In this document: piece after piece, positions 1-64,000 of the stretch
How positions within the stretch are numbered: the stretch's first letter is position 1
Layout: each line of letters begins with the position of its first letter
NCBI GenBank assembly: GCA_022496805.1
Contig: CM040103.1
Coordinates: 3,490,001 to 3,554,000, forward strand
DNA length: 64,000 bases
DNA from: Pohlia nutans
Taxonomy: Eukaryota > Streptophyta > Bryopsida > Bryales > Mniaceae
Reading direction: 5' to 3'
Position numbers and translations under genes: made by a program
Notes under the pieces: generated by a model
Told to the model about the DNA's origin: nothing
The model's input: only the letters and a program-made list of their open reading frames with translations
Database searches by the model: none

Positions 1-49
1 AATTAATTTCTGCAATACAGTTACTTGCTGTTGCTCACGTGTTGACACA

Positions 50-312
50 GGGGTCCCAAACATTTTTGCCGGGGTAAAAAGTGGATGGTTTGGCCCCATT
101 TTTTACCCCATTTCTTGAACTTTTACCTTGTTTTCAAAAGTGAAGATTGGGAGTTGGGGGCCAATTTTTTACTTCCTTTTCGGAACCTGTACCAGGGTAA
201 AACATGATTTACCAGGGTAAAGCAATGGTACTTTTAACCTGCATGGGGGCCAAAAAAACTGCCCCGGGTTAAAAGTCCCTCATTTTTACCCCACCCCAAG
301 TTTAGCCCCGGG
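50..312. repeat. MITE-like element with GGGGTAAAAA inverted ends
   Basis: Both ends carry imperfect inverted copies of a G-rich start followed by GGGGTAAAAA, and the motif recurs inside in both orientations. It has no coding potential. It lies just downstream (minus strand) of the last visible dioxygenase exon. Class is uncertain; I see no clear target duplication. Confidence 0.4.
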
Positions 313-521
313 ATCAAATTGTGAGGGTTCAGATAGTGATTAATTGATAGATTGAATCAGAATCCTTCGTGTGCTCATGAGTTGGGTGCCTTGCAGATAG
401 TTGTCAAATGTAAATTATGAATTGGAACTGGACTGGCGGCACGACCTAAGAGGCTTTTAAAACGCACTGTAAATCTAGCACTGTAGAAATTCAGACTGAG
501 GTGGTAGGGTTGAGTACAGGC

Positions 522-3205
522 CTGAATGACGCTGCCCATGAGGACAACAATGGCACCTGGTGTGGGGGCGACCCCGTACCAATGACCATCTTTCTCGACT
601 TGCAAGCCGCCAGTATCATCTTGCAAGATAGCGGTCACGAGACTGCTGTCCACGTGACTTCGCAAACCCATCACCATGTCAGGCTGGGGGCATGTGTCGG
701 TATAAGAAGCTCGAAACACTTGCAGCTGGTTTCCATCTAGTAATTCAGAGGACAACTTGCGAGTTCCCGACACAGTACTCTTCAGGCATGACAAAAGCAG
801 GACTTCCAGAATCTTTGCAAGCATGCTGTGGAATTCGTTGCAATACTCCTCAATTGCCTGCCTGCGCGCATGAAACATAATAAAATAAATAGACTTACGT
901 ATATTTTAGTTAAAGTAAAGTAGATCGATGAGAATAGAGTTATTTGTAAAGGCATCCGGTCTTTTGTCCTCCTTTTTTCATGGACCAGAGCTGGTATTAG
1001 AGCTGGTCGTCATCAATGTGACACCACTCCTCCTCACGGTCCCACCCCACTACCCAATTCTTCTCTCTCCCTCCAAATTTTTATGAATAAAAATTTCAAT
1101 CTATCCAAAGTTCTATTCTGGGTCTACAGTGAGATCATGCCGATGCTATCCTTTCCAAATTACAGGTCAAAAACTCAGGTTTTGAGGGACTTTACAAATA
1201 ACTCTAATAACACTTCCAATTCTTGACATGCATTCTTCCTTTAGAGGCAACTGAAGTATGAATTAGTAACTCATATCACTCACCCATTGACAAACCTTAT
1301 GGCATAAATAGCATGGCTTGTGAACATTGTGAGAATGCCATTGAGAAAACAAAACGTTGCTCTCATCTCCAAAATGTTGCTCTCAAACGTTGTTTATTTC
1401 CTCAAACATTGCTAATTAAGTTATATAAACGTTGCTTACAAACGTTGCAAAGCCGCCCACATTGATTCTAGTAGTGCATGTCCTTGATTAGAACTGCACA
1501 TTACAATTTAATTTTGTCTGAATGCAATATATATATTGCATTCACACAAAATTAAATTGTCCATAACATTCAGTAGCCTTTGTTACTGCTACCTTTCCCT
1601 AACAGATTAATGTGGAATATCCCACATCATTTCATCCCCCGAATGAATGATGTGGGATATTCCTCATCACATGAGTAGCTATGGGGACATGTGGCATTAA
1701 GCAAGAGCAATCAAGCATGGTGCACAGGAACTCAAAGCACTCCTCAATCACAATTCAACAGTTTTCTATAATTATTTATTTGATTCAATAGTCCATTCAA
1801 ATACAAATCACTGGTCACTCTATAAATAAAGGTGAATGAAACAAAAAGGCACCCTTCTTGTTATGTCATGTATATATAATTTTGTCCTAATTTATTTCGC
1901 AGCACTTCCAGCCAGTGTCGAATTTGGAAGTACTGGGATTCGAGACTTTATAACTTAAGATTCAGGAGTTTGCATTTGATGGCGGATTAATTTTCAAGAA
2001 GAAACTGAGTGATACAGTACTGAGTGTTACAGTACCTGAATCCGGCAGGTCTTGATGGCCATGTGTCCGCAGGTCCGACGAGGTGGTCAGGCTGGAGAAT
2101 GTACTCTATCTGGTTGCTCCAGGCTGCTTGCTTCTGGAATAGCTGAGAAAATGGCACGTACCCTTGCAGTCGACCAATTTTATGATCTTTCGCAATCAGC
2201 TGTTTCTCCTCCTCAGGCAGGGCGAAGAAATCCTTGACTACTGTCATGAGACTCTCCAATACTGAATTCGGTATTCCATGGTTTACGATCTCCAACACCC
2301 TGAATCGTTAGTTTGAGAGCTTACAGTAGCCAAAAGTAACGCAACTATTTTTTTGATGGCTCACAAGAGCAGTTCAAGACAGTTCATCTTCTCAACACAA
2401 TAGAGTTAACCGAAAAGGAGAGAATGCATGTTACTTAGGTGAGGTGAGTCTGACTCGTATCTAAGGCAGCCAAGCAAACTAACATGGTTTTCAAAGAATC
2501 CAAAATAGAAAGGAGAGTAAACTAATTTTGTCATCACAAAGGAGACAAAACTAAGACTAAGATGAGTTCACATAGAGCCAAGGCTTAAGGGCAATGGGCC
2601 ACATTCAATTTGAGATAATGGCAAGGCATGTGACAAACTTGAGATATAATTAGGTGACTAGTTTGATTAGTTGGCTCTTAAAACTTCGAGCTCATGTCTA
2701 AAATTGAAGTTGGAGGTATTTCGATTACACTCAAAGGGGACATAGACTCTGGTTTCCTAATATTTTGAAGGTCAGATCAGCTGTTCTGATTCGGTTAACT
2801 CAAATTATGTAAGAACGAAGTCCTGTGCTTAATTATTATAATATTCTTCCATGGGGATACTGACTGTACATATTGTTATTTGGCTACCTGAAAAATACCC
2901 CAAGTTGCTGCTGCATCGACTACCGCAGCCACAGTCTCTCCTTGTCGGCCTTCGTCTAGGAGGCCAGAAATGTCAATGACGGGAATGTCGTCGCAAAACT
3001 CGTTGTGAGGTATCAATGTCAATCGCTCGGAGAATGGGACCAGAAGTTTCGACTCTGATTCAAGCGTTCTTCGTTGTTTTGCAGATTTACTAGACTGGAT
3101 TATTGCCTCACTTAAAAGCATGGCGTCAGTCTCATTTCCCACTACCGAGCTGTCCATAGCTCTCATCTCGTCCTCAGTAATTGCAACCCAAATGGGGTGT
3201 GCCAT
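522..3205 (-). CDS. 2-oxoglutarate/Fe(II)-dependent dioxygenase, plant DOXC type, 3' end missing
   Basis: Three exons join in phase: 3205-2888, 2289-2036 and 861-522. The first ATG gives MAHPIWVAITED. The N-terminal DIOX_N region (IPVIDISGL, then WGIFQ/IVNHGIP across intron 1) and the core LQDDTGGLQV with DGHWYGVAPTPGAIVV are typical of plant enzymes that hydroxylate or desaturate small metabolites in the cytosol. The first iron ligands are present as HVD (usually HTD). The second histidine and the RxS 2OG-binding motif are absent: the last exon stops at the conserved VIQ boundary, where the usual CAG/GT donor reads CAG/GC. The missing exon is off the left edge or lost. Substrate cannot be told. 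Intron 2 holds a MITE, a cruciform and a dispersed repeat. Confidence 0.7.
936..1205. mobile_element. MITE, 16-bp perfect TIRs, AAT target duplication
   Basis: The ends are AGAGTTATTTGTAAAG and its exact reverse complement, flanked by AAT on both sides (933-935 and 1206-1208). A three-base duplication suggests the PIF/Harbinger group. The ends resemble those of the larger foldback elements at 11.8 and 14.4 kb, so it is probably the same superfamily. It sits in intron 2 of the dioxygenase gene. Confidence 0.65.
1503..1560. repeat. 58-bp near-perfect palindrome without loop
   Basis: Two 29-bp arms meet at a TATATA centre with one mismatch. It could extrude a cruciform, or be a tiny two-ended MITE remnant. 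It lies in intron 2 of the dioxygenase gene. Confidence 0.7.
1563..1700. repeat. Dispersed repeat, inverted copy near 46.8 kb
   Basis: The stretch around CATTCAGTAGCC and GTGGAATATCCCACATCAT recurs in the opposite orientation at about 46815-46925. It contains a short palindrome around GATGTGGGATATTCC. Class is unknown. Confidence 0.55.
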
Positions 3206-3396
3206 CTTCACTGTCTGCAAGATTCCAATTCTATTCAAGTATCAGTGATCGATGAAGTTACACGAATTCATTCGCTTAATATTTTAAGTTAGAATTGAAA
3301 TAATCTGAAAATATTGCGACGGACAGAAATTATTTATAGTCAAGAGAGCTCGTATTAAACCTCAAATTGAATCTGAAGAATGAGCTACACTTTAAT

Positions 3397-3468
3397 GCAA
3401 TATAATCAACAACGTATACATCAATAAGATTAAGATCTTGACCGCAATATAATCAACAACGTATACAT
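3397..3468 (+). repeat. 25-bp direct repeat, period 47
   Basis: GCAATATAATCAACAACGTA begins at 3397 and again at 3444, extending to 25 identical bases. It lies directly left of the CACTA-like element. Confidence 0.6.
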
Positions 3469-3470
3469 TA

Positions 3471-3663
3471 CACTAGTAGCAAAACTGTCGTTTTTCATTC
3501 CCCACTTTGTGAAAACAGTGAACAGTGACGGAATATTGTGCCTAGATTTCTGTCTACTTGTGACCAAAACCACTCACCAGCATTGACACAACCCATATGC
3601 CTGGCGCGGTTTCATTCCTTTTTCATTTATAGTAAGTGAAAAACGACACATTTCCTACTAGTG
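3471..3663. mobile_element. CACTA-like MITE
   Basis: It begins CACTAGTAG and ends CTACTAGTG. The inverted ends continue into CTGTCGTTTTTCA and TGAAAAACGACA. The flanking triplets (TTA and ATT) do not match, so the target duplication is lost or the limits are one base off. No reading frame. Confidence 0.5.
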
Positions 3664-4992
3664 ATTGTGCTGCACCATTATTCATTTGAGAAACTTTAGG
3701 ACGAAAACTAGATTGATGGACATCGTCAACTCAAGGACCGTAGTACCTGAATCGAAGTATGTAAGAGAAAGTAACCACTTTGACACTTTGTGCAAGTTAC
3801 AACGCCGAGAATCCACAAATAGACTGACTGTCGGGTTCCAACGCATTGCCAAATACTAGTGGGACTGCTGGTCTTCAATATATATTGCAGAGTGCCAAAG
3901 CACGGGCTTAGACTACTCTTCTACAAAACTGGTAGAACTTAGAAACCTATGATATTTCTATTCTACCTCCAGCCGAGGTCCCCCAGACTGAGTTAAGAAA
4001 ATCTAACATAGCCTGATCCTAAGCACTGGCTCTTTAGATAAGCTAGAATCTCACTGGCGCTTACAGTAAGAGAATCATACACATGGCATGGCATCCATAA
4101 TCGTGATGACGCTGTTGTACAGTCAGGTACAACATGCTTACGAATTTTTCAATCACTTTTCACTAGAAATTTTAACAATCTTTAGGAAGCTCTAGCATGC
4201 TCAAAAATGAACCGATTTTGAAACCACAAATTGCATTGAAATTGCAATGAAGCATGCTTCAACTTCATGATAAGTGAAAAAAAGAATAATTTAAAATCAT
4301 ACAACAATTTAGATTTCTTTTATACACTATCTATCATTTCATAGTGAACCTTTGGAAGATAGTCAAAGATTTTTTGCATTTGAGTACATAATAAGTAAGA
4401 AATCGTGCAAGTAGTTTAAGTGGTGTGGGATCAAGTATCTCTAAAGAAATTGTGAAGGTTCATTTCTAATATGTACCATTAAACACAAGTTGTAATTTTC
4501 ACAAATGGTGGCAACAGTGAATGGTAGATAGCATATAGAAAACATCAAAAAAATTGTATGATTTTCAATTACATATGTGTATTTGTATTGATGATAAGGT
4601 TGGATAACCTATTACCACCAACTTAAGCAATCTAGCCTATTTTTGGCAGTGCTAAATTCGAAAAAAAAATATGACGACATTCGAAATAGGTTTTAATGAG
4701 GATTGCAAAAATTTGCAACATCTAATTCGCATTTGTCAATTTTATACAAAATTCCAAAGTAACCTTTGACCCAAATCAAACCTCTAGATTCCCCATGTCC
4801 CCACCATGTGGTACTAATTTTCACTCATCATGATACCCAAAACCACCAACTATTTCTTCGCAATGCTTGGCATGCCATTGGTCTACCTCAATAGTGAAAT
4901 TGGTGGTTTCGAGTCTCAACTTTGGTGGTCCCAAGAAAAGTCTACAATGCAAGTTGTAATTGGGAGAGGTGGTAGTAATAGGTTATCTAACC
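3664..4992. other. Intergenic, AT-rich, no gene seen
   Basis: Only short open frames without protein resemblance or splice context. Nothing recognised. Confidence 0.6.
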
Positions 4993-4996
4993 TTAA

Positions 4997-5536
4997 CCCT
5001 TGAACGCTCCTGCGTCCAATATCTGGACGATGGACAGATTCAAGTTATTCGATTCTCATCCGCAGTGGACAGTTCTCATCCAAATAAATTTCTCTTGGTT
5101 CTTGTGCAAGTTCACTATGTATTGTACGGTTTGGATGTTTAAAATTGGTTATTATGATTTTTGGAAAAATCACACAATTGGTTTATGTCAAGTTTCATTC
5201 TTCGTTCAAAAAGTGAGACCTAAAACATGATTTTCCAAAATAAGTAGAATCAAATAATGGAAACCATACCATCTCATCGAGCATGTTATTCCAATTTCAT
5301 TACAATATTTTAAATTTTTTATGTGTTAATGTGGGATTTTAAATCGAATTTCAAGAGAAAACCTTGCAAAAATAATTAAAAATACTTAATAAAAAAAATG
5401 ATAAATCCAACCGTACAGATGTGATCTTCACGTTGACATTTACAACTTTGCTTTGTACATCAACTCCATTTTTGGTATTCATCTAACATTTTATAACGTT
5501 TCTTTGAAAACAGCGTTGAATTGGGACCTTAAAGGG
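4997..5536. mobile_element. TTAA-bounded non-autonomous element (piggyBac-like ends)
   Basis: TTAA at 4993-4996 and 5537-5540 flank a unit starting CCCTTGAACG and ending CTTAAAGGG. Its interior resembles 61.3-61.5 kb. Non-coding. Confidence 0.5.
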
Positions 5537-5540
5537 TTAA

Positions 5541-6743
5541 AGTAGACTTTAGTGTGATTCCAATGCAATTTCAAATTTTGAAATTCCGTTCATTTTTGAG
5601 CATACACGGGCCTTTCAAAGTTCTCACAAATCTCAACTGGATTCAAAAATTCGTAACTATCTTGTACCCGACTGTACATGTATCCTGCCATAAGTTATAT
5701 CTTGACGTGCACGGCTCTAGAACTTAGTTACTCTTAACTTCCAGGAATCATGATCCTCGGGATACAAAATCGGTAACAAATTGAGGAAAGCCATATATGC
5801 ACGCGAGTCACCGCAGATTCTGCACACACAGCTTGCCACGTAATTTTAAATCATGGGTTAGTTGTGGGGGATGGAGGATATAAGTCCTGTGATTCCTAAC
5901 AACATGCATAGGTTGCTAATCTGTTCAAAATGTTGACACTCGCTTGTGGCCGGAGACAATCAGTTTTAAAATTAATATGTAGGTACTCCAGAAGCTTTCA
6001 AACTCGGTGACTAGGTACTGCATCCGTCGACGGAGTTTCTATCGGTAAATAGAATTTAATACACTTCTAGTTCAACTGTCGGTATGTATCCATTGGTTTA
6101 AGGATTTCCAAATCATCTTTAAGTGGTAACTGACGGTATTTGGAAATGATTGTAATAAGGAGTCACAGCTGTATTTAGGAGGTAAGACTGTACCCAAGTT
6201 GTTAGACTCAAAAATTCTCTCCCACGTGGACAGTAGTAAGTCTGCTCAAATCATTAGTCGACGCTTGTAGCCGGAGGGGTTTATAAAAAATATAGGTACT
6301 CCAGAAACTTTCAGACTTGGTGATAAGACCACGTCGGAGAGAATCTAAGAATTAATCTCGCCGTCCATCTGTCGCCAGATTTCAATCGGTGAATTAAAAT
6401 TATATATAATTCCTGTAATTTTGCCACCACTTCTGTGATTTACACACGAAGATCTGATGGACTTAGCCGAGGCACAAGAAATCCTCCTGTGTGTCAACTG
6501 TCGGTAAATTTAATCCATTGATTTAAGGATTGACGGACTTTGATTTGACGTGTACAGACAATATGTGACTTGAGAAAAGTAGGCTTTGCCACTCACGAAG
6601 AGTCACTTCTGTTAGCTAGCACTGTTACCTCATTTGAATTCATAATAAATAACTGTGACATTTGGAAGCTGGAACATCATATATACTCGTTCCACTACTT
6701 GAAGTCTAACATAGTTTTGGAGCAGTCTGAAGTAGACAACAGG
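5541..6743. other. Intergenic, no gene seen
   Basis: Contains loosely repeated segments (two similar stretches containing TAGGTACTCCAGAA near 5980 and 6293) but no convincing exon. Confidence 0.5.
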
Positions 6744-6901
6744 CGGTCTTAGTAAGTTGTACACTGAGTTGCATGTTCTGTCCACCTGGTGTTGAGAGAG
6801 TATTAGCCACTCGAACTTTCTCGGTCTTAGTAAGTTGTACACTGAGTTGCATGTTCTGTCCACCTGGTGTTGAGAGAGTATTAGCCACTCGAACTTTCTC
6901 G
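6744..6901 (+). repeat. Perfect tandem duplication, 78-bp unit, two copies
   Basis: Units 6744-6821 and 6822-6899 are identical. The period is a multiple of three, so it opens spurious frames on both strands. A recent local duplication; no gene seen. Confidence 0.85.
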
Positions 6902-7002
6902 CTGAACAAGTGCATCATGTCCCTTTTTGTTTGGAAGCAGGATTAATTTCCCCTTAGACTCGATTCTTCTTCTAAGTTAGTTTACTTAGCACTAACTGTA
7001 AG

Positions 7003-7176
7003 TTCTTTTGTAGCTCTGGTTACTAAAGTGTCTATCCTCGAAAGAGGAGAGTAGTCTTGTAATACTGTCCCTTTGTCCGGTGGGCATCGGCTCATTATCA
7101 AGACGAACAGACACTTTATTCACGCCGGCCTCGAAAGAGGACCGGAGTTTCTATCTATCTACCTTCTTTTGTAGCT
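7003..7176 (+). mobile_element. SINE-like retroposon with 13-bp target duplication
   Basis: The body 7016-7163 is flanked by identical TTCTTTTGTAGCT (7003-7015 and 7164-7176) and ends in a TATCTATCTA tail. A second copy (TTTGTCCGGTGGGCATCG and ACACTTTATTCACGCCGGCC in common) lies on the minus strand at 12030-12130. Too short to code; it must have been mobilised by a LINE not seen here. Confidence 0.7.
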
Positions 7177-7782
7177 GTGTTAGAAGCAACCAGCATGTCA
7201 TTTAGTCTTGACAAATCTGACACCAAGTCTCCTTACTTACACCAGCTTCTCCAATTGATTTGGAAGTCTTAGATTTAATTAGACTCTTGACCATCTCCCA
7301 CGGGCCACCTCGCGATCAGGAAATTTTTGGATCAGTTGTAAAATTTCATCAGCGTGAAGCCTTCTAGTCGTCATTGCCTGCCAACTGAAGTGGAAGATGA
7401 TCTCGAAGGTTTGAAACAATTGTAACGTTTTGAGTTGGTGTTCAGAGCAAGTACATTGATAAGTAGTAGAAGTCTAGCGCATCCTTCTTGCTAGCGGCAT
7501 CTTTGTGAAGAGCTCTGAAGTTTCTTTGTTTCCCAGGGTATAGCTAAGTAGGCTGAATCCACTCAGATATCTTCTCATTCAGGCCTCACTCTGAATGGTT
7601 TTAAGAGCTCATGCACAATTTATCGTTTGCAAATTTAATGGCGCAATAAGTTTGCATATAAGCCGTGGACGTGACGACTGAAATAAGCTGAAGTCAGCGT
7701 TTAGATGTGTTACAGATTCAGGATTTGGGCTGAATATTTTTGTGTGGATTTTATAAGATGTCATCCATACCTAGCTATGTAC

Positions 7783-7841
7783 GTTGATGTCTGAGCCTAA
7801 TGGCAGAAACCTTGTTTCTGCCATTAGGCTCAGACATCAAC
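7783..7841. repeat. Perfect 28-bp hairpin, 3-base loop
   Basis: Arms 7783-7810 and 7814-7841 are exact reverse complements around CTT. It may be a foldback remnant or a small-RNA hairpin. Confidence 0.85.
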
Positions 7842-8468
7842 CCCGGGTCAATCTCTCCAACTTTTGAAACACACATCACTCTCGGTCTACACAGGAAGAT
7901 TTAGCGGCGTTAGCCTCTCTTTTAGCTCGTGTAGCACGGGATTTCTTAACTCAGAGCATTCTCAGAGCATTAGTCCCCAAAATGTAGCACTTGCCCTCTC
8001 TAACATAAGGTTCATTAGTAGTTAGTTGAGTCCTTACTTTTCAACAGTAGCATTGTAGATACTTCTATAGTGTCTCACCACCCAACTTCTTTAGTTAAAG
8101 ATGATGTGGACTTCCGAATTTGCTACAGTGATTTGGGAATTGTGGCCCAAATTTTGTGGTGCTGCATACAAGGGCTAAAGAACCTTATGAAAGTACCCCA
8201 CTCATGGAGTTAAAGTTCGGGTGATTAACCCAAGCTATTAAACCCCATTAACGTCCATTAGCCCTGAGCTTAACGTTGCGAAATCTATGTTGGTTAGGTA
8301 GCGCTAGGATCGTGTTACTTGAAAATATTAGATATTGGGTTGAATGTCAGTTGAATCTCAGAACCATTATTTGTACGGGAGCCGATTGATTTCTATAGCT
8401 CTTAGAAGTAGGACAACTTCCCATGCCAATGAAATAATCTGAAGAATCTATATGCAAAGTCTAAGACA
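7842..8468 (+). other. Upstream region of the NLR gene
   Basis: No reading frame of interest. It should contain the promoter and 5' leader of the TIR gene, but I cannot place a TATA box with confidence. Confidence 0.3.
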
Positions 8469-11033
8469 ATGGCTTCGCCGTCGATGAAGCCAACAAGCAC
8501 AAGTGAAAGATTGGAGGATGATTGTATGAGCCTTTCAACTGATGAAGCAAGTGACGATGATGATGAAGAATGTGTTGAAAAAAATCATGGCGTGAAACTT
8601 GACACTAGTGTGCACAACAAAACTCTGCAGCACACAAACAGGTGGGTAACAACGTGATTTGCTAGAGACTTCGTGCAAATGGTTGGACTAGTATGATTTC
8701 AAAATGTTTTCATTTTTACATGTTTGCCATAATTAAAAATCATTCTATTATCACTTCAAATTTCTTACTACTAAGCAATTAAAGTATGGATTTCATTTCT
8801 TTATTTTGCATTTCTTTACCTCATATTTTTGCATTTCTTTGTAATGACATAGTGATGACAATCTCAAACCGAAGCACAAGGTGTTTTTAAGCCATAGTGG
8901 TGTTCAAAGAGACTTTGTGGAGCAATTGTGCATGGATTTGGAAGCATATGACCGATATCCCTTTTATGCAAAGCGAAGAAGTAGCTTACCAATTGGAGAG
9001 CCATTTCCACAACTTATTTTTGATGCTATACAACAATGCCAAGTTGGTGTGTTGGTATTATCAAAAGAGTTCTTTACAAAGGCTAAATGGCCAATGGTGG
9101 AATTAGTTGAAATGGTGAAAGAACTAAAAAATCCTGCTTCAAGCATAAAAATCATTCCTGTGTTTTATCGCATTTCACGAGAAAAGTGGTTGGATCCAAC
9201 AAATCGTGCACAATGGATTTCACAATGGGAAAAATGGGCAAGTCAAGACGGAAGAATAAAGATTGAAGAATGGAAAGAAGCTTTGGAAATATTGAAGCCA
9301 ATACTAGGTCTTATAATGACCAATGGAGAAGTTGATTTACGAAAACAAATTGTACAAGCAGTTTGTAAGTTGGTTCACTTGATTCAGAGACAAGATTGAA
9401 TGATTCATACATACAAGGAAGATTGCGATTATGTCAGGTATTTGAAATAAAACCTTAATGTACTAGAATTTTCTTTACATTGCAAAAGTTTTAAAGGCTT
9501 TGTAACGTTAGTAAAGAGTTTCTCTACAATGTTGTATTTATAATCATGTAATTCATGTTATTATAACTTATTCCACATTAATTGAAGTAACTCTTTACAA
9601 ATGGTGTATTTTGTAGATTGTACATGAAAAGATCAATCAAAAAATACAACGCAATGGAGTTCGTGTAATTGGCTTATATGGAATGGGTGGCATTGGTAAA
9701 ACCACCATTTGCAAGGCTATGTGTAATGAAATGTCCAAAGAATGCAATGGCAAAGTATGTCACATTGAACTTAAAAGTTCAAGTGAATCTCTTCAATTAC
9801 TACGTGAAGTATTGAAAAGGCTCACAAATATAAGGCCTCAAATGTTGGATGGATTAAACATTGACGAGGTATGGATTATTTTTTCCTCTCAATTTTCATT
9901 TATGATATTATATACATTTTAGAGTGTTTTCTTTGAAAAAAAAATAAGTTTGAAAGAAAATATTTTTGTAAGATGTATTATTCCTGATTTCAATACTATA
10001 TAAAATTATGCTATATTGAATACTAGGTATTTCACTAACATATACAATTATTATGGAAATTGCAGTGTCACGACCAACTAAATAGATGCATTGTGGATCA
10101 TCCGGTGTTTCTTACAATTGAAAATGTTTCAATTGACCATAGCATCATTAAGCAAGCAAAGACTTATCTTGGAACAAAGTGGAGTGAAGGAAGTGTGGTA
10201 ATTGTGACATCACGTTCTTTAGATGATTTAATGTATTTGAGAGAATACATCAACGAGAGTGATTGTATGGAGGTACCAAAATTAACAAAAGACGAGGCAA
10301 AGTCTTTGTTTCTAAATCATGCAAAGTCAACAAACAATTATGATGCCACAATTAAAATGGACGAGCAACTTGTGAACCATTGTGTGGAAAAGTGTTGCTT
10401 TTCTAAAGGCACATGCAAAGATGATCATCATTACATTCCTTTGGCACTTGAGGTACTACGTGACGAGCTTGCATATATTGGATATGATCCCAAAAAATGG
10501 AATGCGTGGTTAAAGAAAATTGATACGTTTGAGATGGAATTATCAAAAAATAAGCATCCAATCTTCTCTATCTTGAGGACAAGTTATGATAGCTTGAGTC
10601 TTAAAGCTCAAATGCTGTTTATGGACGTTGCTCTATTTTTACCATGTGAACAATATCAAAGTTGGCATTGGGGATGTTATTTGAAGTGCAACTTATTAGA
10701 CTGGCTTGGCATGGTGCATACACCAAAAGTGGCCAAAGACTTGTTGGAGCAAGTAAGGATTTACATTGTTGTACCCTTGACTTTTCAAAAAGATAGAATA
10801 TAACACAACTTGTCTTCATTCATGTATCATTGTAAATCCATCATTAGTATTTGATAAGTTGTTGACATACGAAGGTGTGTTGTTGCTGACAATATAAATT
10901 TTTAAAAATCTAATATTTTTGGATTTTCTTTGCAGCTGAAGAAGAAATCACTTTTGGAGGACCTGAGTGATGGCACTGGACAAAAATTGGAATGCATGAT
11001 CTTTGGCGTGAGTTTTGTGTTGCTGAAGCAAAC
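8469..11033 (+). CDS. TIR-NB-ARC part of an NLR-TOPLESS fusion gene (two frameshifts)
   Basis: Exons: 8469-8641 (acidic N-terminus), 8853-9437 (TIR), 9617-9868 (P-loop), 10066-10752 (rest of NB-ARC), 10936-11033 (MHD region). The TIR opens VFLSHSG and has the SLPIGE loop and KWPMVEL, whose Glu sits where plant TIR NADases have theirs. NB-ARC shows GMGGIGKTT, an RNBS-B-like VVIVTSR, IPLALEVL in place of GLPLAL, and MHDLW. Kinase-2 reads VFLTIENVS, so the usual two aspartates are missing. The TIR frame ends early at 9399, yet SYIQGRLRLCQ continues in another frame to a proper donor at 9438. A second shift lies at the A5 run 10982-10986, just before MHDLW. Correcting each by one base makes all exons fit phase. 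A transposon interrupts right after VAEAN. The gene resumes at 17977. Confidence 0.8.
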
Positions 11034-11068
11034 ATTACAAAAATACTCAGGCTATGCTAGGGCTGTAT
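11034..11068 (+). repeat. Left terminal inverted repeat of the two-gene transposon
   Basis: Starts ATTACAAAAA and pairs with 17934-17968 in inverted orientation, with a few gaps and mismatches. Confidence 0.7.
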
Positions 11069-11225
11069 TATGGGAGCGGGTTGCAAGAGTTTTAATGAGG
11101 GTGCCCGTGGTCGAGCCTAAGCTCAGGTCAGTTAGACGACGTGGCCGGATTTCGAGGATGTGGACAAACTTGACCTCGTTATTGGTCTGAGGAGCGTGGT
11201 ATGCTTGAGTGTGACTGTTCGGGCG

Positions 11226-11482
11226 GGAATATCGATGCGCAAGAAGGAAGACAGCTGTACATTCTCCCGCTTTTTCTCCCAACAATCTCACGCGACCGTT
11301 TGCACTTTTCTACTTTCCCGCGATGGTGCTTCATTTGCTTTGCTGCTTCTCCAGCTTTGTGGCTTATGCGAATTTCTGAGTTTCACTTTTGAGTCTCTCA
11401 GTTTTGCTCGATTTCTCTTGTTTGATCTTTTGCACTTCTTTGAGGTCGTAGGGTTAGCATTTCATTTTTTTTTCCACTAGCA
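11226..11482 (+). promoter_or_regulatory. Promoter region of the transposon partner gene, E2F-like site
   Basis: TTTCCCGC at 11314-11321 matches the E2F consensus TTTSSCGC and lies 162 bp before the start codon. Further CCCGC motifs occur nearby. The opposite gene of the element has the same kind of site at a similar distance, which suggests cell-cycle-linked expression of both. Confidence 0.4.
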
Positions 11483-13314
11483 ATGAGGCCTCGAAGCTAT
11501 GTACAGAGTGTTATTCTGTACCATTTGCAGAACAGGGATGGAGATTACATTCCTACGAAGGTAGAGGTCAATTCATGGGTGGGTTTGGAACCAGAGAAGA
11601 AAGGGGGTCATGCTCGTGAAGCGAAGAAACATGGCAACTATTTGGCTAGGGTTTTAAAGTTCAAAGTAGGTCCAGATGGATCAACAATTTCGGCAATTCA
11701 AGTCCAACATGCATACAGCCGTCAGCAACTGAAGCTCAATCCCAGAGATGTTCCAGCAGACGGAGCTTGCAATTGTAAGTAATCTTATCAACTTTTTCAT
11801 TACAATTGAATTATTAGTACACACCTTAGATTTGAAGAATCAACAAAGAATAAATTGTTTTATTAAACTCTTATTTATTCACTCCTAATAGCTATTAAAA
11901 GGTGTGAAAGATCTTGGTGATTTATCATTATTAGGTATGTAAGAGCTTGGTGGTCTTCAAAAGTTTTCAAAAGTTTTTTAGCATTAAGCAAGGAGCTAAA
12001 AACTTTTGAAGACTACCAAGCTCTTACACAGATAGATAGACACACCAACCCTATTGCAAGGCCGGCGTGAATAAAGTGTCCGTTCGTAATGTCAATGCCT
12101 CGATGCCCACCGGACAAAGGGACATTGGAACTCTTACACGCCTAATAATGATAAATCACCAAGATCTTTCACACCTTTTAATAGCTATTTGGAGTGAATA
12201 AATAAGAGTTTAATAAAACAATTTATTCTTTGTTGATTCTTCAAATCTAAGGTGACTTTACTGATAATTCCATTTTACATTTAGGTTTTATGAAATTTCT
12301 TATCTCTTTCTAGCACTTTATTAAATTTGGAATTGATTGTCATGAATTGCAGACTTATATCCATCAAAATATGACGACTGGGTTGCACCTACTAGTGTTG
12401 TACGAGTCATTTGTGTCTACCATGCTGAAATTGGAGAGGCAAGTAAGGGTTCTCGCAGTCATAGACAGCTCATGGAAGAGTCTGTGTACTTTTACAATTC
12501 GTGGTACCATCCAAATACTACTGGAGGATTCGGTCGTTTAGAAGCAATTCCTTTGCCTTCATTTGATGATCCGGCCTGGTCATTACCTGACATGGCAACA
12601 ACAGAAGCTTTTAGAGCGAAAATGAGAGAGGATTTTCTTTCTGCAATGAAACCGAGTACTGGAAGCCGAGTAACACACCTCAGTTGGTTTATGCCAATCA
12701 ATGTCATGGTTGATTTGTTCGCTATTTCAACAAACATTCATAAAACTCGGACCCTGTTTGTTTTTAAAGATAATTCGGAGGAAGTCTTTGACTCACTTAT
12801 GGACAAAGGGTGGAATGAAAGGATATATTTAGGGGCTGATGAGATCAAGTGTTGCGTAGACTTAGCCTCAGTAATCTTCAAGTACCATGTAGGACGTAGC
12901 ACATTATACTCAAACTATCAGTACAATAGGTTCCGATTGAAAGCTGGTGGTATGTGGCAACCAATGGATCAAACAGGGCCTATTCATATTGTCAAAGTTC
13001 TTTGCCAAATGGATGAGTGGCAACAAGAACTTGAGGTTGGGCACAATTGGACATTAACTTCCTTGCGGTCAGAAGTTGAAATGGCATTAGGAGCAAGTGC
13101 CCCCTCTAAATTCACGTTCTACATTGTTCATGAAGATCAGCAGTCTACAAAGGTAATTTCAAAAGCCATTTATTATTTATTTAAATTTTATTATATTTGA
13201 AGCCTATCTGAGTGTAATTTTGAAATACTGCAGGTGAATCGCAGGCATGAGAGGAATAGGATTGCGGGAGATGTCTTACCTCCACGGATGTTGAAGATAA
13301 TTCCTGATGAGTAG
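11483..13314 (+). CDS. Transposon partner protein, 390 aa, function unknown
   Basis: Exons 11483-11774, 12353-13152 and 13234-13314 total exactly 391 codons, with good donors (GTAAGT) and acceptors. I do not recognise the family. The N-terminus (about residues 25-95) looks like a small beta-rich domain (NSWVGLEP, NYLARVLKF), perhaps BAH- or Tudor-like, but that is only an impression. The middle is Trp- and Tyr-rich (YNSWYHP, YNRFRLKAGG). The C-terminus ends LPPRMLKIIPDE. No Kelch repeats or PHD finger are seen, so it is not a RAG2 copy. Its stop codon lies two bases from the stop of the convergent transposase gene. Both frames are intact, which argues for selection or a young insertion. Intron 1 is bloated by a foldback MITE that itself holds a SINE. 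Confidence 0.7.
11808..12270. mobile_element. Foldback MITE, copy 1, with nested SINE
   Basis: Long inverted arms carry AAGAGCTTGGTGGTCTTC and its complement. Ends are GAATTATTAGTA and TACTGATAATTC. A second copy lies at 14429-14778. The right arm is split by a SINE at 12030-12130. It sits within intron 1 of the partner gene. Confidence 0.7.
12030..12130 (-). mobile_element. SINE-like retroposon inside the foldback MITE
   Basis: Flanked by CTCTTACAC on both sides (12021-12029 and 12131-12139). Copy 2 of the foldback shows the empty site. Read on the minus strand it shares its core with 7016-7163 and ends in the same TATCTATCT tail. Confidence 0.7.
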
Positions 13315-13316
13315 TA

Positions 13317-16300
13317 TTACTGGACTTCTTCAGCAACAAGTGATGTACTTGAATCTTTTGGTTGATTAGTTGAACGAGGGACCCATTTAGATCCAACTCT
13401 ATCACAATTTTGGCGCCACAACTGACTGTGTAAATTTGCACTTGAATTAATTGACGCTTCTCTTCTCTTCTGTATGCGTGCCTCGACAGTGAGCCCTTCC
13501 TCTGACTGCTCCCAAAGACTTGCAGAAGTTTTATTTTCTTTCTCTCTGAAACGGTGTTGAATCAGACGATACCAATGTTGGTATGTCTGTTCTAAAGGAC
13601 TCAACTTTGTTCGACCTCCCCCGTGTTGTGTATGAGCTTGATATGCTGCTTTAGCAGCGTAATGACTGTATTCCATTCCTTGATTAGACCATACAGATAG
13701 GCTTCCATATTCGAGCACGAACCACGGTGCATGCCTCACGATTATATGCTGCCAAAATTAATCACATCCATGTTAGAGTGAGCTTTGATACAAAGATGCT
13801 GTGTGCATCCATTAACATGTCAAAACTACCCAATGGGTAGCAGATGCCATGAACAAGCTTACAAGTCGTTCATCCCCAGCAGCAGATAAAGCAGGCACCA
13901 AGTTGTCAATGGACAGGCAGTTGATTCTGGAGACTTCACAAGCTGCTCTGAGTATGTCGAATAGCGAGGCATCGAATTCTTATCGAATACCGCCATACAG
14001 AGTTGAATCAAACGATTGAAGAGGTTCCACGTTCATCTCCCCATAAGATGATTCTGCTTCCAGCAATTATTATCTCTGATAATAAGTCCCCAGAGTCAAC
14101 CGCCTGTCCACTGACAACCTGCTTTATCTGCTGCAGGGGATGAACGACCTGTAAGCTTGTTTATGGCATCTACTACTTATTGGGTAGTTTTGACCTGTTA
14201 ATGGATGCACACAACATCTTTGATTCATGGTGCATGCCACACGATTATATGCACCCAAAATTAGCCACATCCATGTTAGAATGAGCTTTGATACATGGAT
14301 CAGACATAAAAAAAAGTGTTACAACAACCTCAAACATGTAAGTTATAGTCTATTACTCCCTCCATTCCAAAGTTATTGTTCAACTTGTTTGCTTCGTATT
14401 TCTTTGAGCCAATTTCATTGATCGTATTAGAGTTATCCGTAAAGTCACCTTGGATTTGAACAATCAACAATTTTTTTTGCTTTATTATACTCTTATTTGT
14501 TCACTCTAAATAGTTAGAAGGTGTGGAAGATCTTGGTGGTTTATCATTATTAAGTGTGTAAGAGCTTGGTGGTCTTCAAAAGTTTTTAGCTCCTTGCTTG
14601 GTGCTAAAAAACTTTTGAAAACTTTTGAAGACCACCAAGCTCTTACACACCTAATAATGATAAACCACCAAGATCTTTCACACCTTTTAATAGCTATTTG
14701 GAGTGAATAAATAAGAGTTTAATAAAACAATTTATTCTTTGTCGATTCATCAAATCTAAGGTGTGTACGGATAACTCAATTGTAAGAAACATGATTAAAA
14801 AAGGTTTCAAATTATGTCACTAGAATGATTGAAGAACATTGCATGTGTTCATTGCAACCTAAATAAAATTAGCCACAAGGAAGCATTTTTTGACCTACTT
14901 CAAAAAGCACTTTCAAACATGACTTTCAAACATGACAATAACTTTGGGACGGAGGGAGTAACTCACAATATAATGCGTGACATGTGTCTCGCCATAAGCA
15001 GCAATGTAATCGTGTCCCCATTTTGAAACAAGATATTGAAATTCATTTATCTCATTCTGTTTTAGTGTTAGTCCCGAGAAGTAAGGTCGAAGATTGTCCA
15101 ATCCTTGCCAAACTGCAAGCTTTGCTCTTCTAGCCTCTCCGCCATCAATGAAGTTTCTTTCAGCTGTTATGACATCTGTGAACAACTTCTCTGATCCAGA
15201 AGGCAAAGTCGACTTCTTAAATAGCTTTTCGGCATGAACTCCGTTGAACGATGGCTTACTGGGAACACTATTCTTCTTTCCTGATAGTTTATCATCTTTG
15301 AAAATTACCACATTTCCGCCATGTGCACCTGTAGAGGATATAACTCTTTGCATATCTTCAATTGCCTCCTCTTGCAATTTCTTATCTCTTATTGTCCAGA
15401 TGAACTGAAAATGCAAATGGACAATCTTCTCAACAATACGGTTAAAAGCATGTAACGTGCAAATGTGCACCCTTGCAAGGGGAATAGGCAAGATTGGTTT
15501 CCACCGAGCCAAAGCTGCACCTCCACTGATAGGCTTTGATTGCACATTAGATGAAAACAGGCCACCTTCCCAAGTGCTTCCTCCTCGTTTGCCGAATGCA
15601 GCTCGAGCCTGTTCGGCTGTTCCGATGATGGTCTTCTGAGCTGCTTGGGAACAATAGATGCAACGGTGTTTGGCACAAGCTCCGTGGCCTAAACCATACA
15701 TACATTTCACTGTCTTCATATCGGCTGATAGATGCCATTCCACTTTGAATTCACCCACCCCAGAGACTACCAAAATTTGTCCAGCCTCTTGTGCTTTGAT
15801 CAAAGATGGAATTCTGGTCTGGTTGAACACCCAAGATAGGATCTCATGCGACTCTTTCTCTACTTGGAAGCAACCGATTGGCCAGATCTCACGTTCACTT
15901 TGAACTGCAATATACTTTGGATCTTTTTTGTCTATTTGTCGATCCAAAGCACGGTTCATTATAGTCATGCTGATTCTCTCAAACTTTTGTCCATGTATAA
16001 TTTCAGCCTCGTCTAGCTTTATCACAAATATGAGTGGTTTTTCACCGAGCTCTGCATGAATAAAAGAATAATACATTTATCAGCTACTTTAAAATGAATC
16101 CAATAGAGTATCAATGATTGCACACAAGAGTAGTATAAATGAACACACCTTCTGGGGTGAAATTGTACAATGCAACCATTGTTCTCTGCACCATCTCGAC
16201 GTCTACAAAGAATGAATTCTTTGTGGTCAACTCCACTCGTACAGTCTCCTTCTTCTTTGACTTCGTGCTCGGTTGGATTTCTAAAATGTTGCTGATTGAA

Positions 16301-17559
16301 TAGTAATCTCCTACAAAATCCCGGAGCTTAGCATTCATTTCTCGACGAAGTAATGAGACATGCCAAGGCCGCGGCAAGCAGCCAACCCGTAATCCAGATC
16401 CAACAGCTTTGATACCGTTCTTAAATTTTCTGTAAATCTTTGAATAACCAATGTCGGTCATTCCACTAGAATCCTTTATCTCGCAAATTTCAGCTGCTCC
16501 AATCTGAGAACCGATCTTCTCCAAACACTCGTTCGCAATCTTAGTGGTGACCGACTGCATGCATGGACTTTCTAACATGGTGCTGACTTCTTTCTTTGAA
16601 AGGATTGTAGCAAGTACCTTCCCTGATTGTATTTGAATCTCTTCTGATCCACACAACCTTTGCTTCGATCCAGTTTGTGCGTTACGTTTTTGAATACGCT
16701 GCATAGTTGCTCCAGCAATAATCGATCTCGCCAACCGCCTCTGGTTTTTTGCATGACCTCCAGATTGAGACAACTCATGCAAATCTTTACGAGCTCTGCA
16801 TTTTTGCACTTGACCCAATCGTTTTGACTCAAGTTGTTTGCATTTCTTTTCTAGGATTGAGATACTTCTCAACGCTTCTTGTAATGCTACACTCATCTTC
16901 TGTACCTCAAGCATGTGAGATTGTTCTAGCTCGTTTATTTTCTCATTTCTTTCTCTCCGAATTGCCTCTATTTCTGATTCAAGTTCTGATTCTGATTTCA
17001 TACTTTCCTCAAGATCTGTGCTTAGCGATGCAACTAATGTGGTTGCACTTCTCTCAAGATTGACATATTCATTTCGCATTTGCTCAATTTCGTTATGAAG
17101 GTAGGAACAGTCAACAATTCGGCTCTGCTCAAAATTGGTCTTCTGTTGCATCAATTCTAATTGTAATGTCTGCAATTCCCGGGCTTGCTTGTCTATACGA
17201 TCTTTCAAAATCTCACAGTCTGATTGCATTTTGAATCGCTCAATGACGAGTTCTCTCTCCGATTCAGAATTGTTCAAGCTTTGGGTATAACCAAGCAAAC
17301 CTCCCTGACCATCACCTACAAACTCTAGGAGACTTTTCACATCATTAAACCTTGGTCGTTTCCCTGTTGATGGATCCAAAGGGTAAATTGAAGAATCCAA
17401 CCATAAATCAAGGTTAGAATCACCTCGTTTCCGTTTCTCAGCAAAAGCTGATCTCGGCGTCTGTTCATGAATTAATCGTCCTCTCACTATTAAAGACTGG
17501 TACTTTGGGTTCAAGGACACCTGAACTTTGAAAGGACGATCAGAATCTATTTTCTCCAT
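13317..17559 (-). CDS. Transposase, 975 aa, RAG1/Transib-like catalytic layout
   Basis: Exons 17559-16149, 16051-14967 and 13748-13317 total exactly 976 codons. Residues 41-47 are basic (EKRKRGD); about 95-255 form a long coiled coil. The catalytic half shows IKLDEAE (D484) before a beta strand (RISMTIMNR), LSADMK (D581), a CIYC pair (C601, C604), CTLH (C668, H671), HIIVRH (H833, H838) and SNQGME (E858). In mouse RAG1 the same order is D600, D708, C727/C730, H937/H942, E962. The H-to-E spacing is 20 in both, and D-to-C is 20 here against 19. CTLH also recalls the CxxH of hAT transposases. So a DDE transposase with a RAG1-type zinc site is likely; catalysis is inferred. Intron 2 holds a Stowaway-type MITE with a foldback inside, plus an inverted-repeat element. 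Confidence 0.7.
13723..14294. repeat. Direct duplication of exon 3 start flanking an inverted-repeat element
   Basis: 13723-13791 and 14226-14294 are diverged copies covering the start of transposase exon 3 and its acceptor. In the outer copy the acceptor CAG has become CAT-like, so only the inner copy splices. Between them lies the inverted-repeat element. Confidence 0.7.
13792..14221. mobile_element. Inverted-repeat element, arms about 125 bp
   Basis: Ends AAAGATGCTGTGTGCATCC and GGATGCACACAACATCTTT; the arms match over about 125 bp with several mismatches. Non-coding. No clean target duplication. Confidence 0.65.
14356..14958. mobile_element. Stowaway-type (Tc1/mariner) MITE with nested foldback
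   Basis: Ends CTCCCTCCATTCCAAAGTT and AACTTTGGGACGGAGGGAG are the well-known plant Stowaway ends, flanked by TA on both sides (14354-14355 and 14959-14960). It lies in transposase intron 2, just past the GTGAGTTA donor. Confidence 0.85.
14429..14778. mobile_element. Foldback MITE, copy 2
   Basis: Ends AGAGTTATCCGTA and TACGGATAACTCA (terminal base mismatched), flanked by ATT on both sides. Arms pair over more than 100 bp. Same family as 11808-12270; inserted inside the Stowaway MITE. Confidence 0.75.
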
Positions 17560-17710
17560 TGAGAAACTTAGTAAAAAATATTATAAAAATAAGCTAAAAA
17601 AAATGCATCGGAAGCAAGCCAAAAAAAAATCGAAAAATCGTCCATAATGGCAGACAGTGTTGGACAGTCAAAAAGGAAAAAACCGTGGGCAGTGTCAGAC
17701 AGGCAATCAG

Positions 17711-17749
17711 GCGCCAAAGATGGGAGACAAAGACGACAAAGGCGGGAAA
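17711..17749 (-). promoter_or_regulatory. E2F-like sites upstream of the transposase
   Basis: On the minus strand TTTCCCGC (17742-17749) and TTTGGCGC (17711-17718) match the E2F consensus, 150-190 bp before the start codon. A weaker ATTCCCGC lies near 17764. Confidence 0.4.
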
Positions 17750-17933
17750 GCAACAGTGAATAGGCGGGAATAAGCGCCAGCAAGGCTTGCCATCAAGGAC
17801 AAGAAGAGCGCGCGAACAGTTAAGAATGAGATTTTCAAACCGCTTTGCCCGCTTCCCGGCTTGAGCAGGGATAGGGGAATAATGATCGCGAGGACTACTT
17901 TTCAAATATTGTACAACCATATTTAATTAATTC

Positions 17934-17968
17934 TAACAGCCTTTTATGGACCTGACTTTTTTTGTAAT
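17934..17968 (-). repeat. Right terminal inverted repeat of the two-gene transposon
   Basis: Reads ATTACAAAAAAAGTCAGG on the minus strand and pairs with 11034-11068. Confidence 0.7.
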
Positions 17969-17976
17969 GAGCCAAT

Positions 17977-20900
17977 AAAATTGGGACAGTGTTCTTGGAA
18001 GAGGAAAGCAATGAGTTTAATTCTTCCTTGGGGAGTATAAAAAGAATGTGCTTTTTAAATGAGGGATGGAAAGGTTTAGAGCATGTGAGTTTCAAAGCCT
18101 GTGTGGATGTTTCAGTGTTGAAGATAAACATCCAATGGTTTGTGGAATCATCAAAGATATTTTTGGATTTTAAAGGATTAAAATCCCTCAAGAGCTTGGA
18201 ATTAAAGGCAAACAAATTCCTAATCAATTGTGATGGATTCGGATCGTTGAAGAACCTTGTGGTTTTCAAATGGTGGGCTGGTAAAGCTTCTTCACCATGC
18301 ATTGAAGAAATTGGGAGTTTAACAAAGCTCCAAATTTTGGAGATCAAGGGTTTTGATGGTGACAGACTGCCAAATGTAAGAAAGTTAATAGCATTGCAAG
18401 TGGTGTGCTTTGCACATTGCGACAATGTGGTGGTAATAACAGGTTTAAGTTCAAAGTTATCCAACTTGAAATCCCTATGTATAAGCAGGTGCTCAAAGCT
18501 TCAAAAGTGCCCAGGTTTGGGTGAATTAAATGCTTTGGAGGAGCTTGATTTGTGGGGATGTAACAAGCTCCAAGAGTTGCCCTCTCTACAAAAATTGATA
18601 AAGTTGAGCCATTTGAACATTTCTGAATGCGTATTGTTGAAACAAGTGCCAGATCTAAGTGATTCAGCCGCATTAAAGGAGCTTAGAGCTAAAGGTTGTT
18701 CTAGACTAGGTCATTTGCCTCCTCCTCGAAAACTCAAGAAACTAGAAGTTTTGAGGTGCACGGATTTGTCAAAAGTGAATTCACTAGATCTAGGTGAATT
18801 TCCTCGATTAAAAGAGTGGACATTTGGTTGGTCAAAGGCATTGATGAACGTAACTTGCTCAAAATACATGTGTACTTTGACAACAATTGACCTTACTCTT
18901 TGTCTGAATCTAGAAGAGCTGCCAGATTTGAGTAATTTCCCTAACTTGGAAAAACTCATCCTCCAAGGTTGCGCAAGTTTGTTGAGGTTATCTAGCAGTG
19001 AACCATTGCTTGCATTGAGGGTTCTTGATCTAGAAGGGTGCAAGAAATTGAATCGATTGCTAATGCAATTAAATGGCTCAATGGATCTTGAGGTGCTTTG
19101 TCTACAAAAGAGTGGAATAGTGATGAGTGAAGAAGATATAACAAAACTTAAAGCATTTTGTAAAATGCTTGTAGTGTTTCCTAGATCTGCTCCATCAAAG
19201 TATGGCGATGGGCCTTATGGTGTTTCCACCAATCTCACTGATTCAAACATGGGAACTGGTATACAAAACCAATATCGGTCACGAAAATTGTGGGACCCAT
19301 TGCCCCGAGAGAAGGTATGGTTCCTTTTCTATTTTTTCTCGTTCATTAGTTGATCATTATGTATAGAGGTATTTGATAGTGCAAAATATAGTTGATAATA
19401 CAATAATATGTACTAAAAAGTGTAAATTTTCAAGTGGGAACTTTATTGACTAATTGAATTTGGTGGCCATAGGTTACAAAACTTATTTACTCCAATAATG
19501 GGTCACGGCTTCAGACACAAGGGGAGATGAATTTGTTGGCACTTACATCTAGTGGCTTGCACAAGCGTTGGGATTGGAAAAATCAGGTACCTACAAAGTC
19601 GGGGTGTGATGCAAAGTTTATGTTACTTGTTGTATATGATTCTACTTTTAATTGTTTGCTTACATCGATTTTTTCTAAAATACAGTCACATCAACAGTTT
19701 TTGGAATGACAACTGTAATGAATTTAGGAGTTGTTTTTGTTGATGTTTCTAAAATGAATCTATAATTTTTTCATGGAGATACTATTCAAAACTTATTTAT
19801 CAAAAGTTATATATTATTTATTTAATAATGCACATATTTTTCCTCAATTATTTTGACAGGCTATTGTAAGTGTTGCTCCACAATTGTGGCAACCAGTTGG
19901 TGGTGTGTTGATGATCAATGAAATCAATACCACATCTGAAGAAGTTCCAAATCGGCCTTGTTCCATGGCGCTTTGCAATGATAATGATCATTTGTTATCT
20001 GCCTCAGGGGGACATGTTTCTTTTTATACTATGATGACTGATAAGGTAAATCTCACGATTTTATGTGAAGCAGTTGTATGAGAAGGCTTAAACCATGTCA
20101 ACTCTTGGAACATCAAGTAACTTGTCAAATTCTACTAACAAAGAGTGTTTAATTTCTCTAGGTTAATCAAGAAGTTATACTACAATCTTTACCTTCACCG
20201 GCCACATTTCTGGCGTACTATCCTCACGACGATGATGTCCTTGCCATAGGACTGGAGGATTCAACAATTGCAATCATGAATGAATGGGAAAATCAGGTTT
20301 GTAATTATATCACCCCGTTCCTCGCCCGTCATCTTTATATTTTATCTTTGTAAATTATTGGTTTTCAGTAGAGTATCTATTTAGTGGATGATGTGTGTCT
20401 AGAAAAAACATGTTACTCAATGTTGTATCTTTTGTAGGTATTGTGCACATTGAAAGGCCATCAAAGGAGAATCATTGGCTTGGCATTCTCCAAGTTCTTG
20501 AGAGTGCTTGTATCACTTGGGGAAGATGATCAGGTACATATATACAAGCGCACTTGAATTGAAGCTTGTTAGTAATTGCCAAAAAAAATTATGTTTTAAC
20601 ATAAATATATATATATATATATATTTAAGTTGTCGCACATTGCAACTAAAATTGCAAACAAACATTGTTTCTAAGACATTCTCTTCTCTGCAGTTGTATG
20701 CATGGAGAACAGATCAATGGGTAAGACGTCGGTTAAACTTTGTGCAATATCAACCTGATGGAAGAGTACCATGCATAAAGGGCATCCGTGTTCAATTTCA
20801 CCATGACCAAATTCGCCTTTTGGTTGTCTGCAAATCCCAATTGGTTGTTTATAAAATTTGTGAACAAGACGATGCTTTGGAGTTGGATCATCTACGTCAG

Positions 20901-21906
20901 GTTTGTTCTTTTCTACTTCCTTCACTGCAATTCTCTTTTATTACTACTACACCCATTGCATGTTCATATTTCTTTTATTACTACTACACCCATTGCATGT
21001 TCATATTTGGTAGGCTAAAGCTACCTTGAAATGGTTGACCAATATAGTTGAAAAGAAGGTTATAATGTCTCGACATAGATTGCTTTTATGATCATAAATT
21101 ATCAATTGCAGGTTTGTGCACGATTGAACAAGAGACCATTTGACAAGATTATGGTCGGTTTTGTGCAGTGGAATCTTGAAAAACCTTTTACAGCTGCAAT
21201 TTCAGATGCCACTTACTCATGTGACAGCCAACTTGTTTATGTTAGCTTTGTTGATGGCTCTGTTGGTATTTTTGATGCCGAAAGCTTTTCGTTGCGAAAC
21301 CAATTTGCCGCACCTTTACACAAACCTCAAGGAGTGAGCGGGTAAGTAATCTACACCCATATGATATAATCTCAACAGAAATAATTTCCACTTACATGCA
21401 AGGATTATATATTTGTATATAAGCATGTTTCATTATCATCACCAAGAATCATGTATTGACATTATCGAGGTGTTTAGTTTTTGAATAGTTTTTATTTTTT
21501 CCTAGTTGTTAGAAAGCATCAACTGAGTACTTTCAAGACACATGACTTATATTTCCCTTGCTACTGCAGACCAACAACTTATCCTACCACAATTGCTGCA
21601 AACCCTCGAAGGCGAAACCAATTTGCATTGGGCATGAGTGACGGCGACGTTCTAGTAATAGAATATAATCACGGCATCAACGAAGAGATTTATGAGAGTA
21701 CGGAAGGGGTGGTGAACGACGACAGTGACAACGAGTCAAGAATGGAAGAATATGGCATTGCACATTGTGGGTGCTTTGATTATTTTTTAAGTATGAAATC
21801 CTCCCTCAAGAGATCATGCCGTGCTATATGTTTACTATTTGCGAGATGGCTTACACAAGTATGCCACGATTCAGAGACATTTGAAGAGCCTCTGTATAGA
21901 CAATAA
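17977..21906 (+). CDS. LRR plus TOPLESS-like WD40 propeller, 3' part of the NLR fusion gene
   Basis: Exons 17977-19314 (LRR), 19473-19586, 19860-20045, 20162-20296, 20438-20533, 20694-20900, 21112-21341 and 21570-21906. All join in phase without a stop. The LRR exon has about a dozen irregular repeats (LKSLELKAN, LEELDLWGCNKLQELP). The remaining 435 codons follow the second, C-terminal WD40 propeller of TOPLESS/TPR corepressors: LALTSSGLHKRWDW, LLSASGGHVSFYTMM, ATFLAYYPHDDDVLAIGLED, IIGLAFSKFLRVLVSLGEDD, IRVQFHHDQIRLLVV, TYSCDSQLVYVSFVDG, NQFALGMSDGDV. The LisH/CTLH N-terminus that binds EAR motifs is absent. The LRR exon lacks a stop and ends AAG/GTATGG, and the TOPLESS exons start 158 bp on, so one transcript is the simplest reading. 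It follows 8469-11033; the whole would be about 1,480 codons. TOPLESS acts in nuclear repression and with TNL receptors in Arabidopsis. Confidence 0.85.
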
Positions 21907-22364
21907 AAATCGAGGTGAGATGAAGACTTGCTTTGCCTCCCAACGTGGACGACCAGATAGGAAAGTGCCTTTCTTACAAGGCTCGTTTTTTTGGTTGTCC
22001 AAAGGAGTGATTGCTCCTTGCGACGCATGGTAGACTGGCAGTGAAACCACCATTCAAAGAAGGAGGCGTTGATTCGAGCGGTTGGAGTGTTGCGCTCAAA
22101 CTGTAGTGGAGAAGGGTTTTTTTTTTGTTAGGATAGAACTGGAGATGTGTATCTAGATTTGAGATATCCTTAGCTTTAGGTTGAGTTGTTTTGTGTCCCT
22201 TATAGAAGTGAATTCAAATCATTGAACTTTTCACTGTAGTTATAATGAGATTGTTGCAAACAGCCTAATTCTCTATATATGCAATGAAATTACAAAGCTG
22301 TAGTCATATCTCGAGCCTGTGGTATTGACAATGGTTTCTTCAAGTATCATGTTGTTAATGTGAT
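21907..22364 (+). other. 3' flank of the fusion gene
   Basis: Likely 3' UTR. No further exon seen; no strong AATAAA, though TGTATCTAGA-type and AT-rich stretches occur. Confidence 0.3.
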
Positions 22365-22368
22365 TTAA

Positions 22369-23172
22369 CCCCTAACCGTCCTGATGTCCATATTTTGGAC
22401 GCTTTTTAGGGTACATTCACCTTTGAAGAGCTGTAACTTTTACAATTAGTGTCCAGTTTAACGAAATTTTGGGAAAGCAAACCAAATAATGTATGGAATG
22501 TGTGGTAAAAATTTCAAATCAATCCAAAATGCATTGAAGTTTTGGTGATCATTTGAAGTAGGTACCTTTTTTTCGGACAATTTTTATGGATTTTGATGGC
22601 TGCAACTTTGGGGGCTTGTATCTCCTCTATCTCATGTCCGTTTTCAATAAAAACTTTCAAGTTGGATTTTCTTTGAAGTCTAGTTATCATGGTAAAATTT
22701 TCATGTCAATCCATGTTGTATTGAATGTTTGGGAGTCATTTTAGTGCACGGATCTAGTTTGGACACTTTTTGCTTTTAGGGTCAAATTGGTCACATTTTG
22801 GGCTACTTTTTGACATTGCAAGGCCATTTAAGGGCACATTAAATTTTTCATGAGTTTATTTTGTATGAATGCGTTTATATGATGATTTTGAACTACTTCA
22901 TAGTTTAAAGTTTTTTCATTTGAGTAATTTTGAAAACGAATTTCACCCCAACTGTGTTGCTAGGAAAATTTCAGCATCCTTTTTTTACACCAAAACACTA
23001 TGATCTTGCAATCTATATGGCCAAATGATCCCAAAATCGATCCACATGATCTGCAACATGTATATTACAAGATTGTAAGGTTGAGATTTCTATACCTCAC
23101 TTACATTTAGACCTATAACACATTAAACGCAATGATGATTTTAAGCCCAAAAAAGCTAGGGACGCTTAGGGG
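22369..23172. mobile_element. TTAA-bounded element, CCCCTAACCGTCC type
   Basis: TTAA on both sides (22365-22368, 23173-23176). Ends CCCCTAACCGTCC and GGGACGCTTAGGGG. The interior (GAAGAGCTGTAACTTTT, GTCCGTTTTCAA) recurs at 29.6 and 41.9 kb. Non-coding; piggyBac-like by ends and target. Confidence 0.75.
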
Positions 23173-23614
23173 TTAAATTAATTTTCAACTATTCAAAGCA
23201 AAAATGTCTTAGGTGGATTTTCAAAGGCAAATTGCACTATTTCTCTAGATTTGAATCTTGTAAGTGTTAACCGCTTACTAAGTTGTCTTCAATCTGCATT
23301 CCAATTCTTCCTAAATCTTTATAGCTAAATTGAACAGAACAACCGGCTAGTCGCGGAGTCTCTGCCTTTGTATTTACATCATATTTACTTTTACGACTTA
23401 TTTTTACTATACAGGCACGTAACTCCTGATAACTCCTCAAAAATGAACCGTTTCCTTAGTCTCTCCTCTGGAAGGGCAGAGACAACAAACATGTTTAGCC
23501 AGCCAAGGTCTTGAACCAAAGCATATGTGAGGACATCACGGCCACAAGATTTTGTGATAACTGGTGTAAAATCAGTTGGAATAATTTGCTCAGTCTCCCT
23601 CCATTGTTGCTTAA

Positions 23615-25500
23615 CCCCTAAAGGACCATGCTCATTCCTAAAATTTTATCACTTTCTTGTGATACTTTCAGAAAGGCAATTGTATCTCCTGATTGGTATT
23701 CTTGTAGAAAAATTTACCATTGAAGTTCAAAAAGGACTTAGTCATGAGATTGTACAGTGGGGTCCAACATGGAATGGCGTTTTTGGTTTCGCAGTGAGAA
23801 AAATTTCAGTACTGCCAACTTTGAAAGCCTCCCGAGAGCTCAAATATTGGTATTTTATCACGAAAATTTTACCAGAGACTTATCTTTAAGTTAATTATAT
23901 GTATGCCAAATTTCAAGGCCAAAAGATTCACCAAAAAAACGTTATTCAAAATCTACCAACATTGGTAGTTATTCACTGCTGCCAACTTTGACAACCTCCC
24001 AAAGATTGAATTAATTTTTTTTTGCCATGAAATTCTTGGAAAAAAAACTTCTTTATGTTAATAATATATGATAAAAATTTCAAGGCCAAAAGATTAATAC
24101 AAAAAAGATATTGACAATCTACCAACATGTGTAGTTGTGGGAAACAATGGGGGAAACTTTGCTACCAACTTTGACACCCTCCCTACGGTTGAGAAATTGT
24201 CTATTTACCATGAAATTTTTGGTACAACATGCTCTTTATGACAAAATCATTCATGCCAAATTTCAAGGTCAAAAAATCTATACAAAGAAAATTATTTACA
24301 ATCTACCAATGTGTGTAGTTTCCCCCATTGTTTCCCACAACTACACATGTTGGTAGATTGTTAATATCGTTTTTTGTATTAATCTTTTGGCCTTGAAATT
24401 TTTATCATATGTTATTAACATAAAGAAGTTTTTTTTCCTAGAATTTTATGGCAAAAACAAAATTAATTCAATCTTTGGGAGGCTGTCAAAGTTGGCAGCA
24501 GTGAAAACATTTCCACAGCTACCAATGTTGGTAGATTCTAAATAACTTTTTTTGGGTGAATCTTTTGGCCTTGAAATTTGGCATACATATAATTAACTTA
24601 AAGATAAGTCTTTGGTAAAATTTTCGTGGTAAAATACCAATATTTGAGCTCTCGGGAGGCTTTCAAAGTTGGCAGTACTGAAATTTTTCTCACTGCGAAA
24701 CCAAAAACGCCATTCCATGTTGGACCCTACTGTACATCAATTTTCAGAACAATCTACCGTATATATTACATGATTATAAGGTTTGATCATAAGATGATTT
24801 CTGAAAATTTTGAATAAAACCAATAGGTCATTCATTGCAAACTTTCTCATAAATTTAAAAACCATGATTAACGTTTGAAAGTTTAGGAGCATACAAAGAT
24901 GTACCATATCTAGGTGCCCACAAAAAATGGTGTTTTAAAACTAAATACAACAACGATGATTGATTCTCAAAGATTTATATTTGGATGAAGTGACTTGTTG
25001 GTGACTCGTTGAGCCGGTGTTTGTGATCCTTATTAATTTTTACATTGCAAAAATGTTTTAAAGAATTCAAATATATATGGAATATTCCAAAATAATATAA
25101 AATATGTAGAAAGGATTCCATTTATTTTGAAAATATTCCATTTAAAATATATTTAAACATTTTCCGTAATTATTTTATAGTGTTAATGATGCAGTAATGG
25201 CAAATATTTTACATATTGGACACTTTTTTCTTTTTACGAATGTGACGTCCAAGTGTGAAAATGCCCTTCAAGTCATCAACCGCCCTAACTACCATGTCCC
25301 AAGTTCACCTACGTTGACGTTTTAGTTTTTTCCCGATGAATCAATCAACGTAATTGCAAATCTTGAAAGATTTTTGTGTTCTTGAAACGAACATTTTCAA
25401 TTCTCTAGTTAACATTGAGTCAAAATTATGAAATCCTAACAAGTTATTAAAGTAATGAAATTATTCTTGGACACAATGTATCCACCTGGTCCTTTAGGGG
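23615..25500. mobile_element. TTAA-bounded element with long internal foldback
   Basis: Ends CCCCTAAAGGACCA and TGGTCCTTTAGGGG, a 14-bp perfect TIR, flanked by TTAA (23611-23614, 25501-25504). No transposase. Confidence 0.8.
23752..24735. repeat. Giant inverted repeat built of about 170-bp tandem units
   Basis: The sequence from GTACAGTGGGGTCCAACATG runs to a centre near 24.24 kb and returns in reverse complement to 24735. Each arm holds tandem units containing CTGCCAACTTTGA, GGCCAAAAGATT and CAATCTACCAAC; one unpaired unit forms the loop. Transcribed, it would make a long double-stranded RNA. Confidence 0.8.
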
Positions 25501-27218
25501 TTAACGAGTAACTTCTGCACTGAAAGAGTACCTCTTTCATAGCATAATTTCTAACGGACCAAGAAGCCCAAATTTGGCCTCGTGTTTTTCATTAATGATT
25601 TTGAGGTCTTACGACCACGGACTTCATTTATTAAAATAGGGTACTAAATAAATAAATAAAATTATTATTTTAACTAATAAAAGCGTGCAATGTTTGTCAC
25701 TGCTTTTGTTAATGTAAAATTTATTTATGTGCATATGAATCATATTATTCATGATATGATTGATTAGAGGATTGTTTGGGTTGCGAAGGGCTGTACATAT
25801 CCTTAGGATGACTCAAGTCATGGAACCTATTTCTCAAATTCAAATAAAGTGAATACATTGATTTCATTGTAATTGTAGCTCAAAATAAACTTGGTTGAAA
25901 ATTTCAACTAACAAATATTTAACTAATTATGAACAATTTGCGGAATTTTAGACAAATAGGTAGTAAACAATGCCCCAAACACACTCATAACGTATGGACG
26001 GCTCACCCATAAAGGCATAAAAACTACAAAGTAAGTTTGTTTTATCCACTTTAGTCTCAATAAATAGTCAGAAACTACAATATTATATTGTAACATCTAC
26101 TACAAACACATGCCAATCTAAAAATAAATGAAAGCCTCAACCCCAAAATCTGAAATAGTGAAAAAAATTAACACAAAAATATACAACGTCCATACTTTAG
26201 AGGAATTTACTAAAGTATGGGCGGATCCACCTATATGTAACATTGGTAAGTTAATATGCAACACAACTACATAATTGTATTCTAAACCCTAGACTTCAAA
26301 CCCTAAACCCTACAATCCAAACCTCAAAATAGAACAAGAACAACCATCGAGAAAAATGTATAGACCTCAAGATACAATGATTGGATCTTTCATCATTAAT
26401 CAAGAAGCTTCATTTAAAGGTCCATTGAGTCGGCCGACAACCGACTCAAAGGAGTCTTTGTATCCTCTAGCAGCCTATACAGTGATCGGAAAACAATGGG
26501 AGAGGAGGAGAAATGCATTCATCACTTCCAGACTAAAGACTATATTAAGTCATGCAAGGTGCAGAAAATGAAACACAGACATGAACTAATTGACAGATAT
26601 CAATTGGTAATTGATAAATTCAATGCCATAAATTTACAATGATCCAATACACAATGCATCAACCATGTATACTATAAGAACTACAAACCCGTAACCATTG
26701 GTTGCGAGCATTAGACATAAGTGCATCGGCTGTCAACTGGTATTCGTTTAGGTATGAACCTCTGCTATATTCCAATCCTCAAAATAATACTAAACCTCCA
26801 AATCAGCCACAGTAATTATTGGTAGAAGCTGAAGCAACGTATTGGAAAAATCATGTTTGACACGTACTATCCACTATATCTCAAAAGAACCAATCATGAA
26901 CCTATAAGGACATACTTGGTTCTACTAATTACAACTACTCAAAAAAAGTTCCTATAGTCTTTAAGAGATATACTGCTAGTTCCTTGAAACTACAAAATAC
27001 AGGGAAGGAGGATATTAATCCCATAATTCCTCTATTTATGATAGCCTCCTCTAGAGTAGGAAAATTAATACTACTAGCGCCCTTGTCACTGACCTCGTCC
27101 ATCCACTTCATCCGATCTACTCATTGAAGTAAGTTTACAGCAGATTAGTTCCAATATTCAGTCAAACAAATTAAACCATGGATAGCCCATGATAACACTA
27201 CTGGATAGTACCCATCAA

Positions 27219-27263
27219 ACATGATAACACTAGTGGGGTTCTATGACACTAGTGTTATCATGT
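27219..27263. repeat. 17-bp hairpin
   Basis: ACATGATAACACTAGTG and its exact complement, separated by 11 bases. Confidence 0.7.
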
Positions 27264-27689
27264 GAAGAATAGTGGGATTCTATGAATGGCTGTTATGTGA
27301 TTAGTTGGCTACAACTAGTTAAGAAATTAATTTAAGTTGAACTAAATTGATTTTCCTTAATCCTTAATTGCAAAAATCGACAATAATTGCTCGCAAAACT
27401 AGTATAGTTAGCTATACAACTATTGCAATTAGCAAAACGACTACTTTGTATAAAATGGTCATTAATAGCTCAATACTAGTATAAATACAATCTTTGGTGT
27501 AAGCATCATTTTTGTAGTTATAAGAACGGCTATAAATACAATTGATGTTGATATTTTCCTTTCATTCTTTGGACACCTATTCTTTCTACATTATACCATA
27601 TACCAAAATGAATCAAAATATGTATTTATTATCTAAATAGCCCAAATTAACATTTTTTTTTCATTGCAACAATGTAGGTCATCAAAAAA

Positions 27690-28260
27690 AGCTTAAAATG
27701 TCCAAAGTTTGCTACGAAAAAAAAAATAACTCAAACTCCCAGCCATCACAATTTTGTCCAAGAAAAAAATTCAAATTTTTTGAATTTTTTCTACATATAA
27801 AAAAATTCTTGCATGATCTACCACAAAAATAAATTGAAAAAGAATTATATTTTTTAAATTGCTAAAAATGTCCTAAGTTTGCTTCAAAAAAAACATTGCT
27901 CCCAACCATCTCAATCTTGTCAAAGTGGTGTTAAAATTTAATTAACACCACTAAAAATGCCCAAAGTCTGTTGTGAAAAATGAAACAACTCCCAGCTATC
28001 ACAATTTTGGAAAATAAAATTAAATAAAATTAAAAATGAAATATTTTCTGCATATACAAAAAAGCTTGCATGATGTACTACAAAAAAATTGAAAAAAAGG
28101 TTATAAACACCGTTTAAAATGTCTAAAGTCCGCTAAAAAATAAAATAAAATTCCGGCCATTACAATTTCATTGAAAAAAAAATCATTGTTCAATTTTTTT
28201 AATTCTATATATAAAAAATAAACCTATAGAGATTGCAATAAAAAAATTAAAAACCAACAC
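27690..28260. repeat. Minisatellite, about 130-bp monomer, diverged copies
   Basis: Monomers contain GTCCAAAGT, CTCCCAGCCATCACAATTTT, long A runs and TTGCATGAT. The same monomer family, inverted, occurs at 39.4-40.0 and 56.7-57.6 kb. Confidence 0.6.
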
Positions 28261-28308
28261 AACAAAAAAGACCTCAATGAAAATGTACAGTGGTCCTTTA
28301 GGGATTAA

Positions 28309-29616
28309 GAGACAAGTTTTTGAACTTAGAATTGCATTAGGTCAAATTTGAACAGAAATAATGAAATTTGTAAGCACAAATTGCAAGCTTTAATTCCTCT
28401 ATCAATTATATTAACAGAATTTCAGCACTTTGACAACTCTATTATTTATTTTATTGCATTATATATATATTTATTTATTTATTTATTGATTGTTGATGAT
28501 ATGATGCCTAGCATAATATATTAGATTATGCAAACATTGATTCGAAGGGGTTTGTTTCAAAGCTTCAAAATTCTACAAAGAAGGCAAGTATTTTGAAAAG
28601 AAGAGTATTGTACTCAGTTTGTACTCATAGCTGCATTTATGCAAACCAATTTTTTTGTGTAGAATCATTTTAGAGCTGAATCTATACCGGTATTTGAGAA
28701 AATTTAAATTTATTTTGTATTTTCTACTAATCGTTATGCATATTTTTCTTTTAAGATTCAAAATTATCATATCCTTCCAGAAAAAACATTCTTTAAAAAG
28801 AGAAATATATAGAAAAAATTAGACATCAAAAATTTAAAAAAATTGTAATTATAATTCCATTAAATGTCCAAACTGAAAAGAAAAAACAGAAATTTAAATT
28901 TTGGATTTAAGTTTGGTTTTTTTAAGTGTAAAATTCATAATTATTTTTAATTATTTGATTTTTTTAAACTTAAATTTGTCATTTGCACTTGATATAATAT
29001 TTGCAAGCCTTTTGAATTTATTTTGTAGTTGATCTTTATTTTAATTATTTCAATGAAACACCATAGATTGATTATGGTTTAGAAAAATGGTATTAATGAC
29101 TATAGGTTCTACTTGTGGCATCCCAATGGTCGTAGGGTCTGTTAGTGAGTCGGTGAGTTGACAAGTCGTAAGTCAACAATTCACATTTCTAAGGTAGGGC
29201 TTTTTATGATGTAACTTAGCCTTTCACATCCACGAATGCTCATTGCATGACTTCCATTCCGCCTTCAGAGACCATTATGTAAAGTAACCTAGCCTTTCAT
29301 GTCTTATTCAATTTCATGTCCTTTCACTTCGTTGGTGGTGAGGAGAGAAGCGGAGCCCTAGTTTATTTTTTTACTTTGAAAATCATAAGTATTATTAGTC
29401 TATATGAAATTAAATGAAAATTTGTGGACCTTTAGAAAATATATGTTTTTATATTGAAAAACCTCAAATTGTGAATTTTAAAATGGTCAAATCAACATTG
29501 ACTATGAATTTTGATAGTTTGCTTATATAGCTAGGTGTTAAGGAGTTAAATATATAGAGGCTTATGGAATTCTAAACTAAAATATGTGACAAAAAGATAT
29601 AGAAGCTTATGGAATT
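28309..29616. other. Intergenic, very AT-rich, no gene seen
   Basis: Only short, low-complexity frames. Confidence 0.6.
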
Positions 29617-29620
29617 TTAA

Positions 29621-29940
29621 CCCCTAACCATCCCGAAGTCCATATTTTGGACGTATTTGGGGGACATTCACCTTTGAAGAGCTGTAACTTTTGCAAAACG
29701 TGTTCAATTTCAATGATATTTTGATAAAACCAACTAGATGATGTATGGAATGTGTGGTAAAAATTCCAAATCAATCCATAATGAATTGAATTTTTGGTGA
29801 TCATTTGAAAGTAGGTTTGTTTTTGGGACAGTGTCTTTGAATTTTGATGGCAACAACTTTAGGGGCTTGCATCTCCTTCATCCCAAGTCCGTTTTCAAGA
29901 AATTAGTTTGGTTCAATTCCCCTTGAAGACAACTATGTAA
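29621..29940. mobile_element. Left part of a TTAA element, CCCCTAACCATCC type
   Basis: TTAA at 29617-29620, then about 300 bp similar to 22369 onward. The right end was not found, so it is truncated or interrupted. Confidence 0.5.
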
Positions 29941-30620
29941 CACTCCAAAGCGCCTAAAGGTACCCCTTCTCATAAAAAAGCAAATAGTTTTTTTTTATCT
30001 AAAACCTTTTCGACCCAACCAATTGTCGGATATTTCAACCAACTTGAATTTATTAGCACCTACAAATTTTCAACCCTTCAAGATTCCTCAATGGTAAGAT
30101 TACAAGCTACAAGCTTCGCTGCACTTTTCTTTTAGGCTCACTGCCCAAATTTAAAACTTTCTGAATATGCCCAAAATGCAAAGTTTAGTCTCAAATAACA
30201 CTGTATTAGCAATTCATGCACTTGCAAAATTAAAAGTGCACTTGTCTTCTGTTTTGACAATGTAGTTCAACATTGCAATTTGTGGGGGAGTAAATTTCTA
30301 AGTACACAATACTTGATTGTATAGAATATGTAGCACTAATAAATATAAAGTTTTTGAATAGAGCAAAAGACTCTAGGATTACAAATATTGTTGCATGCAC
30401 ATTGAATGTCGCATAGCTCACATACTGACCATGCAAATTGTTATTTTTGAGTAACAATTTAGATTACAAATGTCATCGCATTGTCTACACTATCATCATG
30501 TCATTCTGAAGGCATTCACATAGTCTAAGCTATATTGTATACTCTATTATCTTTTGTCTAAGATAAAACTTCGATACTATGTTCCACTGAATAGTATTGT
30601 ATAGAAAATAATCTTGTCAA
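29941..30620. other. Intergenic, no gene seen
   Basis: 3' flank of the decayed transposase-like gene; nothing recognised. Confidence 0.5.
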
Positions 30621-33600
30621 TTAATAAGCATCTATGTCATTCTGCAAGCGTATGTTGTCCATTTCCTCCAGCTGTAGCGCTATATACTCTATCATATGAG
30701 GTTTAGCATGAATTGGAATGCGGATCCTTGTTTCCGTCATGATGCCATGGATCGGAATATTATAGCTTGATTCAGATGTAGTCCTTGTTCTTATTGGAAC
30801 ATCATCCCATGCAAATATAGTTGCTTCTTTATCAACCCAACCATGTCTTTCACCAGACGGCTCCCAAGTTGCTTCTATGCAGTTTGCATATCGTTCTCTG
30901 TTTGAACCCTGTAGCCTTTGCATTCCTACCCGCATGATGGGCCAATACCACAAAACCTTCATCTTCAAGGCCCGCGAGTGTTGTCCAAACTCTAGTACCT
31001 TGCCCACGTAGAATGGTACTCTAGCTTGTACCTCACTGTGTTCTACGGTCAGCGCCACAAATTGTCCCACTTTGATGTCACTTGTTGGATCAAACGGTGG
31101 AAAAGGATCCTCCGTCCCAGAAGTGTGCATCCTTGTTGATGTTTGGCCTATTCCAACATCTCGGTTCTGGTTTGGCGTTCTTCTCACAAACACCGTTGAT
31201 GGCCTCCCTCTGCGAGGACCAAAGTAACCTCGGCCTTCCGGATCAGGCATTGTTGATAAAATTAAATCTGTTGATCTAATTATCGCGTTCAAATTCTGTC
31301 CGCTCTGAAGCAGTTCCTCTGGTTGTGCATTTTCAATTACGCTCTCTCTTCCTTCGCTTGGCCAGAACGGTATAGATCTCTCTTCCCTTCTATCTTTTGT
31401 GGGAAATTCTATAAGATACTGCATCAACCACTTTGCCTCATCAATGGCTCGCAGGTTCTTTTCTACATACTGTAATCTACTTACACACCTCTCCTTATAT
31501 GCAATAAACTCCTGCAATGCCCTCAACTCCCTGTCATCTGCTGCGAATACTTCTGCTAATCCAGGCGTCTGCAAAGTACTCGGCAACGAACGTAAACACA
31601 TGTGCCCATCGACCAGACCCCATGCGTCTCCACTGAAGTGTTTGTGTTGTACTCAGGGCATGCCGTTCTCCATATAGAACCTCATGTGGTGTGGGAATGT
31701 GATGCCCGTCAATGTATCGCCGCCCGTTTGGAGATGAGGAGTAATGAATGACTTCCAGTCCCAAACATTTTCCAGATGTCGTGCACTCACGAAGGCCTCC
31801 GTATATGACGTTCCTTTCTCCACCAGTTGTAGTAGCTCTTGCAACGAGTCAATGTCTGTTCTCTTCAGTGTATTTGATATTATGCTGAAACGCTGATCGA
31901 TGTCTTCGTGTGTGTGACCCACTATCAAAAAGCACAACTGCACTTTTTGAAAGATTCCTAACCCAACTAGAGAAGCACAAAGGGCAAACATGTAGACATT
32001 CTTGTTCTCTCGCGTGCAGTTATCCGCTTGAATTCGCAAAGTAGGAGGTACTCTATCCTTTCTGCGCTTCACATTGTTGATGACGTGCATGACCGTAGTG
32101 ACTACTTGGTTGCTGTCGTGTTTGTGATGTGCGTCTATCCACACATCCGCATACAATCCAATCCCGTGGACAAGCACCCCGAACAAATGAGTTTTCACAA
32201 ACCGTGACTCTATGTTCTTCATTGTTTGCCTCATTTTAGGAACCATAGTAGTGTTTTGGTCCATAACGTCTACAATGATAGACATGTATACGTCTGGGGT
32301 TATGATCGCTGACCTCTTGAACGTCCAATAGTCTCGTCTCTCTTCCATTTGACGACGAATGTGCACCATGTACAACTTCTTTATCTCCACTTTCGCAGCT
32401 GCATTGGTGGTTGCCTCCATTCCGCACTTATACTCCCAACAGTGATAGCATTTGGCAAACCTAGAGAACGGCGGGATTTGTACGTGAGGATATTCAGTCC
32501 GCCACATCCTATAAAATGACGAGAGCGATATTGGATTCCCATCCACCATCTTCTTTACTTCCTCGTTCACGTAGTAGAAAACATCCAACTTTGTTGTATT
32601 CATAGGGAGTAACATCAATGGCACAACAACGTTATCAATCTTCTTCCGTATCTGTCGATTTGGTTGCGTGCAGCCTGCCTCTTTCACGAACTCCTGAAAG
32701 CTTTCACGTGCTGCCGACATCTGTGCACGCTCTCTTAGTTTGCATGTATTCCCATGCACAGCTGCAACTTTTCCATACACTTGATGAGACATTTTCAATT
32801 GTTTGAAACGCCTTTGAGAGTATCCTAATGCGGTTGCATAGCAGGCATTGCACACGGCGACTCCATCCAATTTTGTGTTGTACTTGTCCTTCCTAACCCC
32901 CTGTGTACGAGAGTAAAATGCGTTCAACATTTGCAACATCCATGTTGCCCGTTCATTGAATTTTTGACCCCATGCCATGTAGCGCTAATCAAGAATATAT
33001 TTCTCACTAACTTCCTTCAAACAATTCTTCTTGCAACCACCTTTTCCCTTCGCTGCTGCAACGCTGTTCAAAGTCACCTTCTGACTTCGTGCCTCCCTCC
33101 TATCTCGAAGGGGTTGCTCGTGCCTCCTTCGATTCGGCATGGAATACTTTCTTCTTGGTCTTTCAACTGGCAACCCCTATATACATGTCATGTTGTCTAG
33201 GCTACACTGCGATTCTTGCGTTGCAGGGGATACGCCGTCTTGTGAACTAGACTGCAAGGGAGTGTTTGGAGAATCATCTGATGGATTCAGTGATATATCT
33301 TCTTCATGGAATTCGTACTGAGGTGCTACTACAGTTTGGAAGGAAAAATTTTGACCTTCTCCAGATTCTACAGAAGTAGCGATGACCGGCTCTGCGGCTC
33401 AGATGTGTGCTCTTTCCCATCGTATGACAAGTCCAAGACATTGTTGTAATTGTTCTCCAACGAGCTCCCCTGTCCACGCTGTACCATCAACAACATGTAC
33501 AACCTTAACAGCAACCTCAGAAGGACATAATTTCACGGCATGAAGTTCCATCCCGCATTTGATATTCTCATCTATCACCCCTTTTCCAACGATGTTTCCT

Positions 33601-33827
33601 CCAATCCCTAACAGTTCCACTGTGCCCGTCTGTGGTGTTTTTGCTCTTGGATGTACCGATGTATTTGCATCGTCAAATAGTCTAGCAGTACAAGCTCGGT
33701 AAATTCTTTGTCCTACAGTCAGTGACGGAGTTGCATTGTTGGCGGCATTTGCGTTCACCACGGGACTTTCAAATGCTCCATTGTTCATTGCTTCCCTCAT
33801 TTTTGAGAATGAAATTCCTTCCCACCT
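30621..33827 (-). pseudogene. Decayed transposase-like gene (DUF7869-like), about 1,070 codons, four in-frame stops
   Basis: One unbroken frame runs from an acceptor-like CTGCATGTGCAG at the right end to the stop at 30621, interrupted only by stops at 33399-33401 (TGA), 33177-33179 (TAG), 32985-32987 (TAG) and 31653-31655 (TGA). There is no frameshift. The segments look like one protein: an N-terminal module as in plant transposon proteins (GTVELLGIGGNIVGKG), a basic stretch, a Cys-knuckle (GCKKNC), CxxC pairs (CNAC, CYHC), then an RNase-H-like core with IIVDVMDQN, QADNCTRENKN and GHTHEDIDQRF, and a C-terminal BAH-like domain (KVGQFVALTVEH). The GHTHEDID signature is that of DUF7869 proteins of mobile elements, named from memory. 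All four stops could be C-to-T changes. Any 5' exon and the element ends were not found. Confidence 0.7.
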
Positions 33828-33833
33828 GCACAT

Positions 33834-34372
33834 GCAGAAGACTGTCTTAGAAAAATTACTATAACCACACTAAAATCAATATATACGCTAGCCCATCATA
33901 TTTACAATAGGTTGTACCAATAATTATTTTTCAAAAATATTGTGATAAAATTCATCCAAATTGGATGAAAATTTGTTACAATAGATGAATGTACCCATGG
34001 TATATTATGATTTCACTGTACCAACTTATAAGACATGTCTAAACATTACTATTAACATGGACAAATCCTATGTACCATGACCTTATGTTCACAACTATTT
34101 TATTCAATTCTTCAAATATATACATTGAAGAATTTCATTTTATGTGGTAGTAGTGAACAAAATACAATGCCTGTCTACTTGGCTTCATGCACTTCTTCAC
34201 AATAATGCATATCAATTACAAAGTGTTCCAAACAACTCAAATTTTTTATTTTCAAAAATAACATTATTTCCCTGTCAAAATTATTTAAAAGTCATTCTAT
34301 TGGTTCAAAAAGCTTCTCACTATGTATAATTATTTTAAATGAAATATGATAATGTATTTACAAACACCGTAC
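33834..34372. other. Upstream of the decayed gene, AT-rich
   Basis: May hold a short 5' exon of the decayed gene; none could be identified. Confidence 0.3.
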
Positions 34373-34938
34373 CCCCTAATGCTGAGAACCCTTTCCAAAT
34401 TCGGCAGTTTTGCAAAGATTCGTTATAAAACACAATCTATAGGGATATCTTTAACTTCATATATGAATAGAAGTTGTACGTTATCGATTTTACCTTCTAT
34501 CCATAAGGTTAGATCTATGATTGTTGTTATTCGTAATTTTGTATAAAATTTGAAACTTGAAATTCAAAATTATTTTGTAATTCAATTACAAATAAGATAT
34601 TGACAATCTACGGATGAAACCCTTTGTGATTGGATGAAATGTAATACTCTAAGTATGGTGATATTTGGAAATTTTTGGTTGCTTAATTTTATGATTTGAC
34701 TTTTTTTAGACTATTTTACACTGAAATCTTCAAAACCTTGGATGAATCACTACAACATGAAGTGTGGCATAAAAATTTCACAAATCATCCCCTTTCTAAT
34801 CAGATTACATATCCATGAAACTATCTTCCCATATAATCTACAATAAAAATTCTACAATGCAAACCGTGCATGACGGATGAGAAATTACATATGAAATATG
34901 TTCATTGCCCAAAACATGGACATTCTGGTAGGTAGGGG
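34373..34938. mobile_element. TTAA element, right side intact
   Basis: Ends CCCCTAATGC and GGTAGGGG. TTAA follows at 34939-34942; the left target copy is mutated. The interior is shared with 38067-38811 and 54126-54694. Confidence 0.55.
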
Positions 34939-35109
34939 TTAACTGATGAAGTTTTTACATTGAAAATCCTTTCAATAACGTTGAATAAAATGAATTCATC
35001 AAATCCAAATTAAGTGTTCAAACATGTTATGTTATCTTCTTCTTCACAATGATATATTCTTATTGGTCTCTTGACACATAGTACAGTGCTCATGCATGGT
35101 GGAATTTAA

Positions 35110-35300
35110 CCCCTACAGGACCATAACTGTTTCGCTCGAAAACACTACAATACTGCCATTTCTAAGCTCTAGGGCACAATTTCAAAAAAACCTTTTTTTC
35201 AAAATTCAACAATTGAATTTGAACTTTTAAAACTAAAGGATTGTGCACACAAAAGTTCACATTACTTGATTATATAGATTAGAAGATATATACATTTGCA
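35110..35300. mobile_element. Left end of a TTAA element, GGACC type
   Basis: TTAA at 35106-35109 followed by CCCCTACAGGACCATAA. No right end was seen in the following kilobase; the end coordinate is nominal. Confidence 0.35.
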
Positions 35301-37010
35301 TGAAAATAAAAGAAAATTAAAACCCGCCCAAAATTCTCAATTGCTAATTTTCTTCCTATTTTGAAAAAATTTCATTGCAGAAATTTGTTGCTCTTCACTT
35401 TCACAATTTACAAAATGTTAGTTAATTGTATTCCAAAGTTGATAAGTAGGAGAATGATATAACATATTCAAAACAATATTGTAAATCACGGAGGTTCAAA
35501 CCATTGACAAACACATTTAATTGTATTGGGAGCTTGGTTTTTTGGGAATATCTCAATCCAAAGGGCGAAGACAAATACTATTTTCTATGTTCAAAGTAGG
35601 AAAAAAAAATTACAAAAAACTGCAAATTCTCCAATTTATATCTCTTAATGAAGTTAAGTTTCTCCACCCTACCCAACCGCACTAGAATTTTGTGACTCCT
35701 CTTGCAATGAAATTTTTGAGCTCCGGAGATTTTTTCTCTTTAATTTTATTTTTATTTTTATTTTTCCTTCTTCAATTTTTGTTACCATCCTGAATAACAT
35801 CATGTCATTTGCTTTTGTGTCAAATTTTATACCTTTTGGAGTAGTTTAGCATTAGTTAAAGAAATAATGGACCCTCGAGAGGGCCCTTCCATAAAGTTTC
35901 CAGAGGGATCCTGGATTAGATTTAAATGTAGTATCTAATTAGACGATGAAGTAAAACCCTATACCCACCCACTCTTAGGAGGACAGATAATCATGACAAG
36001 AGAGTAGTCAAATCATTTCCATTGAAGATAGAAGTTAGTGTCTTAGATGTTATGTATTCTTTTAGTCCTCAGAAGACGTTCCATCCACTGCATGTGTACA
36101 CTAGTTTCCTAACAAAATATATATTTTTAAATACACAAAGAAAATGGAAATTAACCTTCTCAGCAACTAAACCTACCATTGTAAATTCACATCAGATGGT
36201 AACTAATTTAAGTCAGAGTTTTTGTCTTTTAATAGGCCACTAAGACCCACGCTTGTGAAACTCAAAGGACCCTATTGGAGGTTCATTTTTTCTCTAATGT
36301 TGTTTAAACTACTTGGCCTCACGAAAGAAAGTCTTTGGACAACTTAACTTTGTTTACCAATATGCAGTGGGAAAAAAATTATATTATGACAACACTCTTG
36401 AAATTCCTCACGTTCATCAAAAATCTCAATAATAGTAAAATCAAAATTGACATTGTGAGAACTTGCTATGTTTTTAAATATCCTAGTGAAAACACTTGGT
36501 TATTTAAGCGTTAATGATTATGTAAACAAATTCACACATTCTCTTTGTATTCACATAAAAAAATCTATTGTACTGTACACTAGTCTCACTGAGATGGCTC
36601 AAAATGTTTTGAAGACTTACCTATACGTCTAAGATGCCAGAGATTGAACTAGCATTTCAAAACTCCTACTTCATGATCTCCACTGCAACCATATAAAGGG
36701 CTTCACTTTGCAAGGGTCTGATTCAGACAACCTGTTGTCAAAATTTAATTTCCATGTCACACTATGCCAATCAAAACATGACATGTGACACTTTTGCATG
36801 AACTAATTACTTTATTTTGAAATTTACCACCTCTGCTGTCACAACATTAACAAACTTACAATGTATGCATAGTTCATGCCACCAATGATACAGATATATC
36901 ATGCAACTATTCCTCCACAAAAACAAATTTTATATTTCATTACTGTTTGCAACGTTCTATCTAAAACCTGGATATTATATAACACAGTTTGGGATGCAAA
37001 AGAGAAAATA
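35301..37010. other. Intergenic, no gene seen
   Basis: Short frames only, no repeat boundaries recognised. Confidence 0.5.
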
Positions 37011-37013
37011 CTT

Positions 37014-37279
37014 CACTACTAGAGAAATGGGGTTCCTAACACGCACAAAATCAACAGAAATTTTGTTGGTTCTATGCGGGTTAGGAACAGTTGATTCCGG
37101 AAAAATCAACACAAACTTGTTAGTACCAAGAGAAAATCAACAGGAACTTCTTGGTTCCAACAGAAAACTTGTTGGTTCTATGCTGATGACTAATTGTTTG
37201 CTACATTAAACCCATTCTCTGTTGGTTCCAACAGATGTGTGTTGGTTTTGTCTTGGTTTTTACGCACTCTTTAGTAGTG
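37014..37279. mobile_element. CACTA MITE with CTT target duplication
   Basis: Starts CACTACTAGAGAAATGGGG, ends GCACTCTTTAGTAGTG, flanked by CTT on both sides. The inside has repeated CAACAGGAACTT and TTGGTTCCAACAG motifs. Non-coding. Confidence 0.85.
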
Positions 37280-37282
37280 CTT

Positions 37283-38062
37283 GTACCCTGAATCACAACT
37301 CTAGTTCAAAAACCGTTGAAAATAAAGAGTTTATCCATGCTTGAAGAGCATGTATAGCAAGGACTACCATTGGTGCATCCTTTTAAAAGTAGATTCTAGT
37401 GTAGTTTGTCCTATGTTAGGTAAACAATAATTATTTTAAGTCATATTCTGTCAAGATAAAAAAATTATATGACGTTTGTGCAAAGAATCTCATATATTCA
37501 AGAACTACATTGCCTAGAATATCATTAATTACACCATAAATATGACAAAGTAATGACAATTAGGGTATTTAGTACAATTCACGATTTGACATGGACCGTT
37601 GTTAATTGCAATGGATGAATGACTTGCAACAGTGTTTCTATAGCAATGCCAAAAACTTTATAATTTACTTGTACAAAATGACGACATTTAAAAACAAATC
37701 ATACGTATGTGCCTCAAATTCCAATTATGGTAAAATAATTACTAAGAACCTTTTTGCCCATCATGGAGGTAGAGTACGTTATAATTTATAGCATCTGAAA
37801 ACAATTTCAGAACCACAATAAACATAAACTCATCTCCATCCTATAAATTTACATGATTAATTTAATGGACTTGAAAATAATTTAATTTGAGGACGATTAT
37901 TTTTTTTCCATACAAATTTGGAAGACTTTGCATAAACTATTGATCTAGTAAACTGAATCCTAAATAACTTAATTACATTTCCATTTTAAATAGTACTACG
38001 AATATTGTTTCTATGAATAGTAAAAAACTATTACATGTTGCACAAATAATTATACAAGTACT
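37283..38062. other. Intergenic, no gene seen
   Basis: Nothing recognised. Confidence 0.5.
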
Positions 38063-38066
38063 TTAA

Positions 38067-38811
38067 CCCCTACAAGCCCGAGGATACTGGACAAAACATA
38101 AATGTGTTATAATATGTGTCTTCCAGATGTTTGATGAAGTTTGGTTCAATATACAAAATGTAGGGCATTATCTATTTAAATTATTCATACGGTTAGACTT
38201 CCAAGAAAAAATTACATATTATTTTAAGAATTTAACAGCATTACCTCCTAAACGTTCTCATCTTTATTAGATTTGGCAATTTTTCAAAGCTGCATAATAA
38301 AATGCAACTAAGAGGGATATTTTTAAGTTGATGAATGAATAAAAGTTGCACACTATGCATTATAGATTCTATACATACGGTTAGATTTGCGATTGCTATC
38401 ACCAATATTTGTGTATTAAATTTCAAACTTAAAATTTAACACTCTTTTGTAATATGATTACCAATAACATACTGTCAATCAAATAATGAAATTTGTTGTG
38501 ATGGGTTGAAATGTAATACTCTAAGTGTAGTGATTTTTGAAGATTTTTTGGTTGCTTAATTTTAGTACTTAACTTTTTCAATAGCACTTTCAGACTAAAA
38601 TCTTTGAAATTTTGGGTGGATTACTAGAACATGAAATGAGGCATAAGAATTTCACAAATCACTCCTTTCTAATCGGATCACACATGCACGGAGCTATCTT
38701 CCCATTAAAGTTTCGATAATAAATCCACACTGCAAAAAGTACATGATGGATGAGAAAACAGACTTCAAATCCGTACATCATTCAAAATATGCATGGTTGG
38801 GCAATTAGGCG
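38067..38811. mobile_element. TTAA-bounded element, same family as 54126
   Basis: TTAA at 38063-38066 and 38812-38815. Ends CCCCTACAAGCCC and TGGGCAATTAGGCG. Opposite orientation to the copy at 54126-54694. Non-coding. Confidence 0.65.
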
Positions 38812-39099
38812 TTAACCTTTGAATAATTCTATGATTAGTAAAACTTAGCATGATTAGTTAATATTGGTTTATCCTTTGTTAACTTCCAAAAAACAAAAGA
38901 AATGATGGAGGTCACATCATTACTGTCTCCAAATACCAAATTTTATAACACTACACTACTAGAGAAATGAGGTTCCGGTGTAAGAGAAAATCAACAGAAA
39001 TTCTGCTGGTTCGTGTGCGGGTTAGGAACAGTTGATTCCGGATCACAATCAACAGAAATGTCTTGGTTCGGTGTTGCTTCAATGTCCAAGTATACAGAT

Positions 39100-39345
39100 A
39101 AAGAAAGTTTCTAATCTAGCATTCATTTTTTCTGGCCTGCCCGAGGAAAAGTAGCTGCCCGGAAATTTTGGGCTGCCCGGAAAAAAATTTGACTGCCACG
39201 ACCAAGAACCCCGACCCACCATCGTAGGGCCCACCATGGCTAACCGAAGACCAATTGCCAACGGCCGGATTCGAACACAAGACCTTCTAAACCCCAACCA
39301 CTTACTTAACCACCACACCACATACACACGCTCATGCAAGTATGA
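39100..39345 (-). mobile_element. tRNA-derived SINE, copy 1
   Basis: On the minus strand TGTTCGAATCC (39267-39277) matches the Pol III B box, preceded by an A-box-like TGGTTAAGTAAGTGG. The copy at 56478-56680 shares the layout. The exact ends are not defined. Confidence 0.55.
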
Positions 39346-39399
39346 GAATTATCTTGTTAATTATAAGAGAACTTAACCATTGCCGATTTGTTTGCCATG

Positions 39400-40015
39400 T
39401 ACAAAAAGCTTTTTTTTTTCACTTTTTTTTTTGCACTATTTCATACAGGGATTTTTCTGTATGTACAAAAAATTTCAGATTTTTTTGAATTTGTTTTTTT
39501 TTTGGACAAAATCTTGAAGGCTGGAGCTGTTTTCTTTTTTCCCATCAGTCTTTGAATATTTTTAACGATGTAAAAAAAACTTTTTTTTCAAATTTTTTTT
39601 TCTAGTATTATATGCAGGGATTTTTCTGTATCTAGGAAAAATTTCAAATTTTTTCGAATTTTTTTTTTTTCGACAAAATCTTGAAGGCTAGAGCTGTTTT
39701 TTTTTTCCCAGCAGTCTTTGAATATTTTTTACGATGTAAAAAAACAAAAAATTCAAATTTTTTTTTGCAGTATTATATGCAGGGATTTTTCTGTATCTAG
39801 GAAAAATTTCAAATTTTTTTGAATTTTTTTTTTTTTCGACAAAATCTTGAAGGCTGGAGTTGTTTTTTTTTCCCAGCAGTCTTTAAATATTTTTTACGAT
39901 GTAAAAAAAACTTTTTTTTCAATTTTTTTTTTGCAGTATTATATGCAAGGATTTTTCTGTATCTAGGAAAAATTTCAAATTTTTTTGAATTTATTTATTT
40001 TTCGACAAAATCTGT
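39400..40015. repeat. Minisatellite, about 130-150-bp monomer
   Basis: Four to five copies of a unit with GACAAAATCTTGAAGGCTGG, CAGTCTTTGAATATTTT and GGGATTTTTCTGTAT, separated by T runs of varying length. Inverted relative to 27.7 kb. Confidence 0.75.
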
Positions 40016-40740
40016 CTTGGTTCTGTCTTGTTTTGACGCACTCTCTAGTAGTGAATCAACAGGAACTTGTTGGTTCCAAGAGGAAAATCAACAGGAACTT
40101 GTTGGTTCCAACAGAAATCAACAGGAACTTGTTGGTTCTGTGCAGATGACTAAATGTTTGCTACGTTAAACTCATTCTCTGTTGATTTCAAAAGATGTGT
40201 GTTGGTTTTGTCTTGATTTTTACGCACTCTCTAGTAGTGCTAAGACAATGTTGGGGTAATTCACTAGCTTCGAAAAATTCTCTCGATTAGAGTCTCCCTT
40301 GAATTGACATAATTCAAATTGCTTTAGAAATTAAACTTGATGAGTCGGTCATAGAATTAAAAAAATGTTGGTGTTGTAGGGGACAAAGGGCTGCCGTATG
40401 GGCAAAGGGCTGCCGTAGGGATGGGCAAAGGCCTACTAGAAAGGGGTAAGGATGGGCAAAGGCCTATTGAATTGAATTAGACCTAAATTGTAGAAAAATT
40501 GTAGAAAAACCGAAATATAATATTATTAATTTTCAATGCTCAAAACATAATATTATCAATATAATTTTCAATGCTCAAAAATAATATTATTAATCCAAAA
40601 GCTCTCACATGGCCTCTACAAACCTTAATACCTAAATTTCAAACCAACTCCTTTTGGATTCGTGGTATTTTTTGTTCTTACAAATCTCCCTTCACATCAA
40701 CCTCTTTACTACGAAACATTTACTGGATATACTTTATTAA

Positions 40741-41291
40741 CCCTTAAAGGACCATGTGGCCTTGGGAGGGCCACATAGGGTCTAAAAATTGTATTTCGAT
40801 CTCTATGATAGTATTTTTAGCAAAAATTAAAAAGTCATCCTCCTCCTAAATTTCTCAAACCATCTATTGTAGGTATTTATTACTAAAACAATCAATATTA
40901 AGTGAGATGTATAAGTCAAAAAATTTACATATCTTGAATTCAAGTATACTTGTAACATGCATGATTCCATGAGGTTTTGTTCAATCATATTTTTTTTCCA
41001 TAATGTATCAAATAAAATTTTCTTTTTTTTATCTTTTAAATTTCTAATCTTAGGTTTATCCGTCATCTAAATTGTAGAAATACCGAAATACTCTCAACAA
41101 CACTTTTTGATGACTTACTTTGGAGCAATGACAAAAATTTCTAAATTCATCAATCACAGTAATAAATTATATAGTGTGATTTATTTTGGAGTACACTATA
41201 ATGCACAAAAAGAAGTTTATAAAAAAAAACACGAAATGAAAGTTGTAAACATATTGTTTAAAAATAAAAAAAACTTCTTGTCCTTTAAGGG
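40741..41291. mobile_element. TTAA element, CCCTTAAAGGACC ends
   Basis: TTAA at 40737-40740; the right copy reads TTAC. Ends CCCTTAAAGGAC and GTCCTTTAAGGG. Non-coding. Confidence 0.65.
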
Positions 41292-41835
41292 TTACGTTGT
41301 CGGTTGTATCCAGTGGTTGAATTTGTTGTTACTAATTTCAAACACTGATTTTGACGTAGTGCCTAATTTCAAATGAAAAGAATCCCAAAAAAAAAGTGTG
41401 GGGACTATCTTTTGTTTTTTAGACCAATTTACCATTCTTCAAAGTTGTTAAAATTGCATTTTTTACAGCTCAAAATCCTACAATTCCTACATACACTGAA
41501 GAAATTGTTTTTCTATCAAATTTCTTTTATGTAAGCTCAACAAACATCCCACCTACACCTTGTTGTTCATCACTAAAATTTTCACTTAAATTTTTATTTA
41601 ACTACAATACAAAGTTCATACTATTTAAGTATTTTTAAAATTACTATAAATTTTACAACAAAAAAACTTTGAAAAAATCTTATAAAATTCATTATTATTT
41701 AAATAATTATGGAATTTTTTTGGGTAAATTGGTTTACCAATAACTGATATGAAAAAAATAATAGAAAATATCATATTTTAAAATTTTGGGAATTGATGAA
41801 GTTTGTTGTGTACTTATAGTGTGGACACTTTTGGG
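41292..41835. other. Intergenic, no gene seen
   Basis: AT-rich, nothing recognised. Confidence 0.5.
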
Positions 41836-41839
41836 TTAA

Positions 41840-42813
41840 CCCCTCACCGCCGGAGGGGACGAAAAGTGTTCTCTCATAGTCTGGCAGTAACATTCAAAGT
41901 GCTGTAACTTTTGCATCCAATGTCAAAATTCAATAAAACTTGTTGGAAAAGTTGCGCATATTAGTCTAGTTTTAGTGGTAAAATTTTCAGATCAATTCAA
42001 GATGTATTGAGTTTTTGAGACCCATTCGAAGTTCACAGGTTCAATTTGAGTTCACCTCACTGCATTATGATGGCTGCAACTTCGGGGGTTCGTATCTTTC
42101 TCATCAAATGTTTGTTTTCAATAAAAATTGTTGGGTTTTGTTCTTAATAAAGCCTAGTTATTGTGCTGAAATTTTCATGTCAATCCAAGTTGTTTTGAAT
42201 GTTTGGGAGCAATTCGAAGTTCAAAATCCAGACATTTTTTCATTACAATGAACTTCGGCAGCTTATAACTTCTTCATACATGGTCCGTTTTCAATAATTT
42301 TTGTTGGAAAAGTTGCGCATACCAGTCTTGTTTATAAGGTTAAAATTTCATATGAATCCAAGAGGTTATGAGTGACTGAGAAGCATTTTAGTAGAGGGAG
42401 GTTCAGACATAGATGTGATTTTTTGCTTCTTTTTTCACTGTTTTTTGACATTTCAAAACAATTTTGCAGACACAATGAGTCAATTGAATGAGATTTTTTT
42501 TCACCAAAGTGTTTGTTTTTTGGTTTGAATCACTTTGTAGTTTAATTTTTTTTTTCATTTCAGTACGTTTAGAAATCGAATTTCACCTCCAAATGTGTTT
42601 TTAAGAAAATTTCAGCATCTTTTTTCAACACTAAAACATTATAATCTTTCAATCTATACGGTCAAATGACCCCAAATTTTGTTCACACCATCTACAACAT
42701 GCACACTACAATATTGTACGGTTGAGATTTTCATACCTCACTGACATTTAGACTTATAGGACTTCAAAAGCAAGTCAGCTTTTACACATGTTTGGACTTC
42801 AAGCGGGGAGGGG
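41840..42813. mobile_element. TTAA-bounded element, CCCCTCACCGCC type
   Basis: TTAA at 41836-41839 and 42814-42817. Ends CCCCTCACCGCC and GCGGGGAGGGG. The interior resembles 22369-23172. Confidence 0.7.
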
Positions 42814-43081
42814 TTAAAGTATATGAAACTTACAATGTGAGAATTACTCAACAAGTTTGGAAAACGTCATCTGGAAGACCCCACGGAGCTCCGGAGGGAT
42901 GACTGCCTTGACAGTTGGCCACCTTTCTCCAAAGTCATTGTTTCTTCTTCTGCAGAGTCGTTTCTTGTTGAAAACTGGTAGCAAACCTGACGCTTTTGAC
43001 TCTGCAGTTGTCGCTTTTGACTCACTAAAGGACCACTTTTTCTTGTTTGTTGTGTCGCTTGTGACTCCTTAATTTCTGAAG

Positions 43082-43315
43082 TGACTCACAATAGGAATCA
43101 AAAGCGTCGAGGTTGAAAGCTTAGGGAGGAGATCAGTGGGTTTTGGTGGTGATCCTATGACAGTATTCCTGCTTGCTAGGGTGAAGGAGAGCGTGCGAGA
43201 GAGGCTGGTAGCATCAAGAGTCACGGAGGGGACACTGGTAGACTTCTCCAAGTTTGTGCGGAAGGCTCATTTCCACAGGCTCAAAGCTCTTACAGTACGC
43301 GTGCATCGCTGGTAA
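43082..43315 (+). other. Coding-like patch, unrecognised
   Basis: A stop-free plus-strand frame of about 75 codons in GC-richer DNA, with a charged helical look (RVKESVRERLVASRV) and a donor-like GTAACC after it. It may be an exon remnant. No homologue is recognised; the opposite strand is also open, so confidence is low. Confidence 0.2.
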
Positions 43316-43429
43316 CCTGTTTTCAAACTCATGGTTATGATTATGAACTCATGTTTTTTGTTCCCAGTTGCATCTCTGAATAGCTGAATTCTTAGCCGTA
43401 GCTAGTCCACAGTTTGCATGAAGCTCACA

Positions 43430-43700
43430 AATTCTGCAAGATCGCTAACTCACTTCCATGATCGCTAACTCATAGTCATGTACATTTTGAAAGATCGCTA
43501 ACTCACAGTCATGAAGTCGAATCTAAAGGATCTACTGCCGGATAAATACCTTTAGCTGCTAATCCTCTTGATAATACAGTAGTTGCGTCTAGATGGGCAA
43601 AAGTTGTAGCAGGAGCTAGGTCGTACATTTTGCAAGATCGCTAACTCACAGTCATGTACATCTTTCAGTTCACAAATTCTGCAAGATCGCTAACTCACAC
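43430..43700 (+). repeat. Interspersed short repeat GATCGCTAACTCAC
   Basis: At least five copies of GATCGCTAACTCA, usually with AAATTCTGCAA before or GTCATGTACAT after. Confidence 0.7.
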
Positions 43701-43882
43701 TCCTACTTGGTATTCGCTCGTTCCTGCTTATTACTCACTCCTACTTGGGACTCGCCCAATTTTGCTTGGTACTCACTCACTAGTCACGACTCGCTGAGAC
43801 CCTGCAACTTCAACGCTTTCTCCTCGTTGCTCAAGTATGTGAACACCACGTTTGCCCCTTGTTTCATAAACGTCAGCACTAT

Positions 43883-43970
43883 CGTAAGTTAGCAAACGCC
43901 GAACACCAACGTAAGTTAGCAAACACCAACGTAAGTTAGCAAACACCAACGTAAGTTAGCAAACGCCGAA
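43883..43970 (+). repeat. 20-bp tandem repeat
   Basis: Three exact units GTAAGTTAGCAAACACCAAC (43911-43970), preceded by a longer variant. Each contains a perfect donor-like GTAAGT. Confidence 0.85.
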
Positions 43971-43975
43971 CCTAC

Positions 43976-44160
43976 GTGGCGGAGGAGGTGGTAGGGGATA
44001 AGAGCGGCATTAGGAAAAAAACAGCGGCAAGTCCCAACATTCCAGCGTGCACATTGTTCGGCCCCCCGAGCATGGAGAATCAGTTTCAGCTGATCACAGG
44101 AACAATACAAAGGCGGGTGAGAGAGCGCGTACCTGAACACTCGTTGCTTCATCGCCTTCA
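43976..44160 (+). other. Possible first exon, unknown protein
   Basis: An ATG at 44071 in good context opens MENQFQLITGTIQRRVRERV and runs to LLHRLQ with a clean CAG/GTACGA donor at 44160. The frame is also open upstream to 43976. No downstream exon could be joined, and the family is not recognised. Confidence 0.25.
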
Positions 44161-44961
44161 GGTACGATTCCTCTCCAAGCTCCTGCTGACATGCATTGTC
44201 AATTGTGTGTGTGAGTATTTTTTTCCTTCTTGTTCATTTTTCTGTGGTTTTGAAGACCTTTCTGTGCGCTTTTTTGTATAAAAAAATGAAATGCATTCCC
44301 TGGATGTAGTTTTTTCTCAGAGTTTTTTAAATTCCTCACCATGAAGAACAATGCACGTGTGTCCAGAGTATTCTTTGAATAGTTTTCCTGCTTGTTCGTT
44401 AGAATTGAGGCAGTTGAGCCATGGACCCGTACTACCCTCTTGCATTCCCGTGGTCTACTTGTTAAAAACGAAATTAAAGAAGCAAGTTCAAGCTTCCATT
44501 TGTTTCAACTGTACCTATTGATTTAAATAGTTTCATGACAATGAGGATTGGTTCTACTTTACCCAAAACCGAGTGCCCAAGATTGATCTGTTCGGGAATT
44601 TACAGTAATTTCAGGGTTTTAAGTGATTGATTACCAGTGTACATAGGAACGTTAATTTATTAAACAGATTTGTGTTTGCACTCATAGACTGAATGTTCAG
44701 GCATAAACCCTCGCAATTGCAAAAACCCGCTGATCACTGCTCGAATGACCTCCTCCAGCGCTTTCCGACGGCAGCGCAACAATGGAGACAACCGGAGCGC
44801 ACGCACAAAACAAGAGCACACACAGAACGCGAGCAAGCACCGTGTGCACAGAGTCAGGCAGGACAAATGCAAGATCACACGCTGCGCATAATATACACAA
44901 GCTGGAGAGAGACGGCCTGAGCAGCCTGAGCAAAGACAGCCTGAGCAGCCTGAGCAAACAA
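44161..44961. other. Intergenic; short repeats before the solo LTR
   Basis: Near 44915-44958, AGCCTGAGCA is repeated four times. No gene recognised. Confidence 0.4.
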
Positions 44962-44966
44962 GACAG

Positions 44967-45357
44967 TGTCAAGGACATACATTAGAAACTTCTAGAATAT
45001 TCCTTGAAGATTCTATAGAATATTCTTTAAAGATTCTTTTAGAAGGTTCTGGAAGATTCTTGGAATATTCTTAGTATATTCTAATAGATTCTAAGAAGCT
45101 GCTCGAGAAGCTTCCTGGTTAGTGGAAGTTGTTTGAGAAGCGTCCTAGTTCACAGAAGTAGCTCGAGAAGCTTCCTATCCAGTAGTATATATAGAAGTCG
45201 AGGCTGAAGGGTTCTTCAGTCTCGACAACGCATTTCTTAGAGCTCTAGCTCACCTTTCTTGGTGTTGTTTGTGTACTCATCTGATCAATCTAGTTCTTGC
45301 ATGTTCTCTCTGAACTTCTTGTTTAGATTTATTGTGTGTATTTCCGTGTCCGTAACA
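44967..45357 (+). mobile_element. Solo LTR with GACAG target duplication
   Basis: Starts TGTCAAGGACA and ends TGTCCGTAACA, the TG...CA form with short inverted ends, flanked by GACAG (44962-44966 and 45358-45362). At 391 bp with no internal domain, it is the product of LTR-LTR recombination. It carries heat-shock elements and TATATATA at about 45186. Confidence 0.8.
44990..45075 (+). promoter_or_regulatory. Cluster of heat-shock elements in the LTR
   Basis: TTCTAGAATATTC (44990-45002) is a perfect three-box HSE, and 45042-45059 is a perfect four-box GAANNTTCNNGAANNTTC. More imperfect boxes lie between and after. They lie 110-200 bp before the TATA box, as expected for a heat-inducible promoter. 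Confidence 0.7.
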
Positions 45358-45657
45358 GACAGCCAAAACTCACCCCAAACTTTACGTAACATCGGCAGGC
45401 AGATGTGAACGTAGTGGAATCAGTATGTCAAATATCGCCAGCGTGGCAGACAAACTACGTAAAACATCAGAGTCCCTGAACATCAGATACGTATAATCGT
45501 ATATACGGGAACCAGTACCCGAAACTCATACAATGTGAACACAACTTCCTAAAAATATGACAGCGCTCTTATCCCTTCCATTAAAAAATTACATGAACCA
45601 GCCTTAAGAGCGGTCCCAGGTCCTCGAACCTGTTATGTTCACACCATACATGCACTT

Positions 45658-45720
45658 GAGCAAGTGTTCATACATTCACAAGAGCAAGTGTTCATACATT
45701 CACAAGAGCAAGTGTTTCAG
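45658..45720 (+). repeat. 24-bp tandem repeat
   Basis: Two exact units GAGCAAGTGTTCATACATTC plus ACAA, and a partial third. Confidence 0.8.
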
Positions 45721-48700
45721 TGTTCTGGTTTCGGGAATTGTCGATCTGCCGGGTCGAAGGGTGCCGCCATCAGCTAAACTCTGAAAGCACAATGAATTTC
45801 GTTAGCATTACTTCATATGAACAAAAGAAAGTACACAGCCACATTGACACTTGAATTCCTGGTGTGATACAAGAAATGCAAGCACTGATTTCAAAAAACA
45901 AAAATCCTGTAGGCGCAAGGACTGATTACTCAAAGAGCGAGGAGGTGTGATCAAGTAAATGCAGCTTCATGAATCCCGGGAGACGCTGTGAAATTCAGTG
46001 ACGACATTGCAGATCAGTACCTGCAGGGAGAGTGCGTGTACAAGAAGAGAAACGATCCGTCGACTTCTGAGGTACGAGTCTCGACTCTCCCATTTGTATT
46101 CGTCGCAACAAGCAAGCAGCCGCCTGTCCTGCTCGGAGTGCCGAGGTATGCGAAGCAAAAAATCAGGGACGTCAGGCAGGATTTCTACGCTCTTATCTCG
46201 TTGCGCTCTTTCATAATGTGCCACGCCGAGGCCCATTACGTAACACCGCAGCTACTAAACAGGGATCTAGAAAATCAGAAGATTTGCAATTACGTAACAA
46301 CTCCCACTAGTGCCGCAAAAGTCTCAAAGTTAAAAACCAATTTTGCGCTAGTACCGATGTTATCTTCCTGCCACATCTGCATCCACGTATGTATGTACAC
46401 ATGTAATTGGCTACTTTCCAGATGCTAAGTTTTGGACTCATGTACGTTTGTTACTACGTGGGTGATATAAAAGAGTTATAAGTGTAATACCGAGGATTTG
46501 GAAGATTTTTCATTGTTAGATTCGTCCGCTAAATTTCGGTTGTGGTACTAGTACATGTTTTATCAAATTCTGCAACCCCACGGAGCTCCGGAGGGGTGAT
46601 TCGATGAGGGCAAAACTTATCCTGCTAGCTCAATGTCGAAAATAATTAAATATCACTATGGAATTATATTTTTAAATACAATGAAAGAAGTTTAAAAACT
46701 CTCTAAATAATAATTAAAAAATACAAGAAATGATTTACACATATAATAATTATAATTTAAAAATATATATATTTTTAGAAATCATACAGTACTATTCACC
46801 ATGGTAGGTTGCTCTTGGTTAATGCCATAAGCCCTCATAGCTATTGATGTGATGTGAGATATTCCACATCATTCTGTTGTGGGAAGGTAGCACTTATAGA
46901 GGCTACTGAATGCTATGATGGTGACTATTTATTGGTCAACAATGTGTTGGTTTTTGGGTAACGCTGTGTTGTATTTTTTTTTAAATTGTATTGGATTATG
47001 GATCCATAAAAGCAGCTTCTAAGAAATCTATAGATTAGCTATGGGTACCTCTACTTTATATGTTTCTTAATACGTATAGTAGTTGCTCTGTAACATTGTT
47101 TTATTGTGAACAAAATGACCAAGTATTTGGTTATTTCGTGGGTCCTGGAGCTTGGTTCATTATCAAAGCGAATATTATTTCATGTGTCATGGAGCCTATT
47201 TGAATCCCAATATATATCATTTCATGGGTCTTACAACCTCCGCATATCAGCATGTGTTTTTTATGGGTCCTGGAGCCTCTATAATTCAACACTAGTTCTT
47301 TCTTCTGGAGATTCATTTTCATACACAAGTTCATTCTGATACACAATATCTACACCCATGACTTACTGCAATATTGTTGAAATGCTAAAAGCGTATGAAC
47401 TAGTGATTTCTTTTGTCAAGAGATAGTTGGGTGGTTTTGGTATGTAGGTTCTGTTGAAGAATTTGCGTGTGGAACGATACATGTGTATTTTTGGTTTGTG
47501 TTATTGCGTTATTGATGCCGGAATTATGAAGACACGCCAACATTCTTTGGATATTATGCAACATTGGAGAGGGTTGATTTATAGGATCGTCAATGTTAGG
47601 GTTTAGTTATGAGTAACTTCATTAAACCCTAAATGTACCAGGGTGTCCCTCTAATTGACAATTTCATAAATATCATCATAAATAAATATTTAGAAGAATA
47701 TTGTGGAATTGATATACAAATGAAAGTTCCAGATCTTGATTCTTATAATCTTTGTACGGTTCAATGCACCAATACTATCTCCAATATGTAGTTTACAAAA
47801 TTGAATGTTAAAATTAAATATTTCTTCTACATTTGATTACGAACAAAATTTTAATTATTTTTGAGTAAAATTTGTTGGAATGAAATTGAAATGAGATACT
47901 CTTAAACGCGGTGACTCTTTGGAATTTTTGTGTTCCTTATATCTATGACCTCATTTTTGCAAGGCCACTTTTGAAATAATGTCAATGAAATCTTGGCATG
48001 GTCAACAACTTGACCGACTTTTACATTTGAAATTTAAATTTAAATGTATGCATGTATCAATAAATTCAATCAATAGATAGGACAAGAAATTGGTGAAGTA
48101 TCTCTAAAAAAGTGGATGACTTTCATCCACGCATTGATGAGAATGTAGAGTGAGTTTGAATCTGTTAGTCGTTCAAAAATTTGACCCTGTGATGTTTAGG
48201 GCTTAAACTTGGTAGATTTGAAACTCTATTGTAAAATTTCGATAAGCTTAGTAAAAACAAGTATTTTTAGAGGAGGACTTGGGATTTATGCATAGCATGC
48301 AACCAATGAGTTTATTTTCAAGAGACTGTTTAGCATTTTTGCTACTTTTCCATGGATTGAAGAGTAGTACAACTCATTCGATGCTAACCTCTATGAGTAT
48401 AAGGAGCCCACTATGATCGAACTAGGTGAAATGTTTTATTCTTTAATGATGCTCCCTTTTTTATAATTATTTATCATTATTGTTTAATAGTGCTTCCTTT
48501 TTATAATTTCATCATTGTTTAATCATGTTTCATTTTTTGTAATTATTCTTCAACAATAAATATTTATATTTATTGCTTAGTAGACCAGAAATACACTATA
48601 GTTTGTATAATTGTCAAATCACAAAAATGTCTTAGATGCCTAGTAGTAGAAAGTGAGTTATTTGTAATCAGTAGTACTTATATGTAACATTTGTAACACT

Positions 48701-49516
48701 TTAAATGTCATACTTCTGTCATAAAGAATCCTATGTGACATAGAGATAGCTAACATGGAACTAGAGACCTATTTGTTTCTATATTATTTTTCTATTCCTT
48801 TGTGTAGTATCTTGGTAGTTAAGATACATACGTTTTTCATGTGTTTTTTCTTTCACAAAAGTCCATATAATTTATAACTAATTTGAATGTGCTATAGAAA
48901 AAAAAACTTAAAAAGAAAAATATATGAACTTCATATTCTACTTTATGGTTTTGATATTCATGAACTATTGAGCATTTTGCCATATATCAGTTTCAAAATG
49001 TTGAATGTGTCTATTTTAAGTGTTAAGTATCGTAGAAAATTATTTAAAGTGGTAATTGTAATTGAGAGAGATCTAGAAGAAATCTGTATTTAAAGAACTT
49101 TGTGTATATTTGGTCTTGTTTTATGAAAGTAGGGGAGCTTTGAAGTTTGTATTGGATGTTAATTCTGTATTTTAGAGCTCACTTTGTTCTCATTGTGATT
49201 ATTGTTGAAATAATAAGTAGTCAAACACTTCTAAATCTCGTGATTATCTAGAATATTCTTTATGTACTACACTATTTATTAACTACAATTTTTTATATAA
49301 TGTACACTTCTATATCGGAAGAAAAATAAAAGTATATACCTATATGTATATCAAAAATATATAAGAATTTGAAATTTTAAGTTATTTAATTAGCAATTTC
49401 TGTTCAGTATTTGTAATTTAACATATAGTAGATAGACTGCAAAAATGGAGTCACACTATATCCATGTATATAGGGGGAAGTAATGACAGATGTTTAATTG
49501 TTCTTCATGTTCAGAA
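45721..49516. other. Intergenic, no gene established
   Basis: A GC-richer stretch at 45.9-46.4 kb is open on both strands but has no recognisable product. Around 47.1-47.3 kb there are loose copies of TGGGTCCTGGAGCC. The rest is AT-rich without features. Confidence 0.4.
46815..46925. repeat. Inverted copy of the 1.56-1.70 kb repeat
   Basis: Shares ATGATGTGGAATAT, GCTACC and CATTCAGTAGCC in reverse complement. Confidence 0.55.
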
Positions 49517-52500
49517 ATGGCTCCAAAAGCTCATAATGAATGGGTGAAGCACGGATGGTGGATTTCAGCAGAAGAGTCGGAACAACCAATGCTATAGATC
49601 ACGGAGCATGCAGTAATCGAAGGGAGACATTGGTGTGCGTTGGCAAAGAAGTTTGGGCATATCCTAAACATTAGCCCTGCAACCAATGAGTATGTGTTGT
49701 TCTCTGTGACGTCACCGGATAGCGATTTGGTAAAATACAGAGTGCAAAGGAAATTATTGATGGCACCTATACCCCAAGTTTGTTTTGATGTAGACCCGCC
49801 ATTGAGGGTTTTGCGACCGCTTAAAGAGCTATGGACATCGATGCCAATTGAGTTGAAGTCAGCACGAGAAGAAGCTGTGAAGAAGTTTTTGAACCTTACA
49901 CCTCAAGATGTATTACGAGCTCGACGGCAGTTTATGGAACACACTGCATATGACGATTTACGTAATGCTCAACCTAGGAGAGCCACTCTACCAGCTCCCC
50001 CTCGTGCACCGGAGGAAACTGATCCTATGTATGGGGTATTTGCTAGGGCAGTTAATATCAATTGGGTACCTGTTGCGGAACGAAATAGAAGAATTCGATC
50101 GCCAGAAAGGGTGGAGACAGAAGATACTAACTCTCCTTCCAGTTCAGCACCGCGAAGAGTTAAATACCAAGGACTGATGGGATATCACAAGCTGGCACTT
50201 CTGAGCAGCATGCAGCTGTCAATGTTGGAGGAGATGAAGGTCAATTACATGGATCAAACATCTTTATAGCTGAAGAACACAACATTCCTACATCTACCGG
50301 TGAAGTCCTGAGAAGTATGGCAATGCACACTCGACAACAATCGGAGGCAATAATAGGATCCACTCAACATATGTATGTATCAGAGGATTTGACATCTAAT
50401 GTTCATGTTGTACCATCTACGATTCAGAGGAATGAACTTCAAGGACGCACACCAGTGGCTCCTTTTACTAGGGCAAACATGCGAGATGAAGGTCTACGCA
50501 CTCGTGCTAGAGGTGTACGCACTCGTACTAGAGGTGTACGCACTCCGAGTGCTAAACGTGCTAGAGGTGCACGCATAAACGACGATGAATTGGAGCAAGG
50601 TATCAATTATGTTGAAAGAGAAGATATAGACGAACCGTCAAATGATGAAGGTTGTCCCCAAGTTCAACACCCCGAAGTTTCAAAAGGTCCAGTGGTGACT
50701 TTTCCATCCGATGACGATATCTGCGCTGGGTATTTATGGGGGATGGAAGCTATTTTCCATACTCCAATTGATCACATTCGAAATGTGGAGAATGTAGAGA
50801 CTAACCATCGTTGTTTGACAGAGAAACGAGTGAGGGAAATGTACCAACGAATCAGAGGGAAGGACGAAGCTCTTATTTCACATTTGACACTACGACCCAT
50901 TGCATACTTGGTGGAAGTAATTGACTCAAACAGGGAAATGCATAAAAAAGAGATTCCATTTGGAACAGAGAATGCAACGAATGTATTTGATGCAGTGTGG
51001 AAGCAACACCAGACAAGTGATCCAGGGATGATGAGCATGAATAGAATTTCGTGGTTGGAAAACAGAGTTATATGGGAACCAATTGATGGGCAACATATCG
51101 TAGCAGCATGTAAACAAGCGCAACTAGAGCATGCTATGGGTTTAATGTCGGACAACGAATTCGACACAAAATATACTACCAGAAAGGCTCGCTTTATGGT
51201 GTTTGACAATCCGAGATTTTACATTGAAGCATCAGTGCGAATCAATGCAAAAGAATTTGAGCGAAAATTCTATACAACAATGTACGAAGATCTAGTGAAA
51301 TTGCGGGCTATATGGAGTGCATGTGGAAAACCAAATGCAGATATACGGACAGATGATGCAAATAGGGTAAAAGCAATCACAATGGCAGCAAGTGCACTTC
51401 ATTGGACGGTGCCTTTGAGTGGAAAATCAACAACACTTGGAAGTTTAGCAAAGCGAATGTTAGAATATACGCGACACGCATGGCAAGAAAATGAGGATTG
51501 GTATGCTGCAACATTGCAGGTATGCAAGGACCATGAAGAAGGTATACTTTGGTATAGCGAAGATGATGAAAAGAAATGGAAAGAGTACGCAAAAAAACAC
51601 TCTTTAGATCCCAATGTAGATGTGCGAGTGGATCGTAGGAGAATGGAGCGTCTATGGCTGAGACCACTATCAAGAGTACCAAAACAACGGTACTTTCGGT
51701 TAGCTCAAGAGCTGGCATCTAAACCCATTGTGGACGGTAGACGACAGTCTCAAAAGTATTATTTCAATAGTGCTACAAGCACAACTCCACCAAAGCGTAC
51801 TCTAGCTTGGGTAGTAGATCGAATTCAACGACGAGAAGCACTACGGAATGCGATCCGTTGGCTGATGGTGCAGTCTCAGAAAGAGCCTCCCAGTTCTTTG
51901 TTAGAGTTCTTTACCATAGATGTGGAAAGATTTGGCAGAGAAGGGGCACGACAATTTCAAGTGTTAGGGGATGCTATTGACAAGTCTATGAAGAAGGCAT
52001 GGGCTACTCCAAGTGTAAGGTCTGTCTTGGGGTTACAAAAGTTGGAGGTTCTTATACCTCCATTTATAAGGCAACACTATGTTGACATTGTAGCAGGAGG
52101 ACGAGGGTACGAAGGATATCGCCGTGATGTTGCTCACACTGCACAACTACGATGGGATTGGCAAGTCACCATTCCTTGTACGATGGGGGGGACGATGCAA
52201 ATCGAATTCCAATTCGATGCAGAGGGGGGTTATTTGAAAAGGAATGTGTAGAATTAGGAGAGCCTTGTTTGTGGATATTTGATTGCAGACGAAACGCCAT
52301 AGCGAGTGATGAAGCAGTTTGGAGTGAAGAGGAATATAAAACAGTATTACGACAATTGCAAAGGTGGATGATTAATATTACACGTTGGAATGCAGTGTTC
52401 TTGCTTCCTGCGGGAACATATTTTGAGCAGGGAATCAGAGATTTAATTGCAATGTCTCCTGAATGCACTTGGCTACGAGGCGCGTGGATGTTCCAACCGC

Positions 52501-53972
52501 AAACAGTGCCGACCTACGTGCACGACCTCAAACACGGTGGACAAGTAGAACGTGGTGTGCAAGTCCTGGGAGATGTGGCTATCATAATGCATCACCCACA
52601 TGAATCGCGAGTATCACAAAATGTACGTCGAGGTATGAACAAACTACCTGTGGTTTTTGAAGATAAGTGGACAGACGGTAGAATGCCGCGAGCGGAGGAC
52701 CGGTTAGAGAGGAGTCCTACGGAGTTGCATCGATTGGTCCTTGCGTATTTGCCAGAGAAGTGGGGACTTGTTGCAGTAGGCATCATGACATCCATTGCAG
52801 ACATAGTACATAATGGATTTGTGGGTAGTCAAGTTATTGTCCTTGACGGTTCTTCCACGCGGACACGGTTCTTGCATAGTACATTGCAGACTATGTTTGG
52901 CAATCAAATGCAAATGACAACAACAACAACAACAACAGTGGTTTCTGAAGGTGTAGTTCAAGAAGATGTCAATCCAAATTCAGAAGACATTGATCCAGCT
53001 GAAGAAGATGTTGGTTTAGAAGATGTTGGTCCAGAATATGTTGTTCCGATGGTAGGAAGGAGACGGTCTACAACACAAGTAGTACACTCCAGCGCTGATG
53101 AATCCTCCGACAAAGATGGCTCAGATGGAAACGATGATGATGTTGATACTATCGGGTCAGCAGGAGAAGATTTGCATTCTGAAGATACAATGGAACAAGG
53201 TGAACATGGAAAAAGACAAAACTCAGAGGTAGATTCAGAGGATGTAACATATGGCACAAACAGGGACTCGCAAGAAGACTCATCAGAGGAACATGAGTCA
53301 TCTGCTTCATATAATACTGTTGACAAACAACGTACCAACTTTTATCAAACAGGAGAAGAAGGTCCTTCTGAAGTGCAACAAAACAATATGGATCCTACAC
53401 TAGACCTAGAGGCACTTGTGGGAGGAGTGGGAGAAAAGAACATTGAAGATACAATGGAGCAACCCAAAGAAGCAAATGACATTTCACCCAACACCACCGA
53501 GGCTCAACCGGTTAATGATGAAGGAGAAGCAACAGAGCAAATGTTTGAAGAACCGTGTACCAAACGTGTAACAAGTGCCTCGCAAACAACTGCATTGGCT
53601 TCAGAATTGCTACATATACCAGAAGTAGCAGTGGAGAAGGACACTCCATCGTTATCATTTGGATGGGCCCTGCAAGAACGCAATAGGATTGAAGGAGAAG
53701 ATGGAGTGTTCTATGATGCTGATGGTGTGAGATACCATCGTATTGGAGAGATGGGACACTACAAGTATGAAGAGATCAACTCCGTTTTTGAAGGCGATCC
53801 TTCACAAATGACGGATGCCATAGTTACAAGTGCATTAGAGCATAGTAACCTTGGAACCCCTTCAAAAACTCGGACACAACTTGAGCAACATCAATTGGAG
53901 AACGAAGGACATGAGATTGGGATTCAATCCTCTACTGTGATTCCAGAAACTCCTCAGACTACTCAAGATTAG
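49517..53972 (+). pseudogene. Decayed gene of about 1,485 codons with a ParB-like domain
   Basis: The frame starts MAPKAHNEWVKHGWW, meets TAG at 49595-49597, continues to near 50165, shifts frame, runs through 52251 and shifts again at or near the G runs at 52186 and 52224. It then ends at 53972 after an acidic low-complexity tail with an (ACA)n run. The adjoining segments read as one protein. After an RGVRTRTR-rich stretch comes a ParB/sulfiredoxin-like region: IDHIRNVE, NHRCLTEKRVREMYQRI, HLTLRPIAYLV, IDGQHIVAACKQA (GQH near 51088), FYIEASVRIN. The segment after the second shift (PCLWIFDCRRN, then ELHRLVLAYL and VIVLDGSSTRTRFL) has the order of an N4/N6-type DNA methyltransferase but no DPPY motif; that link is weak. 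It is probably carried by a mobile element; no termini found. Confidence 0.5.
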
Positions 53973-54125
53973 ACTACGTAGGACCAAATATATATCTTTT
54001 ATATATATGGTATTTTCATGACTTTCAAATTTATGTACAAGGGTGTAATATAATGTTTTGTATTGGTCATTTTCCGAATTGTAATATCACGATACTACAC
54101 GTATCATTTGTTGCTTCATGATTAA

Positions 54126-54694
54126 CCCCCAATTGCCCAACCATGCATATTTTGCATGATGTACAAATTTCATCCGTAGTTTCTCATCCGTCATGCACTT
54201 TTTGTAGTGTGATTTTTTTACTGAATTTTTTATGGGAAGTTAGTTTCATGTGTGTGTGATTCGATCGAAAAGCAAACAGTTTTTGAAAAATGTATGCCTC
54301 ATTTTGTGTTGCAGTGTTTCACCCAAAATTTTGAAGATTTTAGTCTAAAAGTGTATTTGAAGAAAAAAACTCATAAAATCAAGCCTCCAAAAAATCTCCA
54401 AAAATCACTACACCTAGAGTACTACGTTATAAGCCATCACAACAAATTTCATCCCCATATTGTAAATATCTTATTTGTAGTCGAATTACAGAATAATTTT
54501 TTATTTTATGTTTCAAAATTTATAGAAAAGTATTAGTGATAGCAATCAGAGATCTAACCGTATAGATTGGATCTAAAATTCAAGATGTATAACTTTTATT
54601 CATACATCAAATTTTAAATATTCATGTTAGTTGCATTTTATAATGCTTCTTTGCAAAACTGCCCAAATTGGACAAAGGTGAGGACGTTTAGGGG
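54126..54694. mobile_element. TTAA-bounded element, inverse of 38067-38811
   Basis: TTAA at 54122-54125 and 54695-54698. Ends CCCCCAATTGCCCAACC and GGACGTTTAGGGG. Confidence 0.7.
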
Positions 54695-54698
54695 TTAA

Positions 54699-56477
54699 GT
54701 TTTTGTAACTTATGTGTGTCAGTATTATCAAATGAATTATGTACATGAAAGTCCATGCAATTGAGAACCTCAAAATTTTTGGGGGGTTAAATATTCTACA
54801 ATGACCAGTTTTGCCTCCAACCAATTAAATCCAACAATGCACTTGCTCAAGTGCATAAATTGCTAATACGGTGTTAAATTTGGTAAAATGAATTTGGTAG
54901 TTGTGTATATGGGAGTGTTAGCTCATTGTGTACAAAACTTAGATGTATAGCTCATTGTATGAAAAATTTCAGGAGCTGCCCAAAAATTAGGTTTTTCATC
55001 TTTGCATCATTATATCTTTTGGTCTATACATCCCATTTCTTTTATAAAGAGTAGAATCACCACAAAAACTTCAAAAGTTGAGGATCAATACTCATTCCAC
55101 ACTAAGTTGATCGAACTAGGAAAATTGGCATTGGTTCTTTAGAGGTTAAACATGTGCCCCTAACGGCCACTTTACACTACAGTGAAAAAGTCCACCAGTC
55201 ATGAATTCTAAGGGAATTATGAAATATGATTGGCCGAGAGTCTTCTATAGCAGAACTTTGTATATGGATGAAAAAAATGACATAGTTGCTAACGTGGCGG
55301 CACTTTTTGCAAAGGAAGTTCTTTGGAGGTCAAGGTTTTTGAGGACCTCAAAACCTTGGACAAAAAACTTGACCTCTAGAAAACTCCAACTGGATTAAAA
55401 TTATATTTTTGTGAACGAATCTAAATCGTGCAATTAAGAGCTTCACCATTGAGATGGGCATGGATTGTACCATAGATGGGCATGGACATCCAATAGATTT
55501 TTGTTTCTAATTCAGAGCTAATTTCAAATTTTTTATTTATTGTAATTAAAATAAATTCTTACAATATATTTTATTAAAACAATAATAAAAAATATATAAA
55601 TAAATCAAATGTATTGTTAATTGAGATGTGTTTATTAATGCTTGTCAAGTTTTGGATTATTGAACACATTCTATGGGAATTTTTTTTTAAATTCTCTTTT
55701 TACCACACAAATTGGAAGATTATAGCAATTGAAGTAAAGAGAATTATTTTTTTGGACTCTTCTCTACAAAGTCAGCCCACTTTGATTCTCCAAAGAATGA
55801 AATTTATGTACTACAAAAAATAAAATAAAATAAAATAAATCTTTAAAAAAAATTATTTTATTTACTTGTTTACCTTAATTTAAATGTATCATAGAGGTGG
55901 AACATTTTCAAAAATTTCTTGTCATGAAAGAAGTTCCAAAATATGGCTAAACTCATTTTATTTTTTGATCAATGCAATTTTTTCAAATTTCAATACAATG
56001 GTCATTTAGGAGGTAAGGTTTTTGCTATCACTACGAGAAATTTTTTCGACTGTATCAACAGGAAAATGTTGATCGTGGCAGTTGATTAGGGCGAGTTGTC
56101 CCAGACGTTTCTTACTGAAATGTGTTGTTCCAGACTGTTGTTTTGGTCAAAATAAATTGATTTTTTTAAAAGGTAAAAAGATTCACCATGCAATATATGC
56201 CCGGGGAAGTCACTGTCAAGAATTTAAATAACTATAATTGAACAAATATAGGGTGTCTTTTATTCATTTGAGATAAGAATTGTAAATTTATAGTAGTAAT
56301 ATAGGGTGTTTTTAAATCAATCTGAGAATATATGTAGAATATATGTAGAATATACCCTAAATATACTATTAATAATAGAATATTCCAATTATTTCATAGC
56401 CCCTATTAAATACCCTTTGTACGCTCATATGTACCCAAAATTTACACTAAATGACTTCCTCGAGAATATATGAAGCC
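54699..56477. other. Intergenic; one worn TTAA-element right end
   Basis: GGTTCTTTAGAGG/TTAA near 55147 looks like an eroded right end. CACTACGAGAAAT near 56031 resembles a CACTA left end without a partner. No gene seen. Confidence 0.35.
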
Positions 56478-56680
56478 TGCCTAAACTTATTTTTGGCATG
56501 CTCGAGAAAAAGTAGCAGTCTAAATTTTTTTGGCTGCCCGAACCAACGCCTATAGCTCCAACCACCATTGCAGGGCCTACCACAAACAAGCCAAGGTCAA
56601 CCGCTGATAGCCAGATTCGAATACAAGACTTTCTAGCCTCGTACTACACCGCCATCACATAGAAACGTTCATGCAAGTGA
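56478..56680 (-). mobile_element. tRNA-derived SINE, copy 2
   Basis: Diverged relative of 39100-39345. B box TATTCGAATCT on the minus strand (56613-56623). The same minisatellite follows it as at the first locus. Confidence 0.5.
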
Positions 56681-56729
56681 ACAAATTTTCTTTGTATTTA
56701 TAAAAGAACTTGACTATTGGCAATTCTTT

Positions 56730-57600
56730 TGCGATGTTAAAAAGAAAACCAAAAAAAAATTTGCACTATTTCATGCAAGGATTTTTTTGTATTTAGAAAA
56801 ATACATTCAATTTTTTTTTGAATTTTTAAATTTTTGACAAAATCTTGAAAGCCAAAGCTATTTTTCCCACATGACTTTGGATAATTTTAGCGATGTAAAA
56901 ACAAATCAAATTCTTTTTCACTATTTCATGCAAGGATTTTTTTTATTTAGAAAAAAATTCTAAAATTTTAAATTTATTTTTTGGACAAAAAGTTGAAGGT
57001 TGGAGCTGTTTTGTGTTTTTCCAGTAGACTTTGGATATTTTTAGCAATGAAAAAAAGACTTTTTTTCAAAAAAAATTTGCATAATTTATGCAAGGATTTC
57101 TTTTAGTCTAAAAAAGTTTTCAGGATTTTTTGATTTTTCAATTTTTTTGACAAAATCTTGAAGGTTGGAGCATTATTTTTTTCCCCCACCAAACTTATCA
57201 TTGAATCACGAGTCTTAACCCTTTAGCGCCGAGAGTGGTTCAGAGAAACCACAGTTTTTTGAAACCACAATATTTTTATTGCTGTAAAGAAAAAGATTGA
57301 AATTTTTTGCACTATTTTAAGCAGGGATTTTTTTGTATCTTCAAAAAAATTCAAAATTTTTGAATATTATTTTTGGACAAAATTGTTAAGTTTGAGAGCT
57401 GTTTGTTTGTTTGGTTGTTTTTTTTTTTTTTTTTTCCAGTGGACTTAGGATTTTTTTTGCGATGAAAACGAGGATGAAAAGAAAAAAATGATCCACTTTT
57501 TTTTTGCACTATAACATGTTGGCTTTTATCTAGAAAAAAATTCAAATAATTTTGAATTGTTTCTTTTTGAAGAAATCGTGATGGCTGAGAGCTTCTTCTT
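56730..57600. repeat. Minisatellite, same monomer family as 39.4 kb
   Basis: Six or so diverged units with TGCACTATTTCATGCAAGGATT and GACAAAATCTTGAAGG. A TTAA-element left end (TTAA 57215-57218, then CCCTTTAGCGCC) lies within it. Confidence 0.6.
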
Positions 57601-57604
57601 TTTT

Positions 57605-58417
57605 CAATTCGCATGTTTTTGGTGATGTCAAAAACATTTAATTTCCAATATACATGTTTTATTTTATGTTACAGGAATATTACTTTCCAATTTATGTTTC
57701 ATTTTATGTTCGATTCAACCACAAATTATTTTTATCATTGTAAGTTTTTTTATGTTTTGTGACTTTTTGTTTCTTTTGTGACTTTTTGACATTTCATCAT
57801 ATATGCCTTTTTGCATCAAATTAATTTTTTTGGTTTGTATGTTAGAAAATCTAGTTGTAGGTCTAATAAAAAGAAAGAAAGAGTAAGACCTTGGATATTC
57901 ACCTTGAAATGAAGTAAAAAAAAGATAAGTATGTAGAATGAAAGTAAAAAAAGTAAACTCAAAAGTGAATAAATTTGGGATTAATTGAAAAAAATTCAAT
58001 GGTCAAATATTGTAGCAAACAATGAAAAGCTTTTGCAATTATAATTTTTCAAAAGTTGCTCAAATTGAGTTTAAAGAAAGTCTGATTTTGAAATCAATTT
58101 AATCTGTAAGGCTTTGACAGATCATTTTTTGGTCAATGTCCCCTTTAATGAGTTTCACGAGACAAAAAAAAAATGAATTTTGATTAAATTATGATTATCT
58201 TCTAATAAGAAATCTAGCATGCTCTTGAACCCAATTTGAATCATGCCAACCCAAGTTAAAAACCAACACCTCTACATTGTTGTGTTACAAATGTTACTAT
58301 TTAGGAAAAGTAATGTTGTTCTTTTCAATAAACTTTTTTTTCCCTTCTACAATGAAAAGTTCAATTATAACCAATAATACCAAAATTTGAATTCTAAAAG
58401 TATATAATGTAAGTTTC
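57605..58417. other. Intergenic, no gene seen
   Basis: AT-rich, nothing recognised. Confidence 0.5.
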
Positions 58418-58485
58418 ATGAATTTTTAATGTTAATTGCTTCTAAATTCTATAAATGAAGATCTAAAACTAATTTGGGAATTAAT
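58418..58485 (+). repeat. 68-bp direct repeat, partner at 61643-61711
   Basis: GAATTTTTAATGTTAATTGC to TTTGGGAATT is almost identical at both sites, 3.2 kb apart. Both lie next to GTCGACG-containing DNA. Confidence 0.75.
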
Positions 58486-58614
58486 TCCGTCGACGAGGAA
58501 CTCGGAGAGGGTTTTACCCCAGAAAATTATGGAGAAAAATCGTCAGCGTCGTGACCGTCGTCGTGTTCAGCCCCCTATATACGTGCTTCTTGCTCCTTGT
58601 CACAGGTGCTGCAA

Positions 58615-59350
58615 CTGTCTTTCAGTGTTGAATGTCTTCTCAGTGTTCTCTAGTTATTTCGAACAATCTTCTTTACTATTTTTTTCATCGACACCTGCAT
58701 TAAGGTCGAGACACCTAAAACCGATAACTTAAGCTACCTACACTATTTCTGGACCAGCTATTAATAGGGTGATATTTTTCCCGGGTTGGAAGTTAGTTTT
58801 TGCGGAGAATGCAAATTTTTCCATGAATTATTTCCCAATATTGAAATTTGTACAATTTTTCAAAGTGAAAAGTACTTCAGAACCCATAACCGATATGTAC
58901 AAATGAGGTACATCTGTTCTTTCACAATCTAGAAATTAGAATATATCGGTTTTTGGTCACCTGTCGGTTATGGGTGTCTCTACCTTAGTGTTATTGTTGT
59001 GTCGAATTCCTTTTTATTTCCTCAACTTGTTCTCTTATTAACGAAATAGCTTTGAACAACCCCTTCTCTCTTATTTTTCTTTTCTTTTTGCATCCGCACC
59101 TGTACAAACAGTGTTTTCTCTGGACCTTTGTAGTGAGATTTTACGGTTTTTGTGTTGAAATCCTTTGTTTTTCCTCAACGTGTTCTTTTGTTAATGTAAT
59201 AATTTCGAGCGATATTTTTTTCCTTTTTCCTCATCTACACCTGCATTAATATTGTTGTGCTCTGCTCCTGTCGTGAGATTTGCGGTTTTTGTGTTGAATT
59301 CCCTCAACTTGATCTCTTGTTAATCATTTGTTTTCTGGACTTTTGGTGTG
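58615..59350 (+). repeat. Degenerate pyrimidine-rich repeats, about 140-170 bp
   Basis: Three to four copies each with GTGTTGAATTCC, CCTCAACTTGTTCTC, CACCTGCATTAA and GTGAGATTT. Confidence 0.6.
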
Positions 59351-59404
59351 AGCAGCATCCTACATTGAAATCCAACCCCTGGGGAATTCTGTGCATTGTT
59401 TCCA

Positions 59405-59503
59405 TGAATTCGAGGAAGAATTTCCACAATTTTGAGGACAACCATGAAATTCTCGCAAGTCAGAAGACCGAGGCAAAACGAGATAATGCCACTGTTGCAA
59501 AGG
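59405..59503 (+). other. Possible short exon, unknown protein
   Basis: ATG at 59405 opens MNSRKNFHNFEDNHE and reaches AAG/GTTAGT, a good donor. No family recognised and no partner exon found. Confidence 0.2.
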
Positions 59504-59553
59504 TTAGTGATGCAGATGGCCATATTGGGCGTTTTAGACGCTCAGGGGTGAAG

Positions 59554-59870
59554 CTCATCAGATTGTAGCATATCATTGCTTTGCATGTAACATGCATTGA
59601 AAAGATATGGAAGCTCAAGGCACTTAGAGTAAAATCCAATTTTTTTAGGGTTTTGATAGTGTTCGTGATGATACTTAAGCCATCTTAGGGTTTGATGGCG
59701 TGTCTTCCTCTTGAGTGATGGCACTGTGGAGTTTGATTAGCGAGAATCAAATGTCATATCATTTGAGGGGTAGAAGTTTGATGAATACGCCCCTTCTGGA
59801 AGATGTTTGAGCTCATCAGATTGTAACATATCATTGGGATCATGCATTGAAAATGTATGGAAACTCTAGG
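59554..59870 (+). repeat. Direct repeat of about 60 bp
   Basis: GCTCATCAGATTGTA, CATATCATT and TGCATTGAAAA recur in order near 59554 and near 59812. Confidence 0.6.
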
Positions 59871-60295
59871 CTGCAGAAGAAGAACTCGAACTTCAGCAGT
59901 GTTGGTTTAGACTACCCCAGAACGTCATCAACTGTTTGACTCCTGCAATCAGGTGTGATCTCTTGAATGTTCTCATTTTGCAGAATTTATCTGTCAAAAG
60001 GAACAAATTCGATTTTTGTTTAGGGTTCTGATAACTTCTTTTCTTGACCTTGAAGTTTGGTAGAGTCAACATGTTGAGCTGGTCTTGTGATTGCGTGAAG
60101 ATGTTGGATGTGATGTAGTCCAAGCTTAAGCTTATGTTGCTTAAGGAGTTTTCCTTACACCGAGTAACGTGATTTTCTATCTTCGAGGTACAATTGATTG
60201 TTAACATGAAAACGAATTTTTTTATGGAATGCTATTTTTCAATGAAGGCATTTGTGAAAGCTGGAAGATTTCAGGGTTATCTTTTGAGACCTTAA

Positions 60296-60420
60296 CCCCT
60301 GAAGGACCAAGAAGCCCAAATTGGGCTCTGTGTTTATTTAACAGTTTTGAGTGGGCCCTATTTGAACTTCCTCTTGTTCAAATTTATTTGTTTTTGACCA
60401 ACACATTCAATGATCTTTAG
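60296..60420. mobile_element. Left end of a TTAA element, GGACCAAGAAGCC type
   Basis: TTAA at 60292-60295, then CCCCTGAAGGACCAAG. Shares its subterminal sequence with 25.55 kb. No right end found; the end coordinate is nominal. Confidence 0.45.
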
Positions 60421-60502
60421 TACTGTACAGTAGTTCTGGTGACATGAAATTTGGTTCCATGTGAATTATATTTTTCACAATATGATCAATTGAATTTTTC
60501 AG

Positions 60503-60607
60503 AAGCAACGAATTGCTATTACTAGAGCTCTGTTAAGGGATCCTGCTATTTTGGTCCTTGATGAGGCGACAAGTGCTCCTGATGCTGAGAGTGAACATCT
60601 TGTGCAG
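60503..60607 (+). pseudogene. Orphan exon of an ABCB-type transporter ATPase
   Basis: An exact 35-codon exon between TTTTTCAG and GTAATT encodes [20 protein letters not shown] then [15 protein letters not shown]: the segment after the signature motif through Walker B (ILVLDEATS) of a half- or full-size ABCB transporter. TSAP replaces the usual TSAL. No neighbouring exon (Walker A, signature LSGGQ, H-loop) is visible within 5 kb on either side. It is therefore a captured or leftover exon, or part of a gene with very long introns. Confidence 0.75.
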
Positions 60608-62929
60608 GTAATTGGCTTTCATACTTGCATCCCCTGCTCATTAGACGTAGGCTGCTGCAATAGTTTGGTGCACACAGGGCTAGAGTATATGTACACTCTG
60701 AACTCATTCTTATCACTGTGATATCACATTCCAGTATTTCTGCAGAGAATATTGTGTTACACTTGTTGATTATCTGCTATTGTATGGACATGTGATTGGA
60801 CATTGCATAAGAATGCAATGTAGTTGTGCAGGGTTTAGGTGTTGTGAAGGGATGTAAACACATACTCCGTATTTTGAACGGATATATAGGAAATTTATAA
60901 CTTTATTGTACTCTATTTCACGAACATTTGCAACAATGTTGTCTAATTTACAATGACATGACATCCTACAAATGCAGAGTAAAAGGTAGATATAGGATAT
61001 TCTATCAGGTAGATTTTACATGCATGTATTTCTTCATATATTTGAGGTAGACCCATTGCAAATCCTCTTCTCTGCAACCAAGAAGTGTTCACAAACGTGC
61101 CAGTGCCTATATTCTGAATGTTGATTTCTGATGCGTCCTTTTACCACATCCGGTGATTTTTTTTATCCATCCAAATTCTTTTGATTCTTATGCTAGTTGA
61201 CTATTTGTACATTATGGATCTTCAAAATAAGATATTGTGAATATTTTAAAAACAAAAAACGGTTTATATCAAATTTCATTCTTAGTTCAAAAAATGAGAT
61301 TTTAAAAATGATTTTTCAAAATAAGTAGAATCAAATGATGGACATTATTCTAAATTCATTTCAAATGTTTTTAATTTTAAAAATGTTATTTTGCGAATTT
61401 TAATTGAATTTCAAAAACAAACCTTGAAAATTTTATTAAAAAATATGATAAATCCAATCGCACAAATATGATCTACATAATGCTCAAGCAATTGATTTAC
61501 ATGCTCGACATTCACGCCTAGCTTTTGAACAACCACAACAAAATTGTATGAATAAGTTATTAAAATATAAAGTTTGTTCCAAAAGGCCCAGTAGATTATG
61601 ACTTCATTTCGTCGACGGTTGTGCGTAGCATCGCGTAGCCCTAGTGAATTTTTAATGTTAATTGCTTCTAAATTCTATAAATGAAGATCTAAAACTATTT
61701 TGGGAATTTAGAGCGTAAAGACTTTTATGAGATTATAGGAATATTCCATATATTATAGAATAATATAAAATATTTTCAAAAGATGCCAAAAATATTTCAA
61801 AAGATTTTATCTTACAATATTGAAATATTGTTTGGCATTTTCTTATTTATTAAAGTTTTTGATAATTAAATCAAGTGTTTTACAACATTAGAAACTTTTT
61901 TTGTTTTAAACTATGACACCCGTTGTACAAAAAGACAAGTAGTATAATATTATAATATCATATAACATTTTTATTTTCTATATATATGTATATACAATAT
62001 TGCTACATTATTATATACAATGAACTTGTTCTCTCTATTTTCAAAGAATTAATCTAAAATCTATATTTTTCAATCTAATTTTTAATAATTTTATAAAATT
62101 GACGCTTCATAATTCACTTTTTAACCTTTTCAAAATTGATAATTCAAGAAATTTGTTGAATTTTTGTTGATTATTTGGTCGCCATTGTCTAGTAGTGCAT
62201 GGCCGGCTATGACCATTTTGTGAAGTTGTTCGGTGTCCTTTTACTCTTGGTGAATTTGTCCAATACACTTCTCCTCTATGACTTGTCAAGACTTCTTAAG
62301 GCATTCTTTTTATTTTCTTTTCGTCTTCTTTGGCATACCATCTCTAACCTCAAATAACTATGTCTTAAACATAAATTCTTGACCGACCGGTGCACTTCTC
62401 CATCGTAGTGTAAAGCTGCCCTAAGTAGAGTTTTCAATCCTGATTAAAAATTAAACTAGAACTTCATTGCCTTTGGAAATTGATTGATACAGTTTCAAAG
62501 ATGATTTCTCATTAGCATAACAATATAGTAGGAGGTTTCAAGGAATATGTTGAAGGCAATGTTCAAATGGTTGTTTAAAAGGTCGTTTCAAATGTCATTT
62601 CAAAAGTTAAATCAAATGATGTCTCATAGATTATTCAAAAGGTTATTCAAAAAATACTATTCGTTAAGCAAAGGCATTTTTAGATGCTATGTAGTGGTGA
62701 TTTTTCACAAGGTCTATGAACGGTCCTCAAACATGTCCTTTTAAAACAAATAATGTCGTGTGGAGAGGTTCTTCAAAAGATTATATATTGGTTTTTGAAC
62801 GCGTTCAAACATGTTGCCAAAATATTATCAAAATCAGTTTCAGAGTCTACCCTTAATAATATTATATTTGGTCTAATATGACAACTTCATTAATGTGACA
62901 TATTTTTGCGTGGCCTAACTTCCGTGGTT
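60608..62929. other. Intergenic; weak repeats
   Basis: 61.2-61.5 kb resembles the 4997-5536 element interior. TCTAGTAGTG near 62190 looks like a CACTA right end. No gene recognised. Confidence 0.4.
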
Positions 62930-62933
62930 TTAA

Positions 62934-63140
62934 CCCCTAACGCTTGAGGGGGTCCCCCTCATTTTTGACATTTTTTTTCATGATCCCTGAACGCATTTCA
63001 AATCCTTTTTTTTACATTCCAACTATAGTATCTTGTACTCCTAAGCCTTATAAACTATCCCTCAAAATTTTAAAACATTTGACTATACAAATGTTAAGAT
63101 ATATGCAAATGAAGTTGAGATTTTGAAATTTTAGGCCTTG
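62934..63140. mobile_element. Left end of a TTAA element, CCCCTAACGC type
   Basis: TTAA at 62930-62933, then CCCCTAACGCTTGAGGGGG. The right end is not in the window; the end coordinate is nominal. Confidence 0.4.
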
Positions 63141-63837
63141 AAAAATCCAGGAAGCCTTCCTTTGATGGGCTCTCAAACCCCCCAAAAAAAGTTGAAATGG
63201 GAAAGTAAAACAATCCTTACATCATTCTAACTAATGTTTTTCATTAGGATCTTTGCACACAAAATTTGCATAAGAGCATCTAAAATCACCATCGTCAACC
63301 TCGTTCTCAGATGACTCTTGATTAAGATTTTCTAAGAGAATCCCCTCTCACATGTAGCAATATTGACTAAAATCATCATAATCCTCTTTTACAATTTATT
63401 AAAGCCATGCCAATTGATTGACTACTATGAAGTTGTACATTACATGCAAACTCTTAGACCTCAAACAATTATTTCATAAGAACCATTTCCCTCATAGTTT
63501 CTACTATCTCCAAATTCAATGACCTCGCCATCTCAGTGTCTTTTTACAAGCTCATTTATCTTTTGATTAGGATGGGTCAAAAAAAATTTAATGGGTTTTG
63601 GGACTTGTTTTCTTTTACCAATCGATCCAAGGACATGTTGGTTTATCAAAGGATCAGTTAAGGGGTGGATCATTTTATTCTTTTCATGGCAATATTGCAA
63701 TGAGACATGAAACGGGCTAAAACTTTGTGAAAATCAACTATGATGCTATGTGGGATTGGCATTTTTGGCCTACCACACTATTGATGTGACTTATTAATTA
63801 AGTCATTTGTTGTTAACCTATTTAATGTTTAGAGGAG
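63141..63837. other. Intergenic, no gene seen
   Basis: Nothing recognised. Confidence 0.5.
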
Positions 63838-64000
63838 CACTCGAAGCGAAAAGAGAAGAATAGTTGACGGTCGGCTCGTGCCGATCATTCTATTGTGGAT
63901 CATGTCAACACTCAAAGCGAAAGGAGAAGAATAGTTGACGGTCGGCTTGTGCCGATCATTCCATTGTGGGTCATGTCAACACTCCAAGCAAAAGAAGAAG
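63838..64000 (+). repeat. 71-bp tandem array running off the right edge
   Basis: Units start at 63838, 63909 and 63980, each CACTCxAAGCGAAA-like with TAGTTGACGGTCGGC and GTGCCGATCATTC. Confidence 0.8.

Follow-up and report, generated by a model that had tools for sequence, protein, structure and literature searches.

Does an immune receptor locus of the moss Pohlia nutans contain part of the corepressor TOPLESS (TPL), a hub targeted by many effectors, and what would the captured part do there? The locus lies in a 64,000-nucleotide stretch of contig CM040103.1 (assembly GCA_022496805.1, positions 3,490,001 to 3,554,000, forward strand), here called the window; coordinates refer to this stretch. 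In the window, a TIR–NB-ARC–LRR (TNL) gene runs on into seven exons that code for TPL's second WD40 propeller.

Pfam searches of the window exons detected TIR_2 (1.1e-14 at 8848-9396), NB-ARC (1.1e-8, P-loop exon 9617-9919) and LRR families in the LRR exon (17971-19350). The fused protein P0001 of Ceratodon purpureus (1451 aa, TIR+NB-ARC+LRR+WD40, with Pfam matches including TIR, NB-ARC and LRR) aligned collinearly with the locus by tblastn, residues 47-1444 falling on window positions 8851-21885. By both measures, TIR, NB-ARC and LRR follow in order within one gene. The locus has the following features:

8469..8641, + strand: putative first coding exon (ATG...) with an acidic N terminus; open frame and donor CAG/GTGGGT, no P0001 tblastn alignment, weakly supported
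8853..9437, + strand: TIR exon; splice borders, TIR_2 1.1e-14, RPS4 TIR aligned; frame lost at 9375/9378 (P0001 47-221 in frame 1, 221-241 in frame 3), the first frame reaching TGA at 9397-9399
9617..9868, + strand: NB-ARC exon 1 with P-loop GMGGIGKTT; splice borders, NB-ARC 1.1e-8, P0001 241-324 at 74% identity
10066..10752, + strand: NB-ARC exon 2; splice borders, P0001 match up to residue 551 (HSP 9991-10758)
10936..11042, + strand: end of NB-ARC (HDLWREF / MHD region), with frameshift at 10974/10977 (P0001 549-562 in frame 1, 563-584 in frame 3), cut by the insertion
11043..17988, + strand: insertion of ~6.9 kb breaking the coding sequence, mobile-element-like, with repeats; P0001 match broken off at residue 584 (11042) and taken up again at 591 (17989)
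17989..19314, + strand: LRR exon, open; Pfam LRR families, P0001 591-1035 at 72% identity; final 48 bases (from ~19267) TOPLESS-like, the TPL match starting at model residue 433 = 19267
19473..19586, + strand: TOPLESS propeller, tail exon 1; AG/GT, phase 0, 90% identity to P0001
19860..20045, + strand: TOPLESS propeller, tail exon 2; AG/GT, phase 0, matches P0001 and TPL P0016
20162..20296, + strand: TOPLESS propeller, tail exon 3; AG/GT, phase 0
20438..20533, + strand: TOPLESS propeller, tail exon 4 (LKGHQRRIIGLAFS); AG/GT, phase 0
20694..20900, + strand: TOPLESS propeller, tail exon 5; AG/GT, phase 0
21169..21341, + strand: TOPLESS propeller, tail exon 6; P0002/TPL matches begin at 21169/21166, GCAG precedes 21169, gap-free with P0001 and P0002
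21570..21672, + strand: TOPLESS propeller, last exon, end of the TPL-like part; the TPL match stops at model residue 786
21673..21906, + strand: fusion-specific C-terminal extension, cysteine-rich and hydrophobic, resembling P0001, P0002 and P0003; CGCFDY at 21766, stop at 21904-21906

The preliminary description had read TIR, P-loop, MHD and LRR exons followed in phase by seven TOPLESS exons. The TIR, P-loop and LRR exons and the open seven-exon tail stand, but the MHD stretch lies out of frame. Beginning at 19473, the tail exons form a single open frame that ends with the stop codon at 21904-21906; all their borders are AG/GT. An earlier start of the sixth exon at 21112, giving a tail of 434 residues, had to be corrected to 21169: the P0002 match begins at 21169 and the TPL match at 21166, and in the alignment P0001 and P0002 cross from the fifth exon into 21169 gap-free. 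The P0001 match begins at 21121 but repeats residues already matched by the preceding exon. The tail past the junction intron is 415 residues long.

In the translated model of LRR exon plus tail, residues 433-786 matched the C-terminal part of Ceratodon TPL with 347.6 bits, identifying the second WD40 propeller of TOPLESS/TPR proteins and bearing out the initial assignment of the tail. The TPL homology already starts within the LRR exon (~19267), upstream of the intron at 19314/19473. Individual tail exons gave no convincing Pfam match, and no Pfam model specific for the second TPL propeller was found among the best 25 of 37 families for Ceratodon TPL. A different WD40 family was considered for the tail and rejected: in the best 120 of 992 tail matches, named proteins other than NLR fusions were mostly TPL/TPR.

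The non-canonical domain occurs in the same protein as an NLR in P0001, P0002, P0039, P0044 and P0082. P0001 covers 100% of the window tail at 74% and, like P0002, is recorded as an unbroken protein. P0002, a fusion of 1449 aa, comes from a contig of 4889 bases, which leaves 542 bases beside the coding sequence; in the window tail alone, introns take up 1,344 bases. P0002 looks like a spliced transcript, its contig being too short for such introns, although a processed gene copy is conceivable in principle. Among the matches listed, Ceratodon was the only named moss with a fusion. In the propeller trees, the eight moss fusion tails formed one clade (100/100), and the nearest TPL rows were moss TPLs. 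The receptor tree (58 rows, nearly all Ceratodon) placed the window, fused, truncated-tail and P0003-neighbour receptors in one 10-row clade (100/95). Judged from these sequences, the two trees agree with one moss fusion. The end-to-end relatives, the position of the TPL homology inside the LRR exon and the agreeing clades support the original proposal of a TNL carrying the second TOPLESS propeller. For Ceratodon P0003, which comprises an LRR end and two propellers, the AlphaFold model reached a mean pLDDT of 57, with values mostly of 60-87 and three low-confidence gaps in the first propeller. Compared with the PDB, the model hit WD40 propellers at low query TM-scores (0.22-0.30), so it supports a propeller fold in outline only. 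No solved second propeller of TPL was present among the best 60 of 118 PDB chains.

Fusions in other genomes, for which a search had been proposed, were found in three lineages, those outside mosses being database gene models with splicing as annotated. Rhododendron has 10 fused proteins in four species, without TIR and with the second propeller doubled. The TIR-type fusions of Myrtaceae are thin, comprising one Syzygium model, in which NB-ARC occurs together with both propellers, and one E. globulus model that has a portion of the first propeller. Ipomoea P0011, whose model is without NB-ARC, falls in the asterid clade. AU tests, for groups named after the tree was seen, rejected a shared origin for every pair of moss, asterid and Myrtaceae fusions (p = 3e-5, 3e-51 and 2e-5), and a common origin of the three was discarded.

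What does the propeller do? We consider it reasonably probable (about 60%) that in the unbroken relatives it works as an integrated decoy within a TNL, the window copy being a damaged copy of such a gene. Pathogen effectors aimed at TOPLESS would bind the fused propeller instead, and an effector on the propeller would switch the receptor on. We infer that effectors may bind the moss propeller and that binding may activate the TIR domain. The window TIR aligns with that of RPS4, and the aligned positions include the 'EL'-motif glutamate, which we take to be the catalytic one. The second propeller is a sensible bait because it is the published docking site of a fungal DLNxxP effector (Darino 2021). 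In the available part of PMC8126959, Jsi1 is reported to bind the second WD40 domain of maize TPL (TPL1) via DLNxxP, and DLNxxP effectors from three more fungi to co-precipitate with TPL; the captured domain, nearest to moss TPL, thus resembles a known effector target. The accessible text of PMC12886408 reports no drop in U. maydis virulence upon jsi1 deletion. The moss propellers keep 96-108 of 181 TPL-invariant columns (53–60%), and 34 of the 181 are altered in all 7 moss tails examined, so that their effector-binding surface may be altered or lost.

Besides the jsi1 result and the altered columns, further points weigh against a decoy: other effectors bind TPL elsewhere, such as SIX8 on the first WD40, the published TPL effectors attack flowering plants, the window copy as read cannot carry out TIR signalling, P0002 may be a processed copy, and no moss other than Ceratodon is named among the fusions listed. 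We know of no TPL-targeting effector for mosses.

The disruption of the window copy might suggest a TNL remnant lying next to a separate TPL fragment, the two genes being joined by chance reading or assembly error. This reading fails because TPL-like sequence sets in before the LRR exon ends, and because full-length fusions are known from Ceratodon and from another contig. Receptor and propeller each give a matching clade as well, and independent misassembly in several genomes would be required, leaving the two-gene reading largely refuted and extremely improbable. For the window copy only, a plain pseudogene has somewhat better than even odds, the locus doing nothing and the open LRR–propeller frame merely reflecting recent death. 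Its reading frame is interrupted by the two frameshifts, located by tblastn against P0001, and by the 6.9-kb insertion. The latter contains nested inverted repeats and long minus-strand ORFs; these ORFs gave no gathering-level Pfam match, and the longest common word that might represent a target-site duplication was 6 bases in the stretches compared. NB-ARC substitutions are accelerated, with 51 window-only changes versus 16 and 20 in two relatives (Fisher p = 2e-5 against other domains). However, NB-ARC has this excess but LRR and tail have none, and these two parts are open across 863 codons with consistent splice borders. The preliminary description had set intact TOPLESS exons against a damaged NLR half; the tail is indeed intact and the receptor damaged, but the LRR exon is intact too. 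With three lesions in ~1,400 codons, chance alone would leave the tail free of lesions ~1/3 of the time (hand calculation), and as a sign of differential constraint the pattern is therefore weak. So small a number of lesions cannot show that the tail was spared, and the damage pattern, not being significant, was rejected as proof of selection on the tail. The NB-ARC changes are the better signal of differential constraint. The two frameshifts and the insertion have probably abolished TIR signalling in the window copy, which is unlikely to be a working TNL; a truncated product could still come from its open LRR–propeller part.

For the unbroken relatives, the propeller could alternatively be a built-in output module that recruits corepressor partners, the active receptor itself repressing negative regulators like a hard-wired SNC1–TPR1. 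This idea has a precedent in Arabidopsis, where TPR1 is reported to work with the TNL SNC1 to repress DND1/DND2 (available parts of PMC13251949 and PMC8124997). However, the TPL N-terminal domain (LisH/CTLH) was found in 0 of 20 NB-ARC proteins with TPL propellers, and in 105 of 114 TPL-propeller proteins without detected NB-ARC; in the window, the TIR–NB-ARC part stands in its place. This absence fits an integrated decoy better than a built-in repressor. The moss and Rhododendron fusions also lack the first propeller, and the propeller has strongly diverged from TPL. We consider an output module unlikely, and the earlier choice between bait and output narrows toward bait as the putative role of the propeller. 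Slightly less likely still is a structural or localisation element, in which the propeller, together with the cysteine-rich, hydrophobic extension, holds the receptor at a membrane or partner without effector sensing. The CGC[FLV]D-type extension is missing from both aligned moss TPLs, and in P0003 it follows each of the two propellers; CGC[FLVI]D occurs in 3 of 297 sequences compared (window model, P0002 and P0003). Yet the extension is not kept in P0039, P0044 and P0082, and a tether does not explain why Rhododendron and Myrtaceae captured TPL propellers as well.

An integrated decoy would place the moss fusions beside NLR-ID receptors such as RRS1. Both are TNLs with an extra C-terminal domain related to an effector-attacked host protein, integrated separately in different plants; the integrated domain is WRKY in RRS1 and a TOPLESS propeller here. 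Sarris 2016, in the available part, counts generic WD40 among the integrated domains of six flowering plants; it also lists a pair of effector and target with the same Pfam domain, HaRxL21–TPL. With TOPLESS/TPR corepressors the moss fusions share the second propeller, differing by the missing LisH/CTLH and first propeller and by the invariant columns lost. SNC1 and TPR1, as described in partially available sources, likewise let a TNL and a TPL-family protein cooperate, but as separate proteins, whereas the moss fusion is a single protein lacking the TPL N-terminal domain. The TIR-NBARC-WD40 proteins of the red alga Chondrus crispus also combine TIR, NB-ARC and WD40 repeats; compared by description only and on our reading of the available parts of PMC7145615 and PMC9806590, their WD40 repeats follow NB-ARC without an LRR, whereas in the window a full LRR (exon 17989-19314) intervenes before a TPL-type propeller. 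In agreement with the preliminary description, which knew of no TOPLESS-integrated TNL, our literature search, covering papers available in part, found none naming TOPLESS as an NLR-integrated domain.

Although TOPLESS is an effector hub, we found no described receptor carrying part of it as an integrated domain. The fusions of separate origin in mosses, Rhododendron and Myrtaceae point to the propellers as the part worth guarding. Tentatively, and at slightly less than even odds, we propose that TOPLESS propellers, the second above all, were built into plant immune receptors as an effector trap on at least three independent occasions, namely in moss TIR, Rhododendron non-TIR (tandem-doubled) and Myrtaceae TIR receptors, with the repression domain omitted each time. 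Which pathogens target TOPLESS in mosses, and whether the propeller triggers cell death, become directly testable questions. If the proposal is true, the propeller would be a hidden battleground across land plants, so far visible to flowering-plant pathology only through single effectors such as Jsi1.

Features of the fused gene in the window:

Plus strand: TIR exon (Pfam TIR_2, 1.1e-14)
Plus strand: P-loop exon (Pfam NB-ARC, 1.1e-8)
Plus strand, following the P-loop exon: second NB-ARC exon, short MHD-region exon, LRR exon and seven more exons
11043-17988: insertion with many nested inverted repeats and long ORFs at 12346-13197 (plus), 14916-16076 (minus) and 16114-17580 (minus)
21673-21906: C-terminal extension beyond the TOPLESS (TPL) end, cysteine-rich and hydrophobic, with CGCFDY at 21766

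A protein search with the tail (the seven exons 3' of the LRR exon, encoding the second TPL WD40 propeller) gave 992 matches, 120 of them listed. The best listed match was Ceratodon purpureus M758_5G068900 (P0001, 1451 amino acids), with 74% identity over 100% of the tail, followed by P0002 (1449 amino acids; 64% over 92%). TIR, NB-ARC, LRR and WD40 matches are present in both, and residues 47 to 1444 of P0001 are collinear with the window (tblastn), bearing out the preliminary description of a TIR-NB-ARC-LRR gene with a TOPLESS-type tail. The P0002 record (source 'lgn') was taken as assembled public reads. Its coding sequence occupies 4347 of the 4889 contig bases. Because the introns of the window tail alone add up to 1,344 bases, more than the 542 that remain, P0002 looks like a spliced transcript crossing the receptor–propeller junction; it could also be a processed gene copy.

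When the C-terminal part of P0016, the TPL of Ceratodon, was used as query, the match to the window model (the predicted protein of LRR exon plus tail) began at residue 433 (base 19267), with 48 bases of the LRR exon still to follow. Here TPL 'QCRSTRLPDTLPPNK' aligns with 'QYRSRKLWDPLPREK' in the window and 'GCRSRRLPDTLPREK' in the fused Ceratodon protein P0044. Because the TPL match starts in the LRR exon, TPL-like sequence flanks the intron at 19315-19472 on both sides, and receptor and propeller join inside a single coding exon. The start of one tail exon, previously set at 21112, was rejected in favor of 21169: the P0002 and TPL matches begin at 21169 or three bases earlier, and the shorter model aligns gap-free with both P0001 and P0002. 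The earlier start of the P0001 match re-uses residues of the preceding exon. P0001, P0002 and both copies in P0003 (a Ceratodon protein with an LRR end and two propellers) have a similar C-terminal extension, which the two aligned moss TPLs lack; it may serve as a membrane or acylation signal.

Compared to P0001, the window copy contains frameshifts at 9375/9378 and 10974/10977 and an insertion of ~6.9 kb between P0001 residues 584 and 591. The preliminary description contrasted an intact tail with a damaged receptor half. The tail is indeed open and the receptor lesioned, but the reading frame of the LRR exon is open too, and sparing of the tail cannot be shown from three lesions alone. Residues unique to window, P0001 and P0002 number 19, 11 and 17 in the TIR, 51, 16 and 20 in the NB-ARC, 47, 34 and 48 in the LRR, and 32, 16 and 74 in the tail. 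Window-only changes are in excess in the NB-ARC (Fisher p = 2e-5 vs the rest, 4e-6 vs the tail, 0.0014 vs the LRR; tail vs LRR, p = 0.10), which we read as decay of the signalling part in this copy. The insertion appears mobile-element-like, with inverted repeats such as 11785-12030 / 14555-14800 (93% complementary); its long ORFs had no Pfam match above curated cut-offs. Elsewhere in the window, two consecutive long minus-strand ORFs (30624-32984), one with DUF7869 (2.7e-53), are perhaps a second mobile element. A minus-strand ORF at 378-905 with a 2OG-Fe(II) oxygenase domain (1.1e-15) probably belongs to an ordinary plant enzyme gene, and two overlapping plus-strand ORFs of 695 and 614 codons (50164-53969) had no Pfam match above cut-off.

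In a 45-propeller tree the eight moss fusion tails formed one clade (100/100), recovered again in a 55-row tree; in the former, the closest TPL rows by path were those of Ceratodon and Physcomitrium. A receptor tree of 58 TIR–NB-ARC sequences, nearly all from Ceratodon, contained a ten-row clade (100/95) comprising the window, five fused proteins, P0122, P0123, P0188 and P0189. The trees agree in suggesting one fusion in the moss lineage. P0122, P0123 and P0188 are Ceratodon TNLs with truncated tails, keeping TPL positions 2 to 53-55; the C-terminal ends of P0122 and P0188 resemble read-through of the next intron. P0189 (10G140000) and P0003 (10G139900) have consecutive locus tags and may be a single gene split by annotation, and the fused proteins P0039 (M758) and P0044 (KC19), from two Ceratodon annotations, may be versions of one locus. 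The receptor tree pairs P0001 with P0002 (100/99) and sets the window apart; the propeller trees leave this trio without resolution (90/26 with 45 rows, open with 55). Among the matches listed, Ceratodon was the sole named moss with the fusion; Physcomitrium and Sphagnum had TPL or TNL proteins only.

NB-ARC and TPL propeller matches occurred together in 20 of the 297 sequences compared (296 proteins and the window model): eight belong to the moss clade (five fused proteins and three whose tails are truncated), ten to four Rhododendron species and two to Myrtaceae. The Rhododendron proteins list RPS2-type LRR families in Pfam, and none of the ten has a TIR match. Six of them (P0005, P0006, P0007, P0008, P0010 and P0015; one gene encodes P0007 and P0008 as isoforms) have two full-length tandem second-propeller matches, the other four broken copies. 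In Myrtaceae, Syzygium P0284 has both propellers and E. globulus P0264 part of the first, each with TIR in its Pfam list; the E. grandis model P0063 has LRR and both propellers without NB-ARC. Vaccinium P0009 and P0012 combine LRR-like sequence with two second propellers, also without NB-ARC. The 55-row tree contained an asterid clade of 18 rows (100/100), including Vaccinium and Ipomoea, and a clade of three Myrtaceae rows (100/98) beside Dovyalis and Vitis rows. AU tests rejected each pairwise union of the lineages (p = 3.06e-5, 2.52e-51 and 1.86e-5), suggesting three separate NLR–TPL lineages in mosses, Rhododendron and Myrtaceae. The search for such fusions elsewhere, proposed in the preliminary description, has yielded relatives in Ceratodon and, outside mosses, gene models only. 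The second propeller is tandem-duplicated both in moss (P0003) and in Ericaceae (Rhododendron/Vaccinium), in separate propeller-tree clades. Ipomoea batatas P0011 carries a TPR3-like annotation. Most of it is two second propellers, and it clusters with the Ericaceae copies (100/100); annotation may have cut it off from an NLR fusion of which it would be the tail.

Generic WD40 is reported as an NLR-integrated domain in six flowering plants by Sarris 2016 (PMC4759884), where HaRxL21 with TPL (AT1G15750) and WD40 also appear among effector targets matching integrated domains. According to NLRscape, WD40 and other solenoids adjoin LRRs in rare NLRs (PMC9825502). NLR-IDs are described as expanded in Ceratodon (PMC11218826), and the supplementary tables of that paper may list the fusions without the TOPLESS name. 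The main text of a survey of 305 angiosperm genomes contains zero occurrences of topless, WD40 or Rhododendron (PMC12787737). No TOPLESS-integrated TNL, nor TOPLESS named as an NLR-integrated domain, was found in the literature searched, mostly outside subscription papers.

The propeller had been proposed to act as bait or output module. The N-terminal domain of TPL binds LxLxL clients. It was found in 105 of 114 TPL-propeller sequences without detected NB-ARC (among the nine lacking it are the window model, P0003 and the Vaccinium, Ipomoea and E. grandis proteins) and in 0 of 20 NB-ARC proteins with TPL propellers; the tail search accepted lengths to ~2,480 amino acids, so that an NLR plus full TPL (~2,150) would fit. 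This speaks against a built-in repressor, because the client-binding domain is left out, and on the same count bait is favored over output. Jsi1 of Ustilago maydis is reported to dock on the second WD40 domain through a DLNxxP motif; effectors with this motif from Sporisorium reilianum, S. scitamineum and Magnaporthe oryzae also co-precipitate with TPL, and the authors suggest that immunity might be triggered when Jsi1–TPL is recognised (PMC8126959). For SIX8 the binding site is the first WD40 (PMC10754003), a domain that the Myrtaceae models include.

Given the absent N-terminal domain and a second WD40 that is a published effector docking site, the fused propeller is likely an integrated decoy. 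Counting against this prediction, deletion of jsi1 reportedly did not lower virulence (PMC12886408), and 34 of 181 TPL-invariant columns are altered in every one of the seven moss tails examined. Of the 181 columns, 96-108 are retained in moss propellers and 118-136 in asterid propellers. The divergence of the moss propellers could reflect loss of a binding surface, or specialisation as a bait that no longer binds the normal partners.
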